Positions 1 through 54,650 of a stretch of DNA of 54,650 nucleotides are shown here, in pieces (position 1 is the first letter of the stretch; each line of letters begins with the position of its first letter). A program made the position numbers and the translations under genes. Source of the stretch: Heterotrichella gracilis (taxonomy: Eukaryota > Sar > Xanthophyceae > Tribonematales > Xanthonemataceae); NCBI GenBank assembly GCA_032358255.1, contig JAULBX010025875.1:1-54650 (forward strand), in the 5' to 3' direction. The notes under the pieces were generated by a model. That model worked only from the letters and a program-made list of their open reading frames with translations. It was not told the DNA's origin and searched no databases.

Positions 1-3000
1 TGACCCTGTGGCAGACTGGTGGCCCCAGGTATTTGTGCGCGACGAGGTGAGCGGCGAGGACTTTGCGTTTGAGCAGCTCTCCCTCAAGCACAATGACAAG
101 ATGATGAAAGGGTTCATTCGCATGTTCCTGCCTCGCGTCATTGAGGTTAGCATCCAACGGTGCGTGTAGGAGGTAGACCTTGGTTACCAGGGAGGCATGC
201 ATGGCCATTGTCAGACAATGCTGATACGTGCATACCTTACACGTGCACGTCCCATACATCCACTGCCCACTTCCTTCATTGTAAACAAATTGCCAGTGAC
301 AGTTTTCAACGCTTACGGAACCCTTAGGTACGTTGCGAAAGACTAAGAATTGGCAATAAATCACAAAGCTGAGAACCCAACTACCTGCTTTGCAAAGTAA
401 TGCAGATATCACCTGATTCCTTGGGTATATTGTGATTATTTTTGTCTGTGTTTACTTCTCTTATTATATGGGCACCATCCAACATGACATATTAGTCGTT
501 TGTGTTAAGACACGCCGTTGCTGTCCAAGCGGATGCGCCTTGCCAGTTGCAGTTATTTGAGATTTCCAGCACATTGTGATGAGATTTGCCATTGTGTATC
601 ACCATCCAAGTTATGGCAGGTCGGTGGGTCGTGGCGGGCCAAATTTAATGTCAAAAAGTTTTTGGAGATCTTTTGTAAAGCCCGACACAATGCCGCCATT
701 GCGGCATGGAGTCCCATACTTGAGACGAGCAACACAGGCTGCATGAGGTCCATCACCCTTCTAATACAATACACCCTCAGCACATCGGATGACGTATACC
801 ATGGCGGCATCAATCATTGTCATTGCATACATCAAACTATCATCATGCCAAATCATCACCATAGCATCTTTGTCACGCTAGTCCACTGTCAGCCACACTG
901 CTCATTCAGGCCCGAAGCCTGCAACTCCCTCGAGCTTCAAGTGCAAGTGAGGGGCTGGCCGTACCTGGCGTTGTTGGACACGAGTGAGGCCATGTGCACG
1001 CACGTTGCACCAGACATCCTGGAGCAGGCGATTCTGGGTCAGCCGCCCAGCATGGCGCTACTAGCAGACAAGGAGCTGTATGTGAAGCCGGATCACAGGT
1101 AAGGACCTCTTGATTTTCCCTGACATCCTGGTTTCCCTGCGAGGCTAATAAGCCAATGCAGTCGAGGATGCACCTAGGAGGGGTGCTGGATTGGGGGACG
1201 CTGCTGAGGCGTCGTAAGTAACGTTAGGAACAGTGGCCGCAGCATCCTTGTATCTGTTTTAGCGTATATAATGGAGAGAATGAGGGTGTTCAGTACAGTA
1301 TATCGATGCATATGACAGTGCTTTATACACCAAAAAATCATTTTTTTATGCTTTTGCGCCACGTTCCCTGTGTTACAGGATTCTGTACAGAGTCTAAGCC
1401 ATGACACCACACATGCCATGCACATGCACATGCTTGCACAACTGAGGGGATAAAAGGCACACCAGACAATAATTTCTGCAGGGCTAGAACCACAGACAAC
1501 CAAAGCTTACTTTCCAATTGTCCATGATTTTCTGTAGGATATCAAATGCTGGATTTGCGCGGTACTGATTTGCAGTACAAAACAATAAAACAGGGGTCCA
1601 CTTGCGGTGCAGGAACAGCACCGGGTATAGCCACCTGGTGGTGGCCCTCCGTAAAAACTTGGAATATCACAGAGCGCTGGGGTTTTGTGGAACAGTGGGG
1701 GTAGTATGCCCCAGTCAGGTGAGACAAGCCCTGGCATGCATGTGGTCAACATAAGATGAGGTAGTGGCTGGTTCAGAGGCTAGCTTGTATTGGAAGTCTT
1801 TAGGGTTTACATGGGCTAGCTACTTGAACTGCCGGGCGCGCGTAGCCCTAAAACAAAGCAGAAATAAATTAAATCCCCTTTGCACACGTGAATCCTTCCT
1901 GGCAATTAGTTTGTTTGCTATTATGCTGTGCATGTGCATTGCTCAGCTGCATCCTTGCGCCTGCAGCTGGGAATGCTATCTGCCATGGAAGACGTACAGG
2001 AGCTGGTGAGGGCAGGGTGGCTCACCCTCCTGCTCTACGCCTCAAGTGCCATCGGCAGCAGGGCCCTAGAAGACAAGGGCACTGGGTTGATCCATGGCGA
2101 CCAGAATGCACAGAACGCATTTGTGTCGCTTGCCCTGTACGGACACAACGCGGTGCTTTTTGTGATGGTGGGTGGTGGGGTTGGAGGGGTGCGTACTGGG
2201 CCCGCTGATGTGCCGTCCTTGCAGTGAAGCTATGGTGATGGTGGCATTCTTGGTGGTATTCTTAGTGGAGGCGTGCTGGTGAGGCTGGGTAGCAGTCCCA
2301 ATGCACGGCATGCAGCCAGCACTACAGTCATGGTCCGCCGCCCGTCTCTGCCTCACCCAGCATCACCGCCAATGACAACGTCACCATAGCGGCCATGCCA
2401 TGTGAGGCAGGACACCGTTCGGCAGATGGCAGGATGGGATCCCATGTTGCACTGCATACTGGGGGGTTCCGGACTCAATATATTTATTATAAATTGGCAG
2501 CACACACTCTAAATTGCACCTCAACCTTCACTTGCTTATAGTACACAGCAGGGCGTTAGATGGTATTCGATGCCGTGCACATGCTGCAGGATAAAGACGA
2601 GTACTTTTGCCGCACTCCGTCCTTCAAGTCTGTGCTAGAGCTCTTCCAAGAAGGTGGCCCTTATCACAACACGGCAGTGGGAGGGTTTCCTCGCATCAAC
2701 ATGGTCAGGTGCATTGTCGATTGTGCATTTTAACTGTGCTGGCTGGGTCACAGACTGCACCTTGTATGCAAGCCTTTCCTGAAAGTGCTGGACTGGTAAT
2801 TGCACAACTTGAAAATGGGTTTGTTTTATTTATACGCAGTTTTCCTGGACCGGGTGTCGTGGATGTGGTGCGTGACATTGACCGGCCGCAGTGGTACCTG
2901 CCCCCTGGCGGCCAGTCCCCTCTAGCTGTCTACAATTGTGGCGAGGTGGACAAGAAAGACTGGCAGAAGAGCTTCCACAGGCCTGAGCATGCAATAGGTG

Positions 3001-3141
3001 CGCGCACTGTGGATACATTTGAAGTTAAAAGTACTACGCATGTCTGCTTCGGTCGTGCACCAAGCTGGTTGCTTCTGTTTCTTGCTACACTTGTATCGTG
3101 CTCAACTTGTTGCTGCAGGCGTAGTGCAATATCCTACTTGA
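1..3141 (+). CDS. Unrecognised protein, 3' portion of a multi-exon gene (partial at the 5' end)
   Basis: Seven exons keep phase throughout: <2-145, 935-1098, 1167-1213, 1947-2167, 2560-2708, 2840-2997 and 3119-3141 (TGA). Together they give about 301 C-terminal residues. I do not recognise the family. The translation is acidic and hydrophobic in a globular way, with phrases such as DWWPQVFVRDE, RGWPYLALLD, AMEDVQELV, AVLFVMMVFDAVHMLQ and QWYLPPGGQSPLAVYNCG. There is no obvious zinc finger, P-loop, kinase motif or long membrane segment; the only markedly hydrophobic stretch is the junction of exons 4 and 5. Two acceptors (before 935 and 1167) end in GAG rather than CAG, so those starts are less certain. 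The last exon adds only a few residues after HAIG. The gene begins outside the window and converges tail-to-tail with the minus-strand gene ending at 4389. Confidence 0.55.
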
Positions 3142-4388
3142 AACTATGCAAAGCCTCGTACTCCTTTTCCAGCAAGTTGTCAGGGTAAAACGTATTTTAA
3201 AGGTTCGGTAAGGTGTGCAGCATGGATGTCCCAGCCAGTGCAGCCAGGTGAGCAGCTGCCCTACACCCCTTGGGTTACTAACCGTGAGCGAAAGCCCTGA
3301 CCTGGGATTGGCAGAGTGCATCACGAATTTTACAGCATGGCGGTGGGTGCTGGAAACTCTTTGATATGCGCATTCCATTCCCGACACCAGCGCCAGCGCT
3401 GTCAACATGGATCTCTCGAGTTCTGGAACAAAATTACACCAACTTGCCAATGACTGCACCCCAACTTGAGGTACAAAACCGGGCTAGTCAATGTGGCAAC
3501 AGCTGCTGTGACATGCTTTATTGACTCCTGCACTGCGGCAGGCTAAGTTTTCTTTCTAATTATCTAATTTGACGTTCCTGAATGTCCTTGAAGGTTTTAA
3601 TTGTTATTATGACTCATGAGCATCATCACATTAATGAGCGAGTCATTGACAATGTGATGATGCAGTTGTCAATAATTTGTAACTGGTCATTAATAAACTG
3701 TAATGTATCCATCTGGCGACATGTCTGCTCAGTACTGCAAATTGCATTGCAATGTCGTCAGATGGCCAGCGACTCCATTAATGGTATTCATCAACATCGA
3801 GGACTCAGTATTTAGCAGACTCAACATGTTTTACAATGTACATATATCATATGGATAGTAAAATACAGCCATCTGTTGGCAATCATGATCGTGCGCAGAG
3901 ATCATGCAATGCAGGCTGCATGATTAGTTACTATAATATATTATACTGTATTCATTTGATTATTGAACGCCGTTGGCAGTGCGCCCCATTGAATGCCAAC
4001 AACCAACCGTGATCTTCACTGGTCACTCCTCTAGAGCCCGACGTCATACTGTCCAGCCTGGAGTTCGGAACTTCCTTCAAGGGCACTGCCCCGCAACTTT
4101 TACCTGCCAGGTGGACCAGTGGTAGGTCCACCATATCGGTTCAACCGACTTCAGAAACAGCCGAGCACATATATTGTTTTGCACATGTCGTTGTGGATCC
4201 CAGCTTCGAGTAGAAGTATCCGATACGGATAATCCCAACTTCAAGAAAACAAAACTCTAACATGTTGTCACCACTAGCCCTTAATCAAGGCAGATGTAAA
4301 TTGGCCATCCTGTTGTCCTAGGTTGTCATTGTTCCTTGCCAACACCAGCCACTAGGCCCTACAGCCCAGTCCCTAAACCCTATTGTTC
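3142..4388. other. Intergenic region between convergent genes
   Basis: This region of about 1.2 kb separates the end of the first gene from the stop codon of the minus-strand O-fucosyltransferase gene, so it should hold both 3' UTRs. The middle part (about 3540-3960) is AT-rich with many short direct and inverted words. A short telomere-like CCCTAAACCC occurs near 4370. I see no convincing coding exon. Confidence 0.5.
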
Positions 4389-7300
4389 CTATTGATCCTC
4401 CCCCATCACCGAGCCCGGGTACAGCAGGTTGACGCGGTCGGGGTAGCGTGCGATGCGCTCGCGCAGGATGGCGTAGGTGAAGCTGGAAGGCGGGGAGGAT
4501 ATGAACACAGTGGCATGCAACGCAACCTCCTGCTCCACCAGGGCGTCCATGTAGATGGTGCCCGGCGCGGGACTAGAGCCAGCCTGGGGGGAGAGGGATG
4601 GGGGCGCAAAGGTAAGGAACTTCCACCATGTCGTTCATGGATGATTGTGCGGGTTCCAGGGAAATGTGACAGTTGTTGCGGGAATTTGAGACATTTGGTA
4701 GTACGTGAATTACTGGTAGTGGATGGGCAATCTAAATATCTACTAGTAAACTGAGACGTTTTCTTCATTTTACATTTTTTATTCAACCTTCTGTGTTGTA
4801 GATCCACCTCCATGCCACTCGTCTTGTCCCCACCAGTTTATGCACTTGTACTATAGGATCAGCCAGTTCAATTGCATAAGTGATGCCAACATATTAGGGA
4901 AATTCTGTAAAAAAAACCTTTACGATTGTGGTAATACTCTGTAGGAGGTACATTAGCAGGTCAGCTAATTGCATGTGTGGTGGCTTCCTCCTAGCCTGCA
5001 GCTCAGGATCTTGATCATATCATGTACTAAAAAGCATGATGTACTGCAGCACCCTCCCTGAGCATGCAACCCCAGCGACGCGCACTTTGTGGTTTTCCAC
5101 AGAGACAAAATGAAGTACTCATACCATGAACCAAGACCCTACATTGGTGCGCAGATGCAGAATGCACTGCCCTTCCATTACTGCACACCATTTCTGATTT
5201 TTGCTAAAGTTGCCCACCCGCCTTACCTTGTCCCCCCAGTGGAAGCGCCTGTCATGAGGGTTGAGGTTGTGCACTGTGTGGATGCCCGCTTGTCTCTGGA
5301 GGAGCATGAGCACAGTAGGGCGAATGCCTGCGCAACACACAGTCATCACCGTTGCCATCACCACCATCAGCAGCGCCACCATAAGAACTGCGGGGCACAT
5401 GCCTACACACCAACCCGTGCACCATTCACTGAGTGCGAGGCGAGTTCTCGTTGATTTGCAGGTGGTGTGCAGATCCCTTGTCGCTTGGATTTGAAGTTTG
5501 CAAGCAGAGATGCAATATTCCATGCCACTTCCTCCACCCTGACACGAGATTTGCAAGTTCACGGGGTGCATGTGCACGCACCTGAAGATGACACCAGAAA
5601 TGCGTGGCAGAGGTTGTATTTATCCATGGCCTGCCGCACAGTCGCTGCCAAGGTTTTGTGTAGGTTAGGAGGTTTGCATTTTTGTAGGTTCGTTTGGTTG
5701 AATTTTAGGTCATTTGCTGCCGCGCCCTCCCACTCTTGCATGCAGGTGTCGTTGGGGTTGAAGGGGCGGACATGGAAGGCAATGTAGCGGGGAGGGAGGG
5801 AGGAGCTGCTGGCTGAGTTGGCACAACCTGCCTTGCTGCTGGAGCAAGCGTGTGAACCCCTGAGAGCTCGTACTGAACAAGGGGAAGAAAACATGGTTTG
5901 GATAAATTTCTGAGCGTGCTCCTGCACGGCTTGCGCCTTTTGGATGTATCTTGCGGCTTCTAGGAACCCTCGCTGACAATCGGTAGGCTTCTCAACATCC
6001 TTTAACTGCCATCAACACATGTAGAGATTAGCCAATGGAGTGAATGCAACAATCTGCCAGCAAATTGACGAGGCAACAGAGTAGTTGCCGTACATGTATA
6101 TTTGCCATACATGTAGATATGCTGAGTTCTAGGTGATGCGAGCAGACAGAACAACATTAGTACCCAGCACACATTACGACTCACAAAAAATCAATTGCAC
6201 TGCAGATTAAAAGGAAACTCAGCCACGTGCTGGAAGGCTATAGGCTAGTGGATGCGCCTTTCAACCAAGTCACTAGTACAGCTACACGCGTGGCCCAGTA
6301 AGATGCAGTAATCAGTGCCAATCTTACACAATGCATCCGCCACAAGCCGCTGGCAGGTACCAGCCTGCAGTAAACCCCGGCTAGTACAAGTTATCAAGGC
6401 AGGTGAGTACATTTTGTTCCAAAGCCTCATTTTACCACGCCTGCCATGCCAAATTTGAGTGGCGCAATTTGTGCAAGGTTGACTACTCATCTGGCTGCAA
6501 ACCTGGCTCACCCTGACTTCACTATCATTCCACGTACCGAGACGAGAGAGTATATGTGCTTTGTGATTGCTCCTTGCTCCTGTAGGGCCACATACTGATG
6601 GCCAGCAGACAGATTGTGCAGTGACCGCAGCATGGCCGTTGAGCATCCGTACATGTCGAAATGCATGCGCTGCATGAGATACAATTGTCAAGGAAGATGC
6701 GGTGGCGATTGAAAAGTAAAGCAGTGGCCATGTGACGGATTCAGAGATGCAGGGGCACTGCCTTGTCCAACAAATTGTTGGCAACAATGACAATGCCCAC
6801 ATTACTGTAATTGTTACTGTTCTCCCATCAACAGGAATGAGGATCAGCACAGCCCTGCATGCACATAATACCAACACCAGCAAATGCTGAGGGACGTGGC
6901 ATACAGGGCACTTATCACTTGGAATATTGATAACAATTTATGTGGCAAATTGAGGTGGGCTGATATGATTCTTCACTCAGTGTTATCAAACATATCCCTG
7001 ATCCCCAACTTGCGTCTCCGCCATGTTCTTTGCCCCAAAACGCATGTAACGGCCCAATAAGACGGCCCAGATGCATGTCCTGAGTACCGACCGTGTGCGT
7101 CGCATTGCTAAGGTGAAGGTCCAAGCTACGATCCTGGAAGAATTCATAGCGCTTGGAAAAGCCTTCAGTGTAGAGGAACACATCAAATGTAGCATCCCAC
7201 CCTGCAACCAGGGCCCCATCTATCTGCTGCATCTGCTTGAACTGTATGATTGCACAGGTGCGGCATGCGTGGTACACTTTTGAAATGGGATCAGCTGATG

Positions 7301-9276
7301 CACACTCGAAAATAAGTGGTCTTAAGACACTCTCAGCAGTTCAGAGTAACAAACAACGTGACCGTCCTCAAAATGAGCCCTTTCCTGCATCCCTGTGTTG
7401 CTTTGATTTGTTGCCATACCTTTCTCCTTAAGCTCCGGGACAGTAACTGTGGGCACATATCGTTCCAGCAGCTGCCTGTCAAACACCTCATCAAAGGTGA
7501 ACTCCCAGCGACCATCAGTGTCCCTGGAAACATAGTTGGTCAGATTAAGAACGAGATCGGAGTCAGCTGTCGCATATAGCTTGAAGACATATAATCTGTG
7601 CGCTTCATATTATCGTGCTTGGCGGAATTATGTGCCGCATGTGTCGTGGACAGGTCTGACAATTCAAAGCTGGTCCCCACCAAGTTGGCCCTTACCCTAT
7701 TCTGTAATGGTTTGAGAAGTTTGGCAAGATGAGCGTGCGGTTGAGCTTCTTGGCCAAAAACACGTTTGAGATAAAGGCTGCAAACTGGTTGTTGGGCCCA
7801 AACTGTACAATGGGAAACAGATACTGGCCACGTATAGGCTCAACCAGAGCATGCGCTGCCTGGGAAGGTGCCGCATGCACACCCGTTTCTGGGAGTGGGA
7901 GGAATTGTTTGGAGAACAGCGGCCTTTTATGGCGCACCAATGGTGCCCTGTTGCTGCCATGCAAGTCCTCCGCGGCCACCTGCGATGGACACATGTGTGA
8001 ATTTAGGAATTCCTGGAAATCCAAGAATAGAGGGCATGGCTTTGCAACATGTCTCTCCTGGCGCACAATGCGCGGGCTGTGATGCTTCTAACTTTTGGAA
8101 ATGAGCCTGTGAGGGCCAGAACAGAAATGCAGTAACTGCGCTCTGGTCCATTTTGCTATATGCGGCACAACATACAAGCATGCAGCATATGAAGGGCTTT
8201 AAGTACTGTTGTCGTATAAGGCAATGGGTTGTATGCACCGCATGCTGCGCAAGCTTTTGCTTTTGAGCGGAAGTGAGGCCGCAATACCATGCCGTGAGTG
8301 CTTACACATTTACCTTCAAAAGTGACCCAGCTTGAGGCAGCAGCGATGTGCTGCCCACCAGTGGTTTCCGATTGATGGCAAACTTGGAGCTCCGCTGCTG
8401 GCCTGCATCAATCTGCACAGCAGCCGCCACTATTATAGCCACAGTTATATGCGAGCCCGTCGTTAACAATTATATACGCAGTTGGAATTTGGAGATGGTG
8501 GGTGGCGTTACCTGTGCAAGTGCAACTGCTGTATTGTTGTACCACCTACATGGCTACACCAGGTACACCAGGTGCATACACGTTACCCTGTGCAGGTTGC
8601 CTTGTATCTACTTCCAACCCACGTAACTCACAACATGCACTCCAGCGATATGAACAGGCATGCACAAGCGCATAGCAGGTCTAGGCTCACACTGTCTACA
8701 CCGTTGTTGCACCGACCAGTGCACTGGGCTAGGTCAGAACAGCTATTGCACACATGCCAGTGGGCAAAGGGTTCCCTATTAACATATGCATATGCAGTCT
8801 GTCTGTCCATATATTATACGTATGCGCGGGAAGTGCGAGGGGTTGCAGTTCAAGGGGTGCATGTGCAGGGTTTGGTAGGGTTGCAGGCATGTGGTGGTGC
8901 CGCTCATAGGTGTGCACTCCACTATTGAACAGCGTTGGGCAGTTGCAGCTCTTTCAATCTTGTTATGCCGATATCAAACGTTTTGTGTTTTACCAGCACA
9001 TTCACACGTTGTTGGGAAAGTGAAGCGTGGGGAAGTACCAGTTGGCGTCAACATGCAAGGCTTGAACCCCTACAGGCTCCTCACAAAAGGGGGCATTATG
9101 GGAAGTGTCAACAGCGAACTGTAAGCCAGGATACTGTAAGCCATGAGCACCTGCCAAGGGCCTGAGGTGGTACCCAAGCGCCCAGCACCTGCCAGTTGTT
9201 TCTTGCTTACCTTTGCCAGGTAGCACCCCAGAAGCAAGGTCAGCAGAATGCCTGGCCACGGCTGCTGCTGTAGCAT
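4389..9276 (-). CDS. O-fucosyltransferase-family protein (GDP-fucose protein O-fucosyltransferase-like)
   Basis: Eight phase-consistent exons run right to left: 9276-9211, 8412-8314, 7979-7696, 7523-7420, 7294-7088, 5872-5582, 5327-5227 and 4583-4389 (TAG), giving 448 aa. The start is chosen because exon 1 encodes a hydrophobic signal or anchor (MLQQQPWPGILLTLLLGCYL) ending exactly at an AAG|GTAAGC donor. Residues about 108-142 carry the family's N-terminal signature: PIVQFGPNNQFAAFISN, then LAKKLNRTLILPNF. This resembles the glycine-rich N-N-Q / ALNRTLVLP donor-binding region of plant and animal O-FucTs. Residues 283-293 (YIAFHVRPFNP) correspond to the conserved Y-I-A-x-H-x-R block. The end (ATVFISSPPSSFTYAIL) matches the final S-x-x-S-x-F motif. 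It should be a secretory-pathway glycosyltransferase, in the ER or Golgi. Exon 5's donor (G|GTACTC) and the 1.2-kb intron after it are the least certain parts. Acceptor protein or glycan is unknown; cell-wall or ciliary glycoproteins are plausible. Confidence 0.83.
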
Positions 9277-11087
9277 TGGGGAAGGGCACGCTGTCCTGCG
9301 CCCGTGTGGTGTGCCTTCAGTGGCATTGGTAAGACGCGGTTGTGTCGGGCATGTGTGTGTGGGGGGTCTCTGGCCGGGGGCTCTCTGGGCGGTTATTAAA
9401 AACGCTACGACTTATCAATATGCAAGCTTACGACAGGATAGGATACCCGTGGAGGTATACATAACTGCTGTCAAAGGCAAACGCATGCATTGCATACGAA
9501 GCGTCTAAGAATGGGCGCCGTGCGGACTGCGCGGCAACAAAGTAAACTATAAAATATATTTTCTTGCGCAGCGAGGACCCTCGTTATTCCCTGGCAGAGA
9601 GACGTCTGAGAGAGTCCTAGATCTAGGCAGATCTTGGCGTTTTGGGTCGCCGTGCAGGGAATACTTTTATGCAGATATGATCACTAGAGCGAGGTTGGGC
9701 AACCTTATACACGCGATGGTTAGTTCGATTAGCTGTGCACCCATAAGTTTGTTGGAGTTTATTACCCCAATTTTGCTTCAAAATGTGTCGCTGTCAACCA
9801 GTTGCATGCATATCACTTGAAAACCCAAAGCGGGGACTTGACAAATCCCCGCAGGGCCTGTACATCACCAGGCTGCAGAGTCACAACTGACTTATAAGGC
9901 AGGGCGGATGGTGGGTATAGATCACAACAAAAAAGTAAATTACTCGATACACCAGTGTCCGTGTAGATCCTGCCCAACTTCAAGGTTGTCCAGCCTTGTG
10001 AAAGCAATTCTGATGACAACCTGACATGCGGTGCGCCCACTTGAGATAAACTCTCGCACGGGCACACACCAGTGCTTTTGGAGCATTAAACTCATTAATA
10101 TATGTTTGCGTGCTATCAAGGAGTGTTGCTGTCGAGCCGTGCTCAGGTAATTTGAAGTGGATCTCTGCAGCAGCTCCGCTGCCTAACCAGTACTGTGCTA
10201 GCCATTGTGGAAAGCCGGGTCCCAAGCGGGAAACACCCAAGTTCACTATTCATAGGTTAGGTTCTTGTTATACGTGTCTCTCACTGTAGTGATGCTGACC
10301 TCCAGAGTGTTCCTTTACTGTCCTCAGGAACCGCGCATGCAGCGATGCCGTTGTGGTCAGAGGTCGCGACAACACCTGTTACACTGACATCTGGCGCTAG
10401 TGTTATATATTTACTTTGCGCATCGACATAAAACTTCTCTTTGTTTCCACAGACGACAGGCGTGTCACTTCTTCGTGAGCCTGCACAAGGCTTTGGAAAC
10501 TTGTCCAGGCGAACGATGCCCAACTCCGAGGTAAGGAGGCACTGTGATCTCGTGAGCTCAGTAGATAGACCGAATAATTTGACCTTTATTGCGAAGTCAA
10601 TGCATTGCACACTGTAGTACACCTTGCCTGCCTGATTCTGGGTGTGTGCTTCCACTGCAGTGAGTGGCAGAGGGTGTGGTCTGCTGAACCAATTCAAGTC
10701 AAACACTGGAAGCGCATAGTAACTAGAAGAAATAGCAGCGCAAATTATAGCTTGGCAAAACTGGGGCTGGGCAGGTTTGGCAACCTGACACTCGCACCAG
10801 TCTTCTTGGAGGTGCACTGCCCAGTGGCTGCAGCCTGCAACCTGCGCAGCGCTCCTACACAGCAACCACAGGCCAACACCAGCGGCGTATGGAACAGCTG
10901 GGAAGGATATACATGGGATGCAACCCCTCTACCATCTCTCATAGTGAATCACATCAGCACCCACGCCTGCCCCACGCCTGCCCAGCCAATGCAACGCCGG
11001 TGCAGTGGTAGGTCAGCTCTCCACGAGTTGACGCACTAGCTACCCTTCCTGTCAGGGCTACCACCTCTCTTTCTGTGTGGCCTCTGG
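9277..11087. other. Region between divergent genes with unresolved coding signal on the minus strand
   Basis: This gap lies between the start codons of the O-fucosyltransferase (-) and phosphodiesterase (+) genes and should contain both promoters and 5' UTRs. The minus strand holds long open stretches at 10865-10281 (with readable parts such as LGIVRLDKFPKPCAGSR and PDVSVTGVVATSDHNG) and at 10246-9980 (IHFKLPEHGSTATLLDS). I could not join them with phase-compatible splice sites. An alternative minus-strand exon, AG|GCT at about 10485 reading AHEEVTRLSSVETKRSF, overlaps the first in another frame. A short unknown minus-strand gene may therefore lie here. Plus-strand 10605-11039 is also open but looks like sequence upstream of the phosphodiesterase. 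Confidence 0.35.
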
Positions 11088-14000
11088 ATGTCCCTCCACA
11101 CAGACGACACAATGCTTAGCGCCCGCGCTTCAGCCTCTGTCATGCCCTTGTTGGTTGAATCCCCTGCCCCTCTTCTGGAGGGAAAACAGCTCCACTCCAC
11201 AGCTCAGATGTCCGACAGAAAAGCATCCATCGACACAAAGACAGCAACGGACCGAAAGGCATCTGTGAACCGAAAGGCGTCGGTAGATCACAGGCCCTCT
11301 GCAGCGCAACTATCCAAACCCCGCAGAGGGTCTACCATTGCCATCACCATCGGCCACAGGGTCCTTTCACGCAAACAGCGTACCGCCATCCTTAGAGTGC
11401 TCGACTCACCCCCTTGCCAGCTCCTCATTCTCTTCCTCCTCCTGTTTGCCCTCTTTGCCGCTGATGCGGTGGCCGCGGTTTCAGCACCTGACAGCGTAGG
11501 GCCATACATAGACGCGGTGCTGCTGATCTGCCTGGGGTTCTTCATGGTAGAGATCACGCTGGGTGTGCTGTGCCGAAGTAGCACCAGCAGGCTGACGCTA
11601 ATGCTGGATATAGTGGGGACCCTGTCTATCCTGGTGGACTTGACGTGGATCCAAGCGGCAATGGAGGGCTCGGGGGGGCACAACCAGGCCAACAGGTATG
11701 GATGCACACTAGCATGCTTGGCAACTTTATGTAATGCATGGCGAATGACAAGTCATGCATATCTGTGGCTTTATTATCCAAAAGGAAAGGTTGTCAGGCA
11801 CTCAATTCACTGCCGCATGACCAATACATGTTATCAGATATTGTAGCACCCATCACACCCATCACAGTGGGTCACGCACATGCGTTTATGTTGTTGGACA
11901 CACCGGCATTTACATCTTACCCACTGGGCAACACACGAATCACACCACATCACGTTTTCATCATGATACCTGTTTCCTGTATCACCAGAAATTTGGGTAC
12001 ATCAACCTCCCCAAAGGCCTCTCGTGCAGGGATGCCATCAGTGCAAATTGCTAGGCCACTAATCACACCTACAAGTACCACCCAGTGGAAAATGTGTCCA
12101 TATTTAAAGCCAACAGCACACCTTTGTGCACCATGTGCAGGAATGCCATCATGAGCACGCGGGCAAGCAGGCTCACCAGGGTTCTTAGGGTTATTCGAGT
12201 GCTGCGAGTGCTGCGCATTGTCACCCTTATCATGACCATGCTTGCTAAGAAAAAAGGGGACTCCAAGGAGACCTCTCCGTCTGCCATTGGGCAGAAAATA
12301 GCAGATTCAATTGCACACCAGGTCAGCGCCTCGGAATGCATAAGGGTTCATTAGTTATTTTGAGGTGACGCTTGTTGCTTCGGGGTATTTACGGCAATGG
12401 CAAGGGGTACAAAGCATATGTTGTCCAACAGCAGATGAGTATCGTGGAAAATATAGTAATTGGAGTACTATACATTCCAGACTACTATATATAGTAAACT
12501 AAAATATTGTAAAATCCAGAATACATAAATTAAGAACTGTGCTAAGCACCACGTGTTCTTAATGTATGCACAACCAGTGGACGCTGCCTAACACTATTAC
12601 CCTCATTGTGCAGGTTGCCCTTTTGGTCATCCTGGGCATGGTTGTTGCTGTGATGCTCAACTATGATCAGATTGACCAGGCAGCGGATGCGTTTGTGGTT
12701 GTGCTAGCGGGCTATGTGGGTAGCACTAGGGCACAGATGCAGCCACAAGTGGACAACTGCTTCAGGTAGGGTAACAGACGCAGGGCACAGATGCAGCCTA
12801 TATTGGACATTGGCTTTATTTAGGGATGCAGGGATTGGTGTTTTTGGGGGCTTGCGGTGAAATTTGGGGCGTATTCTGTACTGAGATTGTGCTACAGGCT
12901 GACTGCTGGTGCGGAATGCATGGCCTGGGCATAAACCTTAGTGGTATTTCGTCAATATGTTGAAAACAAACAGTAAAAGAGAAAAAACAGCATGTAAAGT
13001 GCCGAGGGTGGAAGGTGCCTTGTTTGCCTGAACAACTGTTGGCCCCCCAAGTTTATAGTCCCGTGTGTTGTGCTGCTCATTGCAATACTACAAATGTGGT
13101 ATATTTATTGTTCACCATTTTATATGACTGCATGTAATGCTGAAATGGTCATAACATGTTTTCTACTGCTGCCGCCAGATTCTTCAACACTACAGAACTC
13201 AACGCCGCCAGTGCGGTGAGCCTGGTGGTGGGGAATGAAACATTTCTGACTGGGAACACCATCAACCAGAGGGCTAAAGATAGGTAAGCAATGTGATGAC
13301 AAGCAACCATCGTGACTTTGTGCACCGTGGCACGTGCTAGCAAGCCTACACCGTGTAGACATTATATCTACAGGATACGGTTTCTGCAGTTCTAATTTTT
13401 GTTGCATGCATGTTCTGTTTTGTAATTTTTATTCCTTCCAAATACTAATGCGCTGACCCCACTCTCCCCATTGCCACAGCGCTCTGTATCTCAGCTCCCA
13501 TATGGATGTGGCCCTCCTCCTAGACATCTCAGGACGCAACCAGAAGTCCGCAATCTACAGCATTGGCATGATGCTGTGCATCATTGCCGAGCTTGCCATA
13601 TTCATCGCCATTTTAAACCACGGTATTGCCCAGGTATGGTAGGAATACGAGTGGGTAGGAGGTTACACTGTTACTCTAACCTGTTTGCTATCTTATTTCC
13701 CAGAGTGCATATTCAAGGACGAACTGCATATATATAGGTATAAGTTTACCGTGGGCATTCTTACATCATACAGGTGCTGGTGAAGCCGCTGGAGCGAATC
13801 TTCAACACCATCAAGACGCATGCGGCACAGGTCATGAAGGCACTGAAAGTAGATGAGGTGAGACTTACTCGCCCAATTGGGATAACTTCTACAATTGTGT
13901 CACACTTGTATGGTATTTGTAAATATAACAATAAAAACATTGAATAATACACCCAATGCTTGTTGCAGCCAGGTGCCTTGCAAGGCAAACAAACTATTGG

Positions 14001-17000
14001 TATGGATTGGAAAAGTATGATTCATGTACATTTTCTACACTGTGCGATGACGAAGACAAGTACCGTATATCTCCTGAACTTTTCACTTCAAAATACAGCT
14101 GTTACTAGTTTGTCTCCCCCTCACGTTTAGGAGGAGGCCACTAATGAGGGTGGTGAGGAGAGCGAAGTTAATGAGATGAGCACTGTGGAGGTGGCGGTGG
14201 AGAAGATGGCACGCTTGGTGTGCCATGTGGGCAACAGTAACAACAACAACAACCTCATCAGCAAGGTCCTGCAGGTGGGTGCCCATGCAACTCTACAGAA
14301 TATCAACAATTAGAAGATGTCAAAACAACAGAAGATAATCGCGATCAACAGGGTTGATCTAGTGCCATATTTGTGGTTGGACAAGCCCATATTAGTGGTA
14401 ATTTTTGACCAGGCCCATCCAATCAACTGCACTTAAGATGCAGGCAGCAGCGCTGCATGTGCAGTAGTATCAGAACTCCCTCTGAGTAGCTTACAAGCAA
14501 CCCCCAACCCCCTGCGCTATCACCGAATACTTCACTATTATCTTTGTAGGAAAGCAATGCTGACCAGAGCACGCAGCAGTGGCTAAACCAGTACGTGGAT
14601 AACCCTGGGCCATCCCTGGGAGCCGTGCCTGAGAAGCTGCCCATGCAAAAAAAGAAGAGCTCTCTCATGGGTGCGCAGAACTAGCTTGTAATCCTCTGCA
14701 TTGTCCTCAAAACATGTCCTCTTCTGGGTAGGATCGTATCGTTGCTGTGATTGCAGTAATCATGGCGAAGGACTCCTCGGGTCAATTGAAAAACAGAAGG
14801 ATTCCCCAGTTCCCACTTCCTACCACACGAAAGCTCAACAGTCTCTTGTACTCAGGTCACGACAAGATTCACCGCAAATCTGTGGATTCCTCCGGAGGCA
14901 TCAAGGCACACAGAGAGTCAAATGCGTCAAGGCAGAGTGGAGTTGGGGGCAACCAGCTAAACCAGCTGGGTCTGTCTTTCAAAGAGGAGGAAGAGGGCAC
15001 AGGGCTGAACAGCGTGGCTTGGAACTCTGCCAACCCACAAAATGCACAGGTGGAAACAAAACAGTGCCAGTTTATACTTAAAAGAAACAATTGAAACTAG
15101 AGAATTGTGACTAGTGTGCAGTCTGCATTTGACGCATACAATTGCAACGCCAAGGAACAAGTTTGAGGGATAATGGCAACAAAAATTTTTATACTCAAGC
15201 TGCCTGTCCATCTTCACGTGCGTTGCATATGCTTGGAAGTATAGATGCATCAAGTAATGGCATGTTGACCTCGCTAAGTTGCATATATTAAAATTCCTGC
15301 CTGTGTGAGTTTTCTCAGCTGGTTTGTTTTGAGCTGGTTTGTTTTTCACTGGCCTCCCACAGGATCTGTTGGCGCATACTGTGTCTTCGGTGGATGCCTC
15401 AGTGCTTGATACCTGGCGCTTTGACGTGCTTGCCTACCCGCCCGACCAGCTGCCACCCATGGTGTGCGCCATGTTTGCCCACCTGGGGCTGGTTGTGTAC
15501 AAGGGGGAAAACATGGATGGGAGCCAGGCAGAAGGGTTTGTGGAGCTGGAGGTTCTGCACGCGTTTGTGAAGGAGGTAAGCAGATATTGGGGAAAAGATT
15601 GCCAATCCATGAAGACTGGCAGTTTTCCGTGATGCAACTTTGTAGACTGGTCTATGTTGAGAAAGCCGGTGCTGTGATGGTATCAGCAGTGCCAAGTCAG
15701 GCCTTGAATGGCGGCGCAAGATGCCGGAATGTAGAGCTGGCTATTGATTTTGCTGAACAGGATTGTGTGAAAGTCAAGTTTTGTTTTATGTATATTTTCA
15801 CACTTGCTGTTACAAAATTTTGCATATGATGATGTGTATTAAAAAAAAAATGTTTGCAGAAATATCCCGTCTGATTTATTTCTAGTATTATCCTGTTTTC
15901 TTGCAGGTCCTCTCCCGTTACCAGGACGTGCCCTACCACAATCTGTTCCACTGCTGCGATGTTACACACGGCGTGTATCGCCTCATCAGCCTCACCCTTG
16001 GCCGCACACACATGCCGGCCAAGGAGCGGTTTGCGCTCATGGTGGCGGCGGTGTGCCACGACATAGACCACCCAGGTGCGGACTCTTGCCGATGTGTGAG
16101 AGTATCAGGACCACACTTGCCTGCTGTCCTAGACCTGCAGTATATATAAGACAAATTCCAAGATTAAACCACCAAGAAATTAAAGTAAAGTATATCTCCT
16201 AGCACGACCACACTGCATGTGCCTGCACTGGTGGCGATGAATGGACGTAGGCCAGTTGAGGTAGGAAGTCTGTCGCTACATGGCCTCGTAGGCCTGTATT
16301 AAAAAAAAATGCAAAGGAGAATTTAAACGAAACAAAATTCTTTACCATATATGCATGACATGGATATGTAGGATGGTTATACAGAGTACACCACAGATAT
16401 GACCACTGTGTTGTACCCCATCAATTCCCCACCCCGTCACGAAGCAATACAGAATATTTTAAGAATTTGTTAGAAAGCCCCCTATTTCTATCATTTTGTT
16501 TTAGAACCGTACAACGCTGCCTTTCCGCAGGGCTGAACAACCTGTACCTCATCAACTCCCGCCACCATCTGGCCACTACCTACAACGACAACTCAGTGCT
16601 GGAGAACAGGCACATCGCATGCCTCTACTCACTCATTGCTGAGAAGCCAGAGTTAAACATCTTCTCGCGGCTGAGCACGGACGTTTGGAAGGAAGTCCGG
16701 AAGGGTATCATTGCATCGGTGCTCCACACGGACATGGTCAACCACTTCCCCATGGTGTCCAAGGTGACTAAGTGGTCAATTAGCTTATTTGGTTGTAATA
16801 AAGTACGCAGCACTGAACTTATGGGCGACAGCTGTGCTGGCCATGCTCTGCCTGCCACAACTTCCACCATGCCAGTGTAAACAAACCTACAAGGAACTCA
16901 ACACACTGCATGCGTCATTACCACATACAAAATAAAAAGAGTTACTATCTGCCGGTGTATTATTATCTTACTCATATTCTTCTGCAGTTGGAGGTGTTCA

Positions 17001-18850
17001 TCGAGCTCCACTCAGGTGAGCTGGCAGCGCTGGAGCGGGAGTCGCAGCAGCTGGCACTGGAGGGTGCTGACCTGGGGTCTGCAGGTGCCACCAGCCGCAT
17101 CAACCTGTTTGCCACGCCGGAGGACCGCCAGTTTGTGCTCAATGTGCTGTTGCACTGCTCCGATATCAGCAACCCAATGAAGCCGCTGTTCATCAGCGAA
17201 AAGTAAGTACTCGGTAAAAACAGTTGAAAAGTGAGGGATTTTCCCTTGTAGGTACTGTTTTCAATCGTGTCGGCACTGTGGATATTATTTGGGGCCCAGC
17301 AGTTAGGAACATATCTGTTGCAAGGAGCTCTGTCAATTGACCACATTCTGTGGCGTTTGTATTATGCCTGAATCCACTGTATATACCGGGCATTGTGATT
17401 GCAGGTGGACGGATCGCGTCATGGATGAGTTTTTCAGGCAAGGAGACCTGGAGCGGTCCCAGGGGTTGCCTCTGTCACCGATGACGGATAGGGAAAAGAC
17501 CTCCACCCCAATGTCCCAAATCAACTTCATTGAATTCATTGTGGCACCCCTATTTGCGCACGTAAGTGTTGCAGTTGGTAAAAATAAATACGTTGCCAAT
17601 TTAAGGGCAGCTGAGGCGTCTCTGTTCCTGTACGCAAATACGTAGAAGAGCTGTCAGACTCAGTAACATGATGCCTCAAGCAACCCTTTTTGCTGCTTTG
17701 CAATTCGGTTCCATTCAGCATGGTTTGGAAGGGAATTCTGTTCTCCGAGAGTCGTGTAGTGGCCAACAATTGCGACAATAAACACCATACAATAACTCGA
17801 ACTCAAGGAGTATTTTCTATATGAATTGTGAATGATGCATGCAGCTATGGGCTGGAATTAGGGACTGCATGCCTCCTCCTGGTAGGGGCCCCAGGCAGTC
17901 CTCCCACTAATCAGATTACAATTTTTGTTTCATTTCACTCAACATGGGCACGAAAGGCATGTTTACCTCTTACCTTGATGCCATTTGCAGGTCTCCAAGA
18001 TATTTCCCGAGGCACGCACCCTCATGAGATTCATGTCGGACAACCGTGCCCATTGGCATGAGCGCGCACTCATAGAGGTTGAGGCAGATGGAAACAAGAC
18101 ACAGGAGGAGAAGGAGGCTGAGAAGGTAAGGCCCTTAAAATGGTTATTCCGAGTTATTTCATATTGGACATAAAAGCTCTACATTTATTAGCTGTTTATA
18201 CTGTTTTATCAGTAGACCAAACCATCGCATATTTTCACGTTTGCGAATGCGGTCAATACCATACTTTGGGTAAGCCACTTTCCGCCACCAAGCTGTTGCC
18301 ACTCTGCAGAAAAAGCTGGTTGGCCGCATGCAAGCCTTTTCAGCCAAGTACAGGGAATGCATCCCTGTTGACATGCACAGCCGCACACAGACGACGTCAT
18401 GTGGCCAGATCCAGCCCACAGGCAGTGCAACAGGCAAGTCTTCTCATTCACAACAATTTGCACAAGGCAGTAGACCGGTTCGTCATATCATTTCCAGCAG
18501 GACTGCCAAATCAGGAGTAACTGTAGTAAATGTACATCACTAATGTGCATAAAGTTCAAAGTAAGTTATATATACTAAATAATCTCATGAGCAAGCAACA
18601 TTGATGGATGAAGATGGAAATCTAAATACGTATGCATTTATCTGTAACTTACTTCACTACTGTACACGTGACAGGTAAACACGCTGCAGTGGCGGGCAGA
18701 CATGGCGATTCCCAGCAAGTAGAGACGCCAGCAGCGGCCCCCAACCACACGCGCAACGTTCACAGCATATTTGCCAGGGGTGCCAGGAACCTAGGCCAGG
18801 AGAAGCAGGCATCTGGCGCATCGCATCAGTCCCCTTCGGGTGTTGTGTGA
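11088..18850 (+). CDS. Voltage-sensor domain fused to a class I 3',5'-cyclic-nucleotide phosphodiesterase
   Basis: Seventeen phase-consistent exons give 1087 aa: 11088-11695, 12141-12321, 12614-12765, 13179-13283, 13480-13633, 13774-13857, 14131-14274, 14550-14670, 14757-15049, 15363-15575, 15907-16075, 16531-16763, 16988-17202, 17405-17561, 17991-18125, 18310-18433 and 18675-18850. Domains in order: a basic, serine-rich N terminus with three RKAS motifs and one RRGS (residues 44-82); S1 (about 111-132), S2 (141-162, with E155), S3 (171-188, with D174 and D184) and S4 (arginines 210, 213, 216, 219, 222, 225, 228); a further membrane helix (264-279); a loop of about 93 residues with NTT and NET sequons; a second helix (373-395) followed by a HAMP-like KPLERIFNTIKTHA; a low-complexity linker (430-610); and the PDEase_I domain (about 615-990). 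Catalytic residues are present: H696 in YHNLFH, H700, H736-D737 in CHDIDHPG, D878 in HCSDISNP, and purine-site Q929/F932 in SQINF. It should hydrolyse cAMP and/or cGMP at a membrane under voltage control. No pore loop is seen. The last intron is GC-AG. The start is the first in-frame ATG of exon 1; upstream 5' exons cannot be excluded. Confidence 0.93.
18434..18674 (+). other. GC-AG intron (last intron of the voltage-sensor phosphodiesterase)
   Basis: The donor reads ACAG|GCAAGT, which is consensus except for GC in place of GT, and the acceptor is GTGACAG. Joining phase 1 to phase 1 continues the reading frame for 58 more codons to a TGA. No nearby GT donor keeps that frame open to the same end. 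Confidence 0.7.
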
Positions 18851-20486
18851 GGAGGTTCTCTTTATAAGATGTAGTTATCTCGGCGTCCTGGCCAGTTGAG
18901 CCGCTCATGGAAGCATGCCAGGACAATCATTGCTCAAGATTTGTTTATGGACCTGTAAGTGCCGCAATACCGTATTAGGCTTTTATGGCATATCTAAAGG
19001 CTCGAAAATTTCATGTATTATTGTAGGTGCTAGAGGTAGTATAATTCACAGGATCCACGGGCAGCCCAGGCTGATTGATTGGGCATGCAAAATGTTTACT
19101 TGCAATTGCATTCATTTGCATTAATGTTCTTAGCGCTATACTATATTGTGACAACTGCCACTGGCGGTGACAGTGGCATGCCATGTGGCATGGCATGGTG
19201 CTACTGGCTTCAGCAGACCTTGTCCAACATTGGAATTTATGATAGTATGCACTGTATATTTGCAGAACATGCCATGATGGCATCGCTGATGCGCGACAGT
19301 CGCATAGTAACTGAAGTGTCATTCTTTCAAAGAGGGCCACGATTTCATCTTACAACACATCAGTCTCAGATCATTGAATCATAATCACGTTGGATTCCCG
19401 GCCCGGTAAGATGTAAGGTGAGAGTTTCCTCAAGCCAATTGTGATTTCCAATTCAAATTAGTAATTGAATGAAAATGACAAGCGGCATTTTGATCTTGCC
19501 AATGATATATTCATAAGAACCATTGACAATTGTGAGCCATACGTATACATGTACATTTTACTTAGAGTTAGAACATATACCAGAAATGGGGAACATTTCC
19601 CCCAGCTGGGCTAGGGGAAAATACCAGCACTACCGCAGCAGCAGCGTAACCTGCCCGGGCACAAGGTACATGTGGAGCGGGCGCCTGCTGCTGGGGAGGG
19701 GGAGCGGAAACACATGGGCTTGCCAACTCCCCCCGCAGCAGTCCTGACCAGGTGTAAGCCAACACGCCCTGGGGCTACCACACAGGGGGAGAGAGGTGTG
19801 TACCTATTGATACATACGATCATAGTATGTAGTACACACTGGCATGTGCTCAAGTGCCAAGTGGCCGCGGCAGTAGATTGCCCGAAGCGTTCAACAGATT
19901 TTCAAGTTTAAAATCTACAAGCGTCGCCCGAGGCGATGTCCACTTCTGTTCAGTGGACATGGTCATGGTCGTTATCAATTGGATTTTCCTAATCTAGTTG
20001 AGAAAGTTTACTTATCATTATCATTAACAGGGTCTGATTTTCAATGGATCACTGAACACATGCCAGCTCAGCTTTTAGGCTTGTAGCTGAGACGTAGTTG
20101 GTATTTATATTGGCTGTGACTGCCAAAGTCAGCTTGGAGTGGCAGTCATGGTGTCCCAGTAGGCACTGCCCCCTAGTAGGCTGTGCCGCGCTTGCAAGGC
20201 CACCAAATCAGAAACGGCTAACAAAGAAAAAGGTAAATGATTCGCAATCATCTGGTAAAATAGCATTATGTTCCCTTTTTGTTTTCCCTTATATGGACAA
20301 AACCCTAGTATTATGTTGCAAAACATTCTGGACAGCTACCCATCATCAGCATCGTCCCACGCGGGCGCCATCATCATGATCACAAAAAGCCTCCATTTCT
20401 GCCCGCCTAACATGCTGTAACGCCATCATGATGATCACTAACGCTGGCACAAGATGAGCGATTCCTTGCAACCGAGGAGCCCACCC
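18851..20486. other. Intergenic region between convergent genes
   Basis: This 1.6-kb region holds the 3' UTRs of the phosphodiesterase (+) and PIH protein (-) genes. I see no supported exon. A short perfect hairpin lies at 19936-19960: 8-bp arms ATGTCCAC and GTGGACAT with a 9-nt loop. Repeated GGCATG words occur near 19175-19200. Confidence 0.5.
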
Positions 20487-23400
20487 TCAATCCAGCTCCT
20501 CTGCCAAGTCCAATTGGATGCGTGGGACAAAGCTGATTTCACCACTGGTAAGCTCTGCAGTGGACTCCACATTGGGTGCACATTGTTGATCGCCAATTGT
20601 GTTGATGGAAACGGATTCCTTCACCATTGGGTCCATGGCACCTGTAGCGGTCACCGCAGCTGGATGTACTGCTAGCAGCGCTGGCTCTGGTGGAAAGTCA
20701 GATGCATGACCAGCAGTGGCTGCATCAGCTGTATCTTGTATTCCAGACTTGCTCAACGGGGAATTGGAGTCATGCTGTCCTTTGCCTTGTGGATCCCCTT
20801 CAGCAACCTTGTGCTCGCATTGCAACAGTTCATGCCTGAATTGGTCCAAATCTACGCTGGAGCGTCTGTGATGCTGCTTGCTATCTGCGCCATCAGGAGA
20901 TCCAAGGAGGCTCTTGCGCCCCTCCATCATGTCGCCGCTTTCATCCAGCGCAGATCGACCCCATGATTCGTCCATGAGCGCCTTCCGGAAGTATTCATCA
21001 GGAAGCTGAGAGGTGTCTACAAAGGTCCCATCCTCCACTCCCGCTGGGATGACTGGGCTGGGGTACATCTCTGGATCGTAGTCAGTCATCTGGTCAAGAT
21101 CTTTCAAGCCACGACCAAGCAGATCTGCTTCCTGACCATCTTCAGCTGCATCATCTGAAATAGAATACACCCCATTTTTTGTCCAAGTACCTCAAACAAG
21201 ATTTTAAATGGGATCATTCAGTAACACCACACAATTGAGCAGCCTGCTCTAAGCTAGCATTACACTGGGTAATGGGATTTTGAAAAGTGTGTCGAGTGGG
21301 GATTAGGACAATGGACGGAGTTGGTACAAGGTGAATGCCCTATACATCCTTCACCAATGCAGGTGACAACAGAGAGTTCAAAGGCATGCAGCAAAACCTT
21401 GCTCTGCATGCATTATCACAACTTGTCTCACCTGTCACGGTATCGCCTGGCTCTCCTGAAAGGATGCCACCGGCCAATGCCTCAGACGGACCTCCTGGCT
21501 CAATGCCACCTGTCACTGCAGCACCTGTCACTGCATCACCTGGCACTGCAGATTCACCCACTTCTGATCCATGCGCTGCATCCCCATTGGCAGCAGCTGC
21601 AGGCTGGGGAGCTTTTCTAGCGGGCTTGGGTGTTGGCACGCGCCCAAGAACAGGCAGGAACACCTTTAGCACTCGAGATTCGCTGATGAACTTTGCTGTT
21701 GCTGTTTCCACATCAAACATGTACTTGAATTCCTGTTGGAGCTTGTACATCCCAGGGACAGCAAGAGTGAGGGCACTGGGCGCCACATCCAGCTCAATGC
21801 AGCTGATGTCTCCCAATTTGGGGAGAATGATGCGCGCTTCGATTGCCTGGCAGGGAAAAGCTACGCGGTTCAGTGTCATGCATCACAGCACGCCCTGTAA
21901 TCCAGTGCGCCTATTCAAGGACAGGCTGCATAGTTTTTTATTTACAAAAATGCCGTTATTTTGCATTACATCAATACCATGATTAGCGGTCAGAAGTTGC
22001 ACCCCCAGGACCAGCCTGGAAGGTACCAGGACTGGATGACTCAAGTGTGATCATACCCATGCCTGCGCGCTAAACACCAAGTTCGATTATATTCGGGAGC
22101 GGGCAGGCTTTTTGCCTGTCATTACATTGTAGGGTAACTGCATAACACCGCCAGGGTCAATAGAAGACGGGTATGGCCACTAGGATGTGCACGAAGCTTT
22201 CCATGACCAATACTAACAGTGATACATCCCCCATTGCTAGCCACAATGCACTAAGATGCACCATGGCAGAGGAGATGGCTTGGCCCACCGCCCAGCTTTG
22301 CACATATATATGTGCACATCTATAGGGCCAGAAATACTCACATACATCACGGGATAGCGGTTCTGAATCACACTGCAAGCATGCACTGCCAGTGTGAATT
22401 TGTAAATAGTTTACAATGTAGCAAATGGTTAGCATGTTGCGGAAAGGATCCCTCGAGCCCCCGGCTGCACTCACCGATGGGAAAGTGGGATCATACTTCA
22501 GATTTCTGCCTGCATCCCCCCATGCACCTGACAAGTCAGCGTCGTAAATGTGAACCAAATTACAGATCGGGGTCTCCTGCAAACATACATTGCTTTTTGC
22601 CTCTCTGTGTACTCAGTGTTCTTTGTATAAAAACAATACCCACTATATCCGGGCTGCCATACCCTTACCAATGTATGTTGCTTGGAGCAAAATGATGCAT
22701 CCATCTGCCTTTAAATTGTTATTTGAAACTATGACCTAACCTCCTACGATGCAATCCTGCATGGCTGGCAACTCGGATACCAGCGCCATGCAAGTAGGAG
22801 CACTCATACCGTCAGCACTCCTTCCTCTCCCGGCAGTAAAAAATGCGTACCTCGCCATCAATTTCATCTTGATTTTCATCTGCAGCTGCTGTTTCTTCAG
22901 AGAATGCGGCTCCAGTGACAACTGAGCTGCGCCGGGACTTGAAATTCTCGGATACCTCTGAAGAGGCATGGTGGTACTGACCTGTGCTTATTGGTGACAC
23001 CATTGACGTGCGCCTGACCTCCGAATTCCTTGGCGGGATTGGGAGATCGGACAGGACACTACGTCCAGCATGCTCAGGCCTGGAAGCCTGAGCAGCGTCC
23101 TGATGACCATCTGCCAAAGGCTGTGAGACAGATCCTTGTAGATCTTCAGGAAGCGGACTATGTGCAGGCGCAGCTTCACCAGCCTCGACTGATTCCTGCT
23201 GAACCGAAGTGCATTGGTTGCTTTTGCTCTGCTTGGAGGTATCCGATGCACCAACAGTTTGTGTGGCAGGTTTGCTGGCGGGTCTAGTGCCACTGGCAAG
23301 CTGGGCTTGTAGAAAATCAGTCGCCTGCAGCCCATGCTGTGGAGGGACCATTCCCATTGCTTGGCCATGTTCCCCAGGTGATTTTAGGGCCAATACAGAT

Positions 23401-24844
23401 GGTTTGCTCATGTCACTGCATTGCTTGTACAGCATCTTGGGGAATGTCACTGCCTGGTCCATCTTCCACCCTGTGGCTGTGATCAGCTGCTCGACTGCCA
23501 TCTCTGCAACGGTGTTCTGTGCAAAGATACACAGCCACTCAGGGTGATGTTGCAAATGGCTGTCGACATTTTATACACTCAGAGATGTCTCTGAGTGTAT
23601 AAAAATGTAAAATGTGAGGTGTGTATGCATACCATGGTTTAAAATCAACATAGAAGGGGCTGAGTCCTGCAGCCCAATGCTGTTCAGATTCAATCTGAAA
23701 CGTTTTACACCCAACACACCTTAAATGTAGAGTTTGACAGCGCCAGCTCCGTTGCGGTAGGGTGGACCACCACATCTACCACTATGCATTCCGCCCCCTG
23801 CTGATCCTGTCCTGTGCGGATCCGGCCCATGAGGGTGGGTACCTGCCACCTCTTCATGGTGCTCCCCTGGGGCCGGTCCAGGGTAGGAGCTGTACACTGC
23901 AAGCAGGGGAAGGTCACACTAGCGGAGTTGGTAAAATATTGGTGAAGACGCAGTGCACTTGACAGAAGTATGCTATATAGCGATCCCTGGTTTGGTGGAG
24001 CCATAGGAAACACCCAGACGGGGCGGTTTCCCAATCCCTAAGAGGCGTGCAGCACACGCCCCATAAGTGCAGTTGCAAAGTTAATGGTGCCGAACAGTGC
24101 CATACTAGCAAGGGAGGTGCGGCGTTATTGGCAGTTGCGTGCCCAGTGGCATACTATGCAAAGCAGCAGGGTAGGCAGGGCGCACCTTCGCAGAAGTGCA
24201 CACGTTGATGAAGCACTTTTGCGTCGAGCTTTCGACAATCTTCCTTGTCTTTATCACAAATCCCGGTTCTGGTGTGATGAGTTGCACACCCTCGCCATAA
24301 ACATTTTCAGCTTGACCTTGCTGCTCAAGTTGGCGCAGGTACGCATCCTGCTCTTCTCTTACCTGTAGACAAACAAAGAGTTTGGTGGAAGTTATGGATC
24401 CCTTAATCATGTAATACAGACCAACTCAGTGGTGCTTCATACTTTAGGGTCTTTGAGCTCATTTGCATAGTCCTCCAGCAGTTTCACCATTTCAGGGTTC
24501 TTCATGATTTGGAGAAGTCTGTTCTGCTCCTGCACAATACCAAGCAAAAAGTTCAAACCTTAGGAAGCCTCTTGCAGTGCAACACCTGAGTATTACTGTG
24601 GCGAGGAAGCTACAGCTGGGCACATCTACATCCAGGTAACCTGTAACTCCAGGACGCTGTGGGCTGCTGTGTCAAGCACTTGGGGTTGGCAAGTGGATAC
24701 AAGGCAATTGTGAGATAGGTGACGCATGCGCTGCAACTTTGAACCCCGCATACGACAGCCAACTTCAAAAGGGGCGTTTGCGTTCCCCACCTCGCTCGTC
24801 ATGCCTTGCAGGCAATCTTCAAGTTTCTTGCCGTCTGGACCCAT
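20487..24844 (-). CDS. PIH1/CS-domain axonemal dynein assembly factor (Kintoun/MOT48 type)
   Basis: Eight exons run right to left: 24844-24791, 24529-24443, 24362-24186, 23896-23720, 23516-22851, 22576-22475, 21846-21432 and 21154-20487 (TGA), giving 781 aa with all phases matching. The N-terminal PIH1 domain covers roughly residues 35-230. It includes ELKDPKVREEQDAYLRQLE, then the signature PGFVIKTRKI...STQKCFINVCTS, and later IVVDVVVHPTATELALSN. A long Ser/Gln/Pro-rich insert with RRTS and RRSS sites follows (about 230-385). A CS/p23-like beta-sandwich comes next (about 388-500: ARIILPKLGDISCIELDV, ALTLAVPGMYKL, AKFISESRVLKVFLPV). A long acidic C-terminal tail with RRSSVD ends the protein. 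Family members are cytoplasmic HSP90/R2TP co-chaperones that pre-assemble dynein arms, so the alga should build motile cilia. I cannot decide between PF13/Kintoun and MOT48; total length exceeds what I would expect of either, because of the two disordered segments. Confidence 0.87.
23566..23608. repeat. Near-perfect long hairpin in a PIH-gene intron
   Basis: Two arms of 20 and 21 nt read ACATTTTATACACTCAGAGA and its complement with one extra T in the poly-T run, separated by only 2 nt. It lies in the intron between exons 4 and 5 of the PIH gene, 50 bp before the exon-5 acceptor in minus-strand sense reversed, so it would fold in either strand's transcript. Confidence 0.8.
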
Positions 24845-25566
24845 TGGGCGGTATTTTATGACCCTCTTAGGATAAAACTATTGCAGCCCAGGACTCAGTC
24901 CACGAATTTAACTGTCTAAACCGCAATGGATAGGGACTCTGTTTTCAGCGGCATGCATGCAAATGTCGCGTGTTGCAGTTTGTACACGCTGTTTTCCATA
25001 TAGTGTACAAACTGCAGGAGATTTACACAAGAAGCCTATGATCGCCGAGTGGGTGGTGGGTTGTGGACTCCACGGTGGAGCATCACGGTATATGTTTTCG
25101 CCGATGTTTAGTTTTTAAGGTACGGTAATCAATTTAAATTATTATAAAGCACACCCCCTGCCTTTCAGTTGATGTGCTTTTCATGTCGGGTCAACACGTC
25201 AAGATACGGTCGTTAAAGTATCCTAAGCGAAAGGTCTAGGCATATGCGCACTTGCTTTAGTCACGCACAGTGCATGTTTGCCTTCGCATGTTGACGCCCG
25301 ACGCTTTGACCACTGGTGTAAGCGTTGACCACTTTGCTCGTTACCAAGTGAACACACGCTATCTCAAGTTGAGATTCTCAACCCGTCATCCCGTTCAATG
25401 GAGGCCACTGTATATGCGTGAGTTGAGGTCAAGCAGGCCAAGGTACGGGGTTTCGCTCGGCTGATGTTGTGCCATACATATATGCATGCATTGGTGCTTA
25501 GTGGCAACGTAGGGTGTCCTACGGCTGTGACGGTCGTCGTGGTGCAACACAGGTAATATTCAAAAG
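24845..25566. promoter_or_regulatory. Shared 5' region of the divergent PIH and haspin genes
   Basis: The two start codons are 722 bp apart on opposite strands, so this interval must contain both promoters. It has AT-rich patches (about 25110-25150). A perfect 13-bp inverted repeat, GCAGTTTGTACAC, sits at 24975-24987 and 25003-25015 with a 15-nt spacer. I cannot identify a TATA box or a named factor site with confidence. Confidence 0.5.
24975..25015. repeat. Perfect 13-bp inverted repeat in a bidirectional promoter
   Basis: The left arm GCAGTTTGTACAC (24975-24987) is exactly complementary to the right arm (25003-25015), with a 15-nt spacer. Its place between divergent genes is compatible with a dimeric factor site or a cruciform, but no function is shown. 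Confidence 0.8.
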
Positions 25567-28500
25567 ATGAGCTCCCAACAGTCCTGGATTTCAGCATTTT
25601 TTGGTGGCAAAGCTGAACAGGAGGAAGGCTTGACCAACAGGTAGAAGACACCCAACACCTCGAATGCTCAACTGCTCAAGTGCTCAACTTGGCCACATGT
25701 TGTTTGCATACGCTGCTTTTCGACTGTTTCCTGTTGTCTGACTTGGTCCTGCTGTGTGACCATAGCGATGAACAACCTGCAAAGACTTTTTCAAGGAGGT
25801 CCAGACAACAGAAGGTACCTTTTGCAACTCCTGGCCCAGGCTCCCTTCAACGCCACTGCCCAAGTGTCTTGTTGCATGGTCTGGGCCATGCCCCTGCTGC
25901 TAAGCCGCCTGTTGTTACTCAATTACGTGCTTCCCAGGGTGATTACAGTCTGCCCTCCATGCCTATAGCCAGACTACCAACCGCAAGTCACCTGTTCCAT
26001 ACAGGAGAACAAGCCAGTGGCAGGAACCTCACAGTCACCCAGCCTGACCCCAGCAAAAGCTTCCATTGGCGCTTTGCAAACCCCTTCCGAGGACAGCAAC
26101 TCAAACGAGCCCAGTGCCACTCCCGATGGGTCCTCACTGCCACCGCCACCTGACGCGCCCAAAGACCAGGCTGTGCAGCAGGACCAGGCCATCAGCAAGG
26201 CGCCGAAGCCCCGCCAGTACAACAGGAGGGTACCGCTGAAGGCCGACGAAAAGATTGCCGAGGACAGGCGTGCATACCTGGCTGATATGCGTGCGTACTT
26301 TGCAGAGGTAAGCATGCCACATCTGTGTTTGCTCACCTCAGGTGCAGAGGTCCTTTTGGGCATGCAGAGGGGTGAACTGTGCAATCGCAAACTGGTTCCA
26401 CCAGCAACTCATGCAACAGTAGGTTAAACAAGAGGTTCCACATAAAATACCACTGCGCACTCCCGTTGGATGCATCCGCCAACTTTGGCAACACACCATG
26501 CACCCTTTGTGAAGCCACTGCAAAGTGCAAGCCTTATGCAAATCTTTGTCCATGAGGTGCTTCATGATACAATAGATCAATGGGCGAAAGGCTTCTCCGC
26601 CCCGATTTCTCCTCCGCAATCCTGTTTCCTTCCATACCCCAACCCCGTCACCCCTTCCTGTCTGGTTAAAAGCTGATTTAATATTTATTCCCATAGGTCG
26701 ACAAGTACCAGCTTGCAGAGGAGACACCTCCCAGGCTGCGCGATACAAGTACCAGCGTAGCCCGCATTGCAGCCATGCAAGATGGTGCACCAGCGGGGCC
26801 AATGGATGCGGGTACCTGCTCTGAGAAGGCATGTAGCTCCGTGGGTGAGCCCAGCCCTGCCTCATCACTCACCGCATCAACGCCCTCATCCACCCAGCAG
26901 TCAGAGGGCACTTCAACTCCTCGCACTGGCTCATCAACAGAGTCACACTTATCAGAGCAAGGCAAGTGGCGGTAGTCGGATGGTTGTGAGCTGGTGGCCA
27001 CCATGGGTGGTGGGCATGCTCAATTGGATGCATCCTACATTTGGCACACATGTAGCTGTAACTGCCACTGCTTTGCCGATATGGGGGTGATGATTCTCCC
27101 TCTCTCAAGGATGACACCTGCTCCATGACACCCACTCATGCCTCGCAGATGCCCAAGTTGCTCCCCTGCCCTCCCCTGGCCGCCCGCGTGCGATGTCATT
27201 TGGGCTTTCTCGGCGGTCGTCAATCATCATGACGCCCAACAGGTACAGGTGTAAGCTTGCATGGTGGTGCATCCTTTCCTATCTTAGATCCATACACTCC
27301 AGCAGTGCAGCACACACTTTTGTGCTCTGCTTTGGCACTCGTGCTACCCAGCTTGCATTTCCCAAATTCTGAAAACTGGTTTGCTGCTGCGGCAGGCAAT
27401 TGCCGGCAGACACCGCTGCAGGGCGCAGGTCCCTGGCTGGGTACGTGAGCACCTTTGCCAATGGGCTGTCTCGCTTGTCGCTGGGGTTGTACAACCAGGC
27501 GCTGGGGCGACCCAGCCTGGGAGAAGGCATGCAGCAGCCACAACCACGGGCGGCGCCACGAGCCAGCTTTGGTGTGTGGAATGATTGCTGCCTGAATAGT
27601 TTTGTTTGTGTGCATCTCACTGGATGTAGCCCAGGGGTGAGTGTAATATAATCCTGCATGTGTGTGCTGGGGTAAACCGTGCTTTGCACGCCGTTGGTGG
27701 TGTTGACACCTGCATGTGGATGGTTCATGGATGTCAGCTGCACCTGTATAGCCGGATGAGATGTCGGCCTTGCGCCGTTTGGGCTGGGCATCCCGCTCAG
27801 TTACTGCAAGCAGTATCCTGAACTGGTGAGTATGCCGCATGTATGATGGCACATCAATATTTTATTATTTATGTGCATCTGCAAGCATGCCAGCCGTTCA
27901 TTCGTGCAAAATGCGTGGCCGTTGGGACCCACCTGCTTTTGAATCTTTGTAGCATTGAAAGGTGAGCAAGCATGGAACAGTCAGCATGCTGGCGGTAAAA
28001 AATTAGGACCTGGGCGCCATTGTAATGGCATACCTTGCTACCACAAGCGATAACTCTACCCTTTATTACATTGCTTGGCATGCATTCTGACATGTCCCCT
28101 TCTTCCAATGTGTGCCTGCAGGTCGCCCACTTCAGGACATCAGCAACACGCAGCTGGCCACACCCACCCGGGCACACAAGCAGCCAGCAGCCACCACCCA
28201 CACCGCCAGCCCCCTTCAGGCCATCCGGGAGACACCCACCACCACCCACACAGCCAGCCCCACCCCCTCTGTCAGCTCCCCCCCACCCATCAGGGAGGCA
28301 CCCGCCATGCCCGTTGCAGAGCCTGGCCAAGGCCAAGATGTGTCCAGTTCCCAGTCTGACGAGGAAGGGGATGTGGTGGCCACAGCACAGCCAGGCCAGC
28401 AGGTTGCACCACCCAGCCTGGCGCCGTTGCCCAAAAAGGAGCCACGCCACAGTGTGCAAACCAGCGTGGCGGATTTTGCGGCGACGACTGTTGATGAGCT

Positions 28501-31500
28501 ACCTGCATGCTTGGGGGACAACAGCCAGGACTCCTGCGCAGCCAGTGAGGGCCTTTGCGATGGTAGCCAGGCGTCCCTGGCATCAACTGACACCGTGGAC
28601 GAGGTTGCGCGCGGGTTGAGGGCAACTACTGTGGATGAGGTGGAGCAGGCAGAGCCGCTGAGCGCCCTGGAGCAGCTGCTGGAGCTGTGCGGCCAACCGG
28701 TGAGCAGGGCGCGGTCACCCACCGTGGGTGGATATTTAATTCAAAATAATATACTTTGAAAATAATAATGATTTTTATAAAATATGCCCACCCAGCTGAG
28801 CCAGCAATTGCTAGGACAATTATTTAAAGCGTGGCAGAGAGGGTGTTCTCCTCCTTCTTGATGGATATACTGGATTTAATAGAACAAGCAGTACAGCACT
28901 TCTGGACATAATTTATTACAATACGCAGAATAGTGTTTGTTTTGGAATAAACGAGATTGAGTATTGCTTCTTGTTTCATTACTTGTGTGTAAAACGTGTG
29001 CTTACATTCCTTCCTGGGTATGCTAAAATAACTCCAACAATATTTGTTTTTGCTCCTTTGCAGCTGGATCCCATGCTCCCACCCAGCATGGATGCCCTGC
29101 TCAAGCCCCACATCAAGGGAGGGGCAGTGGCCAAGATTGGGGAGGGCACCTTTGGCGAGGCGTTCAAGGCGGCTGGGCGCGTATTCAAGATCGTGCCCAT
29201 GGAGGGGCATGTGCTGGTGAACGGGGAGGAGCAGAAGAAGGCGAGGGACATGCTGGCGGAGGCCACCATCATGCTCACGCTGTCGGAGCTGCGCCACAGC
29301 ACAGGTGGGGACCCTAGGTTCTCCTAAACCCTAGGTTCTCCTAACTCCCTAAACCCACCATGCGCATCCTGTTTGTGCTGGGCCACCTGTGGGATTTCCA
29401 CCGCTCCAATTCTTCAACCCTGTACCCCATATACCAGATGGAGGTATTGTTGGTGTGGACCACTTGTCATGTACACCCTGCTGGAGCAAAATGGCAGGTG
29501 GTCCAAGGACCCCAGCACCCTCTCGCTGAACCCTAATGCCTACCCCTGTCATGCTTCACCCTCTTGCCAAACTCAACCTCCACCCCCGCACGCAGGCAAC
29601 CAAACCACAGGCTTTGTGGAGGCCTACGGCGTGGGCGTGTGCCGCGGCAAGTACTCCCGCACCTTCACCGCCGCATGGAAGGCATGGGATGCGGCGCATG
29701 GCAGCGAGAACGATCCCCCACACAAGCTGCCTGCTAGCCAGCTGTTTGTCGTGTTCATCGTGGCTGATGGCGGTTCGGACCTGGAGCATGCCACGCTCCA
29801 TTCATTCGAGCAGGCGCGGAGCATGCTCCTACAGGTGGGTCCTGCAACAACCCCTGCCACCAATTGCCACTTTTTGAGGAAGGCAGATAAATTATGGGAT
29901 TACCAGGGTTACGTAAAGTATAACCTTACACAAAATAGGAGGTAAAAAATGTATATATTTTGCTTTCTCGCTGCATTACCCTGCTGCCAATGGTACTACA
30001 CTGCCGCGTTCATAAGTGTAATGAATGTGAGTGTAGCTGACCAGCTGTGTGGTCGAGTCTTTACATCAGCTTTGCACTATGGCAGGCTGCACTGACGCTG
30101 GCTGTGGGTGAGGAGGCGTGCAGCTTTGAGCACCGGGATCTGCACTGGGGCAACCTGCTGCTCAGCGACACAACCCAGGAAACTGCATCGTTCACCCTAC
30201 GGTACGCAATGGCCAACCACTTAAAACCCTGAACACTGCATTTCAAGGGTTACATCACCACATAGACCCGCAGTGCTGCTGCTCAGAGTCACCACCGACT
30301 CAGCTGCCACACCATACCACACTTTGAGGTTTAAACGGCGACTAAAACCCTAAAACAATGCAAAGGCTAGGGGCGACAACCCTGCCGATTGCTGTGTAGC
30401 ATCACCACCTGTGAGGCCGCCCCTTCACCCCTACTGGATGCAATGTGCCACACCATTGGTACTGCACGTGCCATCAACGCACAGGCACACCTTAACTTTC
30501 CGGTACCCTAAGTCTACGCTAACGTGTGGCCTCACCTTTCAGACCAGTGCGACATGCCCATTGAGGCGCTGTCCAATGTCTGGCATGGCGCTCATGAAAT
30601 CACCTTCCAACCCCTGAACCCAGTCCCTGCATGCAGTAGCTTGCCCACTCGGGCGAAAGCCCACATGTGAACCCTAAACCCTACCTTGCACATGATATTC
30701 ACCCCCTGCCCCCCGCAGCGGCGTGCCCATTGAGGCTGTGTCCCACGGCTGCCGCATGACCCTCATCGACTTCACGCTGTCGCGACTGGACACCCTGCTG
30801 GCCACAACTGCATTCTGCGACCTGGGCCAGGACCCGGAGCTGTTCAGTGGACCAAAGGGGGACTGCCAGGTGAGGAGCGGGAAGCAAAGCAGGGGAGAGG
30901 GTGTAAATAACGGAAAAGGAAAATGGGGCAACATGTATCTTCTTTGGACGGGGCCTTCTGGTGTCATTTGCTTCCCCCGACCGATCTGTGGCATCTGAAT
31001 CACTGCAGCAGCCACCCACCATTGTCGTATTCTGTTTCAGGCCGACACCTACCGCCGCATGCGCCGGGCCACGAAAGGGGACTGGGAGTCGCACTGCCCC
31101 GCCACCAACTGCCTGTGGATGCATTACCTTGCAGACACGCTGCTCACAAAGAAGCAGGTGCCAGGCACGCGGGCTGAGAAGGCAGCCATGAGGGACTTCA
31201 GGTCAGTCGCGCAACACATGTAAAAATACTTGCCATTTTACAAGAAATTATCTAATACTAGGCCATTCAAAAGACGCTTGCAGGCAGAGAATGCGGCCCT
31301 AGGAGTGCAGGTCGGCCGCCATAGGTACTGCAACCATCATGGAATCATATTGTGTGGCTGGTCATGACTTTATGGACCTACTGAATTGTCCAGCGTAATT
31401 CGGAATGCAGGTTGGTTATATTCCTCCCGTAATGCGCACAATGCACTGTCCTGAGTACTGTGGGCCATGGCTGTGTGCAGGAAGCGTGCCCTCCAGTACT

Positions 31501-31574
31501 CATCGTGCTGCGACCTGGTGTGGGACGAATTCTTCACAGGCTGCTGGACTGCGGCATCAGCCCCGGCTCAATGA
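25567..31574 (+). CDS. Haspin, atypical serine/threonine kinase (histone H3 Thr3 kinase)
   Basis: N-terminal exons: 25567-25640, 25766-25814, 26005-26307, 26697-26961, 27149-27242, 27396-about 27634, an uncertain one near 27752-27824, and 28122-28699. Kinase exons: 29064-29304, 29596-29834, 30086-30201, 30719-30869, 31041-31201 and 31481-31574 (TGA). The N-terminal region is Ser/Pro/Thr-rich and disordered, with GRPLQDISN and several RRSS-like basic sites. The kinase domain follows haspin closely: glycine loop KIGEGTFGEAF, VFKIVPMEG with the ATP lysine, VNGEEQKK, MLAEATIM with the C-helix glutamate, GSENDPPHKL, QLFVVFIVADGGSDLE, FEHRDLHWGNLLL with the catalytic Asp, LIDFTLSRL in place of the usual DYT, FCDLGQDPELFSG, and TYRRMRR. 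It should phosphorylate H3T3 at mitotic centromeres and place the chromosomal passenger complex. The intron after 26961 is GC-AG. The junctions between 27571 and 28122 are unresolved. Confidence 0.92.
26962..27148 (+). other. GC-AG intron in the haspin gene
   Basis: The donor CAAG|GCAAGT and acceptor CTCGCAG join phase 1 to phase 1. The downstream exon then reads DAQVAPLPSPGRPRAMSFG to a normal GTACAG donor. Without this intron the frame stops within five codons. Confidence 0.65.
30541..30600 (+). pseudogene. Decayed copy of the start of haspin exon 12 inside the preceding intron
   Basis: The sequence after a TTTCAG acceptor reads MPIEALSNVWHG-like. It matches the first 40-50 nt of the true exon at 30719 (PIEAVSHGCRM): the core CCCATTGAGG is identical and the flanks are diverged. 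It lacks the catalytic DFTLSR part and a proper donor, so it looks like a relic of a local duplication. Confidence 0.6.
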
Positions 31575-33429
31575 GTGAACTGGCGGCGCCTGCAATGCAC
31601 ATGGCCATCAGCCTGGCCTGGGCACGGCTCCCTCACTGGCCGATGAAATGCGGCAACAGCTGATGGCCATCCCACCCTCCTTTAATAGCTGTATATAGCT
31701 AGCTGATTTTTAGTTATCCCAGGTGCACGCCAAGCGGCTCCAACTTGGAGCCCATCGCATCCCAAGTTAAGTGGGTGCGACTTGCAGCAGCACACGCCTT
31801 CACCCACCACACTGCTCGGGGAATGGGCTGGACGCCTGCAGGCAGTATAGGCAACATTGTTTCTTTGCTTGTGCTCTGCGTTGCAAATGGGCCGGGTGAT
31901 CATCTGGGAGGTGGTCGTCATTCAATGAAATTTGTTGACATCCCGCAGTTCTGCCAGGCAACACACATCATTTTCTGGCATTACATTACATTAAATGCCG
32001 GTACTCGGTGGATGCGCAAGGCCATGCGTGCTTAGGGGGTTGTGATTTGTTCACCTGGTGGTCATTTGGTTTAACGGGTGACAACAGTTGAGGACCCCAG
32101 GCTGGATAATTGTTGAGGGCCAGGGTGCTGAATAATTCAAATGATTGAGCCTTGTGACACCCCGATGGATTAATAAATGGCTTGGAGCCAATCACTGTGG
32201 AAGTTTCATTACCCGGTGCTGAAGCCATGCAGCGGAGTTCGCACTCTTCAGCATACTAATAGTATGCTCTTGAGAGAGAGCACAGTCACTGCAGTGACTA
32301 TAGTACTTGCTAGACTAGGTGCTCTTTAGGAGTGATCACTCGAGTTACAAGACCCGGTCAATGACATCCCTTTCCCAGGGTGGTATACTACTAGCAGTAC
32401 CCCTGGGGCCTATACTACCGTACGGCACCTACCCTTGCAAGACTTAACACAAGATCAGACTGAGCCTTAGAGAGATCATTTCTGTGACCTAAGCCTTGGC
32501 GCTAGCTAGGTAGCGCAACAGTTACTCAGTGACTCACTCAAGAGTTGCAATTGCGCTGACAGGCGGACTCCGGACTTCGGAAGTTGTAGATGCCAGCCTG
32601 GTCGATTTCAATTTACTAACAGTGAAACTACTGGCAAGTTGGCTGCATGTTGAACAGTGTACATCAGGTAGGCCAGTGGCACGGTGGATATACGCACCAA
32701 ACAGCCTGAGCCACCGATTTCCGGGAGTTGAGCGACTATCGATATTGGTAGCAATGTTCATGTCTTTTTCTAAATCAACAGAAAATACAAACTGGCAAAT
32801 GCTTGCTCAGCCTGTACAAAATTCAGGACCCCGGACAAGGTCCTATGCACTGCACTGGCCAGATCCCTGATCATACTCCGAGTGAGTCACTCCACCTCCA
32901 ATTCAATTGTTCCTAAGTTATGATCCCCAAACCATAAACCCTAAGTTGTTCCCCATCCAAACGCATCAGCAAACCCTAACTGATAATCAAGCGCTCGCCG
33001 CCTCCTGTTGATACACCCATGCTCACTAAGTCATGCTGCTCTGATAGCAGCTTCGACCAACCTCCTCGTCAGATTCACGACGCCTCCACTCGCCGGAAAA
33101 CCGTCCTGCAGGTGCGCAAACTCATAGGTCACATGCAACTTGCGAGTCGCTGCACAGCAGTCTGTATCTAACAGATGGCATAGCATGCCATATGAGAAGA
33201 AATCATGTGACGTCATCAATGATCGTAGCACTGGCCATATAACAAAATGGTACGAAATGCAGTTTGAGTTTATCAATATTGAGAAGCCTTCTTATTGGCA
33301 ATAAGACATGCATTCAACTTTGACAACCTTATGCCAAGTCTGCCATGATGTTGTGTTCAACAGTAAACGGTTGTGGCATAAGGTGGGAATGTTGGGGGAT
33401 AACCAACATTATCTCATGGTGTAGTGCCC
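31575..33429. other. Intergenic region between convergent genes, with a palindrome cluster
   Basis: This holds the 3' UTRs of haspin (+) and the lipocalin-like gene (-). I see no supported exon. Between 32250 and 32340 three perfect palindromes or inverted repeats follow one another: 9-bp arms AGCATACTA around one base (32250-32268), AGTCACTGCAGTGACT (32284-32299) and AGTGATCACT (32331-32340). Telomere-like CCCTAA words occur at about 32935-32980. Confidence 0.5.
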
Positions 33430-35135
33430 CTACCTATACGTTATCTCCCCTGGAGGATTGCCGATGCGCATGTGTGTCTGCTGCGTCAGCGTGCGGTGGT
33501 CTGCCGATAGAATGAAAGTATCCTCGCACTCGCCACCATACGGGTCATCCCACTGCACCCTGCACACAGGTAATTTACACGTGAGGGCGAGGTCACACAT
33601 GTGAGCAGCAGTGCCTGTGGTCCAGTGCCACTGGTGCATACCAAGGTGCGCCGGTGGAAGTGTACCGCGCCCCACAAGGCATAATGCCTACCTGGGCGCA
33701 TTGAGTGCAGCAGGCAAATGCTTTTGTACAATCATGTGATATCGCTCCATATTCTTGCTGTCCTAGGGTGCAAAGGCCGGCACGATGCAGCATGCCAATG
33801 CACTGCGCATTTTTAATCATTTGTATGCATGCGCTGTATGCACGTACTGTATACATGGCCCCTCAGGTGTGCGCGTCACCCGCCCCCTGTGCGCGCCTCG
33901 TCGCTTGTCCCTCCTGGAATGGCTGACCACCTCCCCATCCCAGCCGTAGCATTCTGCCACGTCCATTATGCCCCCTGCCTTGATGACCGTGCGGAAATGC
34001 GAATCTGTTTCTTCCACCTGGGGGTGGGTTGGCAAACCATTGCATTGGTTTCTCTTGTCAGCAAATTCAGTGGTCAAAATGTCAGCAGCAGTTACATATG
34101 CGTGCAGTGTCCAATTTACATGCAAGTACAGCAATCCTGAGCAGCAATCAAATTTCAAAATACCTACATGGCCCATGGCCATTTGGTGCGGCAATCCATA
34201 TAAATTAAAACAACGCCATGATGGAGTACATGCACACTTTAAATTGCATGCAGGTCCGCAACCTGCTGATTTTGCTATATACTTGAATCCATACATAATG
34301 AAAGGGCACAATAAGGGTGTTACGAACTTTATTACTGCTCTGCCATCTGTGGAAATAGAGCAGGGTGTCCCTGCCTTGCTACTTCCCGCAATTAACCCCT
34401 AATCCCTGGACTCTACACAGTCATTCTCAATTAACCAACCTCAAGCGTGTTGAGCACCAGCAGCGCCTTGCGCAGTATCCAAGGCAGGGCAACCAGGTCA
34501 CATTCAGCCTCCATGCCGTCACTGGCCTGCCTGCGGCAACATGGTCAGAGATGGAGCGTACGCAGGGCCAGTGCCAGGGCAGGAGTGCAGCTTCGGACAG
34601 GACTGGTGTAGCGCACGGGGTTTACAAGCAGTGCCGGACAGGACTGCCTAGGATAGGACTGCCTGGTGCGAGGGAACCCAGTGCCATATGGGCTTGCCAA
34701 AATAGTTAGGGCATTTGACAACGGCATACGGATTGGCAAGGCAGAGCAAAGCGCTTTGTAAGTGACTGGCAATACAGCGCAAAGCAAACTCCTCATCTGG
34801 CCATACATATACTCCTGAAGTCCATGTCAAAGGGGTGCTTGCCTGTCTTTTTTCCACACCCCCGTCAGGCCTGCACCGGCACCGGCATTTGCACCGGTGG
34901 AGACAGCCTCCTCCCGAGAAGCCGCTTGTGCGAGCGTGAGTGGCTGGAGGCCCAGGGACTGGCGCAGGGTGGTGCTGGTGGCTGTGCGGAGGAGGGCGCG
35001 CTGGAGCCTGGCTGCCGGTGTGGTGGTGGGGGTGGCGGGGTTGCGGCGCCGGGAGGAGAGGGTGGGCAGCCATGCAAAGTGGCTGGCGGTGGGGGTGTGG
35101 AATGGGGCAGCGTGGGCGTGTAGTGGGTGGGCCAT
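33430..35135 (-). CDS. Lipocalin-like protein with a putative chloroplast transit peptide
   Basis: Four exons run right to left: 35135-34843, 34530-34440, 34017-33844 and 33552-33430 (TAG), giving 226 aa. The first about 80 residues are rich in Ala, Ser, Thr, Arg and His and lack acids until near residue 75, as in algal plastid transit peptides. The body begins with GLTGVWKKDR (residues 89-98). It continues with ECDLVALPWILRKALLVL, SHFRTVIKAGGIMDV, HSRRDKRRGAHRGRV, WDDPYGGECEDTF and GNPPGEITYR. This is the pattern of small beta-barrel lipid- or tetrapyrrole-binding proteins that start with G-x-W and end with L-x-x-x-T/R-x-x-Y. I infer a plastid ligand carrier or stress protein; the exact family is not certain. 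Exon 1 ends at a GC donor (ACAG|GCAAGC), which restores frame perfectly with exon 2. The exon 3/4 junction (TAC|GTGCAT to GCAG|TGG) is one of several phase-compatible choices. A TATAG|GTAGGG donor at the end could extend the protein. Confidence 0.62.
34531..34842 (-). other. GC-AG intron in the lipocalin-like gene
   Basis: On the minus strand the donor is GACAG|GCAAGC and the acceptor TTGCCGCAG. The join is phase 2 and produces WKKDRQASDGMEAECD. Reading through instead gives a TGA four codons later. Confidence 0.65.
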
Positions 35136-37280
35136 TGTGGGTTGCCTTGTGTATGGTGGGTGAGAGTGGCGCTTTTGGGTTTGTCTGTCCTTTGGGAATA
35201 CCTGTGGAGGGCTGGGATGTGGGAAAACCAGCGACAGCAGACGTTGGCTGGGGTGGTGGGTGGTGGTGAAGTGATGAACTTGTAGCTGAGCTACCGAACG
35301 CCTGTGGCACACTGTTACCTCCCACTTTCGCGGGAACCAAATGCAGCTGCAAATGCATGCATATCTCTGCCTGTCCGCAAGCCAAGGTATGGCGACCTAC
35401 TATCTGTTCAACAACCGGCGAGTAGTGGGGTATTGCCTTTTGCCCGGGATGCGTTGATGGGTCGGTGGGTTTGCCCATGCACAGTCTGGGCTACGGTTGG
35501 CTCGTTGAGCACACACAATGCACCAGAGCTATGGTGGCGCACGATGAGCGACTGGGTTTTGTTTGCAACGGGTTGTTGGCACGCTTACGAGCCCTATCAC
35601 GACATTTCGCCACGGATGTTGGTCGGGGATGGGGAAACGAAGCTCGACCACTGGTTCGACCTGCAGGCTGCACCGGGCAGTCGAGTAGGAGCTGCAGCGA
35701 TCTGATAGTTGTCCTCCCCGTTTGCCACAATATCAGCACCCACAGCCACCCCTTCCAACCCACCCACCCAACACTGGAGTGCAAAAGCACCCTGAATGTG
35801 GGCGCATCTGCCAGTGTACTTATCATGTGACGAAGGGAGAAGTGCTGCAGGTTTTCCCGTGTTCCGTTTCGGTGGCCCACTTGACACACGCCGGTGACAG
35901 CTTCGCGCCTACGTAGGAATACCAGGGCATACGGGGGTGGGCGTCATCGAGCGAGCCTTGGCCAACACTGCTCGTGGCCCGGAGCGTTGTCTACGTCAGA
36001 ACTACGAAGACAGGGCGTAGAATTGGGCGTGGTCTGGGCTTGCGCAACCAACCCTGAGATACCGGTACGCCTGCCCCACCACGCCTCGCACAGGAGAGGG
36101 CCTTGGACAACAACGCCCATGCTGCAAGGGCTTGCACCGCGTTGTCACCTTGATCCTGTCAAGTTGCGTATCTCGCTTTGTAAGCATGCTCTCTGTGTTT
36201 ACGGCAAGTGACGCAGTGCAGCAGTCCTGCACGCACCCCTACTCTAAAGCACACCATTGTAGGCTGTTGCCCCTTGATACGTTTGGTACGAGCGAGCATA
36301 TGCAAGGTCACAGCTATGGCAGTGAATCAGAGAGGCCCCGGTTCCACTGCGATGCACGCTACCACTCAGTGGCTCACCGTTGTAGAAAATTCCCGGGACG
36401 TATCCTTCGTAATGTCACCGTCACGTGTTTGAAGAAAACCCCCTGGTGGTGATGTCCAGTTCATGCTGCTGCGTTTATGCAATAGTGTCCGCGTGGAACG
36501 ACGGGTGCTGGCACACAAACACTCTGCTAGCGGTTGCAAGACACGTTTTTGACTCCCAGTTTTCTCGGTTTTGCCATAGCACTGCCAGCAGTCCTCATCA
36601 CCACCCCACACCCCTGCACAGCAGTGTGAAAGCACTGCCACAGTTAGAAAGAAGGAAGGCAAGGCAATTACACGTGCCAAGTCCGTAGGAGCACACGCGT
36701 AATCCAAATCGCCCGTAAAGAAGGCAATGCTTTTAGGCTGAGCAACTTCCAATCACCACCGCTACCACATCCATGCAGGTCCTGTAACAACGCCGCTGAG
36801 CACTCCTCTCACCCCCACCACAAACCACCACAGTCCCCAATCCAGCCCGCGCAGCCAATAGTCCAGCGCCACGCCTGCCAGTCTGGGCTGCATGGGGCGC
36901 CTGGCCAGCACCTCTTGGCATACACAGCGGCACCGCACTGGGTGCAGGGCTTGGTAGCGCAGCTGCTGTTGTTCACACTGGACCACAACCCAAAGGCTAG
37001 TGGCTACAGTGGTTGTGCGCACTGCCACTGCAAGGGGTTCACAGCCGCTGCACGGGGTCCAATGGGCAGTTGGGAAGCGTGCCTTGCAGCCTAAGCCACA
37101 CCGCTCTCAAGCTTGAGGTGCAGCGCAGCGGGGAGCCCAACAAAAAGGGGTTCGAGGGGTGCACAGGGCCCTGTTCCCCTTGGCACTTCCACTCCAGAGC
37201 CAGGTGGACCGTGTAGCAGCAGTGCCAGCGCTCATCCCCAGGGCGCTTTCTCCAACCCAGTAAAGCAGTCAGGGTGCACT
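35136..37280. other. Region between divergent genes (lipocalin-like and WD40), no resolved gene
   Basis: These 2.1 kb separate two start codons on opposite strands and should contain both promoters. Several open stretches exist: plus 35465-35830, minus 36752-36366 with PKSIAFFTGDLDYACAPTD, and minus 37028-36762. I could not link any of them by splice sites or recognise a family. The minus stretch around 36700-36750 reads most like protein. A small unknown gene here is possible. Confidence 0.35.
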
Positions 37281-40200
37281 ATGGAGGCAGTGGGGGGTTT
37301 GCCTCGCCGGGCCGAAATCTTCACCTACGAGTCAAATGAGCTGGTGTACGCCATGAACTGGAGTGTAAGTACTGGGTGGTGTGCGCTGTACTGGACTGGA
37401 GTTCAGTGTCTTGCCGTAGTCGCCCGTATGGGGGCAGTGGGCTTCTATCTTGTGCTAGTAGTTCGGTGGATTTACTCACTCCAGCAGTACCTGCATGGTC
37501 ACCCTTGCACAGATTGCGCCACTCCGCCATGTTTTGTGGAGAGCCCAGCGCAGGCGTTGAGTCTAGCCTGGTTCGCATACCGTTGATTAACATAATAGCT
37601 GCTGTGACAACTGCATCCAGGGAAAATGGTTGTGGGAGCTGCAGAATTGGTGAGATAACCCTTAAACTCTAACCAAGTGGATGCCGATTGCTGCAGAACC
37701 GGCGAGACAAGCCCTTTCGCCTGGCAGTGGGGAGCTTTGTGGAGGAGTACAACAACCATGTGGAGATAATACAACGTACGTGTACCGTATGCATGCAAGT
37801 GCACGTGTTACAATATGCATTCATATTTCACTTCCAGGTACACTTACTAGAAAGGGGCACCCCGCATAACTGCACTGTCACTGCCATACATCCACAGCAT
37901 CAGCGGCTGTTGCCAGCCTTACAGCTCCATACCCTGGACCCTAAACCCTGCACACGTGGGTAACGCCTTTTCCGGAGTTGATCATTGGCATATCGCATTG
38001 AAAAAGCAATGCATGGGATGGCAGCGTATGATGGGCCACTGGGGTCCAATGCATGTCCATGCCATTTCATTTCGCCGACTATTCATGCCTCACTGGCTTG
38101 TAACAACAATGCCACAACATGGTCGCAATCTATGAGTGCTTCCCTTGAAAGGCCCTTTATCATGGGTCAGTGGATTCATTCGTTAGCATATTTTCCTTGT
38201 GTATCGCCACCCTGTGTGTTCATTCACACCCTTGGGGTGTTGGGTCAGGTGATTGAGGGTCTAGGGTCAGTGTTTTGAACACCTGCCGTCTATGTCCAGC
38301 TGCATGTACATATTGGTTTGACTCCACTAGTGCGCCGGTTCTCTGCAGTTCATCCAAAGAGCCTTCCAGGTGAATGGGCTGCGTAATACCCTACGACATT
38401 TGCATGCTGTTTTTGTTGTCATCTGTGTTGTCACTCGTCGATCCTGTGGGTTGCAGTTGAGGAGGAGACGTCCAAGCTGCTCCCGCACCCCCACCTCACC
38501 TTCAGCCACCCCTACCCGCCCACCAAGATCATGTTCCTGCCGGACAAGGAGACAGGCAGGCCGGATCTGCTGGCAACCACAGGGGATTTCTTGAGGATCT
38601 GGCGGGTGGAGGAGGATGGGGTGGTGCTAGAGAAGCTGCTGAACAATGTAGGTGCCACACCTGTGGAGGTCAAGTGTCTGCGATGAACCTGAACGCTAGG
38701 GCCATTATTCTTAGCCCTGAACTGCATGCGAGGCCCCCTCGCCACTACAGGCGACTTTTTGAGGGTCTGGGAGGTGGAGGAGGATGGGGTGTCAGGGGAG
38801 CTGCTGGACAATGTGATTGCACCGTCATCAAGGGTTTAGTGTGGAAGGTTGACCCTGCACCCCAAACGAGTGCAAGACCTCCTAGCTTTTGTCATGCAGT
38901 AGTATGCCCACCCTCAGGGAATGACTGGCTTTGTCCGCTCGCAGAACAAAAACAGCGAGTTCTGCGCCCCGCTGACGTCGTTTGATTGGAATGAAACAGA
39001 CCCAAAGCGGCTAGGGACCTCCAGCATCGACACCACCTGCACCATCTGGGATATCGAGGTGAGAACCATTGTGTAGCATCTCCAGTAATAATGATGGGGC
39101 GCTCTTTTGGCAAGGCTCTCTGTGATATAAATTGAGGAGGGGCCATAGTGGGCTTGTGCGTTAAATCATGCCCATTTAACTGTGCGCTTGTGCACTCTCT
39201 AGCAAGTATGAAGCAGTCTGCACGAGTCCCCAAGCGCCCTTGTTCCCCGTACCTGGGAGCTGTTTGGATGGTGAGCTGGAGCATGCATCTATTCACATGC
39301 TGGGATTGTACCCATTCCTGCTGATTCGTGTTGTGTTGCTTGCAGAAAGGCGTGGTGGATACGCAGCTGATCGCGCACGACAAGGAGGTTTATGACATCG
39401 CCTGGGGAGGCGTGGGGGTGTTTGCGTCCGTGTCTGCTGACGGCTCTGTGCGGGTGTTTGACCTCAGGTGCGCATCAATATACGGAAAATTGCTGGGCCT
39501 TATTTACACGCATCCTGTATTTTGCTGCATCTAGTGAAGTTATAATCACCCACAGCTGGTTGAGCTGCATTTATAAATCACACTAATATTGCAGAGGCTA
39601 ACATGGGCCTGCCACCATTTCAGGAAATCTTTCCATGTTCGTACGGGAAATATCAGTGTAAATTTTGGTTGACGAAAAAGTTTGAAACGATGCTTGGATC
39701 GAAGTTATTGACAATTAAGTAAATTAAAGTAGGTTCCTTTATGCGCTTCTCCAGGGACAAGGAGCACTCCACCATCATCTTTGAGTCGCCACACACAGAG
39801 CAGCCGCTGCTGCGCCTGGGTTGGAACAAGCAGGTAGGGATTCCAGACAAATAGCATGAGGGTTAGTACGCTCTTTTTCGCTGCCCAGCTGTCTTCCGAT
39901 GTTCAAGGACAGGAAGCCCATTTTTTAAAGTAACTATTTGCATTGTATCTAATGTTTTGTATATAAATTTGTATAAAAATGGAACAGCAATACTGCTTTT
40001 CCATTTTTTTCATATTCTAATAAATGCCATTATTGCTTAGGACCCTCGCTACATGGCCACCGTGCTCATGGACTGCAACAGCGTGATTGTGCTGGATATA
40101 CGCTTCCCAACCATACCTGTGGCGGAGCTGCAAAGGCACCAGGTGAGGGGTGTTTGGTATACGGTGTACATAGCCCCGAAGTTTTGCCAGTGTATATGTA

Positions 40201-40783
40201 GTCGCAAATCCATGAGTAGGGATGGTGTTATGCATGACCCAAAACCCTTAGTGTAGCATGCACCACTCACATTGTGCTGGGCATCTGCATTTTTGCCATA
40301 CATGTGGCGGAGCTGCAAAGGTATCAGGTGAGACCGGTGGGGTCTTATGCCCAGGTGTATTGGAATGCCAGCCACATAAAACCTGCAGCCACTGGCCGAA
40401 AGATGGGACAACCCTGTGCTCATTTGGAACCTTTAGCCCAGGCAGTGGAATGCCAGCCAAACTTTCACCCTGAAACTTTCAGCATTGTTGACTTCCCTGC
40501 TGAAAACCCTGCACCCTCAATGCTGCCCCAACACCCTGTGCAGGCGTGCGTGAACGGCCTGGCCTGGGCCCCCCACTCCTCCTGCCACATCTGCACCGCT
40601 GGGGACGACAGCCAGGCGCTCATCTGGGACCTGTCAACCATGAGCCAGCCCCTGGATGGCCAGATGGACCCCATCCTGGCGTACAGCGCGGGTGCGGAGG
40701 TGAACCAGCTGCAGTGGAGTGGCTCGCACCCTGATTGGGTGGCCATCTGCTTTGGCAACAAGACGCAGATCCTGAGGGTGTGA
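37281..40783 (+). CDS. WD40-repeat protein of the DCAF7 / TTG1 / LWD family
   Basis: Eight phase-consistent exons give 336 aa, close to the roughly 340 aa usual for the family: 37281-37364, 37697-37775, 38457-38647, 38945-39058, 39346-39467, 39755-39833, 40041-40142 and 40544-40783 (TGA). Family landmarks in order: [182 protein letters not shown] and QALIWDLS. It should be a beta-propeller scaffold; relatives bind DYRK kinases and CUL4-DDB1, or bHLH/MYB factors in plants. Two introns carry duplicated fragments of the exons before them (exons 3 and 7). Confidence 0.93.
38740..38816 (+). pseudogene. Duplicated 3' end of WD40 exon 3 inside the following intron
   Basis: The copy reads [17 protein letters not shown] then ELLDN, against [17 protein letters not shown] and KLLNN in the real exon ending at 38647. 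It is followed by a GTGATT donor-like site. The frame is intact, but no acceptor joins it to exon 3 in phase, so it is probably a relic. Confidence 0.7.
40261..40340 (+). pseudogene. Duplicated 3' end of WD40 exon 7 inside the following intron
   Basis: The copy contains VAELQRYQ followed by a GTGAGA donor, matching [14 protein letters not shown] at the true exon end (40142). The stretch GTGGCGGAGCTGCAAAGG is identical in both. Upstream parts (ATTGTGCTGG) also match. It is open and in frame with exon 8, so an alternatively spliced or retained form cannot be excluded. Confidence 0.7.
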
Positions 40784-42122
40784 GCAGGGCGTGCGCGCTG
40801 CCTGGACCGGGCTACTACTTGTCTATAGTGGCCTATCCCCCCATACTGTTTTGTTTTAACTTGGATTTCAATAGGGGCACGGCGGTGCTGATTGTATGGG
40901 GTGATCAATGTGGGATATTTGCCTTTGTATTTTGACAGTCGTACCATACAGGCCAAACCTATAGTATACTCTCTCACAGCTCCAGACCTGGGGCACTGCA
41001 CCCGCCACTCTTAAGCTCTCTTGAGCCCTCGACACCTCAACACCTGGTTTGCTCTCAGGCTCGTGCGTGTACCGTGTAGCACTGGCACGAAGGGTTGCAC
41101 GAGCTGCACCAAGATTAAACGTCAGGCTGCCAGTTTAAAGTATGCAATTAGACTGGATACACGAGCTGCACCAAGATTAAACGTCAGGCTGCCAGTTTAA
41201 AGTATGCAGTTAGACTGGATAATCCAGTCATAATGATTGTGCTGGCTGCCTGACTCGGCGATACAGTGTCACTGCCCAGCGCCAGTATTGTTTGCGGTCC
41301 AGCATTCTGTAAGTTAAGGGCCTACTAGCCTGGCCTGGCATTGGACGTGCCCGGCAATGGTTGGAACCGTTTCAAACATTGAGTGGCACTGGACGTTAGG
41401 GTTTAGTGTTCTACTCGACTGCCACCACTCGACTGCCTTGCCTGCAGCGTGCAGGTTGGAAAGTTTGGTTTGCTCCCTTGTAAATTCTTCGTTTAAACCT
41501 AGCGGTATGTTCCACCCGACGATATATAAGTAGCTTGCTGGTTCTTTCTAACGCTGGCGCGTTTCAAGAACTCTGCAAAGTTGTCGTTGCCTTGCAAGGT
41601 GGAACCTTGGTAGTGCACACACTACGAACGCCAGGTTAACCTCAAATCTTGAACTAGCGTATACATCAAACCGGTGCAACAAACTAAGTAAGGTTTTGCC
41701 ATTACTGCGTTAGTTGCCGTTGACGCCACAAACCTCCAGTGCATCGCGTACGACTGCATCTAGGGGTGCATGTGCAGAGTGCCCTTTGAGGGGCGAAATG
41801 GCTTCGCCCTTACACTATCGTAACCCAACTTGCTACAGACCTTAGTTGAGAGATCCGATGCATCTCGTGGCCGCAAGGCCTGAAAACGGCTCCAATGCTC
41901 ACAAGAGCGACCCTTCCAGCAGTATTTGGGCGTTTGCATGTGCCCTGCTATGAAAACATTTTTGAAGTAGCGAGCACCTGCACTAGTTAGCTAGGTGTAC
42001 GTCTGTGTTTCAACCTTGTGCCCGATGTTCAGCCATTTAGCCGCACTGCAGCCAGATTAAAAGCATACTTTTCCACCTCGCTACAACTACTACATCCCCG
42101 TGTAGGTGAAGAAGCCGCCTGT
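40784..42122. other. Intergenic region with a 62-bp tandem duplication
   Basis: This lies between the WD40 stop codon and the septin start. It contains two adjacent 62-bp copies at 41099-41222. A short hairpin-like word pair, CCCTTTGAGGGGCGAAATGG then CTTCGCCCTT, occurs near 41780. Otherwise I see nothing recognisable. An in-frame ATG at 42018 upstream of the septin start leaves the true 5' end open. Confidence 0.5.
41099..41222. repeat. Tandem duplication, 62-bp unit, two copies
   Basis: Copies 41099-41160 and 41161-41222 are head to tail and differ at only two positions (A/G near the end and the last base). The unit begins ACGAGCTGCACCAAGATTAA. The near-identity indicates a recent event. 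Confidence 0.9.
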
Positions 42123-45100
42123 ATGGATTTGCAGACACCGCCCTCAAGCTTGCCGGGTCAGGGTAGTCAGGGCCTGGATATACCTGGGTATGTACAGCCA
42201 ATGTTCAGATACATTTGTACAGTAAACCACATATCGATACATGTATAGCCAGTATGGCCAACCTCATCCCCAATGGTGATATTATTAAAATTACGCTCGA
42301 GCTCATATACATATGCATAGCCCTATTGCACCGGTGCTAGGCTGTAGGACATAGGCCTAGCACAATGCTAGAATTAAAAAAATAAAAATGCTTGTCTAGA
42401 ATCTCAGGACTTTCTGCGTGCACCCTGTATCTACTGTGTGTTGCTGCAAGTCTCAACGCAACATCGAGACCCTGGCATACACATCATTTCCCACGTGCGT
42501 GCATAGTGACCATCCGGCCAGTATGCACGACATGCATGTGAGTACGTTGCAGGTAGCGGTAGTGTACATGTACATACTAACTCTGCACGTAAGAGGTTCT
42601 CCAACGTTCCTCCTTGTGGTTGTGTCCAGGTCTTCAGATGATGAGATGTACGAGACATATGAAGAGCCGTATACGTACTACCCTGATTTAACTGATCGTC
42701 TGATACATCTAGGGGAGCCACTGGAGCTGCAGGATGGCACCATCGTTTTGGTTGATAACCCTGCCTTCGACGAAGCGGATGTTGCAGCTGCTTATGATGA
42801 GGACATTGCACGTGCACCAAAGCCAGCCACAAGCCCTAAGCGTACCCGTGTCTTCTACAAGCTGTTGGTTGTTGGAGAAGTGGGTGTTGGCAAAACAGCA
42901 TTAATCCAAACTCTTTTTGGCGCGTATGGCATGCCTGCCTAAGTGGTGGCAGCCTTAGACTACTCAGACACTGCTGCAAAGGACCAAGAGGATGATGGTG
43001 TAGATGGTGTACCACATGGCAAATTTGGCCCTGCTGGACAGTTGAAGCTGGCGAGTACAGTGACTGTGGTGGATGAGGATCGCAACCTTGAGATCTGCTT
43101 CACCATCCAGGTGAACGATGTGAATGACCTAGATTGTGTTTAGCTTTTAGAATGATCACGTTCAAATGTACTCCATGGTCGCGCTCGTTCTGCATGCTAT
43201 GCCACAGGCTACATTGGATTTAATAGATTGAAGTGGAGCAACAATACAACCACATTTATTCCCAATTGCCCGAGTTACCTGAATTCTGTTATTTTACTTA
43301 AATTCTCCAGCCTTAGACTATGACCGCTAAAGTCCCCTTCATCCCCTTCCAACATCGGCTACCCTGTCTTGTATTCAGAGGATGGATGAAAACAACTCCC
43401 TCCACTGTTCCAACTGCCACAACAAGCATTACGCAACATTTCATTACATTGCCACACAACTACTATGTATACTATGCGTCTTACACAGTTCTATATTAAA
43501 GATTGTCAGAAGATTCGTGGAAATCTCCGGGCAATAGTGCCAATATAGCCAATTACATGGTCCACATGGTCCACATGGTCCACATTTTGTTTGTGAATGT
43601 CAATCCCATGCGCTTTCCAACTGTCATAAACGTGGAACATGAACGTGAACGTGGAACATAAACACGAACATAAACGTGCAGCCGTTGCTTCCACGGGTGT
43701 ATGCAAGAATCCGTTACAAATTATACAGATACCCCTGGTCCGTTTGCTGCAGGAGACCCCTGGCTGCGCCCCCTCCTGCCCCCTCACCTGCCAGGCCATC
43801 CTGTCCTACCTGGCCACGCAGCACACCACCTACATGCAGTTGGAGCAGGACCCTGCCCGCTGTGGATCCATGGCAGACCTGGCTGATCCGCGGGTGGATG
43901 TGTGCCTGTACCTGCTGCCCCCGCACACATTGAAGCAGGCAGATGTGGAGCTGATGGCGCAACTGGCGGAGCACGTGCCGCTGGTGCCGATACTGGCCAA
44001 GGTGACACAAATAAGCAGGGAAAAGGTAGGAAAAGGGGGCCATAGGCATGCTGCTGAAGCAGCAAGCTCGCCCGTAAGTCCACCCTGTATAAATGTAATA
44101 CTTGGGTGAGAATATGGGCCCATTCTATACAATATTATTATTACCTCGTTATATTATGGCAACAACAATACTGGAATATCATTACTGGAATGTTACTATT
44201 GCTGTACTGCAGTATTGTAGTAAGAGTACATTGCAGTATTACAACATCTAGTCAACTAGATATTTACCAGATGTTATTGTGACCCTGCAGGCTGATGCCA
44301 TGGCATCGGATGAGCTGGCTCAGCTGCGTAGCAAGGTTGTGCGCCATTTAGAGGGGATGCGCACCAGCAAGGGACACCCAGTCATGTGGGAGATTCCGGA
44401 GGAGATGCGGCAGCGCAGTGGGCCGCCTGTGATGGTGCCTCCCTTTGCAACCATTGGGCAAAGTGTTGTTGGCAAAGGGACCAACTGGTACGTTATTTTA
44501 CACTGGGACGAGTTCCCCCCGGGCTGCGGGCTGATCAGCTCAAGCCCACCTAGGCCATGTTCCATTGCACCCATACAGTACTATGATTGCCTGTATGCAC
44601 ATGTATTTTGAAGATATGGGTGATAGATGATGTACATGTGTGGAACTGTGCATGTGGTGCCTGGAGAATCTGGTCACACTGAATATAATTGTCCTCTGGA
44701 AATTCCCAATGTGTCAGCTGTGTCAGAGGTTGCTGTTGCTTAATAAAAAAATATAATGAGTTGATCATATTGAAGTAATCATGGTTTGCCAAGTTCTGAG
44801 TTCTGCCCTCATGCATTGCAGTCCCTTTCCTGTGCGCATTTATCCATGGGCCGTCGTGCCCTGCTATTCCTCGGCCAGATGTGACATGCCGCTTCTCAAG
44901 CGCCTGCTTCTAGATGAGGCAATACAGCCACTTAAAGCTCACACGGAGCGCAGCTACTTTAACTTCAGGGCGGAGGCAATGCGGGGGGCAAGACGCGAGG
45001 CAGCTGTGCAGACTTACACTGAGGTGCGCGCCTTGGATTAATTCCAAGCTGTGAATATAATTAATGCTCGCGGACTAATAAAATAGGCACAGCTGTGCAT

Positions 45101-45671
45101 CTCACACCCATGCGCAGAATGTATGAGTGTAGTGCGTGCCAGAATGGCGGTTGCTGGCTGTTTATATACATAGCATTACGTGCTGGATGAATTTTGTGAT
45201 ATAAAGGATGCCATCTCCGCCGGGTTGTCTGGAAGGGAAAGCATAGGACTGCCAGCCTGATCAGAAAGGAGAGGACGCTTTGTACGCATGTACATGCATG
45301 TGTATACTGCAGTATATGTACAACATTGAATGTATACATATCAGCATTAACACCCTCTACATTCCATATCCTAGGAAAAAGCATACATGCAAGTCAAGAG
45401 AAAGCCTTGGTTGCAGGATGTTGTGCAAGCGCCAGACACCATCACCACGGAAGCAGCAATAGTGGACCCTGCACCCGGCATCGATCCCGACTTGGCTGCC
45501 ATTATACGAACTGAAGCTGACATCAATTCTCCGACCACAGGCAAAAAACATTATTCATCTTGTTATAACGTATATGCTTGTACATATATTGTCGGTTACC
45601 AGATAGCTCTTGTTCAAAGTGGCCAAAAGAGTAGCATGGCACCGAGTGCTTGTACAAACACAGACATGTGA
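42123..45671 (+). CDS. Septin GTPase, with an in-frame TAA in the G domain
   Basis: Exons: 42123-42187, 42630-43110, 43753-44001, 44291-44487, 44822-45023 and 45375-45671 (TGA), giving about 496 codons with all phases matching. Septin features: an acidic N terminus; P-loop GEVGVGKT (about residues 104-111) followed by LIQTLFGAYG; a divergent switch II QETPG; RVDVCLYLLPPHTLKQADVE; PLVPILAKAD, the G4 AKAD motif, completed across the exon junction at 44001/44291; PPFATIGQ; and the septin unique element (IYPWAVVPCYSSARCDMPLL). Septins polymerise on membranes at division sites or ciliary bases. TAA at 42940-42942 interrupts exon 2 fifteen codons after the P-loop, although the same frame continues with septin-like sequence. 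A 39-nt GC-AG intron (42929-42967) would remove it in phase but is unusually short, so this may be an inactivating mutation or an assembly error. The exact C terminus and the start (ATG 42123 or 42018) are uncertain. Confidence 0.82.
43555..43585. repeat. Short tandem repeat, 9-bp unit, about 3.4 copies, in a septin intron
   Basis: ACATGGTCC is repeated three times and followed by ACA. About 45 bp downstream (43629-43680) there is a second imperfect repeat of AACGTG/AACATAAAC words. Both lie in the 642-bp intron between septin exons 2 and 3. Confidence 0.85.
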
Positions 45672-45802
45672 CACAATACAACACAGTGCAGCATGGCCAG
45701 GTGCATGGGAACAGCAGTCGCATTCCTGGTGCTATCAGCCTAGTCAGGTCACAATATCATCCTCTGCTGGCCTGAAGGCACTACAACTATCCCTGTGTGC
45801 AG

Positions 45803-48800
45803 GTTATGGGCATGCAACGGGAGAGGCAATCACCAGAGTTGATGAACGGTGAGCATTGCAGTGCACATGTATGTAATGGCATCTTGCCATTGGGAATGCG
45901 CAATATATACATCAGACCTGTACCACGCCAACGCTAAGCGCAAGCTGTTGGTGATAGTCCACCAATGTTGATTAAGTCCAATTGGTTTGCCATCAGGGCT
46001 GTGTAGGCGTGCATGCTGATGATTACCTGTATATAATATATCGATGGCACACGGTGGCGCTGGATTGGATACTGGATGCGATTTCAAGTTTTTAAAGCAA
46101 TTGAATTTAATGCAACATTGCTGTATATATTGACCATGGGGGACTGTGTTAAACACCTTAGGCGTGTTGCACAATTTCTTTATTGCACGCATTCGATTAT
46201 ACCTGCCTAAGTGCATGCACCCGCCATCTTGATGGAAGATGCGCAGTATTTGTCGTGGTGTGCCTATGACTGTGACTGTCCTGTGCTGGGTACATCTGAT
46301 ATGGACCATGGTCACTGTACAGGGCAGTGCTGCTGGCCCTGGCTGCAGTGATTGACCCTGATGGCTCCCAGCTGGGCTGGCGTAGGGATGAGCCGATGGA
46401 GCAATGGCGCGGAGTGACTATGGTTGGGGGGCATGTTGCAAAAATCGAGTAAGTGCCTCCCTTTGGAGTGCACTTCCATTGCATGGTGGTGACAACTATG
46501 ATAACTTGCAAGCATGCCGATTGCACACCGTCTAGCACTGCTGCTTTGATTGTCTATTCTGCAAAACCACTGATGCATGCCTTCACACCGTGTAGTAGAC
46601 AAATATCCGGATGAGTTTTTCTTTCCAGGCGCATGCATGGTGCTGGGGTGGACCTGTGCACATGTGCACATATGCATTTTCACTTTTAAGCTGCTGGGTG
46701 TGTTACAAGGTTTGCTAATGTGCAGTGTCAGGGGAACACATGGAATGGCATTGGGTGTGGAGCTGTCATCCCTCCCCGCTGACCTCCCATATCTCCCCTA
46801 CCTCAAAACCCTGTAAGTGCTTTGCCTTTGGCAACCTTGTCTCCACAATGTTGCTCCCATGTGCATGATAACTTAATAGATGGGGATGAATGATGGCTGC
46901 GCATCATTACCTGCAACTGCCAAGCAGGTCATTGCTGAGCATACCCCATGCGACAACTAAACCAGTGCATTTGTGCCATGTGTATATTCTTCGATTTTTG
47001 ACGGTGACATGCCTAACGCGCTTGCAGAAACCTGGCCAACAACCATCTAAACGGGGATATGCCGGCAGAATGGGGCAATGTGGGGGCATTTTCCAAGCTG
47101 GTAGCACTGTAGTTTGCTGGGCTTATGGGTTATGCAGGCCCTTTACACCATGCCATGTGTAGGTGGCACTGTGGTGGCTGACCTGACCCATTTCACCCAT
47201 TTAAAATCCACCATATCCATTGACTCGGTCCATAATTAGCCCCTAAATGCCGGGAGGGCGCCTTTTGAACAGGGTTGGATGCCGCATCTGTGTTACCGTA
47301 ACAGGGTTGGACGCCGCATCTGTGTTACCGATGGCATCTGTGCTGCTGTGCATGCCCCATCTACACAATTTATGCCTGAGTACCGCTTTGGTACTCACTA
47401 AACCGATGGAGTGGCATTTTTTTTATCTGCTTACTCTAGAGCTGTTGCAGAAATAATCGCGGCACGAATGTTGACAACACCCACTTGACACCCACTTGCA
47501 GCCATTTGCAAGACAACCAGCTGAGCGGGGAGCTGCCGGCCGAGTGGGGAAACGCAGGGGCGTTTCCAAAGCTGGCAGTACTGTAAGTTGCAGTTCCCTA
47601 AAACGTGCCGTGTGTATCACTGCTGGACCACCAAGGTTGAACCTGGCCCATTTTGGTCACCCAAAGATCTTTCAATAGGCCATGATAGGCCTTGGTAAAT
47701 GGTACATGACCATGAATCCAGCTGGAGTACGTACTTGGAATTCTGGTGTGATGTGTATATGTCTATGCCTGCAGAACATGGTATCAGGCAACAAGTAGCC
47801 TCTTCCTTACATGTGATATCATGATTTTGCACCCTGTTTTGACACCCAGGCGTCACTGACACTGCTTGTACCATTTCTGACATTATTGTGGTAAAAGATC
47901 CCTGATAACTAGGGCAGCTCAAGTACCATGGGCCTCCCTCTGCTGAAACGTACAAAAACACTCTACTAAAAAACATGCAATCAGCTAGCCTGCCATCAGA
48001 CATGCACCTTCAAGGAGACCCCCAGGGGTTGCCGCAAGTGCGGTATCTGGGGGTCAGTGCTATATATACCCCTTTCATCCCATCGTCGTCTTTGTAGCCT
48101 GTGGCAAGTGACAACTGTGGTAAACAAATCACCCATGTGTTCCGTCACCCAGACGAATAAAACAAAGTTAAAAACACATCTGCAGGGGTTTGCATACCAA
48201 CCAGCTGAGCGGCGCTCTACCGGTAGAGTGGGGCAATGAGGGGGCATTCCGGATGCTGGCAGAACTGTAAGTTGCATTGACTAGCTAGACGGGTGGGCTC
48301 TTCAGGCCACATGGTGTGCATCATACAGTGGTTCTCCATCACTTTGATGGGTCAGCTAAATTATCAAATGGGGCAGCGCATGATATGTGATCATGTACAT
48401 CTCCGTGCTTGCTCAGCAAAATAATATATGTATTCACCCTAAGTAAATCTGCCTCTTCTGCACCATTTGAACGGCCTCCCTAACATACACCATGTTGCCC
48501 ACCCTTCCAAAACCCTGACTCTCTATAGATTCATGATTGAGCTAGCAAAACAGTCTGTGTACCCCTCCTGGCCTGAGTCAGTTTGGTTCACATGCCATGG
48601 CATTGCCACATACGGCATGTGATGTGGTCACCATCACGGCTACTGTGTTCACACTGTTCGTGCATGTCCCCTCTCACTACTCTCACAAATGTGCTGCATC
48701 CATTGCAGAGGCTTGCACAAGAACTTTTAAAGTGGGGAGCTACCACCAGAGTGGGGCAGTGCCGGGGCGTTTCCGTTCTTGAGAACAATGTAATCTGCAA

Positions 48801-51800
48801 TGGCCTGTTTACCCGGGGGTGCATCATTTTTTTTTGCTTGTTGTTCCGGACCAAGTAAACGAGCATGGCCATGATATACCCCCGCGTATCTCATGTGGTA
48901 TTTTAAAACGTGGCGGCGGTGATGGAGTGGGTCATGGGGTTGACTGTGCTTAATCTCTTGGAAAGAAAAAAACCCTTACTAGTACAAGCTTGTGTTTATC
49001 TTTTGAAGCCACCAAGTAGATTTGCAGATTTTTTGTCAGCAGGTCATTATCGGCTTCACTCTCACAATGTCATTTGTTGACCCAATACAATGCAGACCAT
49101 GGTGGATTGATGATTTATCAGTTGTGTGCTGCAATATTGCAAATATTTGCAATAGTAATCCTGTCCTACATGCCCTCTCCCGTACTCATTACAAGTTTAC
49201 CTTGCAGAATCTTGCAAAGCAATCAGCTTGACGGGACGTTGCCAGTTGAGTGGGGCTATGCAGGGGCTTTTCCGATGCTGACACATCTGTAAGTTGAGCA
49301 CTAAAGTCGGATGTCTTACGTTGGGGTGAATCCAGCTGGCTTGCGGGCTGTTGGAGGTCACCTTGCAGGCACCAGTGGGGCAATTGCTATCACCTCATCC
49401 ATATCTGATTATGTGCAGCTCCATTAGCCTCTTGCGCAATTTGTGCATCCGGCTACTAGTGTCCAATGTTAATGTACACTTAGTGCATGGCGGGGTTGTT
49501 ATGTTGCATATTTGCATGCTTGCTAGATAGCACGCGCCTGCGGTTTACAGCCTAGCACCCCCTACTTTCTTGTCGCTTACGTACTGCACCATGGTGGCCA
49601 CTGACACCTTCAGTGCATGCATGGTAGAGAGAATTTCACCAAAGAACAGTGATGGCATGTGCGCAGATATTAACATGGCCTGCCAGAGGAACCACACTGG
49701 TACTGTAATTACATGCAAGTGGCTATTGTCTTGGATTTTGCAAAAAAAATTGTACACTCACCACAAGCTATTTAGCAAATACAGTACATTACAAGATTAC
49801 AAGATTTTAATTTGACAGTCACATTTAGGGAGCCAACCCGGGCTCACAAGACAGTTGGGGGTGCTTCAAAAAGTCACCCCGCTTACTAAATAAACTGTGA
49901 TTAATGGAGCCACATTGGCCCCATATTTACTACCAAAAAAGCTAAACAAGTTTCTTGAAATGCCATTATAGCAACATTCCTGGCTGGAGGCAATGATTTA
50001 TGCTGTTCTATATTCAAACTATTCCGCACTAGTACCCCATTCCTCGCTCACTGTTGATACCAACATGCAGATCGCTTTTCAGTAACCAACTGAGGGGAGA
50101 GCTGTCAGCAGAATGGGGCAACACGGGGGCGTTTCCAATGCTGGAAAAGCTGTAAGGAACACATTTTTTGTATTTACTGCAAATGCATGATGCGTTCTAG
50201 TCATTCACAAACGATGTACGCACATTTCACGCCACTGACACCCACCTGCAGACTCCTGCAAAGCAACCAGCTGAACGGGGAGCTGCCGGCAGGGTGGAGT
50301 AATACTGGCGCGCTTCCGATGCTTTCACATCTGTAAGTTCTGCTGGATTGAGGGTCCTTGCATTCAGTTAGTTCATTTCTTGCGCGCTTTTTCAAAGCAA
50401 TTTAGGTGATTGTTTCGTTCACCTTTGGTAGCCCCACGGCGTGATCATCATCATAGTAGGCATGAGCAGTGTGCCAACTCTGGGGGACATGGAAAATTGT
50501 ACCCAGGGTACCCAGGGTGGTACCTGAGTACCCAGGGTACTCAGGTGTCTCAGGGTTTGTGCCCATGGCGTGAATATTCCCGCTTCATGTGTCACGCATC
50601 GATGACCACATACAGTGGCATGCACATTAAAACATTGCATTGCAGGCACCGGCGTACAGCACGATGCCGTGCCAAATGGCGCACGGTTGTGGTTTGCTCA
50701 TATAACCCTATGTAGTAACTTCACTAGTCACTTTAAGTGACACTCACCTGCAGATGGCTTTTTGGAAACCAACTGAGCGGGGAGCTGCCGGCATGTTGGG
50801 GCAGTGAAGGAGCATTTTCCAAACTGGAACAACTGTAAGTGCAAGGCTTGTGGGCTCACTGTACATATGGCTGGTTACAATTTTGCGCATGTATTGCAAT
50901 ACTGAAATGATATAGCGACTGGATTTATATGGCTGATTTGCAACCCGATCTCTCCTAGTTTATTTTGCCAATATTGTAACCATATGTATGTTGCATGCAC
51001 AATGTATCAATGTGCTGCAAGCCTCTCTCGGCGAGCCATTCGCCACAACCCGTCACCACAGCACACCCTTTGATACTCTCATTTCTGTCATGCATGTTAT
51101 GCTTCTTCATATGTTGGAGATGAATTTGTGATTGTGCATCATTGCCATTTCCCGTCACGACCATAGCTGTGTGCAAATCATGCCCCGCCTCTTGATGTAT
51201 GTGTACTACTAGCTTGAATCTGGGGCAGAGGTGAAGGTTGTGCGCCCAATTTAAAGGTGTATATTGCCACACGATGCAATCAAAACACCCATGCAATGTT
51301 CTCACTTACTATCCCGATACTCACAATAACCAATTGCAGAAATGTGGAAAGCAACAAGCTGAAGGGGGCGCTGCCAGCAAAGTGGGGAAATGCAGGAGCG
51401 TTTTCTTTGCTGACAGGACTGTAAGTTGCAGTTTCCCTGACTTTATTTCTTGTACAGTTTAGGAGGTGAATATTTCAACCCACGCTTGGGTGGGTATGCC
51501 TATGCGGCCAAAATATGCAGGCCTGGGCATGGGCCAGGAGAAATATGTTGCAACTGGTTCCTGGTGTGGTATCTATGTGGTGTATGTGGCTGCACATGTC
51601 TACTGGGCCCTTTGTAGTGCAGCCACCGGCCAGTAAAATGATAAGCCTTACAGTACCATGCACGTAGCCAAGCACCAGATATGCAGGCTTGTGGGTGAAA
51701 GAAGTGCCCAGCATTTCTTCTCCTCTGCAATGCAGGTTCCTGCACAGCAATCAGCTGAGCGGGAAGCTGCCAGCAGAGTGGGGAGGTGTGAGGGCATTTC

Positions 51801-54261
51801 CGATGCTGAGATTGCTGTAAGTTGACATGGCTTAAAAAAAGTGGAAAACGTCTCTAAGCTCTCTGTTTACCCTGCTCGCACCACCGTTCCCTTCTGCACC
51901 ACCTCCGGCATCGTGTTGCTCCCATGTATATGTATATGTAGCTTGTCAAGATCGAGTTGTGGGTGTGAATGATTGTCTGCACCTCCTCCGTACACCCAAT
52001 AGATTATTCTAGCCCATTACTGAATCAGCGTTGCACGATTCACAATGGTGAGCTGCAAGCTGCTGCTACACTATAGCTTAAACTTGACACCAACTTGCAG
52101 TGGCTTGGGCAACAACAAGCTGAGTGGAAAACTTCCAGTAGCATGGGGTAGCGCAGGGGCATTCCCAACGCTGAAACGCCTGTAAGTTGCAATTGCCTAT
52201 TGCGGTCCCTCACCCACGTTACCCATGTGCCATGCCTATTTACATGGCAAACTGGACTGTGTATACGCATGATTGCCTGCTCTCCTCCAATGCACACCAT
52301 TGCTATTGAGCTATTTAACTACGTAAATTTCAGCAATATTGAAGCAGCCAAATCAGCAGTTAGGCTGCTGGGCATGGCTTTACCTCCTCCGTATCAAGCC
52401 TGGCCAGACATTTGCATTTGTATTTGAATCTTGCGGCTCATTAACCTCATGCGGCATTCGCATATTGCAGCATTCCCACAGCCCTCGAGTCATGCATTTA
52501 GCTACATTGGTTGACGCCCACTTGCAGATACCTGCGGCAAAACAAGCTAAGAGGGGATCTGCCGGTAGAGTGGGGCACTGCAGGGGCGTTTCCAATGCTG
52601 ACACACCTGTAAGTTGTGATGGCCTTGTGATCCCTGAGGCATCACCTTGCCATGTCACAGTATTACTACAGATGGTACAGGACGCGATCCACCTAACCCA
52701 CTCAAACTATGGAAGAAACTGATGTGCATGTGCTACTGCGGTACACGCATGTTTGGCACAAGGAGAAAGGCACATCAGGCGAGGGTGCCATTATGGCTAC
52801 CATAGACAGCTATCCTGGAATCGAACCAGTCTGTCATGGATTTTGACCATGTGTAACTAGTGCAACAGGCAAAATAGCATATGTATAGGCATGCACATCA
52901 GCCTTTCAGATGGCATAGTTGGGATGCGCATATCCCTCACGCAGGCTGCATAGTATGGTGTAAATCACAACCTATAGCTAGCCCATGACATACCAGAGTG
53001 CATTGCCCTGGTCATGCAACAATTAACAACGGTCTGCTTTCCCTTTCCTCGGGCTATTTGTGTGGTTCTGTGGCTCTCCTGCATGCCTCGCCTGCCTCAC
53101 TGGCCCCGTTGATCAGCCTAATCAGCCCAATGCATGTTTTCACCTTGATCCACACTGTGGCTGGTTGACAACCACCTGCAGGTATCTACGCCAAAACAAG
53201 CTGAAAGGGAAGTTGCCTGCAGAGTGGGGCAGTGCAGGGGCGTTTCCAATGCTGACACACCTGTAAGTCACAATGGCTAGCGGTGTACGAGACATGCGTA
53301 CTTCCGTATGCCTGGCATGCCACCTTGGTTGAATGCACAGAGGGGCATAGGGCACACTACTATGCCATAGTGTGGCACTGTCGCACTTTGCCCTGCATGT
53401 AGTGATGGATTTTGCATGTGACTGTACTTTAGTAGTGGATGCATTATTTATTGATTTCGACCCTCCCCCATTGCACTGTTTTGTGCGTCTAATGCGCTCC
53501 ACTTCTGTCTTGAACATTGTGTCGCTGCATCGCGGTGACGGCTGGTGTTGTATGTGCTGAATGATGGGGAGAGGCACAGTCATGGCGTGGACCCCACCGT
53601 TGGTATCATGACCAGCTATCCCCAACAATCTGCACATTCAAAATATAATGCCTTTATCTTTGGTCATGCACATTATGGAGGCAGGATGGAGGCGTCATGG
53701 AGGCAGAATTGTGCCATTTAATGTATAATTTATACCGTTTATATATTTGCTCCCAGCTAACCTTGACGGTGTCCGGTTGTGCGCACAGCAGTTGCACTAT
53801 TCACACCCTGGCCGTATCAAGTGGGATGCATGATTCGCGCACAGCATTGCACCCTGCACTGGCAGCTCTTGCCAGCCCTGCTGTGCAACCCTGCCTATGT
53901 GTATGCAGTCGTATCGAATGAACCTTTCCTGTTTACCTACCTCTCTCTGTGCACCCTCATTGCATCACATGCAAGTGCATTACCTGGCAGGAATGACTTC
54001 AATTTGTGCGTGTGCATAGTGTGCATGCTTGTCTGCCCCCCAGTTGTGCAGGCCATCAATATTAATATTTCCCTTCATCCTGGCCAGCCTCAAGTCTGTG
54101 CATTTTCGTAGTTTGCAATTGACCGTTTGCGACAGTATCCATGGCATATCCTCATCCCATTTGGGTTTTATCATCTGCAGATTTTGCCAGTACAATTTTC
54201 TGAGCGGGGACCTGCCAGCAGAGTGGGGAAATGCGGGAGCATTTCCATTGCTGGAACTTCT
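45803..54261 (+). CDS. Leucine-rich-repeat protein, N-terminal part (continues beyond the window)
   Basis: Leading exons: 45803-45848, 46323-46448 and 46726-46812. They encode an LRRNT-like cap (VDERAVLLALAAVIDPDGS, WRGVTM, HVAKI) and the first hydrophobic repeat. Fourteen exons of exactly 81 nt follow, starting at 47028, 47502, 48186, 48709, 49208, 50071, 50252, 50754, 51340, 51736, 52101, 52528, 53182 and 54181. Each encodes one 27-residue repeat of the form LxLxxNxLxGxLPAEWGxxGAFPxL, and each starts and ends in phase 2 with the Leu codon split as CT|N. The repeat type resembles plant-like LRR ectodomains with an added W-G...G-A-F-P signature. The first exon is unresolved: a signal-like MARCMGTAVAFLVLSA at 45693 ends in a TAG and does not join in phase. 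The fourth 81-nt exon (48709) has a TAA. Protein-protein recognition is expected; location (secreted or cytosolic) is unknown. No stop is seen by 54261. Confidence 0.85.
47269..47330. repeat. Tandem duplication, 30-bp copies, in an LRR intron
   Basis: ACAGGGTTGGAT/CGCCGCATC followed by TGTGTTACCG appears at 47269-47298 and again at 47301-47330, with one difference and a 2-bp spacer. Confidence 0.85.
48709..48789 (+). pseudogene. LRR exon with an in-frame TAA
   Basis: The exon keeps the 81-nt length, acceptor and reading register (SGELPPEWGSAGAFPFL), but the codon for the conserved Leu after N-x is TAA (AAC TTT TAA AGT GGG, where other copies have AAC CAG CTG AGC GGG). Its donor is the weaker AT|GTAATC. 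Because it is phase 2-2, skipping it would leave the frame intact. Confidence 0.75.
50499..50545. repeat. Palindromic repeat cluster in an LRR intron
   Basis: TACCCAGGG is repeated, followed by a perfect inverted repeat CCTGAGTACCC/GGGTACTCAGG (50523-50545) around a single base. It lies in the 421-bp intron between the LRR exons at 50252 and 50754. Confidence 0.8.
52809..52878 (-). ncRNA. tRNA-like relic in an LRR intron
   Basis: Read on the minus strand, 70 nt begin GCTATTT and end GGATAGC, giving seven acceptor-stem pairs (two G-U). A 5-bp CATGG/CCATG anticodon-like stem closes a 7-nt loop, and a T-arm contains GGTTCGATTCC, a perfect B box. The D-arm does not pair and the position expected to be U33 is C. 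It is therefore unlikely to be a working tRNA; a tRNA-derived relic or SINE head is more likely. Confidence 0.4.
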
Positions 54262-54650
54262 GTAAGTTGAGATCGTTTGCGGGTGGTCCCTGTGATGTGC
54301 TGTATTGTTGGTGGTTGATCCACTTCACCTCAAGGGATGCATGCTGTTGTAAAGGCTGAAGCAGAGTTTGCATTCCTCAGTGTGTGATTCCCATACAATC
54401 TGTACACTACAATTACATCCAACGCAACAGTCTGAGATTATTATTCAATTCAAGTCAATCTCATTTTAAAATGCAGATATATGCGCAACAGAAAGTGTTT
54501 TCAAGTATTACAAACGGGTATCCCACTGAGTGCATACGTACAGTGGGAGCCACGCAACTGAGTAAGGTTATTTAGCTGTCTCAGGTCCCCGTGTCGTGCT
54601 GTACACACCTGTACCTATCAGGGCCTGCTTACGTGGCTAATTTGGTTTCT
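54262..54650 (+). other. Intron of the LRR gene running off the window
   Basis: After the donor at 54262 no further acceptor with an LRR exon is seen before the end of the sequence. The region is AT-rich and otherwise featureless. Confidence 0.6.

Follow-up and report, generated by a model that had tools for sequence, protein, structure and literature searches.

The window (the whole stretch of DNA analysed, 54,650 nucleotides of the Heterotrichella gracilis contig JAULBX010025875.1) contains, at 11088-18850, one plus-strand gene whose product, we propose, is a single-chain voltage-sensing cyclic-nucleotide phosphodiesterase (PDE) acting by the mechanism described below; we give this reading a probability of about 0.65. 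Its anatomy (domain order, gating-type and catalytic residues, and their conservation) is deduced from sequence and prediction. The gene was spliced by hand, by eye from reading frames and splice signals, into 17 exons, which join into 3,141 bases including the stop codon and encode 1,046 residues with no internal stop, from the ATG at 11112 to the stop ending at 18850. Both 11088 and 11112 are in-frame ATG candidates for the start codon, and the model uses 11112. Fifteen introns are GT-AG and one is GC-AG, and the phases agree at all of them; the GC donor, in place of GT, belongs to the last intron (window 18434-18674). The exons and the sensor segments that they encode are the following.

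Exon 1, 11112..11695, plus strand: N-terminal tail, S1, S2 and S3; 120.1 bits in the unspliced frame with a voltage-sensor-domain (VSD) profile that was built including the window sequence
S1, approximately 11412..11483, plus strand: from hydropathy
S2, approximately 11502..11576, plus strand: with F144-x-x-E147
S3, approximately 11589..11648, plus strand: with D166 and D176
Exon 2, 12141..12321, plus strand: S4 (7 arginines, R202-R220) and S4-TM5 linker
S4, 12151..12234, plus strand: R202-R220 at every third position
Exon 3, 12614..12765, plus strand: TM5 and the beginning of the presumed extracellular segment
Exon 4, 13179..13283, plus strand: presumed extracellular segment, with 2 N-glycosylation sequons (residues 309 and 325)
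Exon 5, 13480..13633, plus strand: end of the presumed extracellular segment, and TM6
Exon 6, 13774..13857, plus strand: juxtamembrane PLERIF helix
Exon 7, 14131..14274, plus strand: conserved cytosolic linker
Exon 8, 14550..14670, plus strand: end of the conserved linker, start of the variable linker
Exon 9, 14856..15049, plus strand: variable linker
Exon 10, 15363..15575, plus strand: N-terminal part of the PDE region
Exon 11, 15907..16075, plus strand: PDE, with H655, H659, H695 and D696
Exon 12, 16531..16763, plus strand: PDE
Exon 13, 16988..17202, plus strand: PDE, with D837
Exon 14, 17405..17561, plus strand: PDE, with Q888
Exon 15, 17991..18125, plus strand: end of the PDE domain
Exon 16, 18310..18433, plus strand: C-terminal tail, with the GC donor
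Exon 17, 18675..18850, plus strand: C-terminal tail and stop codon

Hydropathy delineates S1, S2, S3, S4, TM5 and TM6, together with one borderline stretch within the PDE domain. The seven arginines at every third position that a preliminary description of this DNA had reported in S4 were found as seven consecutive R-x-x repeats, the longest such run in 5,000 whole-protein shuffles being five, reached once. The acidic partners that it had placed in S2 and S3 are also present (E147, D166 and D176) and mostly conserved in relatives. Indeed, among the nine sequences with letters at these columns (window protein included, P0007 having none there), F144 is aromatic and E147 acidic in 9/9, D176 is acidic in 9/9, and D166 is D in eight and N in the ninth. 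In S4, R202, R205 and R211 are basic in all nine, R208 is R or K in eight and H in P0008, and R214 is basic in six; R217 and R220 are basic in 7/7 and 5/7 of the sequences with letters there. Pfam Ion_trans aligns to residues 108-224 with 18.6 bits, under the curated cut-off of 25 and only suggestive alone; it occurs at E <= 1 in 6 of 10 module sequences (best E 2.7e-5). The VSD was assigned from the relatives and from the structure search, by which the window protein has the VSD fold. Foldseek alone returned no match for the sensor half at E <= 0.001.

The complete class I PDE with all metal-binding residues that had been described downstream was also recovered. Pfam PDEase_I covers residues 654-914 (profile 1-235 of 238) with 257.9 bits (cut-off 24.8, E 1.3e-76), and the region can be aligned to human PDE9A. 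H655, H659, H695, D696 and D837 are identical in all ten family sequences, and Q888 is kept in nine and replaced by E in P0009 (window protein included in both counts); we take these to be the catalytic and metal-binding H and D residues and the invariant Q of class I PDEs. By domain and conserved residues, the window protein is thus classified as a class I cyclic-nucleotide PDE, with hydrolysis predicted. At E <= 1 it matches four Pfam families, none of them a phosphatase or a rhodopsin, PDEase_I being the enzyme domain, and Guanylate_cyc gives no match at that threshold. In the genome searched (68.5 Mb, 903 contigs), PDEase_I exons lie at only two places, on contigs 337 and 421, and the window gene is one of the two detected class I PDE genes. 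The second (contig 421, about 34154-35787, minus strand) was considered as another VSD carrier and rejected: no VSD profile match lies upstream, and the frames next upstream resemble, by eye, a WD-repeat protein.

Relatives were collected by several searches. Of 7,991 candidates scored against residues 90-430 of the window protein, three matched at E <= 0.001; when residues 45-440 of P0001 served as query, eight of 6,129 did so, P0001 included. An alignment search gave three proteins at E <= 1e-10 among 7,993 candidates, one of them a plain PDE6 (P0011); this search scored only the candidates sharing most words, so that the distribution of the family is under-sampled. Nine relatives (P0001, P0002 and P0004-P0010), 24-39% identical to the window protein, share with it an alignment that crosses the linker and reaches into the PDE. 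S1-S4 and PDE occur in the same order in eight of these, whereas P0007 begins just before TM5; P0002 terminates within the PDE. Three of the nine bear names of assembled transcripts (P0001 and P0005, MMETSP; P0010, TRINITY), and three assembly chimeras sharing one junction are not credible. The union of VSD and PDE in one protein, as first described, therefore stands: the splicing is open and in phase, eight relatives have both halves in the same order, and three of the nine bear transcript names. Two neighbouring genes wrongly joined in the gene model might be suspected, as the junction of exons 9 and 10 falls in or beside the variable linker, but the same relatives and transcript names, and intron phases that are consistent throughout, make such an artefact extremely improbable, and we rejected it.

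Beyond the preliminary description, the analysis brought out three elements: the TM5-extracellular-TM6 segment, a VSD-cyclase in the same genome and a VSD-RGS relative. Between TM5 and TM6, structure prediction gives an alpha/beta segment, which holds two of the five sequons of the window protein (residues 309 and 325). By eye, the PLERIF helix that follows TM6 suggests a HAMP-like element; HAMP is absent among the 14 Pfam families listed for ten module members. PF26726 is a precomputed Pfam tag on P0001-P0009 and P0012, and it probably covers part of the stretch from TM5 to the linker, because it is carried both by P0007, which has no S1-S4, and by P0012, which has no PDE.

The same sensor was found ahead of other effectors. 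On contig 25 of this genome (about 84195-90784, minus strand) lies a gene with the order VSD-TM5-TM6-PLER linker-class III cyclase. Unspliced, it scores 60.1 bits with the VSD profile, and the TM6 part gives a separate match of 38.6 bits farther on in the same orientation. With pieces joined by eye, it scores 161 bits against the module profile over positions 2-383 of 398 (E 1.4e-45, the search space being fixed at one million) and 32.9 bits against Guanylate_cyc (cut-off 21.9). The best of 177,635 PDB sequences reached 21.7 bits with a related profile as a control. No match to the module profile came from 9.9-kb stretches at three other cyclase loci (contigs 376, 56 and 626) or from stretches of about 3 kb at five Ion_trans loci, with best scores <= 7.5 bits in both sets, these being stretches that may miss distant exons. 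P0012 (1,293 aa) carries the sensor module ahead of an RGS domain (VSD 78.0 bits; module 130.4 bits, profile 2-369) and is, judging from its domains, a possible voltage-sensing G-protein regulator. P0003 (1,348 aa, CCRYP_018429, presumably from Cyclotella cryptica) combines a GAF-PDE, then a VSD (93.1 bits), then a cyclase in one predicted protein; its module match stops short of TM6, at profile position 194 of 398, and the TM5-TM6 profile gave no match to it among the matches listed. Because of the matches on contig 25, P0012 and P0003, the sensor, or at least its VSD, is read as combined with three kinds of predicted effector, namely PDE, class III cyclase and RGS. In a tree of 13 modules, a branch with weak support (80/77; 74% of bootstrap trees) separates the ten PDE members from the rest; the branches of this tree are long, and P0012 and the contig 25 gene are possibly joined by long-branch attraction.

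Other readings were weighed. The protein could be mainly a ligand receptor, in which the extracellular segment senses, S1-S4 serves as anchor or modifier and the PDE is independent of voltage. The predicted alpha/beta segment and its two sequons speak for it, as does the pheromone binding proposed for a diatom guanylyl cyclase/PDE (GC/PDE) by its authors, according to the extracts of PMC4726125. Against it, relatives retain the gating-type residues in S2, in S3 and at most S4 positions, and a homologous VSD occurs also with cyclase and RGS effectors; we consider this reading unlikely, while granting it some weight. Six TM helices beginning with S1-S4 would equally suit a voltage-gated channel in which S5, pore and S6 are followed by a PDE, much as in the ion-channel adenylyl cyclases that ciliates and Plasmodium have. 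Some channel rows of the structure comparison do extend to TM6, at rmsd about 7 to 17 (e.g. 6mwa, 7eeb_C and 7vfs_A), and a GYVG string is seen by eye directly after TM5. However, this string is found in the window protein only, the family alignment has no conserved filter-like string between TM5 and TM6 by eye, and no pore loop or filter was found between S5 and S6 of the window protein. Moreover, the intervening segment is predicted alpha/beta, the Ion_trans alignment ends at profile position 120 of 241, and the PDB profile matches all fall within S1-S4 (20/20 rows), which leaves a channel very improbable. We give slightly less credence still to a conducting S1-S4, in which a proton current or local pH change, and not S4 mechanics, would set PDE activity, even though a VSD alone can conduct protons, as Hv1 does in the extracts of a 2023 review (PMC10651576).

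In the voltage-sensing PDE that we favour, S1-S4 would be the voltage-sensor domain, and TM5, the extracellular alpha/beta segment and TM6 would form a second, receptor-like unit. S4 would move with the membrane potential, and TM5, TM6 and the long PLERIF helix leaving TM6 would relay the signal to the class I PDE, which is probably dimeric. Movement of S4, with or without an extracellular cue, would alter the breakdown of cAMP or cGMP, and the extracellular segment may supply an additional chemical input. The VSD-cyclase would be the voltage-linked producer of the same cell; the presence of this related protein suggests that production and breakdown of cyclic nucleotide are both subject to one type of sensor. 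The radial-spoke matches of the genome (contig 104) make a motile flagellum plausible. In the extracts of a Phytophthora study, a VSD-cyclase of zoospores was stained predominantly on one flagellum, although quantification in that study found no differential distribution (PMC12223298); it is by analogy only with this staining that we infer a possible ciliary or flagellar role for the VSD-PDE. Tentatively, and at somewhat less than even odds, algae and other protists would possess a class of voltage receptors of modular build, to which these proteins would belong, with opposed PDE and cyclase members in this alga, so that membrane potential, perhaps with an extracellular cue, directly sets the making and the breaking of cyclic nucleotide, probably at the flagellum.

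Several known systems resemble the window protein in part. Ci-VSP is a lipid phosphatase, without TM5-TM6 or the extracellular segment, whereas the window protein is a predicted nucleotide PDE. Rhodopsin PDEs are already known, and that of Salpingoeca rosetta has a light sensor where the window protein has a VSD instead. P0003, from a diatom, also has PDE and VSD in one predicted chain, but there the VSD precedes the cyclase and not the PDE. In the extracts of the 2023 review, the ion-channel adenylyl cyclases of Paramecium, Tetrahymena and Plasmodium join, like the window protein, a VSD to a cyclic-nucleotide enzyme in one chain and, unlike it, combine a K+ channel pore with a cyclase (PMC10651576). 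From partial text, the Phytophthora VSD-cyclases PPTG_13136 and PPTG_13761 should make the messenger that the window protein should destroy (PMC12223298); the contig 25 protein has their plan, by description, with a module homologous to that of the window protein, and would extend this plan to the alga. A bifunctional GC/PDE with two predicted TM domains has been published for the diatom Seminavis (PMC4726125, in part), and it may, by description only, be of the P0003 kind.

The voltage-sensor enzymes that had been named as known at the outset, namely lipid phosphatases and protist adenylyl cyclases, agree with the extracts of the 2023 review (PMC10651576). A figure of this review is said to show all VSD proteins reported until then, and its extracted text names channels, sNHE, ion-channel adenylyl cyclases, VSP and Hv1, and no PDE. 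The terms phosphodiesterase and cyclase are absent from the extracts of a 2024 review of voltage sensors (PMC13095418), and no paper on a VSD-PDE was found by title or abstract start in the open-licence literature, among the matches listed. A voltage-sensing enzyme is thus of a kind already known; the pairing of VSD and PDE would be new, and the idea of paired sensors would, if true, be strongly novel. A true VSD-PDE would bring one more class of enzyme, besides lipid phosphatases and cyclases, under the control of a voltage sensor. It would link electrical events directly to the breakdown of cAMP or cGMP and offer an obvious basis for building a PDE tool driven by voltage. Through VSD-PDE and VSD-cyclase together, the voltage of the cell may directly control both sides of the cyclic-nucleotide signal, and their presence in one genome makes the step from electrical event to second messenger testable in flagellated cells.

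P0013 (728 aa) has S1-S4 followed by a degenerate PDE that by eye is without the usual HD motifs. It may be an independent fusion, possibly with a dead enzyme, because its VSD does not match the window family (13.5 bits only with the family profile). The genome also has chlorophyll a/b-protein matches, the best of which is nearest to PDB chains 7pi0_S, 9is4_S and 6kac_S; we take 7pi0 to be from Dunaliella and 6kac from Chlamydomonas. By these and the radial-spoke matches, the genome would most likely be that of a green alga with flagella. Finally, two further plus-strand frames of the window resemble, by eye, a WD-repeat protein (40238-40783) and a P-loop GTPase (42400-42942).
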